Below are positions 1-64,000 of a DNA stretch of 64,000 nt, one piece after another. The DNA is taken from contig MCGO01000049.1 in the NCBI GenBank assembly GCA_002104985.1, positions 62,001 to 126,000 on the forward strand, given 5' to 3'. The position numbers were made by a program, and so were the translations under genes. Each line of letters opens with the position of its first letter. The stretch's first letter is position 1. Origin of the DNA: Rhizoclosmatium globosum (taxonomy: Eukaryota > Chytridiomycota > Chytridiomycetes > Chytridiales > Chytriomycetaceae). A model generated the notes under the pieces. The model was not told the origin of the DNA and made no database searches. It worked only from the letters and a program-made list of their open reading frames with translations.

Positions 1-190
1 AACCAAAATGGTTTGCAAATGAAAACACAAAGAAAAGCAATCAAAACAATCAAAGTCACCAAAAACGAATAATTTTTTTATCGAACCATTCACACAAACT
101 CTCTTTGTGTGCACCTGAGTCCTGAACGAGACAAAGAAAGACTGTAGATCGCTTTGTGGCCTCTATAAAAAATACATACAAAAACTTTGA
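1..190. promoter_or_regulatory. Upstream region of the METTL24-like gene
   Basis: A/T-rich with a run of T near 70. A tataaaa-like stretch at about 164-171 lies about 25 bp before the start codon. No coding signal. Confidence 0.3.
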
Positions 191-1388
191 ATGGTGGAAC
201 TATCACTCTCATCATCCCGCAAGTTTCTGTCCGCGATTATCACAATTTCCGTGATTGCCTGCATCAGTCTCGGATATTTCGGGTTCTACGCGTCTCTTCC
301 AGATGGGTTACGACGGGTATGTTTGTTTTTAAACCAAGACCGTATGCTTTTGTTATGTGTACACTAATGTTGAATGTACGGAAAATGAATGTAGCATCTG
401 ATTGGAACTGAGACTGCACTTGATAAAGTCCCTGTAACTCCCAAGGAGTGGGCTGAGGCACGCGCGAGTCAGATGTTCAAGGCGTGGGAGAGTGCTGAGA
501 GAATGTCTCCCGCTGAAGCTGCGAGTGTTTCTTTGATTGACGTGTATTCTCTGTTTCCGGAAACGTTTAGTTGCGATAGGAATAATTTTGAAAGGTAACA
601 TTATTTCTTTGTTTTTTGGGAAGTAGCGTTTGGGGATTGTTCATGGGGAGATTGTTGATGCCTTTTGTGTCTCACAAAAGATTGGGCGGAGACGACGATG
701 GAGCCAAGTGGACTTGTGGAGAGTTTTTTCAACCTGCCCCTGGTAATTGCACTGCTGTCTCGTTGGGATCCAATGGTCAGTGGCAGTTTGAGGAGTCTAT
801 TCTTGAACACACCAACAGCGATTGTACTGTAAGTCAACAATCTCATAAAAAATCGCTTCAATGATGAATATTTCTCAGGTATACACATTCGATTGTACGG
901 GTACATGGATTCCACCGCACAACAACATCAGGTTCTTTCCATGGTGTCTTGGAGAAGACAAAATCATTGATGGCCGCGTTTACAAGACTTGGGACAGTAT
1001 CACAAGGGACCTAGGATTAACGCATGTGGATTATTTCAAAATGGACATTGAGGTATATCTAAGTCTGTTGCATTTATTCATCAAGTTGACTGAATCTTTG
1101 GAAAAGGGCTTCGAGTGGCTCGCTTTGCCACCTGCTTTGGATAATTTGGCTCAGGGCGGCGTTCTTCCCAAGCAAATTGCACTTGAGATGCACTTGTGGC
1201 CTCAAGCTGAAGGAGTTGCAAAGCCTTACCAAGCAACCAATACAGAAAAGGGACTTGATTTTGTTCATCCCATGATCAATCTGTTCCGTAAATTCTATAG
1301 TCTCGGCTATCATATTGGAGCAGTTGAGTACAACCACCTCAGTAGTCCTTATGGATGCTGTCAAGAGTTTACGTTTATTTTGCCATGA
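191..1388 (+). CDS. METTL24-like (Methyltransf_22) membrane-anchored methyltransferase
   Basis: Five exons: 191-316, about 397-594, 635-828, 879-1052 and 1107-1388, joined by gt..ag introns. The start at 191 gives a short cytosolic tip followed by one hydrophobic segment (about residues 12-36, a signal anchor), so the protein is predicted type II and lumenal. The C-terminal half carries the family's marks: a Cys-rich segment (KWTCGEFF, GNCTAVSLGSNG), then VDYFKMDIEGFEW, where the acidic DIEG block is the conserved core of FkbM/METTL24-type folds, then an ALEMHLW-like strand (IALEMHLW). Substrate and reaction are unknown for this family; a methyl donor role is assumed from the fold. The stop at 1386-1388 lies 75 bp before the next gene on the same strand. 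Confidence 0.8.
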
Positions 1389-1463
1389 ACGAGTCAGAAA
1401 GAGAGAAAGAGGAACAAATAAAAGAGATTGAACAATTAAACACAATATTAAAGTGTTCAACAA

Positions 1464-4400
1464 ATGCAGAGCTATGCCTCTGTTGCGGCGCAGAACACTC
1501 ACGCGTCCAACTCGTCGCTGTCGACAGCGCTTTCCGCCTTTGATGACGACGGCGGGCGACACGGATTCCGGAGTTCTGAGGCCTTGAACGTGAACGAGGC
1601 AACTGGTCCAAGTGGTCCTAGTTCCGTTGCTCTTGCTCCAGCGACAACCACTTCAACCACCACCACCACTTTAACAACAACAACTTCAACTTCAAATTCA
1701 ACTTCAACTTCAACTTCAAAACGAACTCTTCGCTGTCGAATGCAGTCGCCGCTCTCGGTTCTCTCCGCCTCGCCAGACTATTCAAAGGTGCTCGTTGGCG
1801 GAAAGGACGTCCTTAAGGTGCGCCTGGCTGTCTTTCGCTCGTGCTCTGTTGACTCTCCTTTATTTAAAGATCCTCAGAATCTCGGATGCAGACGTGAAGG
1901 AGTGGCTCAATCTTCGCGCGGGCCTCAAAACACAGCTCAACTACTCGCTCACAGATGCAAAGTGGGCTCCTCCCTTTGCTGAAGCTACTATAGCCTCAGC
2001 GTATCTAAACGGTGATATTCTCATCTGGGACTTGAATCGGGGTTCGCAGAAACAGGCCTTTAGCTTAAAAGATCATGATCAGTCTGTGAACAGGCTCTCC
2101 TTTTCGCCAATTGAACGCGTCTTGCTTTTGAGTGCCTGTCAGGATGCAACTGTAAAGCTGTGGGTGCGTACATCTGAATTTTACGAGATGGATTATACAT
2201 AAATAATGACGATTATTCCACAAAGGACCTTCGAGACAAATCAGGACCATCAACAACATTCGAAGGCCGTGCGGATAAAGTGCGAGACGTTCAGTTTTCT
2301 CCAACTTCGCCCTACGAATTTATTGCCGCTTTTGAAAACGGGGATGTTCAAAAGTGGGATCTGCGAAAACCATCAGAACCAGAACGAAGATGGAGTGCCC
2401 ACTTTGGACTGGCGCTTACAATCGACTGGCACCCTGATGGATCAGTATTTGCCTCTGCAGGAAGAGACAAAGTTATTAAATTTTGGGGTGAGCATCATTT
2501 GAAAAGGTTCTGTAAACAAATAACACATCAACAATTTCATACACATACAGATACCAAAGCAGAAGGTCGCAAACCGTTTCAAACAATTCAAACAAGCTCT
2601 CATGTTGCGAGAATCGCGTGGAGACCCTCATCAAATGGTATTCCCGCACATCAAATTGCTTCTTGTTCGTTGGCTGTAGATTCAAAACTCACTGTATGGG
2701 ACTTGGGTCGAGGATTTGTTGCTGAATGGGCAGTAGAAGAGCACGACGATCCCATCACTGACTTTTTGTGGACGGATGCGGATGTTGTTTGGACGGTTTC
2801 AAAGGACCACATGTTTGTTCGTCAAGATCTCCACGTTGCTGGATATCATCCATCTGCTCTACTTAGTCCTTGTGCTGCAGACTGGAACCAATATGGCGAC
2901 TTGACATTTTCTATTCCCCACAAAGTGACTACATTCCATCCACCCACACATCCACCTTCAAGTCTCAAAACAAAACATCCCTCGGCTACGAATATCCATT
3001 CTGCACCCATCAACACTGGCTCCCTACCAGCGATTGCAGTTAGAACATCATCTTCCTCAGCACAATCCACAGCGTCACCTTTGAACCAGATACCGACAAT
3101 ACCTTCTCCACACCCAGGACCTATAGCCCAGCTTTCAGCAATTTACGAAACAGAATCTTTCAACCATGTCTCATTCATCCAACTGGCATATACTTACAAA
3201 ACCACAACATCTCCACATCCAACCCCGTCAGAAATCTGGGATCTCTGTATGCACAATAGCGAAGCAGCCAGTAACCTCGATCTCCCCCGTGCCTCACAAA
3301 CCTGGAAATTCCTCGGTCTCCTCTTTGGAACTGACACCCCAGCACCAACTACATCCACCAACCCAGCACTCTTCAAAAAAGCCAGCACCGCCTTACCACA
3401 TAGCCAAAAAACAACTCCATCTCAACAATACACACACACACCACCCCCAGAATTCACAACAGACCCCTTCCCCGAAGAAGACCTAGACGACGAACCCGAC
3501 ATCCTCGACTCCGACACCGACTCAGACGACGACGACGAAGACGTCCGATTCAACCAAGCCGCCCTGAAAGCCTCCAAACGCGGAATCAGCGTAACAACCG
3601 CAGGCCAATACACTGGCGCCGCGTGGTTCAAACGCACACCCTTCACAACAACCGGAGAACACGGGTTCGAAGATAGCAGCGACGACGAAGCCATCACGAA
3701 CGCGGGCAGTTCCCTCGCGAGCACAACCGCTGGCGGGGGGCGGTTGATGGTTGGACTTGCGAATTGGAATCCGAGAAGCACAGTTACGATTCCTGGGGTT
3801 ATTCATACGAGCGAGGTTGCGTCTATCGACTCGACGAATCACCATGTTTCTGGAGGTGTTGAAACTGCGGTGGCGGCTGTGGCGGCGCAGGAACCGAAAT
3901 GGGTTTTTGAGGGGATCGCTGTTCCGCAACTTGACCATGAAAAGCTTGCGAAGGATGTGCTTGAGTTTTATGGGGAATTGGGGAACGCGCAGATGTGTTG
4001 TACGATTTTGATGGTGCTGCGAGGGGCGTTGGGGGGTGCCAAGATTGATGCTAGGGTGAAGGAGGTTTGGGTTTCTAGTTATGTTGGTACGTACCAAACC
4101 CTCCCTCCCCAATCTTATCCTACCTCAGTATTTCTAAAAAAAAAACACCTTGGAAAACGCAGATTTACTACACCGATTCAAGTTATGGACACCAGCCTCC
4201 CACATCCTCTCCCACTGCTCCATCCCATCCATCCAATCACGCACACAGGAGTCAACAACATTCCATACAGCATGCGGGTTCTGCTCAAAACCGATTCCAA
4301 ACGCGCCTCAACCGGGGTGGGTGTGTGAACGGTGTCTTGCAGTGACGAGTACATGTGGGTTGTGTCATGGACCTGTGAAGGGCGCGTTTACGTGGTGTTT

Positions 4401-4500
4401 TGGGTGTCAGCATGGCGGGCATTTGCAGTGTATGGCGAAATGGTTTGAGAGGAATCGGGAGTGTTGTTGTGGGTGTGGGCATGTTTGTGTTTTTACTTGA
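1464..4500 (+). CDS. RTC1: GATOR2/SEACAT subunit Rtc1 (WDR24 orthologue)
   Basis: Exons 1464-1817, 1870-2163, 2226-2487, 2551-4086 and 4163-4500. The N-terminus is Ser/Thr-rich, including a Thr-rich run encoded near 1650-1720. A WD40 propeller follows, with blades ending ILIWDL, VKLW, VQKWDLR, VIKFW and LTVWDLG. A long disordered acidic middle (SDTDSDDDDEDVR at about 3510-3545) leads to a helical segment and a C-terminal zinc RING-type domain with repeated Cys/His pairs (CGFCSKP, CERC, CGLCHGPVKG, CFGCQHGGHLQC). Propeller plus C-terminal zinc domain, with the VRDVQFSP..FENGDVQKWD block, is typical of WDR24/Rtc1. This vacuole-associated subunit of the GATOR2-like (SEACAT) complex regulates TORC1 signalling from amino acids. 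It is convergent with the 7TM gene downstream (95 bp). Confidence 0.88.
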
Positions 4501-4595
4501 AATTGTGGGAGGCTTTTAATAAATGATAATAGAGGTGGTTTTCTTGTGTAAAGGAGTTTATTGGTGTTGTGAGGGCGTTTGTTTTATATAAATAT

Positions 4596-5624
4596 TTAGG
4601 CGTTGCTTGATGGAGTTCCTGACATTTTTCTGGGCCCAATTCCGTTCAGAGAGTTGGCTGATTTTCCCATGCTTGTTGTCACTCCTGCGGGAGGGCAAGG
4701 GTTGTTTGATGGATTTGTAGGGTCTGTGAGACTCTTTGTTTGGTTGAATAGGCGCATGAATTTGGAGTTTACAATTGTTTCTATACAATACAGTGGAAAT
4801 AAGCAATATCCCCTACAAACTAAGTTAACCATCATTATCAAAAAACGAAGAGAATGAGAAACCTACATATTCCAAAGAATATTTGTATAAAAGTTCCCAC
4901 CCCACACCTTATAACAAACACTCCCTGTCAAGTACACAACAGTCAAACTCCCCGTCAACATTGTCAAACTAACCAACTCCCACTTCCCACCCTTCCGAAA
5001 CGAATTCCTTATCACTCGCACCATAAACCAAACATCAAAATACAAAAACGAAATCCCAACTGCAACCGCCTGATACACATCCATTTGAAAACATGTCACA
5101 GAATCACGATACAAACACGGCAGATTCGCTACCACATTCAACACTGCACAAACCCCAAACACCGCCATATCCATAACCCCACACCCACAAACCGTTTCCG
5201 GAACGACTTTATATTTCCGGTAAAAAAGTAACCAAAATCCAAGCACGAAACAACAACACTCGAAAAAGTAGTACGCGTGGAGTTGGGGGTCACATGTTGC
5301 TGGTTGTGTGGCGTAACTTGGGTTGAATATCACACAGTCTTGGAGGAGGAACCCCGTGATGGCGGATAAGATGTTTGAAGTGAGGCTGAGGAATACTACG
5401 CCCCAGATCAGAGTTCGTTTCGCGGTTAGAATGGCGTCGACTGCGATGAGGAATGTGAAATATAGCTGGTCTGTTTTGTTTTCAGGAGGTTTAAGATTTA
5501 GTGGGAGGGGTTTGGGATAAAGGGTTAGAGGTTACTTACAGAGTATGAATCCGCTCCAAGTCGCGTTATCAATTGATCCCCATTCGTAGCCTGATGTTTG
5601 CCAGCCAGTTGTCTTGGGAATCAT
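4596..5624 (-). CDS. Seven-transmembrane protein, paralogue 1 of a three-member family
   Basis: Minus-strand gene, ATG at 5624-5622, stop at 4598-4596, with short introns after FIL and after TNILWNM. The predicted protein has seven hydrophobic segments and a short extracytoplasmic N-terminus holding GSIDNATWSGF (N-glycosylation site NAT). Blocks shared with the copies at 45.3-46.4 kb and 51.8-52.8 kb include YQLYF, DPQLHAYYFF, KVVPE, NLPCLY, GISFLYFDVWF, TGSLTVVYLTGSVCYK and WGGNFYTNILWNMGYC. The tail is polar, Ser/Pro-rich and presumably cytosolic. I do not recognise a named family. No Lys lies in the last membrane segment, so it is not a retinal-binding microbial rhodopsin. A receptor or transporter role is only a guess from topology. 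It is divergent from the kinase gene at 5866. Confidence 0.72.
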
Positions 5625-5865
5625 TATTTTTTTCGAGCTTGGATTTACATTGTTGCTGCAGTGACAAGTTAAAATGGTCCGGACCCGTTCCAAAGATATT
5701 GAACCTGGATTCTTGTGGATGGGTTGTGAGTGGAAGTTTGAGACGAATCATTCGAAAATTTGAGCTCATGCGAGAGGTAAATTATTCCGGCTTTGTGTTG
5801 TCCACTCTTCTGGAAGAACGTAGCCACCCTTCGCACCCTTCTCTGAATCTGACTATTTGAGGGCC

Positions 5866-8044
5866 ATGAATAATCAGGCCAGTGCTACTTCAACTTCAAA
5901 AGGCGAGAATCCGCGGCACAAGTTTAACAGTTTCTGGAAATCGAGTGATTCCAAGGGCTTTCACCTGTTTCCAAAGTTACTTCACAGGAGCGCGATACCT
6001 ACTTCTTCAGAAGCCGCTCTTCCTCGACCTTGCGAACCAAAACAATGTTTGATTCCATCAACTTCAAATAACACTCTGCTCGGCGACGAAACTCCCCCAC
6101 AAAGAAGCTTTTGTTCGTCACTATCGTTTCACTTTACAAGCTCTGCAACGTTACGAGCAAACACAAAATCAACTGCTTCATTATCAGCAGAGTTGACTCC
6201 CGAGTGTGATGTTTTTCAATCCTGGAATCCTCTGCTGGATGCCCTGAATGATCCTGTTTCTGATATTGTACCACAAGTTCCGGTTCTTATCGAGCCTATT
6301 TCGTATAGTAATCAAGAAGATTACTCGAATCTTAGGAAACTACGGAGATCTAAAGCCTTGATACGATCTCAACGAAAACGGAGGCAACGAAAGCCAAAAG
6401 TCGCGCTTCTCGAGCCAATTTGCACCTTTCATGAGGGATTAGTTCCATTTGCAGTACAGCCTGATGATGCAAATCAAAAAGTCAGAACGAGAAATGTAAC
6501 GGAGGGAAATTCAGCCACCAAGCCACAAAAGTTCTTTGACAGAACCCAATCAGCAGGAATATTTCGTTCCTTTTTTACCGCGTCATTTGATGATCATCTC
6601 TCTTGCGATTCATCCGATGACAAGATAAGGGAACCAGTCAGACAATCACTCAGTCATTTGACCACAAGCTCGGGAAATAAACATACCAGTTCCTCATCAC
6701 TTAAAATACCGAGTCCGCTTCCTTTTACTTCCAGTGGGAGTTTCATGGAACGAATCCAGAAAGAGCCAAAAACGCAATCTATGGCGCCACGGCTTTCATC
6801 TTCGTTATCGTCGCCCCGGCGATTAGGCTCATCTTTTAAATCGCTTTTGAAAGCGTCATCGACAACAGATGCGAGCTCTGGAGGTCCTGCTCAAGTCTCT
6901 GCACGGACTACTCCTGTTATTGAAACCAGCTTAATTTACGAAAAACAGCAGAGTTATACACAGTTCAACAATGTCGTTCAAGGAAGATCAATCAATACTT
7001 GATCCTACGTGAAATTGGCTCTGGTTCATATGGTCGAGTCAATCTGTGCCAAAACGAGTTTACGGACAGATATTACGCATGCAAAATCATCAGCAAGAGT
7101 AAGTTACAGAAGAAGTTCCGTTGGACAAGCCGAGTTGGAAGTATAGAGTCCCGAGATCCCTTATCCTGCATCAAGAAAGAGATTGCGATCCTCAAGAAAC
7201 TCTCAAATCACAGAAATATCAACTCTCTTGTCGAAGTTTTGGATGACGAGAACGAAGAGTGTCTGTATTTGATTTTCGAGCTTTGTGAATTCGGGTGCGT
7301 CATGAACCTCGAATTAAATCAGACCGTTAGGCCCTTCTCAGAGGAATTGGCTCGTTACTATTTTCGCCAGCTGTTTCTCGGAATCGAGTATCGTACGTAT
7401 ATTCAGGTTGTACCCCAATCTTACTTTAATAACCAAAACCAGTACACAAAAACCGAATCATACACCAAGACATAAAGCCCGAGAACTTACTTCTTACAGC
7501 GGATAATACACTTCAAATTGCTGACTTTGGGATATCTCGAATCTTTGCCGAAAATGAAAATCAAGAGCTAAATGAAATACGCACGTCGCCGCTGTTCTGT
7601 CCCCCGGAAGCTTGCCAAATGGAGTTGGATACTGTTTCAGTCATAAATGGACCAGCATTTGATGTTTGGTCAATGGGAGTAACACTATTTTGCTTTGTTC
7701 ATGGGCACTGTCCCTTTGAAGACGATTGCATACCGGATCTGTACCTCAAAATTAACAAAGATGAGCCACAAGTGTCCGGAGCCCTTAGTGTAGAATTGAA
7801 GGACCTCATTCTCCAAATGATGAAAAAGAATCCGGACCAAAGAATAAGCGTCACAAATATCCGGTCTCATGAATGGGTTCATAACTATGGCAATGAGCCT
7901 CTTCCATCCGAGCAGGAAAATTCAGTGATTGCTAACGTTACAGATGACGAAGTTTCCAATGCAATGAGAGTCTCTGTGTTTACGCGAATCAGAAACTTAT
8001 TTAAAAAGAGTGTGAGCAAAGTAAACATTGGAAGTAGTTTGTAA
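5866..8044 (+). CDS. CaMKK/Elm1-type Ser/Thr kinase, tandem copy 1 (HQD variant, frame break)
   Basis: ATG at 5866. The first 370 residues or so are disordered, Ser- and basic-rich. The kinase domain then shows EIGSGSYGRVNL (Gly loop), YACKIISKSKL (ATP Lys), DDENEECLYLIFELCEFG (hinge), an intron at 7393-7442, LHKNRIIHQDIKPENLL, ADFGIS, SPLFCPPEAC (activation segment) and AFDVWSMGVT. The SKSKL..KKFRW insert and SPLFCPPEA pattern fit CaMKK/Tos3/Sak1/Elm1 kinases, which activate Snf1/AMPK. Two oddities occur. HRD is replaced by HQD (codon CAA near 7472). The N-terminal frame also loses one base at about 6984: VVQ-G-K-INQYL is conserved with the tandem copy at 8232, but needs one extra nucleotide. 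The gene may be weakened or the base may be an assembly error. Confidence 0.75.
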
Positions 8045-8231
8045 TTACTGTTTTGTTGATAATCTCTTTGTTTCGTCGACGGGCTCCATTGTTTCCACCA
8101 AAACCATTGAGACACCTTTCTTCCTCGCGCTAGTTCAGGCAGAATATAGCGACTGAGCCGAAACGGAGGTAATGACTATTTCGTTAAGATTTGAATTTGA
8201 CGTTTACCTTACATTCCAAGACAAGGGAACT

Positions 8232-11200
8232 ATGAGCGGCAGTAAGACGAACAGCAGTGATACTTTGGCTTCAGATCGCAATATTCCTTTGGGAAAGAGT
8301 ACATCTATATTTACCAATTGGTTTAGGCGAGCGAAGAGCAATAAGAATCTGGGGTTTCCATTCGCGACATCGTCGCCAACTGTACTACCCACTCGAAAAA
8401 GCTTAGAGCTTAATGAGCCAATTATAACTTCATTTAGTGATTCTGCAAAGCAGCTGAATCACAGTCTTTTGGGAAGGGCGCACTCTCTGAAACAACATCC
8501 GAACCAATCCTCCAAAATTAATGATGAGTCAGTAAAGATCACGGAAGCGCAAGTAACATCTTCAGAGACTTTGAAACCTGATATTTCAAACAAGAGTCAT
8601 TTATCCAATGCTTTGGAAATCGACTCAAATAATTCAATAACTGAAACGCCCAAATTTGACTACATTCAATCTCATGCGGCGGCAAGTTCAAGAGCCAACA
8701 GCTTGCCACGAAAACTTGGAGCGAAACTTGCTGATAAATCTAGGACGCTGTCAGTTCCAGACATCACCTTCAAATCAGTTTACTTTAACTTTGATAATTT
8801 GGAAAGCTTGCCCAAAAGTGTTCAATTGGGACCTGAAGTTGAACTAATTCAGCCCCCACATCGCTCCAGTTTACCGCGACCCAGTACTCTTCAACGTAAA
8901 GTCTTGCGAGACTTAAAATCTTCGACTGGATCTATTGAGTTCAATGAATACGCAGAACTGTATATCCCACCGATTATTATTGAAACACCATGTTCACCAA
9001 CGATACCATCTAAAGCAAAGCCAAGTCCCACACATCAACTGAAAAGAAGTCTTGCTGTGCGGAAAAGGAGACCCAGGGATATTGTTCCCTTAAGTTTAAA
9101 TGCAACTATTCCTGACAAAACGTTTGATGAGAAGAATATTCTACCAAAGGAGTCGTCTCCGAAACACACAACATCTGCTAGGAGGTCGTCATCAATTCGA
9201 CGATCTCCGAGAAGAGAACCTATATTTTCCTTTGACCGCGATGACCTTGTACCAATTGCGATTCAACCTCCAGTACGCAAATTAAAAGCAGTGAAAACAC
9301 ACAACTCCTGGAAAAGCTCTTTGAAAAAAACAAGGGCGCCGCATTCACCAAGCTTTCGCCGATCACACTCTTCAAATGGTGTTCAAGACTCTTCCAGTCG
9401 ACATTCCACAGAAATATCTCCTGATACTCAATATTCAAGGAATCTGTTTGAAGGGGAAGACGCTAGTCTCTTTCAAACATCGCAAACCTCACTGCGACTC
9501 AGGTCAAGCCTTAAACAGCTAAACTCTTCGTCCATCAGCCCTCGACCTCCGTCAGTCCATTGGGAATCTCAAAATTCGCACGATATTGGCAATTACGTAA
9601 CCCAGTGGGATATTCGGAATCCAAAACAGAGAGAGTCAGCAAGCACGCCTTTATCTCGATCAAACAGTCATGGAAATCGCGTTTCTAGAAAGGCATCAAC
9701 GGTTAGATCAGAACTTGAGTTTGAACCCGATTTACGTTTGTCACTATGCCAGAAACGTGGGAAAAATTCACGTTCAAGCTCAAAAAGAAACCAAAGTCCT
9801 ATGGACATAGTATCGTGGAAGTCAGAGTCGTTTACAGGATTACCACAAATTTACCTTCAAATCAACTTGAGATGGGTGAAGGTACTTCAGCTACTACAAA
9901 AAATGTGAAATTGATGTCTACATTATGGAGCCTTCGTACATTTCCATTTATGCGTCAACGAGATTCACCTATTGAAACATCGTCGGGGGAAATTTCGACA
10001 CATTCGTCTTCCAATATGGCTACAAAATCCACAACATCCGTTCACTGGGGCTCAGTCAGCTCATTTTTTAACTCGTTGACAAGAGCCAGAGAATCGCGAC
10101 CTACAAAAAAGCGTTCACCTCTTCAGGATACGAAGGCTGACATTGGACTTGGAAATGAAGCAGATCGACCACGTCATCCTCGTTCCGTCACCTCCAAATC
10201 TGCCAGTTCTATGCCCCGTTCAAAATCGAGAGACAGTAATCACTTTTCAATCAAATCAGCCTCCAGACAAGACAGTCAACACAGACAAACTTTATCGCGT
10301 TCAACCAGTGCACGCACAAGAAAAGAGAGGCACGAGGTTATCGAAAGCTCATTCGTCTATGAGAAGCACGATCAGTATTCTTTATCACCACTCCTTAAAC
10401 AAAACGAAGATGATAACTTGGAGGGAAAGATAAATCAATACCTAATACTACGCGAAATTGGCTCAGGTGCGTATGGAAAAGTCAACCTCTGCAAAAGTGA
10501 AAACGATCGGCGATACTATGCTTGTAAGGTTGTGAGCAAGTCTAAACTCAAGAAAAAATTTCGTTGGAATTGCACACCTATGCTGGGACCTCGATCAATG
10601 GTTACAGAGAAGGAAGTTGATCCAATTCAGAATATTCGTCGAGAAGTGGCGATTTTGAAGAAGCTCTCAAAGCATCCAAACATCAATGCCCTAGTTGAAG
10701 TCCTGGATGACGAAAACGATGATAACTTATACATGTGTTAGTGGAACAAAGGTTTTCGATTATGGTTCTAATGGTGTTGTTTCCCAGTTTTCGAACTTTG
10801 CGAATATGGACCCGTTATGGTCATCAAAATTCACGAACGACCTCGTCCATTTTCTGAAAGTCTTGCACGTGTCTACTTTCGTGATGTCTTACTTGGGATT
10901 GAATATTGTAAGTCACACTTATTACAATTTGTGAATGTTAATGCCCTTTCCACAACAGTGCACAAGAACCGTATCATTCATCGTGACATCAAACCTGAGA
11001 ATTTATTACTAACATTGGAGCAAACTATTCAAATCGCGGACTTTGGTATCTCCCACATGTTCAATGAAGGCGAGGATGACAGAATTGTTGATAAAAACAC
11101 CTCGCCTCTTTTCTGCCCTCCGGAAGCATGTCAAAGCAAGTATACCAAATTTTTCACATATGCTAATTGGACGTAAAATAGTGGAAAGCGGCTCATCAAC

Positions 11201-12022
11201 CATAATTAAAGGCTTTCCATTTGATGTTTGGTCCATGGGTGTAACGCTCTTTTGCTTCGTTCACGGATATTGTCCCTTCGAAGACGAATGCATCCCCGAT
11301 TTATATTCTAAAATATGTCAAGACGAGCCCCGCCTTTCAAGAGATTTGTCGCCTGAGCTAACCGCACTCCTCTCTGATATGCTCAACAAAGACCCAGAAC
11401 AGAGGGCGACGTTAAAGCAGATTCGAGATCATAGTTGGGTTACTGATAATGGAACTGAGCCTCTGATATCCGAAGAAGAAAACTGTATCTTGGAGGTATC
11501 TGTGACTGATGAAGATATTGAGAATGCAGTATCACCAGGACGGAAGCTCATCAATCAGGTATATACATACTACACTAAAAATATTCTAAAAATAATTCTG
11601 TATGAAAGGTAAAGAAGATGTTCAAGAAGGTAACGTCAAAAATGGCCCTCAAAACTCCACCAGTCGAAGACCCAACATCGTCAATCACAGGGAGCCATGA
11701 AACATCAGCGTCACGTTCCATACCAGTCGCAAATTCACCATTCCAAGCGGGCTTACGATCTCTCCAGAAATCAGGCTCTGATATTTTGCACCGTCAAAAA
11801 TCAGAAACAAATTACATTTTGAGTCAGACGGCGTCATCGTCTTCGAAAACGTTGGTTCCAACTAATGAATCCAGAAAACCGCCTTTGATGGCGAAACAAT
11901 TGTCTGATATTACCGGAGCTTCTCTCAAACATATTCCTCGTGCTACTCAACACCAACCTCCTCAACGATCCACAACCAACAAGTCCGATTTTTTGACTGT
12001 TCCTTCGACTTTCTTTTCTTGA
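8232..12022 (+). CDS. CaMKK/Elm1-type Ser/Thr kinase, tandem copy 2
   Basis: Paralogue of the gene just upstream, 187 bp away on the same strand. ATG chosen at 8232 (SGSKTNSSDT); an in-frame ATG at 8172 would add 20 residues. The long disordered N-terminal region shares RREPIFSFDRDDLVPIAIQPP-like blocks with copy 1, so it belongs to the same gene. Between about 9746 and 9908 the frame changes by one base, through an intron I could not place or a missing base. The kinase domain has EIGSGAYGKVNL, YACKVVSKSKL, RIIHRDIKPENLL (intact HRD), ADFGIS and SPLFCPPEAC. Introns: 10735-10787, 10908-10958, 11140-11188, 11560-11608. The C-terminal tail is Ser-rich with basic stretches. Probable role: activation of Snf1/AMPK-like kinases. 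Confidence 0.78.
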
Positions 12023-12375
12023 TTCCAGTTTTCTTTTCCTTTCTCGTGGCTATATTCGTTTTTTATTATTCCTTTACGTATCATGTGCATATGAGTGAGC
12101 TTTGACAGAAACTATGGTGTGAATAATGAAGATGATATCAAATTGATAACTTTGTAATCCAAACCGATAGAAAAGTAAGACACGCCTTTATTCGAAACAG
12201 ACAACCACAAAGCACCACATTCCAAATTCACATCCGAATCCAACCAAATAAATACGATAAGGGCAAACAAGCAACGAAACATACGTTAAAAAAGAACAGA
12301 AAAGTAATAAGGATGAGACTGAAGATCCAAACTCAAACACCACTCCCCCCCCCCCAAAAAAACAGCCAAATCAAA
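12023..12375. other. Intergenic, shared 3' region of convergent genes
   Basis: A/T-rich 353-bp spacer between the 3' ends of the second CaMKK-like gene (+) and the Mif2 gene (-). It holds a C10/A6 homopolymer block at about 12345-12362. No coding signal was seen. Confidence 0.6.
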
Positions 12376-15300
12376 TCACTTCTTGGAGTTTGCACGACGA
12401 GATTTCCCCAATGATGAGGACAATCCTTGTTCAGGTGACTCCGACTCCTTCTTGGATCCCTTCTTCACACCCTCCTCCGCTTCCTCAGCGTCACTCACGA
12501 CAACCCCCTTCTTTCCCTTCTTCCCTTTAACAACAACAGCCTCTTCGCCCTCTTCAGCTTCACTCACCGCACTCTCAACCTTCTTCCCCTTCCTACCCGC
12601 CGCACTCTTCTTGACAGGTTTCGCTTCCTCCTCTGCAGCAGACTTACTTCCATCACTGCTACCCGCACCACTCGCACTTCCAACCCCAGTTTCAATCTCA
12701 CGACTCTGGACAAAAAACAGCTTCACCTGTCCAACACCAGTATTCGCGAAACTGTATTGGTTCCCACGCGGAATCATAAACTGCGATCCGGCGCCAACCT
12801 CGAAACTCGACTTGTTGACAGTCACTTTCACTTTTCCTTCTTGCACAAATGCAATCTATTGAAAAGAGTCATAGTTAAAAAAACACTGTGAGAGAGGTAT
12901 ATTAATACGAACCAAGACTGTAGGTCCGGAAGTCTTGTTTGATTTGACAGATCCCTTGGGTAGAACCATAACGCCACTTCCACAAAACGTTCCAACACTG
13001 AACGTTCTTTGGAACAAAAACTCGTTCTTGGCAGATCCACTGCCGTCGCCAACAACTTGTGGATGAATCATGTCTGGTGTGTACACAATCTTCTCCTCTA
13101 CAATCTCGTTTGTGACAAAGTCCTTGACTTTGAAGATTGGCGTTTCAAGAGGAGCTGGTTGAGATTCCTTTTGAGTGGGGCGTTTACGAGTGTTGCCATG
13201 GTGGTCTGAAGGGTGGTAAGGTTCTTCTTTCGGGGCCTTTAGAACTGCTGTTGCGATAGGCACATAGACGCCTGCATGAAAATACTGTCAATCACAAGCT
13301 GTGAATGTTTTCAAGTTACAAACCTTCTTGGTACTTGTTCTCATACTTGATTTGTTCACCACGCCAGAACTCTAAAGGTGCCATTCTGGTACGCTTTTCA
13401 CGAACCGCATCTGCATCCGTTACAGTCACCAAAGCACCACCCCAGTCTTTTTTCGCTTTCTTCTTTGGCGCTGCCTTAGGAGCAGCAACAACAACAGCAG
13501 TAGATGACGATGCCCCACCAGCCTGTTCTTCTTCCTCCTCTCTACTCCGCTTCTTGTTATTCTTGGGTGGCCGACCACGCCCCTTCTTGACAGGAACAAC
13601 AACTTGCTCCTCCTCCTCAACTTCTTCAGCTTCCATAGAGTCTTGAGCATGCTCATATATCACTTCCTCCTCAAAACTTCCTTCATCCCCATCATATCCC
13701 CCAGCAGCGCCACTGTCGTCGTGTTCATATACAGTTTGGTCGACTTCGTCTTGTTGGTAGTGTACCTCTTCCTGCTCTTGTTCTTCTTCATCTTCAGGGT
13801 ACTGTAACTCTGAGTCGTCCACAACTGGAGGTGGCGGTGGAAGGGCTCTGGCTTTCCCCTTTTTGACTGAAACAGAAGGGGCGGGAGCAACTTGCTTTTT
13901 GGTTGACGCGGGGGCAGCCTTTTTGGCGGATACTGGTGGTGGAACGTACCCTGGCTCTCCAGGAAGAAGAGGGAAGGACCATTCAGGACGGGAGGATTCC
14001 GCGAAGGCAACAAACTAGGAGAAGAAGTTAGATAAATGGAGGAACGAAGGAACATACCTCTTGTCCGTCTTCGTCACCTTCGTTGTCTTCTTGCTCATTC
14101 ACAACCTCATAGCTTTCCTCGTGTTGCTCTCATAAGACTGTTCCTCTCCTTCCTGTTCTTGTTCTTCCTGTCCTCCGGTTCCACAGACTCTTCAACAGTA
14201 ACAACCCTCTTCCCCAATGACTACGTCCATTCTCCTTTGTTCGCACCGCTTCTGCATTCTCTCTCTTCCGGCATCCCTCACAACCTCTCTATCCCCACGA
14301 ACACCACCATTTCTCTTTTCCTGAACAACACGATCTCTCTGCACAACCTCTTCTCGTCGTGGAGCAAATCTGCCCCCTCCACGAACAACTTCCTTCTCAT
14401 AAACAACCTCCTGTTCTTGTTCATAGTCATCGTCAAACCCAACCTTCTCGTCCTCTTGGACGTACTCTTCGTGTCTTTGAGGAAGAGGTTGACGGATGGG
14501 AGCAGCTGAGGTAGTAAATCGACGAGGAGGAGCTTCTGTCGCAGGAGCACGCTTTTGAGGGTAGGATTGGTGGTGGTATTGAGGAGTTGAGGGATCCGCA
14601 GCACTTTGTCGTCGTTGTTGAGGATGGAGTTGGGATGTTGGCGAGGAGGAATGATTGGGCGGGGAGAAGGGCGAGCAGATTGCGGGGCTGGAGCATGGTA
14701 GGTAGGTTGGTGTTGATGTTGTTGTTGTTGGTATGAATAGTCTTGATCGTCCTGGTCTTCATAACTGTAATGGGGTTGCTGAAAGCGCGAAGAAGGTGGA
14801 ACAGGTACAGCAGAGTGGCGGGAGTTTGTCTGTATTGCTGTTGCTGTTGCTGTTGTTGGTACGGCTGAGGGCGTTGATGGTGAGAAGGAGTCAATGACCG
14901 AGCCGGCGAATGCGTGGCAGACGAAGAGGACGCCAAAACAAGTTGGCGGTTGTTGTTTGTGGGACGTGGTTGGGATCGTGGAGGAGGAGGAGGAGGAGGA
15001 GGAGGCTGGTTGTACTCTTCCAGATCCTCGTACTCCAGTGGTTCCTCCTGATTAGAGTCTTCTGGATATGCAATATACTGGTCCACATCATCCTCGTAGT
15101 ATTGTTGTTGCTGTTGCTGTTGAGGTTGCGGGCGTTGGACAGGATACGATTCCCTGCGAATTGCCGAGTGCCGGCGTGACGAAGGTGGCTGTGCCTGGTT
15201 TAACTGGCTGATGATTGGGGATCGCGGGACCTTTGTTGATTTGCGAAAGACGGCGGACGCGTCAAAGTCCGATTGTTTTACACGCGGAGAAGCAGCGAGT

Positions 15301-15697
15301 TCCGGAGAAGCGGGTTCTGAGTCTGAGTGATTGAATTAGAACAAAGAAAGAAAGAGAAGAAGAAAGAGAACGAGTACCGTGGTAAACAGCAACTGGAACC
15401 GGGACTGGTCCTGCATTCTTACCACCACCACCACCACCACCACTTTCCCTTCTCCTTCGCCTTCGCCTTCAAACACGAGCCATTCATCAAAATCGTCATT
15501 GTCCTTTGGTGGTCGCCAACCAGTCTTTCTGTTGTCGTTGTTTGTTTAGTTTGTTTTGGTTTAGTTTAATTAGACAAGAACACTGAATCAATCAGTGCAC
15601 ACCTTCCAACGCCTTCGTCCAAGTATCGATTCGGACGCGGTGGTCGCGGTCCGGCAAGTCGCGGGCCCGTCTTTGCTGGCGCCGCGTTCGTGAGCAT
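12376..15697 (-). CDS. MIF2: Mif2/CENP-C inner kinetochore protein
   Basis: Multi-exon minus-strand gene, ATG at 15697-15695. Joining exon 15697-15603 to 15528-15423 gives an N-terminal Mif2-type block (RYLDEGVGRKTGWRPPKD) followed by acidic residues. The middle is very low complexity (Pro, Gln, Glu and Val runs), and exon borders between about 14050 and 15300 cannot be fixed. Then come an AT-hook-like KKGRGRPPKNNKKR, the CENP-C motif REKRTRMAPLEFWRGEQIKYE (about 13340-13410) that contacts CENP-A nucleosomes, and the C-terminal cupin dimerisation domain (GVMVLPKGSVK, IAFVQEGKVKVTVN, MIPRGNQYSFANTG). A Lys/Glu-rich tail of roughly 100 residues follows the cupin. The order Mif2_N, AT hook, CENP-C motif, cupin matches yeast Mif2. 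Convergent with the CaMKK gene. Confidence 0.88.
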
Positions 15698-15994
15698 TCG
15701 CCTGTTCTGTTCTGTTCTTTTTGTCTGGTTTTGTTTGTTTGGGTGGGTGGTGAAAAAATTGTGGACAAAAGGGAAAGTACATCTATCCTTTATTAAAACA
15801 GAGCTCACTTGTTAATGCTACTATCTCATACTGTTATTAATGTACTGTATACAGTCAGTGATGATGTAGTGGATAGTGGCAAAAAACATTTCCTATCAAA
15901 TACTCCCATTAGATTGCAGGCACCTTCACCTACATATGGCTGCGGACTTGTCGTTTCATATAAGTGTTATAGTGCACAATTCATTTATTCACAT

Positions 15995-18480
15995 TTATAA
16001 AATGTCAAAATGCTTTTGGATACTGCTCATCAATGATCCATGCGTAATAACGGCTGAAGCTGTGATAGATCGTTGGTTTCTCCAGTGCACCAACTTGACC
16101 AAGTCACTACCACGAAGTGAGAAGTAAAACCACATAGTTGCAACTTTCAGAGATTCCTTCGCTCGCCAACAAGTTCCAGAATTTTGACACAATTGCCGGG
16201 GACACTCACTCAAATACTCGGTGCTTTCGTGACAGATTGGAAGTGGTTGAGCCAGGTTGTACCAACAGAGAGCAAGTCCTCGTTTTGCGCCACGATGCCC
16301 TTGTAATGCAGCTAAGTGAAAGAACTTGATAGCTTGGTCAAGATTCTTATCAAAGAAGACGCCTCGATAGTGAAGTTCACCCAATTTGTGCTGAGCTTCA
16401 CTTTTTCCTTTATGCGCGGACAGTGTAAAGCATTTGACAGCAGCTTCGATTTTGTTTTCATTCATGAACCAAATGCCTAATTGATACTGAGCTGATTCGT
16501 TTGATTGTTTGGCGGACAACTCAAGCCACTTTACTGCCTCTTTCAAGTCTTTTTGGACACCATGGCCGTTGTAATAGCACATTCCCAGCCAATACTGGGC
16601 GGAATCGTTTCCTTGGGTTGCAGACATATGAAACCACTTGAAAGCATCGAGTGGGTCTTTCTTGACACCACGCCCTTTATAATAACACAACCCAAATCGG
16701 TATTGCGCCAAAGCATTTCCTTTCTCAGCTGATACGCGAAAGTATTTTGCAGCTGTTGCAAAATCGTTTTCAATACAAGAACACAGTCCCAAATAGTACA
16801 GCGATTCAGAGTTTCTCGATAATTGAAACCATTTTCGCGCTAATTCCACATTGTTTTCCACGTCAAGCCTATTGAAGAAGCAAACACCCATCTGGTAACG
16901 AGCTTCAACGTGTCCTTTGTCAGACGCTTGACGGAACCATTTCACTGATTCAATCAAGTTTGCTTGAACACCAATACCATTCAAATGACACATTCCCAAC
17001 TGATACTGCGCATCCTCGTTACCTTGACTAGATGACAACGTTAACAATCGAAAAGCCTCTACTTCATTCCTCTCAATTCCCAAGCCATTAAGACAACACA
17101 TACCCAGCCTATACTGTGCCCCTGAATGTCTGTTCTTGACAGACAAGCGGAGCCATTTCACAGCTTCCACAACATTTACAGAATCTAGGTGACAAATCCC
17201 CAAATAATATTGTGCATCAGCGTTTCCTTGTTTCGCAATGAGATGAAACACGTTGATGGCTTCACGTAAATTCTTGGTAACGCCTTTACCGAGGTAATAG
17301 CATAAACCCAGTTGCAGTTGTGCGGCAACGTTAGCATGATTAACGGGGTCCAGAATCAAATTCGTTTTGAACTGGGATGTTGTCTTCCACATGTAGAATA
17401 TGGATTTCTTCAGAAGAGGGGTCTTTTGTAGATTGAATTTGACTGAAACGTGATCCGTCATTATTTTCGCGTACAGGTGCCGTTGAGAAATCACCTTCGC
17501 GTACAAACGTTAGTCCAGCGTTATCAACACTATAGTGTGGAGGTACTCTTACCTTCACTACTTTGGGGCATAGACAGCGTTTCCAATGTGTTCACGATTT
17601 CATCAAAGCCAGGTCGAATTGATGGATTTTGAGCCCAACACTTTTCAATCAAATTCCATAATCCATCTGATATTGTGTCAGCTGGAGGGTCATGGCACTG
17701 AGCTCCCGTTCTGTACGGCCTCTGACGGTTTATGATCCAATTTATAACGGTTTGCGGTTCGTTCGCGCTTTCTTCGCCAATGAAGGGACGGTGCCTCGTT
17801 AACACTTCGTAAGCTGTCATTGCCCAGCTGTACACATCGTATTTCGGTGTTGCTATGTACCCTCGCTGATGAGATTCCGGTGGCGAGAAGAGATATGCCC
17901 CTCTTGTGGGATCTCTCGATGCTGCATAGCTATAGTTTGCATGGAACCGACTCATTCCGAAATCAGAGATACAAGCCTTTCCTTTGCCATCTAGAAATAC
18001 GATTTAGGTAAGTCGATTTGATCTGTTGAAACAGATATAATGTACTCCACCGAGTAAGACATTATCCGGCTTCAGATCGCGATGGATGACTGGTGGGTTT
18101 CTTGAATGCAGGTATTTGAAAGCATAGGCAATATTGAGGAGCCACTGGGTACGCTCCTCCTGCGTTGGAACAGGACTTAATCTCAATCGTTCATCCAAAG
18201 TCATTTCGAGGCGATCAACTACGAGCATCGGCTGCCCCATCTCTGTCCTTGCGATGCCCCATAGCGTGACAATGTTGGGATGGCGTAGGGAGTGCCATAT
18301 GACTGCTTCTTGGATGTCCCTGATGAGTTCGCTCGATTCAGCCTGGATTCTCGTGAATGTTTTGATGGCGACATCTGTTGTTTCGTATTTGCCTGCGTAG
18401 ACGGTACCATAGCAGCCGCGGCCGAGAACTTTGGATGTTCTTGTGATGTGGATCTCGGGGACTTGGTTTGCTCCACCCAT
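15995..18480 (-). CDS. TKL-type protein kinase with C-terminal SEL1 repeats
   Basis: ATG at 18480-18478. Exon 1 (to 18051) encodes LGRGCYGTVYAG (Gly loop), VAIKTFT (ATP Lys) and VIHRDLKPDNVLL (catalytic loop). Exon 2 (17990-17553) encodes DGKGKACISDFGMSRF (Mg-binding DFG), FSPPES in the activation segment and YDVYSWAMTAYEVLT. After one more intron, about eleven SEL1/TPR-like repeats of roughly 36 residues run to the stop, each with the AQYxLGxCY..G.GV pattern (for example AQYWLGMCYYNGHGVQ). All catalytic residues are present, so an active Ser/Thr or dual-specificity kinase is likely, with the SEL1 array as a protein scaffold. It shares a 313-bp upstream spacer with the LRR-oxygenase fusion gene, which also ends in SEL1 repeats. 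Confidence 0.85.
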
Positions 18481-18793
18481 TTTCGTTGAAGAAATTCCAT
18501 CAGTGATAGTAAATCGCGTATAATGATATTTCTTATAGTTAATTGCTGTCAGTGATAGTGTTCCTTGCCAAGAATGAATTCAGTTCACACAATGTTTTCG
18601 CTGTTACGCGTATCAACATATTGAAATGACGCGTCAATGCTGGCACTATATTGATCCAAATGGTACAGTGTCTCTATTTTCCCCTTAATCCTTAACTGTG
18701 AACAACCACTAAATTGACGCCTGGTTTTCCTTTTCTCTCCACAAAACTCACCTCAACAGCCATCGACCGATTCTCCAACTAGCTCCTACTCGA
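18481..18793. promoter_or_regulatory. Divergent intergenic region of kinase-SEL1 and LRR-oxygenase genes
   Basis: This 313-bp spacer separates two head-to-head genes and must hold both promoters. The 11-mer TCAGTGATAGT occurs twice on the plus strand, near 18501 and 18549, 48 bp apart. No function is known for it. No coding signal was seen. Confidence 0.45.
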
Positions 18794-21700
18794 ATGATCG
18801 GCACTCTGAACACGCAGTCGGCAGCCGAAGAAGGGTTCATTAAGCAGCAGGTTTAGTAGATCCCCGAGCACTCAAAGCAACGCACTCACCGCCCCGGGCC
18901 CAGGTCCTCGCATTTACCGATCGCAGACAGTTGTTTGTCGCAGTGCACACGTTGGATGCCGCTGATCCGCGTGTCCTGGCGAGCAAGCAAAGCCTCGATC
19001 GCATCTTCAACTACCTCGACTCGTCGCTGGCGGATGTGACTGTCGTTGAACTCAAGTCGAGAATGAATGCGGATACCCTGACATTCACATTGAATCCTGG
19101 TATGGATCAAGATGCCGTCCAAATCTTGTAAGTCACGTGACACGTTGAAGGTGTAGTTCAAGATTGGTGCAAACATTCATAGGCATCTCGCCGACACATT
19201 CTCGGGCTTTCTTGCCCAGGAGTTTGAAGTATTTCAAAATCTTCGTGTCATGTGAGTCCTTATATTTACATTGTCTGAAACGTGTGTCTAATCTCCGTAC
19301 TATAGCAACATCTCACGCAGCAAAATTAATGGCTCGATTCCATCGTGGTCATTCAACCATCTCAACTTTCTGTAAGTGACGAAAAGACTTGAAAAGGTAC
19401 CTGGTCTAATTAAAAACCGTTAGGAACCTTCCCTCGAATAACTTGAGTGGAAACCTGCCAGACTTCAGCAGAATGACGTCTCTCACGCATTTGTGAGTAT
19501 TTTGACTTTATCGAACGTGTTCAGGTTCTAACAGTATATGTTAGGAATCTGGCCAATAATGCACTGACAGGAACTATTGATGGCGTTTCGGTCCTGACTA
19601 ATCTCGTTCACTTGTATGTTCAACGTGCCATATCTAAGGTGTTAAAAGTCAATATGACAACAGAAATCTGAGCTACAACAAAATCACCGGTGGTGTTAAA
19701 CTTGAACACTTATCCAACGCACTGGAAGTGATTGACCTGTCTCACAATGCTCTTGTGGGGGGCATTCCTGATCTTTCTGCACTGGGAAATCTCAAAGGCT
19801 TGTGCCTCAACAACAACAACCTCAATGGACCATTCCCAATCCTTCCAACGTCTGTCCTAAAAGTGTAAGTTTTTTGTATTGTTTCTTCCAGAGTATTATT
19901 GACTGAAGTGTAGGTGGCTTCAATTCAACGCTTTAGACGGGTCCCTCCCAGATTTCGTCAATTTCAACAACCTTCAGGAATTGTGAGTTTGCAAATCTTG
20001 AACAAAACGTTGTCTAATAGTATATCATATGAAGATGTCTGAATAATAATCGGTTTGGTGGGTTCCTCAACTTGAGATTTCCCCAGTCTCTCGCCGTTCT
20101 GTAAGTAACGTAGAAATGTCAAGCGGGTGTATTTACAGATTTGCATTGAAGGGATCTCTATGGAAACCAATTTAAGGTCCGGTTCGATCCGACTGTCTCT
20201 TCACAGCCATATAAACTTGCTTATGTGAGTGAACTTCAGTCTTGTTTTCATTTCGACTTAGCTGTGTTCGCAATTCAGGCTCACTTTGACGAAAGTACTC
20301 CAAAGTATCTGCTTTCAAAATCAAACGGATTCTTGCCAGCAGACTTGGTATCCACCATGAACCCACCTGTTCACGGCATCACAGGTATCGACCGTTGGAC
20401 CGACGTCGTTAGGCGTTTGCCTGACTTGTTAAAAGAACCTGTGACTCTTCGAACTGAAATTGCCCAATTGCCATCTCTCGTTGACTTCTTGAATAATCAT
20501 ACCAATGTCTACTCGTTATTCCGGGTTTCCTGCATGGCATCAAACCTCTGCCATGTCTATTTCTATCATGGAAATCCTGGAAAGCTGCAACCACCCACGA
20601 GCATCAAAAAGACATGGCTTCGAGCGCGAGAACTTTTGGGTTGGACAGTCGAAGCAGTCGAAAACCTCCCAACCGATAATGCACCGTACTTATCGTATAT
20701 TGACTTTATTGTTGTCAACTTCAAGTTCAAAGTTCAAGTCCCAAACACAATGGCACCGCTTGAGGTACTCAAAAACCCAAGGAACCTTCGCGTGTATGTT
20801 CCAACGGCTCCCTGTCTTCCATCGCCCCAAGAACCAAATGCTGTTGAAGCGTCTAGCCCAGAAGACATGTTTTACATGTCGCAGCTCAGTATGCTCGCTG
20901 TGATGGCGGATCTCCCGTTCCTTCTCGCTGATTTGCAACGGTCGGCTCCTGATATGCTTTCTCCAAACCCTGCAAAACAGGCTGGAGCTTTTAAGCACAT
21001 TGCGAAATCGCTCAAAACTGTCTTGGATATTGTTCGCAAAGTCACAGAGACTTTCGAACTCATTACAATGCACGAAGGAACTTCCGACCATGTATCGTCT
21101 CTCTTCTTTGGTCGAATGTTCGCCAGCACTGCGATCTTGGCTCCATTTGTGCGAAACCCTGAAACAGGGCAGTACGACAAAGCCCGAACTGCTAGTGGTC
21201 ACGGAATCTTGACTCCAGGCCCAGGTGGTCAAGCATCGCCATTCTTCTGTCTGATGGACTACTTTTTGAACCGCAAGAGCTACAATACCCACTTGGGACA
21301 TCACACAGACCTGCATCTCAACAGCTACCCAGCCGATTGGATAAATTTCTTGAAGGCGCTTCGTTCTCCACATATTAACGGATTCTACCACTTTGATGAA
21401 TACTTGAGAGTTCTTGACGCTACTATTCCCGCGCATTTCCAAGTTCTCGATCTGTTCAACTCGATTTTGGAGTCCTATGCTGGCGAATCTGGATTTTTGG
21501 GTCGTCACTTGCTGAAGCTGCATGGTTATCTTACCGGAATGTTCCGTACGGGTCGTGAGGGGACTATTGGTGATGCGAAGGCCGGTTCCGTTTTGAACCG
21601 CACTGAAGATATGCTGTACTCCATGATTGAAACATCTCGTCTCGAGAGATTTGAGTATATGCTCCCAATGTTTGGTCGGTCTGCTGACGTCAGGCTTATT

Positions 21701-24164
21701 GATGAAGTTGGTTCTGGTTCGGGAGTGTGGAACATTCAATTGGAGGCACCGTTGCGGTGTCATGATAATCCCCACAGTGGTGGTCATATTATGGTCACTC
21801 CAAAGAACGTGGAACTGCCACTTTTGGAAAGATTGACTTCAATCGCTGGAACAAACCAAATTGTTCAAAAGCTCTGTCAAAGTGTCGAATGGAAACGGCA
21901 TTTGGAAATGCGACGGGCTGAAGGCACTCTTCAATCTATTCTGACATTCGGAGACTGCCGAGCTCTGTTGGAGAAGGCGCAGGAATCTGATGAGATTCTT
22001 TTAAAGTTTCTTTCCAAGGTGGTACCGCTGAGACCGCGAACATACTCTTTGGCGAGAGCAACGCCACGTCTCAGTATGGTCATTAGAAAGCAAGAGCATG
22101 GCGTGGCTTACAAAATGTTTCAAGAAATGAGCCAAAATGTCCTCGGTTCAGTACCTGTCGCATTCCCAACCACACCTTTGCGTTTGCTTCCAGATGTATT
22201 TTCTCCTGGCCTTCCTCCACTAGTTATTTTCGCAGCAGGAACAGGAATTTCTCCCTTCGCCGACATCATTGGAGACTATCGCGGAAGCCGTGACATTCTT
22301 TTTGTTTGGTTGTCAAACACTTGCAGAACTCAAGTCGACTCTCTTGGAGCGCGTCTGGGAAACACTGCAAGAGGTCTTGGAGGCTCCAACTTTCAGTCAC
22401 TGGTTGTTTGCACAGCTCGACACCACGAACCAGTTGTCACAGAGTCAGACGTGAGGTTTGAACAGTTCCATGTGAGAGACTCTTCTCGTACCGGTCGTAT
22501 GGAGCGAGTTTTCAACGAAGCTCGATCTTGTAACATTCACCGTTTGAGAGAGCTGAACGCTCGCGGTTGCGACTACCGAGTTTGTGGCTCTTCGGGATTT
22601 GTCGCTGATATTATTTCATTTGTTGATACTCACGTGGTATCTCCTGCAGGAGGAGATATGAAAACCTTGGTTGGACGTGGGAGACTTCAAGTCGAAGCGT
22701 TTTATGACCCTGTTCCAAGAACTTTGCCATCGATTCAAGCGAGAGATGTCTTGATGTCTGTTTTGAATGAGGGTCAAGCTCCAATGATGGTAATCAACGG
22801 AGAGGTTTACAGTATCACCAAGCAAATTGAGGCGCTTCATCCTGGAGGAGGTCTTATCTTCGGCTTCTACCATGGAACTGACGGGTCCAAGCCGTTCAAT
22901 CAAATCAAACACAACTTGAATGACGGTGTCATGGGACTTGCTCAAACTTGCCACATTGGCCATCTGGCGCCGCCAGCTAATAACGAAGTAATGCAGAATT
23001 GTTGGGGCGTTGCTGAAATTCGAAATGCAATTCGCATCGAGTACCGGTTGCATGCGTCGCTGCGAGAAATTGGTGTCGAGGACAACACAGCAACATCAAT
23101 TCATGTCGTTGAAGCCTACAAAAGCTATAACCGTTTCATGAATGTTCACCTCCCAAACCTGAAGTCTCTGTTCCCAGATATTTGCCAGAGGTTGGTTGCC
23201 TCCAATGAAGCTCAATTCTCGTTCACCATCAAAGCTCAAACCGTCTTTGAGAGTTTTGAAAGGCGAACTGAAGTTCAAGACTGTGTGTTTAGGTTCTTGG
23301 ACGGTTTACTGGAAGAATGTGCAGCCCTCTTAGTTCCTGTTGCACTTGTACCACTTGTCCCAATACCTGCCCCAGCATCAGTCCCAGCACCAGTTCTAGC
23401 ACCAGTTCCAGCACCAGTTCCAGCACCAGTTCCAGCACCAGTTCCAGCACCAGTCCCAGCACCAGTTCCAGCACCAGTCCCAGGAGGCATGAGTTACAGA
23501 CAACGCCAATTCCAGCTTGGCCTCGATTACGAAAAAGCTAACGACATTCCCAACGCCATTAACGCGTTTCGCAATTCCGCAGAGCAAGGGCATGCGGAAG
23601 CTCAGAACAAACTGGGCATAATTTACGAAGAAGGTCGCGGCGGCATAGCTGCGAATTATGCTGAGGCGTTCATGTGGTTCAATTTGTCATGGATTTGGTC
23701 AATATCGCCTCGGAATGTGTTATAAGAATGGACATGGTGTCCAACAGAGCTTCACCCAAGCCTTTTTGAATTTCCAAAATTCAGCGCAAGGAGGAAACCC
23801 GTTCGGACAATATCGACTGGGTCTTTGCTACGAAAAGGGAGAAGGAGTTGAAATGAATCTAGAGGAGGCGGCAGCGTGGTTTCATCGTTCCGCCATTCAA
23901 GAAAATTCAGATGCCCAAGTGCGATTAGGTTTCTGCTATCAACGTGGTCAAGGTGTTGCTCAAAGTTACGAATCAGCTGTTGAATGGTACCGAAGTGCTG
24001 CTGAGCAAGAGCATTCCTGGGCTCAACATCAACTTGGCTACTGTTATGAAAAGGGGCGTGGAGTGCAGCAAAGTCGGACAGAGGCTCTAAATTGGTATGG
24101 AAAGTCTGCAGCGAAAGGAAATGCTGCAGGAAAGGAAGCGCTTGAGCGGTTAATTCAAGTTTAA
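18794..24164 (+). CDS. LRR / IDO-PrnB-like haem / FNR reductase / cytochrome b5 / SEL1 fusion protein
   Basis: Eleven exons: 18794-18850, 18904-19127, 19183-19251, 19306-19371, 19424-19492, 19545-19613, 19664-19864, 19914-19982, 20035-20100, 20152-20224, 20279 on. Exons 3-10 encode leucine-rich repeats ([31 protein letters not shown]). Exon 11 first encodes a helical domain resembling the indoleamine dioxygenase/PrnB haem superfamily ([15 protein letters not shown] helices; [16 protein letters not shown] at about 21501-21548). Next is an FNR-type flavin reductase: RTYSLAR near 22036, [10 protein letters not shown] near 22230, [10 protein letters not shown] near 22582. Cytochrome b5 follows ([22 protein letters not shown], both haem His). 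Then come a (PAPV)n linker and SEL1 repeats. Near 23687 the frame breaks, giving an in-frame stop at 23725; the SEL1 repeats resume in another frame to 24164. No signal peptide. Probably a self-sufficient cytosolic oxygenase; substrate unknown. Confidence 0.78.
23380..23482 (+). repeat. 12-bp minisatellite encoding the PAPV linker
   Basis: Near-perfect tandem copies of a 12-bp unit (gttccagcacca and variants with gtccca), about eight copies. They stay in frame with the fusion protein and encode Pro-Ala-Pro-Val repeats between the cytochrome b5 region and the SEL1 repeats. A rigid, length-variable linker is the likely effect. Confidence 0.85.
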
Positions 24165-24227
24165 AATAAATGAATTCTTGAATCAACATGGGAAAATGTA
24201 TGGATTTCGATGAACAACAAGAACTAA

Positions 24228-24600
24228 CTATCTGCGACGTATAATCCGCGTAACAGGTTGAGAAAACTTCAGAACAAACTGGTCCCGGAACTGGGGAAAC
24301 ATTTTTGGTGGAACTGATCCCGTAAATGTGTTGTTGGAAACATCACTGGGCGAATCGTCATTTAGGATAAACCGTTAAGTGACGTATGCCTTATAAGTAA
24401 ATAACCTTCGCTTGGGATTTGAAGCTTGAAATTATTATTCGATAGGAGTTAAATTGGAAGTGAAAAAACTAATTGCTCCACCAATCTCCAGTCAAAAAGG
24501 ATGCAGTCTATCAATTTATACTGCAAGGAGACTTTCAGAGTGATTTAGGTCCAAGAGGTCAGTTTGATTGCTGATATCGAGGTAGTGCAAGGCGAAGATC
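24228..24600 (-). pseudogene. LRR gene remnant
   Basis: The minus strand downstream of the fusion gene holds three short leucine-rich-repeat-like stretches: LHYLDISNQ (about 24598-24561), LLSNNNFKLQIPSEG (about 24450-24402) and SDVSNNTFTGSVPPKMF (about 24352-24300). The last runs to a stop near 24228. They sit about 100-150 nt apart, as expected for one repeat per exon, as in the neighbouring LRR gene. No start codon, complete exon set or other domain is visible, so this looks like a decayed 3' fragment of an LRR gene. A small functional gene with unseen exons is not excluded. Confidence 0.5.
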
Positions 24601-24748
24601 ACCTACGGACACAGACTATTAAATGTATCAGAGGAATTAATTTCTCTTTTTCTTCTTTCTTTTTTTGTTTCTTTCGTTCTCCTTCCTTTCTCACCTAGTC
24701 TTTTTCAGTGCTATGCTTTCTTCTCTTATTATTTGTTTGAAATCAAGG

Positions 24749-25902
24749 ATGGAAAAGGAGAAGCGACACATTACCAAACTTCAGAATGCGGCATCAGGTG
24801 CGCTTGCCGGAGTCATTTCCCGACTTGTTATTGCACCATTAGACGTTGTCAAGGTATTGCTCCTTCAATTGTGATACAGTTAACTGACGTAAACGAACAG
24901 ATTCGCTTCCAACTCCAAACAACCTCGCCTTCAGTCAAGCCAAAGTACCGAGGAATCACCCAATCGCTGATACTTATTGCGCGGGAAGAAGGCCTACGAG
25001 CCCTGTGGAAGGGAAACTGGCCTGCAGAGTATCGTGAGTTGGATCGCCCTTTTGTCTTTGAAGTTGGATGCCTGTTAACCTTCCCTCGTATCGCACAGTC
25101 TATTTAACCTATGGAGCTCTTCAGTTTCTCGTTTATCATGAAACAATGCCGCTTCTCGCTTCCTCAACTTCATCGTTCCTCAACCCAACAGCTCAATCAG
25201 TTGTTGCTGGCGCTTTCGCTGGATCAATCGCCACGCTCGGAACATATCCATTAGATTTATTACGTACTCGGTTTGCTATGCAGGGCACTACGAAGGTGTA
25301 TCAGTCGCTGATTGGGGCGTGTGGTGAAATTGGAAGGACAGAAGGGATTCGCGGATTTTACAGAGGAGTGTGGCCTTCCATTCTTCAAATCGCACCGTAT
25401 ATGGGAATCATGTTTGGGACGCAGGGAGCTGTGGAAAAGTGGTTCGAAAGTATACAAGTGAGTCTAATAAGGTTTATGAGAATCATGGGGCGCTGATTAG
25501 TTTCTTCTCTTAGAGTCCATATTGGGTTCATGCATGGGATCATTTCTTAAGTGGAGGTGTAGCTGGAATCGTGAGCAAAACAGCTGTGATGCCTTTTGAT
25601 GTTGTGAGGTGATGGTCTTAGTTCTTTCGCTCTATTATCTCTAATATCCAACGAACAACAGAAAGCGACTGCAGGTTCAAGGCCCCTCGAGAACACTATA
25701 CGTACTTTCTGATATTCCTCACTATGCCAACAGTGGCTTCTTGGCATGTGCACGACAGATTATAGCTCAAGAAGGAGTTCATGCATTGTATAAGGGATTA
25801 TGGGTTGGTCTCATTAAAACGGCACCATCGTCGGCCATTACATTCTGGGTTGTTGCAGAATCGAGGAAGGCATTTGAAACTTACAACCTATCTCGAAAAT
25901 AG
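24749..25902 (+). CDS. TPC1: Mitochondrial carrier, thiamine-pyrophosphate type (Tpc1/SLC25A19-like)
   Basis: Exons 24749-24853, 24901-25033, 25099-25457, 25514-25608 and 25662-25902. It has three repeats, each with two membrane helices and a carrier signature: APLDVVKIRFQLQ, YPLDLLRTRFAMQ and MPFDVVRKRLQVQ, with matching loop motifs ALWKGNWPAE, GFYRGVWPS and ALYKGLWVG. Length (about 310 residues) is normal for the SLC25 family. The first repeat (SGALAGVISRLVIAPLDVVK) and overall pattern are closest to the mitochondrial thiamine pyrophosphate carrier, which imports the cofactor across the inner membrane. An upstream ATG at 24713 would add a hydrophobic leader; I chose 24749 because carriers normally lack one. 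Family is certain, substrate is likely but not proven. Confidence 0.85.
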
Positions 25903-26010
25903 AAAGGTAGAAAATAATTGCTGCTAATAAACATCGTAATAAGAAAGAATACAAGTAGATGCTCATTGAAGGAGGGTGGCCTGATGTTCACAACCAAAAA
26001 AATACTTTAA

Positions 26011-28108
26011 ATGGCCATAACCACAAAGCAATTCGCTGAGGCTCTCCGAGAGCTCCATCCACAGGCCGAACTTGCACTTGTGCTTGCTATTGTCCTCGTT
26101 GTCTTCTATGGCGTGAATCGCTTCCTTGCGCTTTTCAAAGGGAAACCTTCGGGAACGTCAAAGGCGCATCTTGTCAATGTCCCCTTCCCAAAAGGTACCA
26201 CCTCCTGAATCCAGTAAAATAAGCATGATCTAACGAACTGCGACAGAGTCGGACCCGTCTTGGAACACCGACAACATCCTCGCAACTTCGGCAATGAACA
26301 TCAGGGACTCGGAGAACCCTTCCCAAATCAAATGCTGGGAACCAACCTCGGGCAGATACCTCTGCTCCCGCCCTGCATTCACAAGGGATCAAGTCAAGGA
26401 AGCTGTTGCTAAGGCCCGTCGTGCCCAACAAGATTTCAAAAACTCTTCGTGGCAACAGCGTAGAGACATCCTCACTACTCTGTTGGATTACTTGGTTCGT
26501 GAGCAGTCTGCAATCTGCAGGATCTCGGCTAGATGCTCTGGAAAGACTTGTACGTTGCAATACCATGCCCCATTTTATAAGCCGTTGTGCTACTGAATGC
26601 TGAACTGATATCCCTTTAATTGAACAGTCCTCGACGCCACGTTCGGTGAAATCATTCCAACTGCCGAAAAGCTGCTCTGGACAATCCAATACGGTGAAGA
26701 AGCACTTGCCCCAGAACACAGAGTCTCCGGTACAATTTCCTTCCTTGCCGCCGCTCGCGTCGAATACGTTCCAGTCGGAGTCATGGGTCTCATTGTTTCC
26801 TGGAACTATCCAATCCACAACGTTATTTCTCCACTCACGTCTGCGATTATGGCTGGTAACGGATGTGTGATCAAGGTTTCTGAGTACTCTGGATGGGCAA
26901 CTCCTTGGTTGCAGGAAGTTGTTGGAAAGGTGTTGGAAGTTCATGGAGTTTCGAGAGATTTGGTTACTTTTATCGATGGATTTGCTGATGCTGGTGAAGC
27001 TCTTGTTGAGACTGCCGACAAGGTAAAACACATTTGGTTTGTTTCTCTGTCTATCATACTCATAGATTTTATTTAAGATCACTTTTATCGGTTCTCCAGC
27101 CGTTGGAAAGCTTGTGATGCGTAAGGCCTCTGAGACTCTCACCCCAGTTGTCCTTGAACTTGGTGGAAAAGATGCCGCCATCGTCTTTAACGACTGTGAG
27201 TACGAAAACATGCTGAAAATCACTATGCGTGGAGGTCTTCAAAACTGTGGTCAGAACTGTGCCGGTCTCGAGCGAATGATTGTTCAAGACGGCATCTATG
27301 ACCGCCTCGTTAAGGACGTTTCCGCTCTTGTTGGTGCCATTCGGTTGGGTAACCCCTTCGAAGAGAACATTGATTTGGGAGGTGTAACCATGAAGTCTCA
27401 GCTCAAGATTGTTCAGGACCTGTTGGAAGATGCTGTTGCGAAGGGTGCTAAGGTCCAATGCGGAGGAAAGATTTACAAGGATCCAAAGTTCCCAAATGTA
27501 AGTGTCGTCATAAGTTTAACATCGTTTCTAACGTTCGAACGCAGGGACAATTCTTTGAACCTACCATTCTCACTGACATCACCCCTGACATGAGAATCCA
27601 CCACGAAGAAGTCTTTGGCCCAATCATTCTCATTTACAAGTTCTCCACCACCGAGGAAGCCATCAAAATCATCAACAGCACTGAATTCGGACTTGGATCG
27701 TCCGTTTTCTCCCTCGACTATGCCAAAGCCGAATACGTTGCCAAGCGCATTAACGCTGGATCGTGTAACATCAACGGATGGGGTTTCTCATACTTGTGCC
27801 AGTCGCTTCCATTCGGTGGTGTGAAGCACAGTGGATTTGACCGATTCGGAGGTGTCGAGGGTCTTCGTGGAAACTGTCACATTAAGGCTCTTACCACTGA
27901 CAAGTTGGGACACTTGGGAATTCGTGCGCAAGTTCCACCTGTGTTGCATTTCCCAATCAAGAAGGAGGCTGTTGGTTTCCAGGCTGCCTTGATTAATATC
28001 TTGTATGGTGTTGGAATGTGGAATAAGGCTGTTGGTGTTGCTCGTTTGTTGAAGAATGTGATGGGTGTGCAAAATGGAGACAGCAGTAAGAAGGTCAAGA
28101 CTGCTTAA
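26011..28108 (+). CDS. MSC7: Aldehyde dehydrogenase, Msc7-like, membrane-anchored
   Basis: Exons 26011-26194, 26247-26549, 26628-27022, 27078-27497 and 27545-28108. One N-terminal membrane segment (about residues 20-38, LALVLAIVLVVFYGV) precedes a full ALDH fold: VGVMGLIVSWNYPIHN (cofactor loop), ITFIGSPAVGKLVM (Rossmann glycine motif), VVLELGGKDAAIVF (general-base Glu in ELGGK), NCGQNCAGLERM (nucleophilic Cys) and EEVFGPI. The membrane anchor and the extended C-terminus (AVGFQAALINILYGVGMW) match yeast Msc7, an ER-associated ALDH-like protein of unclear substrate, rather than soluble ALDHs. All catalytic residues are present, so it should be active on NAD(P). Confidence 0.88.
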
Positions 28109-28331
28109 GGCTGCCAAAGTTAGTGGTTCTTTCTAATAGATTCAAAATAAAGAATCAACTGAGTTGTGGGTTTTTGGTGTTAAGCAACAGAAAAACCATA
28201 CTCTAGAAATCCGTATTTTTGCCAAATTAACTACGATTAAAACGATGCTCTGCTTTAAGAACTCTTGTTGCTATTTGCCATTTCGGTTTAGTAGTTCTGA
28301 GCTCCTTTGTCCGCACGTAAATCACTTCACA

Positions 28332-29446
28332 ATGCAACATGCATTAGCGCTCGTCTTACTCCTCATACCGTATCTTGCGCTAGCTCGCGAGCTTAAAAAG
28401 CGCGCCACACTAAAGGTCTCTTACTTCAGCGGTCCAATCATTCAACAAGTCCAAGTGTAATGACCAACAGTTCCCAATCTATAATCTATGTCTAAATGAA
28501 ATTTAGGTTCCCCGTATATTATGGACAAGTAACAAACCAACCGTTGCTCGATCAATTTTATCAGTTTGTTGTGAAATCCAGTGTTATGGATGTGTTGGGT
28601 ACTGTCGTACTATTCCTATTAACCCGCGATACTCAAGTCCGTGCATCTAGGCAAGGAATACAGTTGGCCTCCAACCAATCAATTTATTTCGCATGGAAGT
28701 TGGATTGGGTCCTACATTGACGCGAACGTATCTTCAGCAACAGCATTAGATGATCGAACAAACGTGCAACCATACCTCAAGTGAGATTTAAAAGGGAATA
28801 TACACGCCCGCTAATGAATTCCAAAGAGGCCTAATTGCACAAGGACTTATAAACGTGACGCTAAACACCTACATCCCAGTCCACTTTGCCCCAGCAATCA
28901 AAATAACTCATTTGAAAACCACCACCTGTGTAGATGTCTGTGGATACCATGTGAGTTGCGTTGAGTTTGAGAAGCCGGGAGTTGACTAATTGTACAGGAT
29001 ACACTTGACATTCGAGACCTCGGAATTCCCGGCGTATCGTATGTCGCTTATGGAATAATACCGGACCTAAGCACTGACGCATGTGCACAAGGTAAACTTT
29101 GTCACCCATCAAGAACCGCTGATGAACCAAAAATAGGATGTGGATCAGCCAGCGAATTTGAAAACACATGCGTTACAGCCACCCATGAACTAACGGAAGC
29201 AGTAACGAATCCATTATTTGGTCTTGCGACTGGGGGGAGGTGGCCGTTGGCGTGGTATTCCACAAATGGGGTTGTCGGTGAAATCGGCGACATTTGTCAA
29301 AACGTTGTGACGACTTTGAAAGACGAGTGGCGGAATACAACGTGGATGGTGCAAACTGTTTGGTCAAATTCGGAGCAAAAGGTGACTTTTCTTTAAAACA
29401 ATGTTGAACTGATTTTATAACTGGTTTTTAGTGCACTGCGTCATAA
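28332..29446 (+). CDS. Secreted Phi-1/EXORDIUM-like protein with HELxEA motif
   Basis: The start at 28332 gives a signal peptide (HALALVLLLIPYLALA). Joining exons across introns at 28457-28506, about 28596-28647, after PYLK, after CGYH and before the last short exon yields one continuous protein: VSYFSGPIIQQVQVFPVYYG, MDVLGKEYSWPPTNQFISHG, SWIGSYIDANVSSATALDD, TCVDVCGYHDTLDI, ATHELTEAVTNPLFG, WYSTNGVVGEIGDIC. The YxGGPV..P..YG start, the HELxEAxTxP segment and EIGDxC near the end are shared with plant/fungal phosphate-induced (Phi-1/EXO) proteins. HELTEA followed by a later acidic block resembles a zinc-binding site, but peptidase activity is unproven. Probably secreted; role unknown. Confidence 0.68.
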
Positions 29447-29494
29447 TCCTATATTTATTCCAACTTGAATAAAACCAAGTACATAACTCACAAT

Positions 29495-30292
29495 TCAGTT
29501 ACTCTTCTTATTGTTTCCCACTTCCCTCCCCTCCCCTTCAAACTTAGCACAAGCTCGAACAATCACACCCCCACTTCTCAAAATAACCCATACCGGAACA
29601 ACAAACCACGGGAAGTTAAATCCCAAGAAGTAAACGTAAAAGTGGAGGAACGTAGGACTTGCATGCGAGAATCCATCAAACATTTCGGTACCGTAATACA
29701 TCAACAACCCATACAAATGGCCACAGCTAATCACAAATTGAAGCAAGTGTTGCGATGGATGGGAAGTGTACAAGGAGTAGGCTGCGAGGTAACTGAGGGG
29801 ACCCCAAATCACCTATTCACGAGCACTTAATGAATACAACTTAAAGAAAGAAAGAAAGAAAAGCACGCTTACGACAGTCAGACTCTCAATAACCACAACG
29901 AACGGATCACTGGTCATGTATCGCGAGTCGCTCATTGCATACTCTTTCCAAATGGCGCCAATGACGGTTTGGTCTCCCGCAATTGTATCATAGGAGGATA
30001 TGAAGTACCCTTCCAAAAATAGGTGGAGAGATCCGCATAGGATCCACCAGACGAAGAGGAAGCGGGTTGGCGAATCCTTTGTCTGACGGGAAATGAGGGT
30101 GTATGCGGCTGTCATTCCTGCTATGAGGGTCGCAAAGAAGATTGATAGTACAGTTGGGAGAGGGATCGTTGACGGGGCATACTGTGGCAGCGACAGGTTG
30201 CGAGGGAAGAAAGGATGGGAGGTCATCTTCAAGTTGAAGTGTTCTACCTCGAAATTTCTCAGGAAATTCTTGGGGCGTTTCTGTGACGCCAT
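29495..30292 (-). CDS. EBP-type sterol delta8-delta7 isomerase, copy A (EXPERA domain)
   Basis: Two exons, 30292-29883 and 29812-29495; the start at 30292 is an estimate, and MTSHPFF (about 27 residues in) is an alternative. Four or five membrane helices carry the EBP marks: LHLFLEGYF, AIWKEYAMSDSRYMTSDPFVVVIE (acidic residues needed by emopamil-binding proteins), VIWGPLSYLAAY and HFYVYFLGFNFPWFVVP. EBP isomerises the C8 double bond of sterols in the ER. Dikaryotic fungi do this step with the unrelated Erg2, so this is the animal/plant-type enzyme. A tandem copy lies 161 bp away with about 60% identical blocks. The C-terminus is polar (GNNKKSN). Confidence 0.82.
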
Positions 30293-30453
30293 ATTCAAAT
30301 AAACTATATTTTAGCACACGTAGTGTTGTAGGGACCAGTGTGATTGAGAACTTGGCAGTACAGCGATGAAACTATGGATATACTATCATACCATCAATCT
30401 GGTATTCTCCCACCATTTTATTATACTTTAACAGACGAATTCAGTAGGTGCGT

Positions 30454-31193
30454 TCAGTTCTTCTTCACTTTCTTTGCCCCAGCCGCTTTCCCCTTCCCTT
30501 CAAACTCCGTACACGCCTTAATAATCACGCTTCCACTGCTGCGAATCACCAACAACGGAATAACGAACCATGGGAAATTGAATCCCCAAAAGTAAACGTA
30601 AAAGTGGAGGAACGCGGGACTCGCGTGGGCGAATCCTTCGAAAATCTCTGTTCCGTAGTAAATCAGGAGTCCGTAGAGTTGTCCACAACTGATGATGAGT
30701 TGAAGGAGGTGGCGGGATGGGTGGGAGTGGTAGAGGAGGTATGCGGCGATCATTGACAGAGGACCCCATAATACCTGGTAACATAAAGTTTAGTTCATTG
30801 ATGTACCCCAGCCCCAAAAACACTCACGGCAGTAAACCCTTCCATAACAACAACGAACGGATCACTAGTCATGTATCGAGAGTCACTCATGGCATACTCC
30901 TTCCAAACAGCACTAAGCACAGTCTGGTCTCCAGCAATCGTTCCATTCGTGAACGCAAAGTAACCTTCGACAATACCGTGGATCATGCTACACGAGACCC
31001 ACCAGACAAAGAGGAGGCGTGTTGCTGTGTCTGTTGTTTTCCGGGTGATGAGGAAGGATGCGACGGCCATGGCTGCGAATACGAAGGAGAAGAAGATGGC
31101 AAGGGTTTCAATCATTGTGATTTGGGAGGGTGTGTAGTTTGGCACGGAGAGGCCGAGTGGGTAGAAAGGGTGGGGGATTGCGGAGGCTGGCAT
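30454..31193 (-). CDS. EBP-type sterol delta8-delta7 isomerase, copy B (EXPERA domain)
   Basis: Two exons, 31193-30828 and 30774-30454, with the intron at the same place (before VLWGPLS) as in copy A, so the two arose by tandem duplication. Membrane segments begin TMIETLAIFFSFVFAAMAVA. The active-site region HGIVEGYF..WKEYAMSDSRYMTSDPFVVVME and the GPLSMIAAYLLYHSHP block are intact. The C-terminus ends in a Lys-rich tail (GAKKVKKN), a possible ER-retention feature. Expected ER sterol isomerase of ergosterol-type sterol synthesis. Confidence 0.85.
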
Positions 31194-32050
31194 TTGTTTT
31201 GGTTGACAGTTTTTTTTTCAAACATCGTACGAGAGGTTCTTCTTGACGACAAATTCAGTGTGCTACGAGCGTGAATGTGTTGAAGTTCAACTATATGAAA
31301 GGTAGAGAGAGAGAAGAAGAAGAAGAAGAAGAAGAAGAAGCTACTTCCCTTGGAACATATATAATGCGTCGTTTACCACTGAAGTTCAAAGTGAAGTAAG
31401 CCAACTTCCTCAATGCGGAACCTTACAAGAATAGGCCTCGAGAACGCCTAAATCTTTGAAGTTTCAAGAAATTTAAAGTGCTGCAGCATGTTTCAAGTTT
31501 GTTATGGGAATTCTGATTAATTTAAGCCAACAAAACAAGACCAAGCCAAATTAAAAGTCAAAGCTCTAAAACGATTCATGAATAATGCAGAAACAAGACG
31601 ATTGCAGGTAAGGAATTCCATTCGTTGGTCTTAGTTATTTTGACGTACCCACAATTCAGAGGAAGCAAACTCTGATTATTGCATAAAAAAGGAATCAGTT
31701 TAGAGAAGGAGACTGACAAATTGGGGCATGGCCTTCCTGGACTTTCTCCCCCACTGAACTGATAGACAAAAATTCCATTAGCTGATTATCGTGTGGAGCA
31801 CAAAGTGGCCAAAGCAATCAGATCACAACTCAATAAGGTGTTCCATCGACAGAGCAGCAAAGCAGATCAGGGTGACTACAAGCAACAGAAGGTGATTGAT
31901 TTACAGTAGATCGGTGAGTAGAACTCCATCGCCCCTTATTGCTTTCCACCAACCAACGAACCACCAACAACCAGCCAGGCACGCACCGACACACCACCAC
32001 CACCGAATCGCCGCATCCTTAACTACTTTCTCCACGACAGTTTCAAGCAA
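31194..32050. other. Divergent intergenic region with GAA microsatellite
   Basis: 857 bp between the start of EBP copy B (-) and Pkc1 (+), so it holds both promoters. A (GAA)n tract of about eight units lies at about 31314-31340, preceded by (AG)n. No coding exon, tRNA or known RNA was seen. Confidence 0.55.
31310..31340. repeat. GAA microsatellite
   Basis: About eight tandem (GAA) units after an (AG)n stretch, in the spacer upstream of Pkc1. Confidence 0.85.
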
Positions 32051-35799
<3,749 letters not shown>

Positions 35800-35911
35800 A
35801 CTGCACAATGTTTAGATAGACTGTGTGGATATGGTGTTTTTCTTTGTTCGTTTCATCTTTTATACGTTTTGTTTTCCGACTTTTCCTTTTAATTGTGATT
35901 ATCATAAAGTT

Positions 35912-36981
35912 TTATTGCTGCATTTGTCTTAGTCGCGTCAGTAATTCAATTGTACGTTCACGATTGTAGAGGGTCATTGATTGATATAAATCCAAAAGTC
36001 GTTGAACAATAATGAGAACCTAGATTCATGGTAGTTGGAAATGAGTCAAACCAACAAATCTTACTCACATCGTTCATTTCTACGTTTAACTTCGCAAACC
36101 ACGCCCCTATATCCACCTCAACACTCCTCTCTTGCATTGCCGCGGTCAAATATATTACACCGAGGGCAATCATATGCGGGGGGTACAATAGCGGTAAATC
36201 AGATCGATAGGTATCATTCACGAGCATCCAAGCAGTTTGAAGGAAAGGTGTATCTGTGCCCTTTGGCAAACCCAAGTCTTTGAAATATAATACGACTGAT
36301 TGATATGGATGATATACAATCATATAGAAATCTAATGCTTCCATTAGATGGAATTCGCACTCTGATATTCTTGTTGTATCGATGGGATAGTTTGCTATTG
36401 AAGGAATGTTGAGACGTGATTGGAATGAGGCGCATATAGTACATACAGCCCATAGCCTGCTGAGCCGCCTGCACGATACTCTTGATATGAAATGGATGTT
36501 CCTCGACCTTGCTGTAGTAAACGAGACTTGAGCATACACCCAATAACTCCAAAATAAGAACCACATACGCAGCCAGGTACACGCACGTAGCAGCCACCAG
36601 CCCAACTTCAATCTGAGGATTCGTTCGATTCACAAAAGGTCGTTTGACGTGGTATCGCAGAAAGAAGACAAAAGCTGTTGCCAGGATTTGTTGTCGCAGC
36701 TTTGGATTCAGCGCTCGTCCAATCTGAGTCATGACTAATCGAATCAAATCGAAGAATTAGAGAGAGAAGATGGCGTAGGTTACTGTGAACCTTGCACAAA
36801 GTACTGGTGGATATGCATCCTCTCAGTGTGCGCCAGTCCGTCGTTGTGTCGGGCGTAGAGCTCGTCGAGTTGAGATCGGGTGAAGAGCCATGCCTTTCTT
36901 TGTGATTGTTAGGTTCGTGCATCTTGTTGGCAGGGTTGATGGAACTGACCGTTGTGATGAAGTCCAGAATGAGGCAGCCAT
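35912..36981 (-). CDS. SSN8: Cyclin C (Ssn8), Mediator kinase module
   Basis: ATG at 36981-36979 encodes MAASFWTSSQR, the cyclin C signature start, spliced to KAWLFTRSQLDELY. Further exons give the cyclin box: RALNPKLRQQILATAFVFFLR, LVAATCVYLAAY, VEEHPFHIKS, and the second repeat with ECEFHLMEALDFYMIVYHPY, AWMLVNDTYRSDLPLLYPPH and MIALGVIYLTAAMQ. The last exon (stop 35914-35912) adds VLIIVQRLLDLYQ after a small intron. All blocks match cyclin C, which pairs with Cdk8 in the Mediator kinase module. At least four introns; their borders in 36200-36780 are approximate. Convergent with Pkc1 (112 bp). Confidence 0.87.
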
Positions 36982-37035
36982 TTGTTGGATGAAAACAAAG
37001 TCAAACTGACTAATATTCTTTAATTACTGAATTCA

Positions 37036-38883
37036 TTACTTCTTTTTTGCGGGACTCTTCTTCGCTGGTGCAGCACTGCCTGCTCTACTCAATATCTTGC
37101 TTCCTGCACGACTCCGAGGCGCTGCTAACGAGGCATTACTTGCTCCCAACATTCCACCACCAGCAGCAAGTCTTCCTTGTTGCATGGCCGTGATTTTGTC
37201 TTCCTCCTCTTTTTCATACTTTTTCATGGCAATGCGGTCAGCACATACTTTCGTGAATCTGTTTCCAATTTCTGTCGATTGGTATTCAATTTTCTTTTCC
37301 AGATGTGTGATAATTGTAGATACGACATTTGCCGTGTTTGTACTGAGTAGAGTCTGGAGGTTTGGAGGATTCAATGGAGTGTCATCGACTATCTTTATGG
37401 GGAGCTGGGGTAAAGCTACCGGTGCTGGTTGTATTGGTATTGGCGCTCCCACAGCAGAAGGTCTTGGTATGGCCACTGATCCTCTTGTAGAAGCTACTGC
37501 TTGAGGAGCAATAACAGTCAATCCTTCAACTGGAGGAACAACAACGTTTTGATGCATGTCTTCTTCGACATTGATGCTATCTTCGCCAGTAACTGTGAAG
37601 GTCTCTTCTGGATGGTAACCTGGATATTCCTTCTTTTCTGGTGGCCGCAAAACCACAACCCCTTCCTCCTCCTCTTCACTTGCCACAGGGAACAGGACCT
37701 CAGCTTTAACCACTTCAGTAACTTCGAGTTTTGGGAAAGGCTCCAATGGAGGTACGGTGATGACCATATTCATTCTTCTGACACGAACCATTTCCGCTAT
37801 TTGAGCATCTTCTTTCGCTTTTCTTTCTTTCTCCTCGACCTCACGTTTCGCCGCAGCGATAGCTTCCAACTCCAACTCTTTGGCACGACGCACTTTCTCA
37901 GCTTCTGCAAGCAAATAGTCACCCCATTTTTCAGCAAGAATTCCGCCACTTAGCGGGCTGGGTTCAACAAATGAGTCTATTTGTGAATTCACGACGGTTG
38001 TGTCAACTTCACGAGGTCTCGTGAAAAAGTATGTGATGAGACGAACATGTTGGAGATATCTGTAAATATATAACTTAACACACAGTAATAGAAAGTAATG
38101 ACTCACATATCCGAAAACCACTCAATAATCCTCCGGATCTCTAGTGCATCAAACATTCTGACGCGTGGAACACAAGCATTCCAAGGCTCGCCCGTTCCAT
38201 CCACCATTCCCTTCATTTGCTCAGTTAAAACTTGAACTGCTGCAGCTCGACCGCCAGCCCCACGCTCCAAGTAAATACGATGCACAGCTTCCAACAGAGT
38301 GACAAACCAGCACACTTGTCCAACCGAAAATCCCCACTCCACAGCAACAACTGCAGCATCGAACAACATTTCCGCAAGCGCGGTGTCTCGAGCTACAATA
38401 TCTTCTACTTCGCTGTCTGCGTAGGCTTCGAGATCGGCGGTATCAGGGGAAGGGCATAAGAGGAGTGATTGAGGAGGATGTAGCGGTGGACAAAGATTGA
38501 ACCACGCTCTAATAATACTCCTTTGGAATCATATTTTTTTAGCATTTTAAGTCGCGTTATCATGGATTTTGAGAGGTTGATTCTTACAGAGCTTCTTGTT
38601 TATCTGCCTCCTCCAACGTTTTAACCTGCTTAACAAAGTCCAACGCGCACTCAGGTGTTATTTCGAGTGCGTCCGCACCTTTGAATGATGGTTCTATTTC
38701 AAGATCTTCTTCGCAATCAAGTTTTGCTTCTGCAGCGATCGCAGCACGTTTTGCTTTGATCTTGGTTTGCAGTTGGATCAAAGTTGGAGGTGGACTCAGG
38801 AACTCGGCTAGCAGTGAGGAAGCGATATTGGATCCATCAGTAGGTGTCTCCTTTGATCCCTTTTTCGACGCGCTTTTGCTCAT
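37036..38883 (-). CDS. CFAP119/CCDC189-like flagellar protein
   Basis: Three exons: 38883 to about 38593, about 38513-38107, and about 38060-37036. The N-terminal part is Lys/Glu-rich. The central helical region (AWFNLCPPLHPPQ, WGFSVGQVCWFVTLLEAVH, RMFDALEIRRIIEWFSD, YLQHVRLITYFFTR) matches the conserved domain of CFAP119/CCDC189, a protein of radial-spoke/axonemal machinery. A long coiled coil follows (AEKVRRAKELELEAIAAAK) and a Gly/Ala/Ser-rich basic tail ending PAKKSPAKKK. No catalytic motif is expected. A motile-cilium gene fits a zoospore-forming fungus. Family assignment is by recollection of domain pattern; moderate certainty. Confidence 0.68.
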
Positions 38884-39770
38884 TTCCTTTTCAGAAAAAA
38901 GAGTGATGTCTTTCTTCTCTTCTATCTATTTGTATTTGTGAATCGGAAAATAAGGGTTCGGTGTCTCCAACATGCTCACCAATTTCTTTTTCATCATCCC
39001 TGATCTTGTGGGGCAAAAGAAAAAACTCACCTTCATCTCAACTAGTGCTCTTGACAGCACTTTCACCATTGCCTTTCTTTACAAGTGCTCCTAGCAGTTT
39101 CTTTCAGCGTAACTCTGTTCTCAGTTCAAGTCCAAGTTCAAGTTGATAACTGGACCACCTCAATTAAACCTCGGTAAGTCAAACGCAATTGAAGCGCTCC
39201 CATCGTCTTGCATACATAATATGACTTTCATGTTGCTTGGCATTCATTCCTTTCCATATCCCTTTCTCCTTCCTACTTCTGCATTCAACCCAATTTAACA
39301 TCAAGTCCACGGTCCACCCCCCTCCTCTTCATTTCAACTAACTCATTGAAACTTAGTTTTTGTATCGTACCACGGTTCATAGTGCTATTGATCCTGTTCA
39401 CCAAGTAGAGGAAATGTGAGTGATGCCCCCAATCTCCCAAACCCCCGGAGCGCCCCCCCTTTGAGCCTCAGGTTGCCCAACTTGCACAATCCTGAATTGC
39501 TTTTCCATTTTACTTGCGGAAATAATTGAACTATGACCATGACTGTGCTGTTGCTGACTTGTCCCCAATTTCCACCTAATTTAAGGGTGACTACGTCTGT
39601 TTTACAACTCTAACTCGATGAACAGACCAACAACCTCTGCACTCTGCTCAAAATCGCGCTCATTAAAAAGGTAAGCGGCGGTCATTGGCTCAATTTGGTT
39701 TAACTATTTGTCAGTGTTTCAATTAAGTGCTTCTGCAGCCTGTTGCAACATACCTGCCTTGTCTGCTGCA
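38884..39770. promoter_or_regulatory. Divergent upstream region with a 5'-UTR intron of the HET-domain gene
   Basis: 887 bp between the CFAP119-like gene (-) and the HET-domain gene (+). Close to the latter, a gtaagc donor at about 39671 and a gtcag acceptor ending at 39714 look like a leader intron. The exon before it carries a stop in the frame needed to read into the HET protein, so it is untranslated. Short open frames here have no recognisable features. Confidence 0.45.
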
Positions 39771-42111
39771 ATGCTTTCTTTGAATAAGCAGCAAGTCAAC
39801 CAACGGATTGATTCTGCCGTAGCGGTGGAGCAAGATTTGCCTTATCCGGCTCCAAGCCCAGTCGCAAAGACCATGCTACCTCTGCCACCAAAATCTGTTA
39901 CTTCCAATAACACTGTGCTGTCACCTGTAGCGATTGTTACGAACCCTGCTTTCGACAACTTCATTGCAGTCAATGACTCAGACGAGAAAGTCAGAGACGC
40001 AGCCTTGTTTGCAGACATTTGTAATTGCACTTTCTGTTTGAGGAAGTTAATTCAAACCACTTGCTACCGTCGAATGGGGTCCAAACTTCCCGACTTTAAT
40101 CTTGACAATTTGGAGAATTTCGAGAAGAGTCTCAAGGAATACGAAACTGCGTTCCCTCTTATTGACGCCAAGGGTGACGATGAGAAACCAAACAAATATA
40201 AAGCCAGGCTAACTGATATTAAAAACGAACTTGAGGCTTACAAAAATTCTGCTTCTGAAAAAGAGAAGGCCAAAACAAAAATTGGAGCCATTGTGAAAGG
40301 ACTTGAAGACTTTCAACTAAACTTTGGTAAAGTTAAAGTCGATGGTGTGCCAGAAGACAAGACCCGATACAATGAAATCATCCAGAGATTAATGAACGCA
40401 AAACGCGGAAGAAGACACACTGAAAGCTGGCCAACTCGACTTTACAACGTGAATCGTGGTGAGACTGTTGGCGGCGAGCCAAACAAGAAGTTCATTTGTA
40501 TTTCCTATAGTAAGTTCTTCAATTGTAAACATGTTGGCTTATACGTAAATTAGCCTGGCCGGATATTAGTAAAGTTCGCAATGGGTGGTGGGTCCGTGAC
40601 ATTACCGATGATCATAAATGGGAAGTGAAATCTATTTCACGGGAGGGACTGGCACTTATTATTGACGCTATGGATATAGTGCTGGAAGGAAAAGATGGGA
40701 ATAATGTGTTCGTAGATGAGAAAGGGGTGAAAGGTGACCGGATGATCTGGAGTGACTCACTATGTGTGGATCAACTTGACAAACACGATTTACAAGTCGA
40801 AACAGCAAGGTCTGGTCACTATTATGCCTCGTGTGAGTTTTGTTTGGTCGCTTTGTGGAATCGAATTGATCCAAATGCTGTCAAGTCTCAGGTTCGTGAT
40901 TAACCCATAAATCTGCATATACACATGATCTCAAAAAATTTTAGGTGACAAACTTTCTTCGTTGGTGCGGAAGAGCTTGGACGGCCCAAGAAGCTCTCTT
41001 GCCTAAGAGATTGTATTTACTCGCACTGATGATGAAAGAAGGCTCACTTAAACCGGCCGTATTCGACATTGATTCGGATGAAATTGAAGTCTTTACTGAT
41101 TGGCTGGGTGGGTCCGTTGCCGTTGCAGAAGCCTTGCTTAGAACTCGTAAACTGAGAGCTACATTTAAAAATGCAACGATTGGCCTGTCTGACGCACTAG
41201 CAATTACTTTGAACAGAGAAGCTACTTTTGGTGCGGATAAGATTTATGCTGCAGCTACAATGGCCCGTATTGGAGGTCGTATCGGAAATAGAGAGGAAGA
41301 AGCCTCAGAGGCATTGGATTGGGTCTATCGACAACTATTGCCAAGCGATAGAGTCAAGTTGGCGCTGGTTTCTTGTCGTCCAAACCCCAATTTGGAAGGC
41401 GGGTGTTGGTTGCCTTCAACTGGGCACGTTTTTGAAGGATATTCTATCGAAGTCAAAGATACTAAAGCCGTAATTTCCAAATATCTACGAGGTGAAAACA
41501 TGGAACTGTTTACGCAACAATGCTGCGATATTGTTATACTTCCAGATCGTCCTTGGACTAAACCCCATCAGGACTTCCAAGATCGGGAACCATCACCTGT
41601 TTACGCCCAGTCAACTGTTATCGCGGATAAAACGGATTCGTTTTACTGGGCTCAAGCCATTGTTAACCCTGGGTTCACAAACAGGGAGTCCATCAAAATT
41701 TTGGCCAGTAATGGCATCTATCAAGGCAGATACCGTTTTGTTGCAGTTGGTGAGCTCCTCAAGCCCAGTGAGCTTCAACTATACAAGCTGAAACGAGATC
41801 TGTCTGTTGCAATCGGAGAAGACAACGTGAAGAGACTTGAGGAACAAATTGCTTCCTTAAATTCCGAGCTTGAGACCGAAGCCAAAAAACAGGAACTCAA
41901 TAAACTAGACGAAGACTACATCAAGAAAATCGAGGAGCACATTCAAAACAAAAAGCGTGGAGTTTTGGGAATTTTGCTTGCAAATTTGGGGGAGAAAAAG
42001 AACTTAGAGGGAAAGTTCAAACAGTTATGGAGCAAGGTTGGTCTCGCTGTTGTTCCGCAGAACACTTTGAACAACTGTGGACCTCACCATGAAGTTATGT
42101 GTTTGGGATAG
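39771..42111 (+). CDS. HET-domain (heterokaryon-incompatibility-like) protein
   Basis: Exons 39771-40509, 40554-40891 and 40945-42111; the ATG at 39771 is the first in frame after a likely leader intron. The N-terminal region holds Cys-rich and helical stretches (residues about 70-230). The HET-type core then follows in the usual order: FICISYTWPD (strand plus aromatic), MIWSDSLCVDQLD (equivalent of the W-D-x-CINQ block), HYYASCEFCLVALW and WCGRAWTAQEALLPKRLYL (equivalent of R-W-x-x-QE). The C-terminal third has a Glu/Lys coiled coil (DLSVAIGEDNVKRLEEQIASL). HET domains trigger cell death at vegetative incompatibility in filamentous ascomycetes; here the role is unknown. The four-block match supports the family; exact function does not follow. 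Confidence 0.72.
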
Positions 42112-42304
42112 ATGAAGTTATATGCTTAAAATCGGGAGGTTGAGAAGATTTGACAATCATTTTTTTATCCAATAAACTCCAGTCAGTGCAATAAATCTCT
42201 TCTTTTCTCTTGGACAATAATTGACGATTGTTCTCATCATGATAAGAAGTTTATAACATCATTAAAAGGACCTATGTAATGACCTAGTTGACTCGCTGTG
42301 ATCA

Positions 42305-42376
42305 GGACTGATAGCTCAGTGGTAGAGCGTAGGACTGCAAATCCCGAGGTCGCGGGATCAACCCCCGCTCGGTCCT
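42305..42376 (+). tRNA. tRNA-Cys (GCA)
   Basis: Cloverleaf: acceptor stem GGACTGA pairs with TCGGTCC (one G-T pair), D arm GCTC..GAGC, anticodon loop CTGCAAA (GCA), T stem GCGGG pairs with CCCGC. Discriminator base is T, the cysteine identity base. Then TTTT, the Pol III terminator. No intron. The T loop begins with A rather than T, and the anticodon stem has one A-C mismatch. Confidence 0.93.
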
Positions 42377-42380
42377 TTTT
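42377..42380 (+). terminator. Pol III terminator
   Basis: Run of T directly after the tRNA-Cys discriminator base. Confidence 0.75.
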
Positions 42381-42449
42381 GTAAACTTCAAAGTCTAAGG
42401 CGAAAGTTTTTTGAGGAGTGTAAATGTACGTTATATTTTGGAAATGAAA

Positions 42450-43384
42450 CTAACGCCGCGAAAACAGTAATTTCACTGGATTAGCAGGCTTCACAGTGAA
42501 AATAGCCTTCACTGAGAGCAAATCATCTTTGGAAGTTCCTTCTGGAACACGGATTTTGTAACGCAAGGAAATCATGGTCAATAACGTCACGAATTCAATC
42601 TGCGCAAATTTCTTCCCAACACACGCTCGAGGACCTTCTGCGAAAGGGACCCAACTGAGACTCATCTTTTCAGTGAGAGAAAAGAAGCGCTCTGGCTTGA
42701 ACTTGGCTTCATCTTTTCCCCAGATTTCTGGATCACGATGCACGCTCGTGATGCTGTATTCGATGAAAGTTTTTGGAGGAACCACATAGTTTCCAACGAC
42801 GGACGGAGCATCTCCCGTTTCTCTCGTGTGACTAAAAGCTTGAGAGAAAAGGCGAAGAGTTTCGTCCATTACAGCCTAATAACTAATCAGGTGTTGAGAC
42901 TTTTGAGTTATTGACACGTACTAGTACCAAACTATACTGAAGTTGCGAAACATCTGCATACTCAGGTGACATTTTTCCATCCAGCGTCTTTATACAAGCT
43001 TCTCTCAATCGTTCTTGCATTTCAGGATGCAATGCCAATAATGCCAATGCAAAGGTCAATGTATTAGGTAGCAGTTGTTTAATGGCCTGCAAGTCGTCAA
43101 ACGTATGATTTATATCGCCAGATGTTGTAGCTGTGGAATCGCATTGGCAACCATCGTGGGAGAAGCTGGGTGACTGTCGTAAAAACCCGATCTCCATAGA
43201 AGTTTCACACAACACGTACATCCAATACTCGCAACGGTGAGGAAGTATCGATTAAAAGGACTTCAATGTACAATGTGGGATTCAATCGTCGTAATTCCGC
43301 AGCTCGGATGCAAGCCTGAATATAGCTCTGCAAAAGTGACCCAGTCGCCAATACAAGCAAGGTTACGATGATGGCAGTGAACAT
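42450..43384 (-). pseudogene. Decayed cytochrome P450, internally deleted
   Basis: Copy of the P450 gene next door. It keeps the N-terminal anchor (SLLQSYIQACIRAAELRRLN), a scrap of the next exon (WLPMRFHSYNIWRYK), then jumps past about 250 residues to the I helix. There the AGHETT codons read LAGH-stop-TT (GAA became TAA), followed by a small indel. The last exons (ETLRLFSQAFSHTRE, FAEGPRACVGKKFAQIE) remain open and nearly identical to the intact gene, so the loss is recent. Confidence 0.88.
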
Positions 43385-43482
43385 ACTTTTTTCTGACAAA
43401 CAAAAATTCTGATAATCAAAAGCCACCAACAGAAATGAATTTATCTCTGTGCGCTACACAGCATTTATTCAACTCAAATGTA

Positions 43483-45219
43483 CTATCGACGAGAAAACAA
43501 TAACTTCACAGGATTGGCAGGCTTCAGAGTAAATAATCCCTTGGCGGAGAGCAAATCATCCGTCGATGTACCTTCTGGAACACGGATTTTGCAGCGCAAG
43601 GAAATCATGGTCAATAGTGTAACGAACTCAATCTGGGCAAATTTCTTCCCAACACACGCTCGAGGACCTTCGGCGAACGGGACCCAACTGAGACTCATCT
43701 TCTCGGTGAGAGAAAAGAAGCGCTCTGGCTTGAACTCGGCTTCATCTTTTCCCCAAATTTCTGGGTCACGATGGACACTCGTGATGTTGTATTCAACAAT
43801 ACTGTGTGGCGGAAGCACGTATTTCCCGACCACAGCTGATGTTTCTCCCGTTTCTCTCGCATGACTAAATATTTGCGAGAAAAGGCGAAGAGTTTCGTTC
43901 ATTACCGCCTATTTCAATCATTAGTTTTATGGCAATGTGTGCAAACAGACAAACCATGCTGTGATGCAGTTTCGAAATATCTTTATATTCCGGTGTCATT
44001 TTGCCGTCCAGCTCTTTCATACAAGCTTCTCGCAATCGTTCTTGAATTTCAGGATGCAAGGCCAATAAAGCCAATGCAAAAGTCAAAGTGTTGGCAGTTG
44101 TTTCATGACCTGCAAGAATCATAACGAATCCATCAGCTTTGATTTCGGGTTTCGTCAAGCGGTGTGATTCTTTCTCCAAGACTGAAGCTTGAGCCAGGGC
44201 TTGAAGAATCTTGGACGCCTTTTGTTAGACCTTTTCTTCACAAATATGTCACTCACATTTGACGCTTTTAAGCCTGGATTATCAATGGCTTGGTCAATCA
44301 TCTCGTCCAAATACTTTCCAAATTCATCCCTTGCTACCTTTGCATCACTAAATGCCGGAACCGGCAAAGAAAGCACGGAACGCGGAATCGCGTAGTACCA
44401 AGGCATATACTGAATGACCTTTTTCATGGATTCACGAAACGTCATTCGATGGTGAGTGTTAGCTTTGTCTCCCTTTTCGTCCCATTCAAGGTTAATTCCA
44501 AATCCAGCAGCGGAAATAACCGAGAGTGCAAAGTTTTCACAATCGTCCAGTGTGTTCACTAGGAATTCGTCTTTGTCCTTCATTTCCCAGGATTCAAACA
44601 TCTTTTGTGTAAGGTTGACTGTGACTTCATGGACCAACGCATTGTTACGTTCGCCAAAGACAGGAGCCACAGCTCTCTTATGACGCCTCCAAATATCACC
44701 TTCTGTGCTCACAATATTCTGGCCTATGGGATATGATTAGTGATATCAAGTTGAACAGAAACAAACCATAAACATCAATAATGCCGTAGAACCGCACTGG
44801 CTTAGTCAACTCCTTAGATCTATTCACCATGATATCGTTGCCAATGACAGGATCTCTGATTTGGATTGTTGCATGTTTTGAGTCCACGAACGCAAACGCA
44901 TCCACATTTCCGTTCTCAATAAATGAACTGTAGCCGTATTTGTATCTCCAGGCATTGTAGTTTTTGACTTTCATGGGGAGCCATTGAGGGAGGAGCTGGG
45001 GAATTTGTTTGTAAAGGCAAAACGCCGATCTCCGTTCTCTCAGTTGTCACATACATCTAACGCACGCAAAGGAGAGGCAACATCGACGAAAAGAACCTCG
45101 ATGTGCAACGTGGGATTCAATCGGCGTAGTTCTGCAGCTCGGATGCGAGCCTGGATATAGCTCTGTAGGAGTGATCCAATCACTAGGGCAAGTAAAGAAA
45201 GCACAATTGTGACGAACAT
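43483..45219 (-). CDS. Cytochrome P450 monooxygenase
   Basis: ATG at 45219-45217. The N-terminal membrane anchor (TIVLSLLALVIGSLLQSY) is spliced to LLPQWLPMKVKNYNAWRYKYG and then to the P450 body: WRRHKRAVAPVFGE (helix C), FVMILAGHETTANTLTFALAL (I helix with the oxygen-activating AGxET), ETLRLF (ExxR, helix K), PERF and FAEGPRACVGKKFAQIE (haem-ligand Cys in FxxGxRxCxG). All key residues are present. ER-bound, needing a P450 reductase supplied elsewhere. The sequence resembles fungal CYP4/CYP5-like clans but no subfamily can be given. The final exons are almost duplicated in the pseudogene downstream. Confidence 0.88.
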
Positions 45220-45292
45220 TCTTTCAACAAAGTGAAATTGAAATTGAAATGAAAATAATCCAACAAAATCCGAAATACGCCCAACAGGAATG

Positions 45293-46366
45293 CTATTTAT
45301 CTTTACCAACTACGCTGCCTTTCGCAGCTGTACCAGTTTGAATGGTGTTAACTTGTTGACCCGTAGAAGGTCTCATTCGACTATCTTCATTCGTTGAAGA
45401 GTTATTTCCGCGAGTTGATCTGGCGTTGAATATTTTCAAGAACTTTGGAGACACAATGGAGTCCACACAGTAAAGTGGAAGCAAACAGTAACCCCTGTCA
45501 TTCGATCAGAACTACGTATAAATAATCCCTTAAACTCACATATTCCAAAGAATGTTGGTGTAAAAGTTACCACCCCAGCTTTTATAACAGATACTACCCA
45601 CCAAGTAAATAGCGGTCATGGACCCTGTCAACAAACTGAGCTGAAACACGTCCCAATTCGTAGTCCCGCCTTCAAAGCTCTTACGGGCCAGAGAAACAAG
45701 AAACCAAATGTCAAAGTACACAAACGAAATACCAGTAGCGATTGCTTGATACAAATCTTGGTTGAAACAAGTTGTAATATCAGTGTAAAGACACGGAATA
45801 TTTGCAGCCAAGTTCAAGGAGATGCACGCTGCAACCTATCGTATAAATTCCAAAAGATTTACATTTCGAGATTCCAGACAGATGATGTTTTGCACTTACA
45901 ACGACACCATCGATAACACCAGCCTGCCCCAGCTTTTCTGGAACAACCTTCACTTTACGAAAATACAACAACGCGAACCCAGAAATAAAACAAAGCGACG
46001 CGAAAAAGTAATACGCGTGAACGCGAGAGTCACAAGCGGATGGGTTGATCCCGTTCACATAGTACATATTGAACGTCATACAATCAAGCATAAAGAACCC
46101 TGCAATAGCTGCTATAATGTTGACGGCGATTGCGCCAAAGACGAGAGCCCAGATGACCGTGTACTTGTAATTCAAAAGAGCTTCGTTTCTGTTACAAAAG
46201 TCCTAAGAATTGGACTCATCACTTATAAAGTGTAAGGTGCTTACAGCAAGACGAAAGAGTAGTATAGTTGGTACATTGAAAAGGCCGTCCAAGTGGCGTT
46301 GTCAATGTTGGACCACAGATAGTTGTAGACCCAACCAGTTGTCGGATAAACTGTAGCGTCACTCAT
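45293..46366 (-). CDS. Seven-transmembrane protein, paralogue 2
   Basis: ATG at 46366-46364. The N-terminus (ATVYPTTGWVYNYLWSNID then NATWTAF) holds the same N-glycosylation block as the two other copies. Exons: 46366 to about 46246 ends YYSFVLL, followed by exons carrying FGAIAVNIIAAIAGFFMLDC, SRVHAYYFFASLCFISGFALLY, KVVPE, NLAANIPCLYTDITTCFNQD, GISFVYFDIWFLVSLARKSF, LLTGSMTAIYLVGSICYKSW and FYTNILWNMGYCLLPLYC. Seven membrane segments. The C-tail is Ser/Thr/Asn-rich (about 60 residues). Closest to paralogue 3. Role unknown; the three genes are dispersed, not tandem. Confidence 0.73.
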
Positions 46367-47017
46367 CTCTCAGTTGTCAAAGAAGCGCTAGGAGAGGGGG
46401 CCAATGTGACTGTTGGGACGGTTCAAAGTGACAATTCTGCAATATTTAGAGGGCGATCTTTCTTTACTTTGCATTAAACGGAAAGAAAAAAAATTCGATG
46501 ATACCAATGACAAGGACTTAGTTACCAATAGGCCCCACCTTAAATGAACTTTGGGTGACAATCTTCATGAGGCAACTTGTGGTCGTCCTTCAATCACTCA
46601 AGATGTTATTCACACGCAAGGGAATTTTCTACGGAACGGAACGGAGGACTTCTATGAGAAGTGTGAAGCAACTCTCAATGATGACACGAAAAGGCAACTA
46701 ACCCGTAAAGTCTGTAAACCAAGAGACAGTTGTCGTAAAGTGCCATCACAGAAACGATCCCTTATTATACGTGAAATGATGAGCAAGTTAAACAACACAA
46801 GGGTCGAAAAGAACGAATACCAGCAGCCCAACAAAAAAACACACACACTTGGATCACGTTGATTTTGTTATTCCCTAAAATAAAAATTCAAAACAAAAGC
46901 CATTCATCTGGTGTAGGGTGTCCCTAAAGGAAAAGAGTTGCGCGGGTGAGCGGACTGAAAGCAACACCAAAACAAGAAACATAAAAAAAGGGCTTGGAAC
47001 AATACAACGTCACTGTT
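46367..47017. other. Intergenic, no gene recognised
   Basis: 651 bp between the 5' end of 7TM paralogue 2 (-) and the 3' end of the RBM39-like gene (-). An open stretch at about 46551-46862 (about 100 codons, no good ATG) has no homology signs I can see. Confidence 0.5.
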
Positions 47018-49019
47018 TTACAGGTAAGCTGCATCAGGATACTTTGCGTGATAGACGACTTCGAGCATAAACGTTGCTGAAATCTATTGATGGGAAAGTT
47101 TTAAGAAATTGGAGAGGAAAATAGGAGGGCTCGAGTAAACACACCTGCTTCCCAGCAAAGAAACGTCCATTCAAAGCATTAATCGCCTGTTGAGCAAAAG
47201 GAATAGCATCAAATTTGATGTAAATATATCCCTATGAAAGCAATCTTAGAAATCAGAAGCCATTAATTCAAGAATAAATACACAAACCTGGGAGTGCTTG
47301 TCAACCGCAATGTGCACAATCTTACCATATTTCGAACACTCTTCTTTAACGTCATCGCGGATTTCGGAATCCCAGTTCGGTTCTGTTTCTTGAGCAGGGT
47401 CAAACATGTTTTTGAGAAGAACGCATCGAGACGTAACTTCTTGTTTCCTATAAGCTTAATTAGTAAACTGTAGGAGAATACCCGTCAAGGAGACGTGGCT
47501 GACATCGCTATAAAATAATGAGCTCCGTTCGTGCTCTCGCTGCACATGCATAAATTCGCTCCTGAGAGTTCATTCGTTGCGCTCGCACAGCTCCCAGCTT
47601 CACGGCAAAGAATACCGAGCTCTGCTCCTCCCCTCAATGCACTCAAAATCTCATCAGAATAAGATACTCACGCAGCAACAGTTGCAGCAAGTGCAGCAGC
47701 AGCACTAGGATCATCCCGTCTCGCCAAATTCGCCATCAAAGCAGCTCTCGCCTGAGCAGACATAGCCACTCCAACCTTCTCTTCATCCTCCAACCCAACC
47801 GAGACACTCCCGTTCATACCCATAGCGCCAAGACCATTCTTATCAGCCTCTGACGAGTACCCGACTTTCAGTGTACGACCTTTGAGTTCATAGTTGTGCA
47901 TAGCTTCCAGAGCAGCTTTCGCCTCGTGCGGGTGTTTGAATTGGACAAAAGCGAAACCACGGGAACGGCCTGTGTCAGCGTCTTTGTGGAGTTGGACAAA
48001 TTCGACAGCACCATGGACTTCAAAGAGGGAACGAATGTCGTCTTCGGTGAGGGTAAAGTCGATGGAACCGACGTACAGGCGGGTGAGAGCTGTGGCAGGG
48101 TTTGCTGGGAGAACAGTGACTGTGTTTCCTTTGCTTTCGGCGGCCCTATTTGGTGTGAGAGAAAGACAGAAGATTAGCACAGTCCGTGTGAAGGTAAACA
48201 ACCCAAAAAACAAACTCACGCCAGAGCAGCTTGACGAGCAGCTTCTTCGGCAATCCTATTCTTTTCGGATTCAGTATGCTGAATAATCATTGGAATTCCC
48301 AGCAACTTCGTGCCCGACATTGCAATCGCCTTTGTGACGGCCACTTTTTCCTTGAATTCCACGTAACCAACACCTTTAGACTTCCGAGTGTTTCTGTCTG
48401 TGACGAGACGCACGTCTTTGACCTGTAGTTTGTATTCACCTGAGTTGAGTTGGAGTTAGGAGAGCCAAGCAAGAGAGAGAGAGAGAGAGAGCAAGAGAGA
48501 CACGCACCCTTTTCAAAGAAGTCTTCAATGTCCCGTGGAGTAACTCTCGCCGCCAATTGCATGACAAATACAGTTCTTGAGTCACGTTCAATGTCCATTT
48601 GTTGTTGTTCTTCGCGAGTGAGTCGACGAGGAGGAGGCGATCGAGACCTTCGCCGATCTCTCTCTCGTTCTCTGTCTCGTCGATGTGGCGATCTAGAGCG
48701 GGACCTGTGTGAGTGTCTATCACGCCGGTCTCTGTCTCTGTCTCTGTCTCTGTCGCGCCTTGAGTCCCTTTCTCGTTCTCGTTCTCTTTCTCGTTCTCGT
48801 TCTTTCTCGCGCGGCAAAAGAGGAAGAGTCTCCTGTTCAAACAGCCCAAGTTAGTCGGTAGTCGGACACTTCCACCCACAACCACACCTTGTTCTCCTTG
48901 GCTCGATGGTTGTCGGCCTCGGCTGCGAGCGCGGGTTGCTGTTGCTGTTGCTGTTGCGGTGGAAGAGACGCCGGTTTGTACGGCGCTTCAAGCATCGCCT
49001 CAAGGTCAAAGTCGGCCAT
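47018..49019 (-). CDS. RBM39/CAPER-like SR splicing factor with three RRMs
   Basis: ATG at 49019-49017. Short N-terminus (ADFDLEAMLEAPYKP, poly-Gln), then an RS-like domain rich in RE, RD and RS dipeptides (encoded by tandem repeats near 48710-48810). RRM1: RTVFVMQLAARVTPRDIEDFF.. GVGYVEFKE. RRM2: TRLYVGSIDFTLTEDDIRSL.. GFAFVQFKH. Linker DPSAAAALAATVAA. C-terminal RRM3/UHM: SRCVLLKNMFDPAQE.. GYIYIKFDAIPFAQQAINAL..GRFFAGKQISA. Order and motifs match the CC1-like family (RBM39/CAPER), which acts with U2AF at 3' splice sites. The intron at 47448-47671 is the longest in the window (224 nt). Confidence 0.9.
48715..48812. repeat. Simple repeat encoding the RE/RD tract of the splicing factor
   Basis: Repeated ctctgt and tctcgt units on the plus strand, in frame with the minus-strand RBM39-like gene. 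They encode Arg-Asp and Arg-Glu dipeptides. An (ag)n run at about 48472-48491 lies in the neighbouring intron. Confidence 0.75.
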
Positions 49020-49142
49020 TTTGATTCAGCTTTGTGTCTGTTTTGTTTCACGGAACTGAAAATCGGAAAAATTCCAGGACATTCTCTTCATCTCTTACTC
49101 ACATAATAATCTCATATACTCAATTAAATCAAATGAGACTCT

Positions 49143-51600
49143 TTAAATGTTCCATGCCTTGAACCACTTGCGTCCTCTGTACTCCCACCCGTTCTTGTAT
49201 CCAAACACAAAGTCTTTAAAGTACCAAAAGATACCCAAATCAATGCAAATCAACACCCAAAACACAAGTCGCCGTGTCATATGCTGACGAGGTAACAATC
49301 GCACTAGTAAGTGCTCGACAATGTAAGCAAACAGAATCATTCCAAATTGCAGTGCCGGCAAGTAGTGATGAATATATGTGACTCTAGGCATCAGGATGTA
49401 AGGAATAAAGTTGACCAGCCATCCCAAAATACCAATCTTGAACATGAACCAAAAGTCGTGCAATTGCTCGCTTGATTTCCAGTCTTTGGCTCCTTGGAAA
49501 TAACGAATCAAGTAGACTGCAGCAACCGCGAGATATGTGATCAGTGCAGCGGTAACTCCAAGCCAAATCAATGGGTGTCCAATAATATTATAGCTCCATC
49601 CGGCTCCTCCAACCACCAAATTGGTTTGAAGTGTCGGCCATTCCCATGGATAACTTTCAATGGACGACTTTGCTTTTCCGGGTTCAGGCACGAGCATACT
49701 GTTTCCAAGCATTTTATCATAGTTGTCGTCCATAAACGCCGAAAAGAAACTCCAAGGATAGTCGCTCTTTTTGCCTACCGGAACTGGGGTTCATTGTGAT
49801 TGTTAGAAATATTTCAAAATATCAACAAAACAACTCTCACGTTCTGGGTTCCAGTGCTCTTCGATATTCCATAGTGCATTCCTTGAATTCTCCCAGTTGA
49901 GTGGTTCATGGGTACATGCAACCTCATGCTGATCAAATCCCCACACCTTGTCCAACTTTGTCATGTGATCACTACGCAACCAACAACCACTCTCCTGATT
50001 CTGAATACGGAAACGCGTTAACAACGTTTTGAGCTGTCCAGAGCCACCAAACGATTTACCAAGCTCATCAACAACCACAATCTTCCAGACCTCCCCCTTT
50101 CCGACAGTCCCTTCCTCACCTCCAAAACTGACTTCGCGATACTTTTCTCCACTGGTGGGAGCTCCAAACTCTTCATGAACTCGCAACAACTTTTTGCTCA
50201 ACTTGTGTTGGATTCGCACCAAGTCGCCGTGCTTCAATGCGTGCTTCTCTTGTCCAGCAACGGCGTCCAACAAAATCATGCGGTTGTTATCGTCCCGCCT
50301 CCATCCGTAAAGAGTCACTTGCTGTTCCTTTGATCCAACAGGGTAGTTGTGTGGATGCGAGTGCAACAATCCTCCACCAGCACCATGATACCGAATCTGA
50401 ACTTCACTTCCAGTCCACACATTTACAGGCCCAGTCTGCATATCAACCCCCTTCAAATGATACTGAAACAAAGACCCCATCTTCCCATCCCCAGGCCCAC
50501 TATTCGTCAACACCGCAAAGTGAATATAAAATGCCCCCAAATAAACAATCAACGGCAGCAAAATCAAACACAAAATCCTCGCAACCCAATGCATCACATA
50601 CGGCACAACCTTGGGCTTCTCCAACAACATGGCCCCCAAATCATTCACCGTATGCAACCCCACAATAATCACAACAAAAAGCCCAACCCACTTCACACTC
50701 ATCGTCGCCCCAATCGCAAACCCCGTCAACCCCAAATAAACCCACCACCCCCTCGTAAACACCGCCACCCTCTGATAATTCCTAAACCGAAACACCGCAA
50801 ACACCGACAAACTCGTGAAAAAGAGCAACAACGGATCCAACAGAATAAACCTGCTCAACACAAGCGTCGCTACATCCGTCAGTGCCATCACACCCAAGAA
50901 CACGGACGCGTCTTGAGAGAGGTGGAGCTCGAGGCCTGTTAGATACGCGAGCGGGACTGTCAGGGCAGCCAGAAAGGCGCAACACGCGCGGAAGGGCGTG
51001 TGGAACAGGGTTGCTGGGTACGTTGCACCACTGTCGAACCCAAACTTCCCATCATACCCGACAAAGTTTGCAAACAGCCCCAAAAGGGATTTCCCGAGCG
51101 GTGGGTGTAAGTCCGTGTACCTGTTCCAATTTTTGATGAGGAGGGGGGGTGAAATCAAACGTGTCAATACAGTGTAAGACACAATTGATAATGTGTGCAT
51201 ACCATTTCCTTGTTTGATAGAATCCAGCGAATTTGCCGAAATGGGCTTCATCCCAGACGACTGTGTTTGCCTTCCCGATTTGGTAGAGCCGAGTGAAGAG
51301 GGCGAGGGCAATGAATGTGTACAGGATAGCCTTGTTTGCACGGTGTGGGACGGTTCCTGGTGCGGATAGGCTGGTTTTGTTGAGGTATTTCTGCTCGGAG
51401 TCGAATGGCTGGTTGTTTGTTTTGTGGGTGAGACGGCGTGTTGGGGAGTGTGGGGAACTGGAACATACTTTGGCGGCAGAGGAGTCGGTGGACTTGGTAG
51501 TGAATAGATCGAGAGAAATGCCTTGGAAGGATGGCTTTTTAGGGAGGGTGCTTTGAGCCTGGACTTGTTGCCGCCGTGCTCGCAAGTACTCCGAAGTCAT
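49143..51600 (-). CDS. PMT2: Protein O-mannosyltransferase, Pmt2 family, with MIR domain
   Basis: ATG at 51600-51598, introns near 51120-51210 and 49740-49850. N-terminal cytosolic tail, then first membrane helix and the catalytic loop [24 protein letters not shown]. The WDEAHFGKF form is typical of the Pmt2 subfamily. Several further membrane helices follow, then lumenal MIR repeats ([26 protein letters not shown]-like [47 protein letters not shown]), then four more membrane helices with [13 protein letters not shown]. The enzyme transfers mannose from dolichyl-phosphate-mannose to Ser/Thr in the ER. The Thr/Ser-rich wall proteins encoded elsewhere in this window are likely substrates. Confidence 0.92.
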
Positions 51601-51785
51601 TTTTTCTTTTGTGATGAACTCAAAACTTAATAATTGGGAAGAGAGGGAAGAGAAGAAGCGGAAGGAAGAGAGAAGAGGAGATGGTAAGAAAAGAAGAATG
51701 ATATTCTAGTGTGCTTTAAGTGTTCCATGTCCCCTATGGTTCGTTGTTTCAGTTTCCCAATTGAAGCATACAGAATACAGATTAC

Positions 51786-52827
51786 TCACTCAGCAGCTGA
51801 ATTCTTTCGAAGTAAGTTTGGCTGGAAATTTCCACGTTTTTCATCGCTTGGTCCGCCCCCTGCACCATTAGATGCAGGAGTAATTGTTGTTGTTTGTTGA
51901 TGGTGTGAAGATTTTCTTGCAGATGTGGTATCCTTTTGTTGAGACCCTTTCACAAACAGCTTCAAAAACTTTGGAGATACGACAGAGTCAATGCAAAAAA
52001 GTGGAAGAATGCAATATCCCCTGTCACAAGTTAATGTAGTCCAGGAAAACAAAAAACTACCCACATATTCCATAGGATATTCGTGTAAAAGTTTCCACCC
52101 CAGTGGCTCTTGTAGCTAACACTTCCAGCCAAGTAAATAGCCGTAATCGACCCCGTCAATGCAGACAATTGAAGAACCTCCCACTTTCCACCTTTTTCAA
52201 ATGTCTTTCTCGCAACAACAATCAAAAACCATACGTCAAAGTACGCAAACGAGATACCGGCCGCGATAGCTTGATACAAATCCTGGTTGAAACACGTTGT
52301 GAGGTCCATGTACAAACAAGGCAGGTTGGCGGCCAAGTTCAACGAAATGCACACCAACAGGACAATCATATCCACAAATCCACGCGTAATCAAAGTTTCC
52401 GGAACAACCTTGAATTTTCTATAGAATAGCAACCAAAACCCAAGATCAAACGTGCAAGCGGAAAAAAAGTAATACACGTGAAGTTTTGTATCGCAAGCTG
52501 TCGGGTCAACGCCCGTGCCATAGTACATGTTGAACGTGAGGCAATCGAGAAGAAAGAATCCCGAAATGGAGGTGACAACATTGGATCCGATGGCTACGAA
52601 AACGACAAGCCAAATGAACGTGTTTTTCCAGTTCAACAAGGCTTCGTTGAGAAGAACGAATGAAAAGTAGAGTTGATACCTGGAACGCGGTTTTACTTTT
52701 CGATTCGAATATGGTGGATGGAAATTATGAGTACTAACATCAAGAATCCTGTCCATGTTGCGTTGTCTACGTTCGACCAAATGTATCCATCAACCCAACC
52801 AGTTGTTGGCAACGTAGTATTGCTCAT
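51786..52827 (-). CDS. Seven-transmembrane protein, paralogue 3
   Basis: ATG at 52827-52825, N-terminus SNTTLPTTGWVDGYIWSNV then DNATWTGF (two potential N-glycosylation sites). Membrane regions: YQLYFSFVLLNEALL, FIWLVVFVAIGSNVVTSISG, LHVYYFFSACTFDLGFWLLF, GFVDMIVLLVCISLNLAAN, IAAGISFAYFDVWFLIVVAR, LQLSALTGSITAIYLAGS and FYTNILWNMGYCILPLFC. Conserved KVVPE loop and Cys pairs (LDC..DPTAC; NLPCLY..TTCF) suggest a disulfide. The tail is Ser/Thr/Gln-rich (HHQQTTTI). It has the same gene structure as paralogues 1 and 2. Family unknown to me. Confidence 0.74.
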
Positions 52828-53102
52828 ATTTTTGGGATACTTTTTGGTGGTTGGTCTTCTTAGGATGGAAAAACAAACATGTGATTCGACAATCGACCAT
52901 GAAAATCTCTTGTTGAAAAAACCGCTAAAATCTTGCTAAAATCTCTGTCCGATAATTAGCATCCGCCAATTCTTGCTAATTCAAAGATAAATATATAATG
53001 ATATAAATATCTTCTTAGATTTAGAATTTAGAAAACGAGAAAAGGTTCTTTTCCTTCCAAATCTTCCAGCAAACGAGATCAAAAACCCCAAATAAGTGCA
53101 GA

Positions 53103-54688
53103 ATGCTTCACGCCAATAGCTTCTCCATAATTTTAGCATTGCTAGCCTCATCGCTGGTGCAAGGACTTGCAAAGCTTGAACCAGCTGACGGAAAGCTTAT
53201 TTTCGGTGCATGGTTTGATTCCTCCACAGGACCAGTTTCTGGAGGAGAAACTGCAGCCAGTTTCAACAAGAAGATTGGATTCAATTCAGGTGTATTTCAA
53301 GTCTACCAGCATCTTCCCCCGCGTTTGCCAAAGGATGGGCCTCCTGATTATGATACCAAGAACCATAACGCTGACGGGACAATCAATCTCGATATTTTGA
53401 ATGAGGGAACGGATGCTGCTATATTCTTGACTATTTACCCTGATAATTCAACGGGAATCGCTGACTCGGATATCAACGCACTTGCAATTCAATGTCGTAC
53501 AATCATCGTAAGACTCATTATTGTATTTACCAAGATTTAAGTGTTTGCAAAAACTAGAATACCACTGGAAGAAACCTGTTTATTCGTTTTGGTGTAAGTT
53601 TGGCTTGATTACCTTCCCACAACTTACAGCCATATCCTTAGCCGGAAATGAACGGAGATTGGATGTCTTATTCGGGCAACCCAACGGCTTATATAGCACT
53701 TTGGAGAAAGGTTTACACTGCTGTCAACAATGTCGCTCCTTCTGTCGCCTTTGTGTGGTCTCCAAATCCTGACACATACCAGGGTATCTACCCTTATGCT
53801 CCGTACTGGCCTGGCCCTGATTATGTTGATTGGGTTGGTTTGTCTACTTGTAAGTTTCTCCACAAAAAATCAATAACGTCTGACACTTTGGTTTAGATTG
53901 GAAAGGTTTCCAAGACAATTACCCGTACTCTTACATGAAGAACTCCCTCTGTCCAACAGACTATACTGCACAAGTTTTGGATGCAAAGGGACAGCAGGGA
54001 AGCAAGGTGTCATTTTATCAGGAGTATGTACTAAAATATGATAAACCGTTTGTGGTGGGTTGATGACAGTGTCAAAAGATATCATCTAATTTTCATTTCC
54101 AGATTTCGGAAGGAGGAGGTGCATTCCAACTCGCATACAGTGAAGGCTCTAATCGCACTCTCGTGGACCCAGGACCAGGTCGCACTCAAATGGTCATGGT
54201 AAAAAACTCTCTCGTTAATATAAATCGAACTCATTTATCTCGATACTAAAAATCAGGGCTTCTGGAACTCAAACATCTTCAATCCAGACTTTATGAACGC
54301 GTATCCAAAAGTGAAAATGGCGATTTCATTTGAGATCTGGAAGCTTGAGGCAGAACAACAATTCGCCACTGAACGCGACTTCAGAATCATTGGAGATGAT
54401 GCCACTGCAAGTACTTTTCGTACTGCGATCATGAAATTGGATGATGCTGGGCATATGATTTGGGCAAAAGTTGTTCCAGCAAAGACATCTGCTACAACCG
54501 CTGCGGAGCAGACAACTGCGGCAGTCACCACAACTACGTCTGCTCTCGCAACTTCTGCATTGGTTGTGACTCAAAATCCTTCCAATAAGGATGCTGTTAC
54601 CCAAAAGACTTCCTATTCGCCAGCGAAGACAAGCATTTCGCTGACGTTACTGTTATCGATTCTGATTATCGCCTTGATGCTTTTCTGA
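53103..54688 (+). CDS. GPI-anchored glycoside hydrolase family 26 protein
   Basis: Signal peptide (SIILALLASSLVQGLA). Exons joined at the introns after RTII, at RFG/PEMNG, after STY, and in the FYQE and MVMG regions. Motifs: IFGAWFDSSTG (start of a GH26 barrel), FLTIYPDN, LFIRFGPEMNGDW (EMNG Glu is the acid/base of GH26), FVWSPNPD, YVDWVGLST and VISEGGGA (nucleophile Glu). GH26 enzymes act on mannans or beta-1,3/1,4-glucans; the exact substrate is not readable. The C-terminus is Thr/Ser-rich followed by a hydrophobic tail (LTLLLSILIIALMLF), a GPI-anchor signal. Probably bound to the wall or plasma membrane. Confidence 0.82.
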
Positions 54689-55189
54689 ACGTTTTCTTGT
54701 GCTTTTGGCTTTTTTATCTCTCGTTACAACAATAAACAGAAATTTAGTTCTGAAGGGCAGGCAAGATATGATTATCAAACAAACGCAAAAGAGTCGAATA
54801 ATAAGCCAATAGATCCACGTTAATTAGAAATTAGGATTTGGTCCGCAAGTATTACCCCTTTGTAGTTTTGGGTAAATCCTCAAACAATCGGAAATCACGG
54901 GGGTAAATCTTGAAAGAAGTGTCCCAACCCGTCCCGCCTCTGTCCGGCAAACTCATAACGAAACAAACTAAGGCTATATCTATTGGGCGATACACGTCGA
55001 AACTATCTTGGATACTTTTCTTTTCGTTTGGCATCAGTGAAACCACGCTATAGCTCTCATCGAAACAGAGAAAAACGACCTCTTGAAACAGCGTAAAAGC
55101 CGACCAATATTGGCATATTATTCACCTTGATTATCACGGAGGTTTCATTGAATCAAAACAACGAGAGACCCCTTGGCGAATAGTTCAAA
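54689..55189. other. Intergenic, no gene recognised
   Basis: 501 bp between the GH26 gene and the MOK-type kinase, both on the plus strand. It should hold the kinase promoter. Nothing else was recognised. Confidence 0.5.
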
Positions 55190-58054
55190 ATGAGCGACAA
55201 TAGCGCGGATAAACCGAAACCTGATGGAAGCGCGACGAAACTAGAAGGTTAGTATGCCGCGCGGCATACTCAGTTACTGACGCAGTGAAACTCAGACTTT
55301 CGTTTGATGTGTAAACTGGGAGAAGGAACTTTTTCGGAAGTACTGAAAGTGAAGCATAAACGAACGGGCCAAATATACGCGATGAAACGATTCCGAAAGC
55401 ACTTTAACACGTGAGATATGATGGAATACTGGCGTGTTCAGAGCTAAACCCATAACTCTTAGGTATGAAGAGATTGAAGGACTTCGAGAAATACAAGCCT
55501 TGAAGCGCTTAAATCCACACCCTCATATCGTTGACCTTCATGATGTTGTTTTGTAAGGAGCGAGAAATTTGGTGGCTTATACTGACTGAAAGCCAGCGAA
55601 CCTCGGAATGGCGTCCTCTCCCTGAATTTCGAGCTCATGGATTGTAATCTATACGAGCTGATTTCTCGAAAGAATTTGTTGATGACTGAAAGCAAGGCGA
55701 AAATGTATATGCATCAAATTTGTAAAGGACTGGAGTACATTCACAGGTAATCCAACACCATCAATGTTTCCTAGCACTAATCATCCACCCGCTATGCATC
55801 CAGCAAAGGAATTTTTCACCGAGATATCAAACCTGAGGTGCGTTACATTCTCTGAGCTATTCTGCGTCATTCTAAATCTATTCTCAGAACATTTTAGTGA
55901 AAGACTTCAATATCAAAATCGCAGATTTTGGATCCTGTCGAGGCATCCATTCGAAACAACCCTACACCGAATATATCGCAACAAGGTGGTATCGGCCCCC
56001 AGAATGCTTACTCTGCGATGGAATATATACCTACAAGATGGACATTTGGAGTGCAGGATGTGTTTTGTACGAAGTCATTTCCAAACAGCCGTTGTTTCCA
56101 GGATCAAATGAGCTCGATCAAATTCACAGGATACATAATATCATGGGAACACCAAGTACAAAACTACTGAAACAAATGCTTGGGTAAGTGATATTGTGTG
56201 GGAGTGGTCTGGTTTAAAACGATTTGCACAGAAATCGAGCAAGTTCTCCTAAATTTCAGTTTACGCCAAAAGAAGGAACAGGAATTCGAACGCTTTTACC
56301 TTATGTATCGCAAGATTGTGTCGATATAATCAATGCGTTGCTCATTTATAATCCGGATGAACGGTGAGAGACGTTTCAGTGTGTGTCTCTTGCCCTAATG
56401 ACTGTATCGATAGAATTTCAGCAAAGGAGGCTTTGAAACATGCCTTTTTCAAGGATATAAATGCTTTGAAGCAAAATGTGACTGTATCACAGGATTCTCT
56501 CCAAGCTGCTGGGAAAACTGTTCCCGCCGCAACAGGAAAGCCTGGAAAAGTAAGTAAATTAAGTGATTCTCGAAGTCAATTGATGTCTTTAAATATCAGG
56601 GCGAGGCCGATATTACTGATTCAACCGCACCTGCTGCTTCTTCAACCTATATTAAAGCTCCAAAAGAAGAAGCCAAGGGAGCTCCTGTAGCAGTAGATGA
56701 GTCAACAGCAGTCGCTGGTATGTAACTTCTGCTATCATCCATCATTCTGAAACTTTTTAAAGCGAGTTCCATGATGACCATTACTGAATCTGAGACAATG
56801 CCTTCAGAAACTGATATAACAGAAGCTGCAGCTAAAGAAAATCATGTGCATCGCCCAAAAGGGAAGGAAGTGGAACCGCAAATGAGCGACGAAAAACCAC
56901 CTCCATATTACAAGCGAGAATCAGAACACATTCACCTTCCAAATATCCCAAATCTGGAACACTCGAAACACCATTCTAACAAGCCACATCATACTGAGGA
57001 GGAGCAAAAACATGTGAAACATCGAGACAAGTCTGAAGTAAAATCAGACAACCATAGTCACCCTCCAGCGCCTGAACTAGATCTATTTATTGGACATGCT
57101 CCAATTGCATCTGTGACAGAACAACACCAACAGCCGCATCATCAACCAATACCGCACCACCAAACACAATCGCACCACCAAGCACCAGCTCACGCCCCAC
57201 CCCAGCCGATCAAACACCACCCAGTCCCACTTCACGATGGAAAACAATTACCGTCACTTCAAGGATCCTTTTCAAACACAACATACCAACAACAACAACA
57301 CCAAACCCAAATCCAGAAACAACTATTACTCCAACAACAACAATCCCAATCCATATCACAAGGCCCCAAAATGCAATACCTCCAACCCATAGCGCACGCA
57401 ACAGGGAGTGACAAGCAAAACAACAACGAACCAGCCGTCCTCCAAGTTGTCCAAAGCAACGACAGCATATCAACAAGCGCGTCGTCCGTAAAGGAATCAA
57501 AGCGACGAAGCATACACGAAAAGAAAGTCGCCGAAGCCGTGCTAGCACGAGCAAGGAGGATCCAACAGGTGGGACCTGCAGGCGACCTGAAGCGGAATCC
57601 AATGGTAGGCCATAAGCAAGTCGGACGGATTCATGGCGTTCCTGGACAAGGCGCCGCTGCAGCTGCTGATCCCATGATGTTTGGAGTTGTTGGGAAAAAT
57701 GCACCAAACAATAATTCGACAAAGGTGAGACTTTTTTCTATAAAACGTGAACTGTGTGTACTAACAAAAAAGCGTGATTTTCTACAGTTCCCTGTTCTCA
57801 GCTTCGCTCCTCCTCAAAACGGAGGCCAGAGTATGGGTATTAGCAACAACAACAACGGACAAAACAACTTACCGCCTTTACACAACCATGATATGGAAAG
57901 CAAGAGCAAGTATAAGTTTGCTCAAAACCAAATTCCAAAGGAATCTGTGATGCTTCCATCGTTAACGGATAAGACCCACCAACTCAAGCTGAACGCCGCC
58001 CCAGCCGCCATCGATGCAAACTCGACTAATTTACCTGCACTGAAACGGAAATGA
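55190..58054 (+). CDS. MOK/LF4-type ciliary kinase (RCK family)
   Basis: ATG at 55190 (SDNSADKPKPDG). Many short introns. Kinase blocks: LMCKLGEGTFSEVLKVKHK (Gly loop), YAMKRFRKHF (ATP Lys), LREIQALKRLNPHPHIVDL, NFELMDCNLYELI, GIFHRDIKPENILV (HRD), KIADFGSCRG, YTEYIATRWYRPPECLL (TEY activation motif), GIYTYKMDIWSAGCVLYE and LFPGSNELDQIHRIHNIMGTP. The YTEY..RWYRPPECLL and YTYKMD..SAG pattern is that of MOK (RAGE) in the MAK/ICK/MOK group; the Chlamydomonas orthologue LF4 limits flagellar length. The long C-terminal tail is rich in His, Gln and Pro and looks disordered. This fits a flagellated zoospore. Confidence 0.85.
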
Positions 58055-58359
58055 ACAAGCAGGTTTCATTCATCGATTTTCTATTTCTATTTCTATATAC
58101 ACAACAATCTGGATGGGGAGGAAAGCGGGCTTATTACAATTCTTTTTTGATTCCTTTATTTCGTTCTGCTCTACGTTTTTTATCTCATTCGATTTGCTTG
58201 TATGTACCACACCTTAAAAAACTCGTTATACTATTGGAAGCTTTATTGAATTTCAACCATGTATTCCCCTTCACAAAAACATTCCCCCCCACACACCCGA
58301 CACACAGCAGGTATATTATATCCTTATTTTAATCATGCACGTATGTAGTATGGGTCCTG

Positions 58360-58792
58360 TTAGAAATCATCCTCAAACTGAACCATCCAAGCCTCAAGGC
58401 CGCTCTGAGCCAACATGACGTTCCCACTTCTTCCCAATACGCAAGCCTTTAATGCAGTTGATCTGAAACTTTGAGCAGAAAACTGTAAGTTGAAAGGTGG
58501 GGGGCGGTTATTAGTTCTTGGAATTGGCAGTTTCCTCAGTTAACTCAACTGTCTCAGATGCAAATGCTCCAGGTCCAGCCGAGCCCATTGACTCCGCAGT
58601 AAATGCAAATGATCCCGCAAATGACGATGCCCCTGAAAATGAAGGCGTGGACTGCTCTGTAAACCGCTCAAAGGATGGACTTGGCTGTTGGGCCTGAAAC
58701 CGTGGCGATGCGGCAGAGAGAGAAGCCATGCGGATCGATGATTGTCGCAGCGATGTTTGTGTTTTCAGAATGTGGGCTGTAAACCGATTCAT
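58360..58792 (-). CDS. Small two-exon protein of unknown function
   Basis: Exon 1 from ATG 58792-58790, ending ASET; intron (gttgag..ttacag, about 69 nt, ending near 58490); exon 2 reads FSAQSFRSTALKACVLG, then AQSGLEAWMVQFEDDF to the stop at 58362-58360. About 120 residues. The N-terminus (NRFTAHILKTQTSLRQSS) has basic and hydroxylated residues without acids, compatible with a mitochondrial presequence. The middle is Ser/Phe-rich (FSGASSFAGSFAFTAES). No known domain. The open second exon ending in an acidic tail supports a real gene. Confidence 0.5.
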
Positions 58793-58996
58793 CTTGTTTT
58801 TGACGATTGGTTTTGGTTCGGTTGGTTGGTTTGTTGATGACCTTCAAAGAAAAAACGAAGTACAATAAAACCAAGATCATATTTCAACACATTGCGAAAA
58901 TACTATGTACGAGATGACGAATCAAAAACAAACAAACAAAACAGAATAACGATAGACCAAACCCCCCACATCCACACTTCTTCACTTATGACATCT

Positions 58997-61900
58997 CTAA
59001 TCAAAGTAGGCCACAAAAGCAGTAGCATCATCATACCGAATCTGCTTCTGCCAGTACAAATGCTGCATAGCCTTCACAATCGCGGGGTGGATCCTGCCTT
59101 CCGCGTTCTTCCCCATTTCTCGTTCCACAAGAACTTCGGACACTTGTCGTAACCGGTCCTCCATCACAGCGTGGAAATCAAAGAGAGCAGGTTTTGTTGG
59201 TGGTGGCAGTTTTGTTGAGGTTGGGAGGAACTGAGTGTGTGGTGCTGCTGAAGTTGCTGTTGCAGATGGAGTTTCTACGACAATATCATCCTCATCGTCC
59301 ATCATCAACATGTCTTCGTCTTCTTCTAATGCTTGTGGCTGCTGCTCGCTTTTTGCTTCCTCGACTTTTGGTTTGCTTGCCTCACTTGATGATCCAAGCC
59401 CTTCCTCTTCCTCCTCCTCCTCGACTTCATCTCCATCATTTTCACCAGTTTTCTTGCTCTTGACAGTGTCTTTGGATGCAACAGCAGTAGATCCATTGGA
59501 GGACGCAACGCTTCCTTCCTCCTCTCCATCTTCATCATCGTCATCTTCCATCTCAACCACTCTTTCAGGCTCCGCAGCAACAGCAACACCTTCAATTGCA
59601 ACCTCTCCCTCTCCCACAGCAACAACTGCTCGTCTCTGAACCCTTTCCTCTCTCAAAACCCTCCGCCTCTCAACCTCTCTTCGCTTCCACTCCCTCTTTT
59701 CCCGTTTATAACCCTCAACAGCCCGCTCATACTCATCCCTCTCAGCTTCAACACTCATCACAGCAGCCTCAACAACTCCCATCACCATAGAAACCTGTCT
59801 CTCCGTGTCCCCAGAGTTATCCATCAAATGGTCCCAGATTCCATCCGTCGCAAGAACCATCACATACTCCCACCGCTTATCCAGTTCAACAAAGCTAACA
59901 TCAGGCACAGGACTCAACACCGCTGGCTCAATCTTGAACAACAAGTCTCCCATAGTACCCGTCAAGTTCAAAGTACGTCGATGACTCACACCGACAGCTT
60001 TGACGGCAGGACTTGCGTGACGGTAAATACGTGCATTCGCGAGCTCGTTGTACGGAACATCGCCGCGAAGACTTGGGTGCTGAGGGTTCATTGGAATCAA
60101 GGTATGGCTTGGAGACATGAAGTGTCCTCCACTTGTGTAGATGCTGTAAACTTTGGCAGGGTGGGTCATGTTGTGGTCTGTGCTTGTGAACACTTGGCTC
60201 CATGGCTGCTTTTCGGCACCGCGTTCAGTGCGTGGACGAGAGTGAAGCGTCATTCTGGAGTCACCGACGTTCAAGTTCACGATCCAGCCGTTGTGGATGA
60301 CGACAGCGACAAGTGCACACCCATCATCGTCTGGGCGGTCTGAAGGGATAGAGCCAGCGTCGACCCAGGTACGGTAACGAGAGACTTGGATAGCGCAGTA
60401 TTCAGCATCAATGATGCGGAAGGCTTCGCACGCCCGAGTTTCAAAATCAAGGCGGTGCTGAGGAAGCGAGAAATCCCATGATTGCGTCTTGAGAAGGTCA
60501 GTAAGGATGGCTTTTGTACGAGGGACAAAAAACTGTTCAGGTTGTTAGTCCCAGCAGGAAGATAATGAGATAAAAGTGATCAAAAACGCAACAATTAAAA
60601 AGTGGAGTAAAGTACATACTTTGGATGCAAGAATACCACCGTGTCCATCTGCAAGAATAAAAAGGCGCGAAGTCTCAGTGGAAGGAAAGATTCGTTTTGA
60701 GGATGTGTTTGCACGACGAGTCAGAGTTTCTGTAGCATCATGTTGTTGCATTGATGAGTTGTTTGTCGATGAAAGCGTAGATTCAGTATCGGAGGATGCA
60801 GTTGAGGTCTCCATCAAATCCACAGCACCAGCACTGCCTGCTTTCGAGTTCATAATGTCCATCACAACATCGTCATCATCTTCTTGGTCGTCTGACATGA
60901 TGGATCCCGATTCTGAAATAATATCATATTGGTTGATGCTGGAAGATGACATGGCCGCAAAGTCTTCAGTCTTGGAGCTGTCCATCATTTCGTCCTTTTT
61001 AGTTTCATCACTGTTTGCTAATGCATTGCTGTTGCTTGTATTCCATGTGGTATCATACTGGAAAAGTGTGAGTATATGTGTCTGAAGATAAGGAATCGCT
61101 CGTTCAATTCTTCATTCTCCAAGCATATCCACCAAATCTTTTTTGTATCATATGCGAATCCGATTTTGCACATTTCTATCTGCTCTTATTCGCTGTTCTG
61201 CTTGTGGGATGCTTGCTACACAGCCACAATACCCATTGAACATTCGCCCAAGAATCCATATTCTTTCCTCTAATGCTCTAATGTGTAACATTAAATATAC
61301 CTCGTGAGTGACAACGCCGCCATCTTCAAAATGGTGCCCATGAATGCGATGATCACCGCCAAGACCCTGGGCGGCCCACATTGCACGATCATTCTTTGAT
61401 GGCCAATGGATATCTTCGATTTGGGTATGAATAGGAATTCTGATAAAGTCAGTAGTGACGAGGTTTGATGCAGTAGGATGAGCTGCGGCCGAGATCATGT
61501 TTCTGTAACCTATTTGTTGTTGGCAGCAAGTCAGGGACAGCGGTACGCCAAGTTCCAGGATACACAGGAAAACATACCAAGCTCCGAGGAGACTGCCCAA
61601 GCTATGTTGTGGTAGAGTTTTTGCCTCTTTTGCGGAGGCACTTCGGGTTCGTCCAAGTTGTCGATTGTTGAAGGGGCCGCCGAGTCCTTCGCCTCCGCCG
61701 ACTCATTGCTACTGCTATTGATTACATCATCATCAACATCGTCGTCGTTGTTGTTATTGTTGTTCTCGGATTGGACCGAGACGAGGCCGAGTGCGGTGGC
61801 GGGTCTGTCTCTCTCGATTGAATTTGAAGCCGCGGCAGTTGCGGCAGCTGAGGCGGCATCGACATCGAGCCTGAGTTGTGCCTGATGAGTCATCTGGAGG

Positions 61901-62121
61901 CGCCCGACATCGGCGGCGGACTGCGACGGCCGCAGCCGAGCAAAGCCGAATCCGGAAAGAAGACCATCGAGAAGTGTCCGTGGTCGCTCGCTTCCGCCTC
62001 CGCCTCCACTTCCGCTTCCGCTTCCACTTCCGCTTCCGGTGGCGCTTGGTCCAACGTTCCAGCTGAGTTTGCGGCGGAGGCCCTTGCCGTCACGCTCGCG
62101 GTGGTGGTTTGGGTTGCTCAT
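58997..62121 (-). CDS. PP2C-type (PPM) protein phosphatase with long acidic insert
   Basis: ATG at 62121-62119. N-terminal Gly/Ser-rich and poly-Asn/Asp regions precede the phosphatase core, split over exons: GLGGDHRIHGHHFEDGGV, LFILADGHGGILASK (metal-binding DGHGG), CALVAVVIHNGWIVNLNVGDSR (GDSR), VMVLATDGIWDHL (third metal Asp) and the last motif YDDATAFVAYF. Between DGIWDHL and DDATAF, where most PP2Cs have under 80 residues, lies about 250 residues of coiled coil (KREKREWKRREVERRR) and acidic stretches (EEEEEEEG, DDDDEDGEEE). All metal ligands remain, so it should be active on phospho-Ser/Thr. Divergent from the GH18 gene by 215 bp. Confidence 0.85.
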
Positions 62122-62336
62122 TCAATGCTGCTTTTCTGTCCCTGAAATGAAACAACAAACCCCTTCTTTGAAACAGAACTCCACTGCCTCAATTCGGTTT
62201 CACCTTCTTTTTCAATTAATAATGAAGCTTAAGTAAGTGGAAAGACAGCTTTCTTTGTTTTTTGAATTCGGACCATGTTCAAAAGTCATCAAAACAAAAA
62301 CTTGTCGGAAAATAATAACATCTGTCAAACTCGCTC

Positions 62337-63917
62337 ATGACGCCTACTTCTCCGCCACGCGTCCTTTCCGTACTTCTCGGTCTGTTGCTTGTCTCCCTTA
62401 ATGCTCACGCTGCGTCCATATCTCCCACAAACAACTTGATTGGATACTGGGGTCAAGGTCTCGCCAAAACAGATTTTCCATCCAACCCTGAGATGCCTCT
62501 CGCGACTCTATGCCGAACAACTCAGTATAATATTATTCACATCAAAGGTAATCAACTGTCCTTTAACTGAAAAATGAGAAATGAGCGAACGAGCGAGTTG
62601 TACAGACTCAGATTACTCTGAAGCATAACTATAATCATACAGTCCTTTTCTTTTACATATGTATTCTCGTTCACATCAAAGTTCTAACAGTATTTGAATT
62701 AAATCAGGTATCCTGTCATACTCCACTGTCAAAGGGTTTCCTGGAGTAGATTTCAACAAGTACTGCTCGTTTCCATCCCAAGCATTTCGTGGTTGGCCCT
62801 TAAAGTCTGCCAACGGTCTGTCTCTTCTTGACTGTAGCGCCACAGTCGGCAAGGACATTACTGTATGCCAAAGTCTTGGCAAGAAAATTATTCTCACCAT
62901 CGATCCTCTTGATTTTATGACTGCCAACGGAACTGGTACAAACGGAGCTCCTGCAGTGTAAGCCAGGAAATTATTTTTCCAACCAACTTCTTTAACCCCC
63001 CCACAAACCTTCTCAGTGCTGACAACATCTGGAACCTCTTCCTCGGTGGAACATCCCCCAACCGCCCATTCGGCCCATCAGTCCAAGTTGACGGTCTCGA
63101 CTTCCACATCTGGTCCAACAACCCAAACGGCGTCGTCGACCTCGCAACCCGCCTCCGCACCCTCATGGGCCAAAAATACCTCTTCTCCGCCTCCCCACGC
63201 TGCGCATTCCCAGACTTCCTCATCAACGCACAATACTTCCCAACCCTCTCCCAGACATTCGACTACATCACCACGTTCTTCCTCGCAACGCCGAACCAGT
63301 GCGGGTTCCGCGCGAACCCGACTGGGTTCTGGCAGACGCTGCAGGACTGGTCAACGTTCACGCAGCCGCTTCCCCTGATTGTGGGGCTGGCGGCGTGGCC
63401 TGTGGCGACTGTGATTTTGGCGACGCCGGGTGATTATGTCAACGTGACGGACTTCCAGAGCCAGAATTTGGTTGCTAATATGCGGGCGACGGCTCCCAAC
63501 TTTGCGGGGTTTTCTGTCATGGATGCGTCGTTGGATGCTGTGAATACGCCGTGCAAGAATGATGAGAAGGGGAGTTTGAGAAGATATAGTGATGTGTTGT
63601 GGCAGCAGTTGACGTTGCCTGAGTCGCAGGTTGGTGTCAATTCTGCAGGGAGTGTTGCTTGTTTGGCGGTTTTGCCACCAAAGACGACTACTACCTCCAC
63701 GACTACTACGACTACTACTACTACCACTATTGACACGATCTTGAACGCAGCTGGAACCGGTGCAGCTGCTTCCTCCACGTCAAATATTCCGAATACAAGT
63801 GCCGGTTCTGGGTCTGGAAAGCAGTTGGCCAGTACTACAAAGACGACTGGAAGTGGAGCAATCAGTTGCAAGACTGGTACCTTGGTTGTGCTTGCTGCTT
63901 TGATGTTGATGGTTTAA
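62337..63917 (+). CDS. GPI-anchored GH18 chitinase-like protein lacking the catalytic Glu
   Basis: Signal peptide (LSVLLGLLLVSLNAHAAS). Exons 62337-62548, about 62707-62957 and about 63018-63917. Class III (hevamine-type) GH18 features: NLIGYWGQGLAKT, IILTIDPLDF, a barrel of normal length, and C-terminal GLAAWP..GFSVMDASLD. In the catalytic strand, where active enzymes have DGxDFDxE, it reads DGLDFHIW (about 63094-63117): the last Asp is His and the proton-donor Glu is Trp. It is therefore expected to be inactive, perhaps a chitin-binding lectin. After the barrel come a Thr-rich stalk (TTTTTTTTTT) and a hydrophobic end (TLVVLAALMLMV), consistent with a GPI anchor. Confidence 0.84.
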
Positions 63918-64000
63918 TACTGTGCCTTCCGAGTCCTTTCTCTTGTTATCTTCAGTTACTTAATTATTATCGTTGAGATGTGTTTTGTGAAATAGAAATG

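Follow-up and report, generated by a model that had tools for sequence, protein, structure and literature searches.

A gene on the forward strand of Rhizoclosmatium globosum is predicted to encode a self-sufficient haem oxygenase of the IDO type, in which leucine-rich repeats (LRRs), an IDO-type haem domain, a flavin reductase (FNR) and a cytochrome b5 follow each other on one chain. We put the probability of this reading at roughly 0.6. The gene lies in a stretch of 64,000 nucleotides, here called the window, which is C365:62001-126000 of the genome assembly (56.9 Mb, 420 contigs).

Gene structure and domain organization

The gene model has ten GT-AG introns of 49–55 nt, eight of which in succession are in phase 2, and passes from small exons to one long exon that starts at 20279. 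Its parts are as follows.

18794..18850, + strand: exon 1, with the ATG at 18794 (orthologous ATG at C33:47888 in a second copy)
18904..20224, + strand: exons 2–10, coding for the N-terminal region and the leucine-rich repeats, with most phase-2 exons holding a single LRR
20279..21679, + strand: IDO-type haem domain at the start of exon 11 (Pfam IDO in four of six relatives, hhalign, model and fold matches)
20882..20884, + strand: distal-site Gln, from the alignment with canonical IDOs
21113..21115, + strand: Arg, possibly the equivalent of IDO1 Arg231 (ambiguous alignment)
21506..21508, + strand: codon CAC of the candidate proximal haem His (FLGRH), residue 453 of frame 20150-23725
21680..22702, + strand: FAD/NAD(P)H reductase domain of CPR/NOS type (34 motif letters, profile matches to NOS, P450BM3 and CPR, Foldseek)
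22769..22966, + strand: cytochrome b5 domain, with haem-ligand His codons at 22838 and 22910
22967..23323, + strand: conserved C-terminal region with no Pfam match, common to the window copy and six relatives
23324..23488, + strand: Val-Pro-Ala-Pro (VPAP) repeat linker; the second copy has 48 bases fewer
23489..24164, + strand: SEL1 repeats, frame broken after 23688 and continued in another frame to 24164

No obvious signal peptide was seen by eye in exon 1. Seven of the ten LRR-side exons, counted from the third onward, measure 66–73 bases. By eye the small exons mostly hold one repeat apiece, as the original prediction had it, but exon 19664-19864 holds about three. An uninterrupted frame at 20150-23725 (1191 aa) leads from the last LRR through the IDO, FNR and b5 regions and the linker into the first SEL1 repeat. 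The SEL1 repeats assigned to the same gene are a strong Pfam match (E 7.2e-37), but the window copy lacks 14 bases that the second copy has, and there the repeats fall out of frame. Adjoining the fused gene on the opposite strand are a protein kinase frame and another SEL1-repeat frame (15995-18579, −), the latter a possible source of a lineage-specific SEL1 tail.

Over window 875-38884 the second copy (G000:C33:30001-67918) runs collinear at 96.7% identity. The simplest view is that it represents the other haplotype, with a large duplication as the alternative. Paired genes also occur elsewhere (kynureninase on C1/C91; FAD_binding_1 genes on C168/C20 and C146/C66); together with the collinear contigs, they suggest that the genome is heterozygous and that the assembly contains both haplotypes. 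In the C33 copy all ten intron sites are likewise GT...AG, and the frame stays open for 1604 codons, or 1603 if a second possible acceptor is used, until SEL1 ends. It alone has a predicted 55-nt intron within an LRR exon (window 19664-19864 versus C33:48763-49018). Introns diverge more between the copies than LRR exons do (471 of 519 versus 916 of 963 positions identical; Fisher p = 0.0017), a contrast that is conservative since exon mismatches beside the extra intron are included.

A search of about 5.8 billion proteins, with 7992 candidates scored, gave six relatives, all from Chytriomyces: three from C. hyalinus HDU80 and one each from HDU78, C. confervae and C. cf. hyalinus JEL632. Across the aligned part of the IDO region their identity is 49–53%. 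When shorter proteins were searched with a profile (7995 candidates), the one addition was a partial sequence from Rhizoclosmatium hyalinum that agrees with the window frame at 563 of 568 positions. Looking for the same order in other chytrids had been suggested as a check, and the order LRR, IDO region, FNR, b5 is kept in all six Chytriomyces homologues, although P0006 is without a stretch of the IDO region and the LRR match of P0001 and P0004 is below cut-off. Cytochrome b5 exceeds the Pfam cut-off in every relative, and SEL1 was found in none. Judged from these predicted proteins, the fusion is conserved in two genera and, given six of six homologues, its domain order is more than chance. 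Distant fusions elsewhere could be missed because the searches need shared exact words. The prokaryote genomes scanned contained no relative of the fused protein, which is a weak negative since canonical IDO as query likewise found none there, and plasmids gave no match to relative P0004.

An annotation or assembly artefact that fuses two or three adjacent genes would account for a SEL1 part that is missing in relatives and frame-broken here, and the relatives' gene models are predictions as well. However, the same junctions recur in the second copy and in the six annotated homologues from other species, and one unbroken frame runs from the last LRR to b5 through IDO and FNR. We consider such an artefact highly improbable; the claim of a single gene is supported by the gene model and by the predicted homologues.

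Reductase and cytochrome b5

The motifs on which the original prediction was based could all be located by coordinate in the window. In the reductase these are RPRTYSLAR (22031-22057), AAGTGISPF (22232-22258) and VCGSSGF (22580-22600), in cytochrome b5 HPGG (22838-22849) and IKHN (22904-22915), and in the haem domain 16 motif letters within 21494-21574. With a profile of the FNR-b5 region, the best 60 of 121 matches included cytochrome b5 (1e-5), the NOS reductase 1f20 (1.2e-5), and P450BM3 and CPR (about 1e-4). A first structure model, made from fused sequences only without canonical IDOs, was poor (pLDDT 43) and was used for the reductase fold alone; with Foldseek it matched DUOX, flavohaemoglobin, FNR and CPR folds at E 5e-7 to 2e-4, among the best 50 of 73 matches below 1e-3. 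Pfam NAD-binding profiles matched below cut-off only. Twenty motif letters together with VCG fit what we take to be the FAD/NADPH motifs of the CPR group, and GRLQVEAF presumably resembles the CPR C-terminus. When the window frame and the six relatives were searched for an FMN/flavodoxin domain, no flavodoxin family matched at E ≤ 1. On sequence grounds this part of the protein corresponds to the FAD/NADPH half of a reductase of CPR/NOS type, for which no FMN domain was found; this sharpens the FNR-type assignment made earlier.

The cytochrome b5 of the window copy passed the Pfam cut-off (E 3.1e-7). Its axial histidines, both of which had been predicted, are H897 and H921 of the frame and are invariant in eight of eight alignment rows. 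They are 24 residues apart, which is also the spacing in b5 proper.

Between the two copies dN/dS is 0.25 for the LRR part, 0.30 for IDO, 0.09 for FNR, 0.02 for b5 plus tail, and 0.24 and 0.27 for SEL1 upstream and downstream of the break, values that are all below 1 and come from one sequence pair with few differences. The stronger constraint on FNR and b5 than on IDO would be consistent with an IDO domain that is a structural or sensory relic, the NADPH-FAD-b5 chain then reducing an outside partner bound via LRR or SEL1. Between genera, however, the IDO region, proximal His included, is better conserved (56–58% identical) than FNR-b5 (39–40%), and we regard a relic as very unlikely.

The IDO-type haem domain

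For the haem domain, which had been described as IDO/PrnB-like, the IDO part of the assignment is supported and the PrnB part is not. The Pfam IDO profile (PF01231, cut-off 26 bits) is above cut-off in four of the six relatives (33.1, 33.8, 41.9 and 36.6 bits); P0006 scores 17.7 bits and P0002 gave no match. The window copy does not match PF01231 at E ≤ 1, and a search of its own genome at E ≤ 10 found a separate canonical IDO as the only match and did not pick up the fused gene. Because this match is absent, we class the window copy as a divergent homologue of IDO type rather than as a strict member of the Pfam family. The profile searches proposed earlier thus bear out IDO in relatives but leave the window copy unmatched, also when it was compared alone with Pfam, NCBIfam and PDB. 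An IDO-only profile returned human IDO1 first from the PDB, but at E 0.028, with unrelated chains from 0.064 on; in a PDB search with the full alignment LRR matches drowned out everything else. PrnB (PF08933) was rejected on profile grounds, with no match at E ≤ 1 in seven proteins; its search of the own genome was empty, and control genomes gave no match either. Neither PrnB nor TDO appears in the fold-match lists, which do not rule them out.

The structure prediction that had been suggested gave an IDO fold, both by model and by fold matches, but this agreement is not independent because the model's alignment contained 24 canonical IDOs. Profile alignment with the IDO family by hhalign is collinear, and a GTGG-like loop is present. 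In shuffle controls very high hhalign scores arose in 1 of 60 and 1 of 100 cases, from 33 columns in a two-row tail, which was then trimmed, and from 11 columns at the profile end. The identity to canonical IDOs is 16–22% in alignment A5, where MAFFT paired the GTGGT loop of canonical IDOs with GTGISPF in the reductase of the full-length relatives.

Both hhalign and MAFFT align His453 with the proximal His of canonical IDOs, and it is invariant in eight of eight rows. Human IDO1 binds its substrate with Phe226, Arg231 and Ser167. At the distal site, presumably the position of Ser167, the fused protein has Gln, the eight prokaryotic IDOs listed have His, and the genome's own canonical IDO has Ser. 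The alignment is ambiguous for the equivalents of Phe226 and Arg231. Two residues that are invariant in alignment A4, a Glu and the Arg located three positions ahead of the proximal His, are both Leu here. The family assignment appears good at the level of a divergent IDO homologue.

The IDO-type fold and the proximal His would also suit a self-sufficient tryptophan 2,3-dioxygenase, that is, an IDO producing N-formylkynurenine with a built-in reductase, and by eye a possible Arg231 equivalent lies nine residues past a conserved Asp, like in canonical IDOs. Against this stand the low identity to canonical IDOs and the alteration of several canonical invariants. Moreover, canonical IDO, 3-HAO and KYNU are present separately in the genome, so that the fused gene seems extra to NAD synthesis. 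We find a tryptophan dioxygenase rather unlikely. The stand-alone canonical IDO itself (L021 2236-2405, G000:C346) has an apparent frame break between two coding stretches, possibly an allele, an error or real.

Globins and the possibility of NO turnover

No globin family matched the window frame or the six relatives at E ≤ 1. An exon-by-exon search of the genome, in which introns may hide a globin, gave nothing for PF00042 (E ≤ 0.001) or PF01152 (E ≤ 1), while the same searches matched 3 and 4, respectively, of 14 control genomes. Such an absence is perhaps unusual for an aerobic fungus. The protein could then be an IDO-fold analogue of flavohaemoglobin, in which the IDO haem holds O2 and FNR-b5 re-reduces it, acting as NO dioxygenase or other O2-dependent detoxifier without indole oxidation. 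The altered distal residue and the presence of flavohaemoglobins among the best 50 of 73 Foldseek matches of the first model agree with this. On the other hand, the globin search can miss an intron-split gene, and we know of no flavohaemoglobin that carries a b5. Flavohaemoglobin is likewise built from a haem domain and an FAD domain (available part of PMC1457004), and IDO-derived myoglobins occur in molluscan families without conventional myoglobin; together with low-activity IDOs they show that the IDO fold has been re-used for other tasks (available part of PMC4191572). This re-use keeps the NO dioxygenase alive as an explanation, but an unlikely one. It is likewise doubtful, and slightly more so, that in a globin-less fungal lineage an IDO-type haem, a CPR-like reductase and a b5 took over NO detoxification or another non-tryptophan oxygenation.

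Possible catalytic mechanism

For the self-sufficient IDO-type oxygenase that we prefer, the likely mechanism, as suggested by the sequence, is an internal electron chain. NADPH would reduce the FAD, which would pass single electrons to the fused b5, so that b5 would act as the shuttle, as the FMN domain does in CPR. Cytochrome b5 would in turn reduce the ferric IDO haem and keep it ferrous and O2-competent; alternatively, it could give the second electron for monooxygenase-like chemistry. The order NADPH, FAD, b5, IDO haem is the simplest reading because NADPH/CPR has been reported to sustain human IDO1 both in the presence and in the absence of b5 (available parts of PMC13142367, PMC4032907, PMC4191572). 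How IDO haem is kept ferrous is disputed, with superoxide proposed first and cytochrome b5 with CPR later (PMC4032907, PMC4191572, parts available), and the in vivo relevance of the reducing systems is still called unclear in the accessible part of PMC13142367.

Given its altered distal pocket, and given that a canonical IDO and kynurenine-pathway genes are encoded at other loci, the enzyme probably acts on an indole or another aromatic compound and serves secondary metabolism or signalling rather than bulk NAD synthesis. Its LRR half is probably a docking site for a cytosolic partner, and the SEL1 tail would be a later, lineage-specific addition. From the original proposal of an oxygenase held on two scaffolds we retain the IDO-type domain with fused FNR-b5; scaffolds at both ends are not general because SEL1 is absent from the relatives and frame-broken here.

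Comparison with known systems

The original prediction knew of no described enzyme with this domain order, and among the matches listed nothing similar to a conserved LRR-IDO-FNR-b5 fusion was found in the open-access literature; the available parts of PMC5350241, PMC12115818 and PMC8887899, the last of which describes transcriptomes of R. globosum life stages, do not mention one. The fused partners are of the same kinds as the separate proteins from which human IDO reportedly receives electrons. If the reading is correct, a natural fusion of an IDO-type haem domain with a CPR-type reductase and b5 would lend the b5/CPR electron route independent support from evolution, would make that route measurable within a single protein, and would be a source of self-sufficient haem-dioxygenase chemistry. 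PrnB, described as structurally similar to IDO and TDO, gave no detectable product when tested with b5 and with CPR (available part of PMC11791213); unlike PrnB, the fused protein has no match to its profile.

With the IDO family (PF01231; IDO1/IDO2 and fungal IDOs) the protein shares the modelled fold, the collinear profile alignment, the candidate proximal His and the GTGG-like loop. It differs in its altered distal pocket, in an insertion that precedes the GPGGQAS motif, and in the fusion to LRR, reductase and b5, whereas the canonical IDOs compared, which cover nine of the ten plasmid records carrying one, are stand-alone proteins of 358–444 aa. The FAD/NADPH half and the C-terminal aromatic residue are those of the diflavin reductases (CPR, the NOS reductase domain, P450BM3, sulfite reductase); we assume that this aromatic and a motif of Rx and 15 further letters have the same roles as in that group. 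In contrast to diflavin reductases, an FMN/flavodoxin domain was not found and b5 comes after the reductase. Cytochrome b5 is fused to b5 reductase in nitrate reductase and Ncb5or, which also have an FAD reductase and b5 on one chain, but here the reductase is CPR/NOS-like and precedes b5, and the partner is an IDO-type haem domain. Like flavohaemoglobin, the protein is predicted to join an O2-binding haem domain to an FNR module, with an IDO-type fold in place of the globin and a b5 added.
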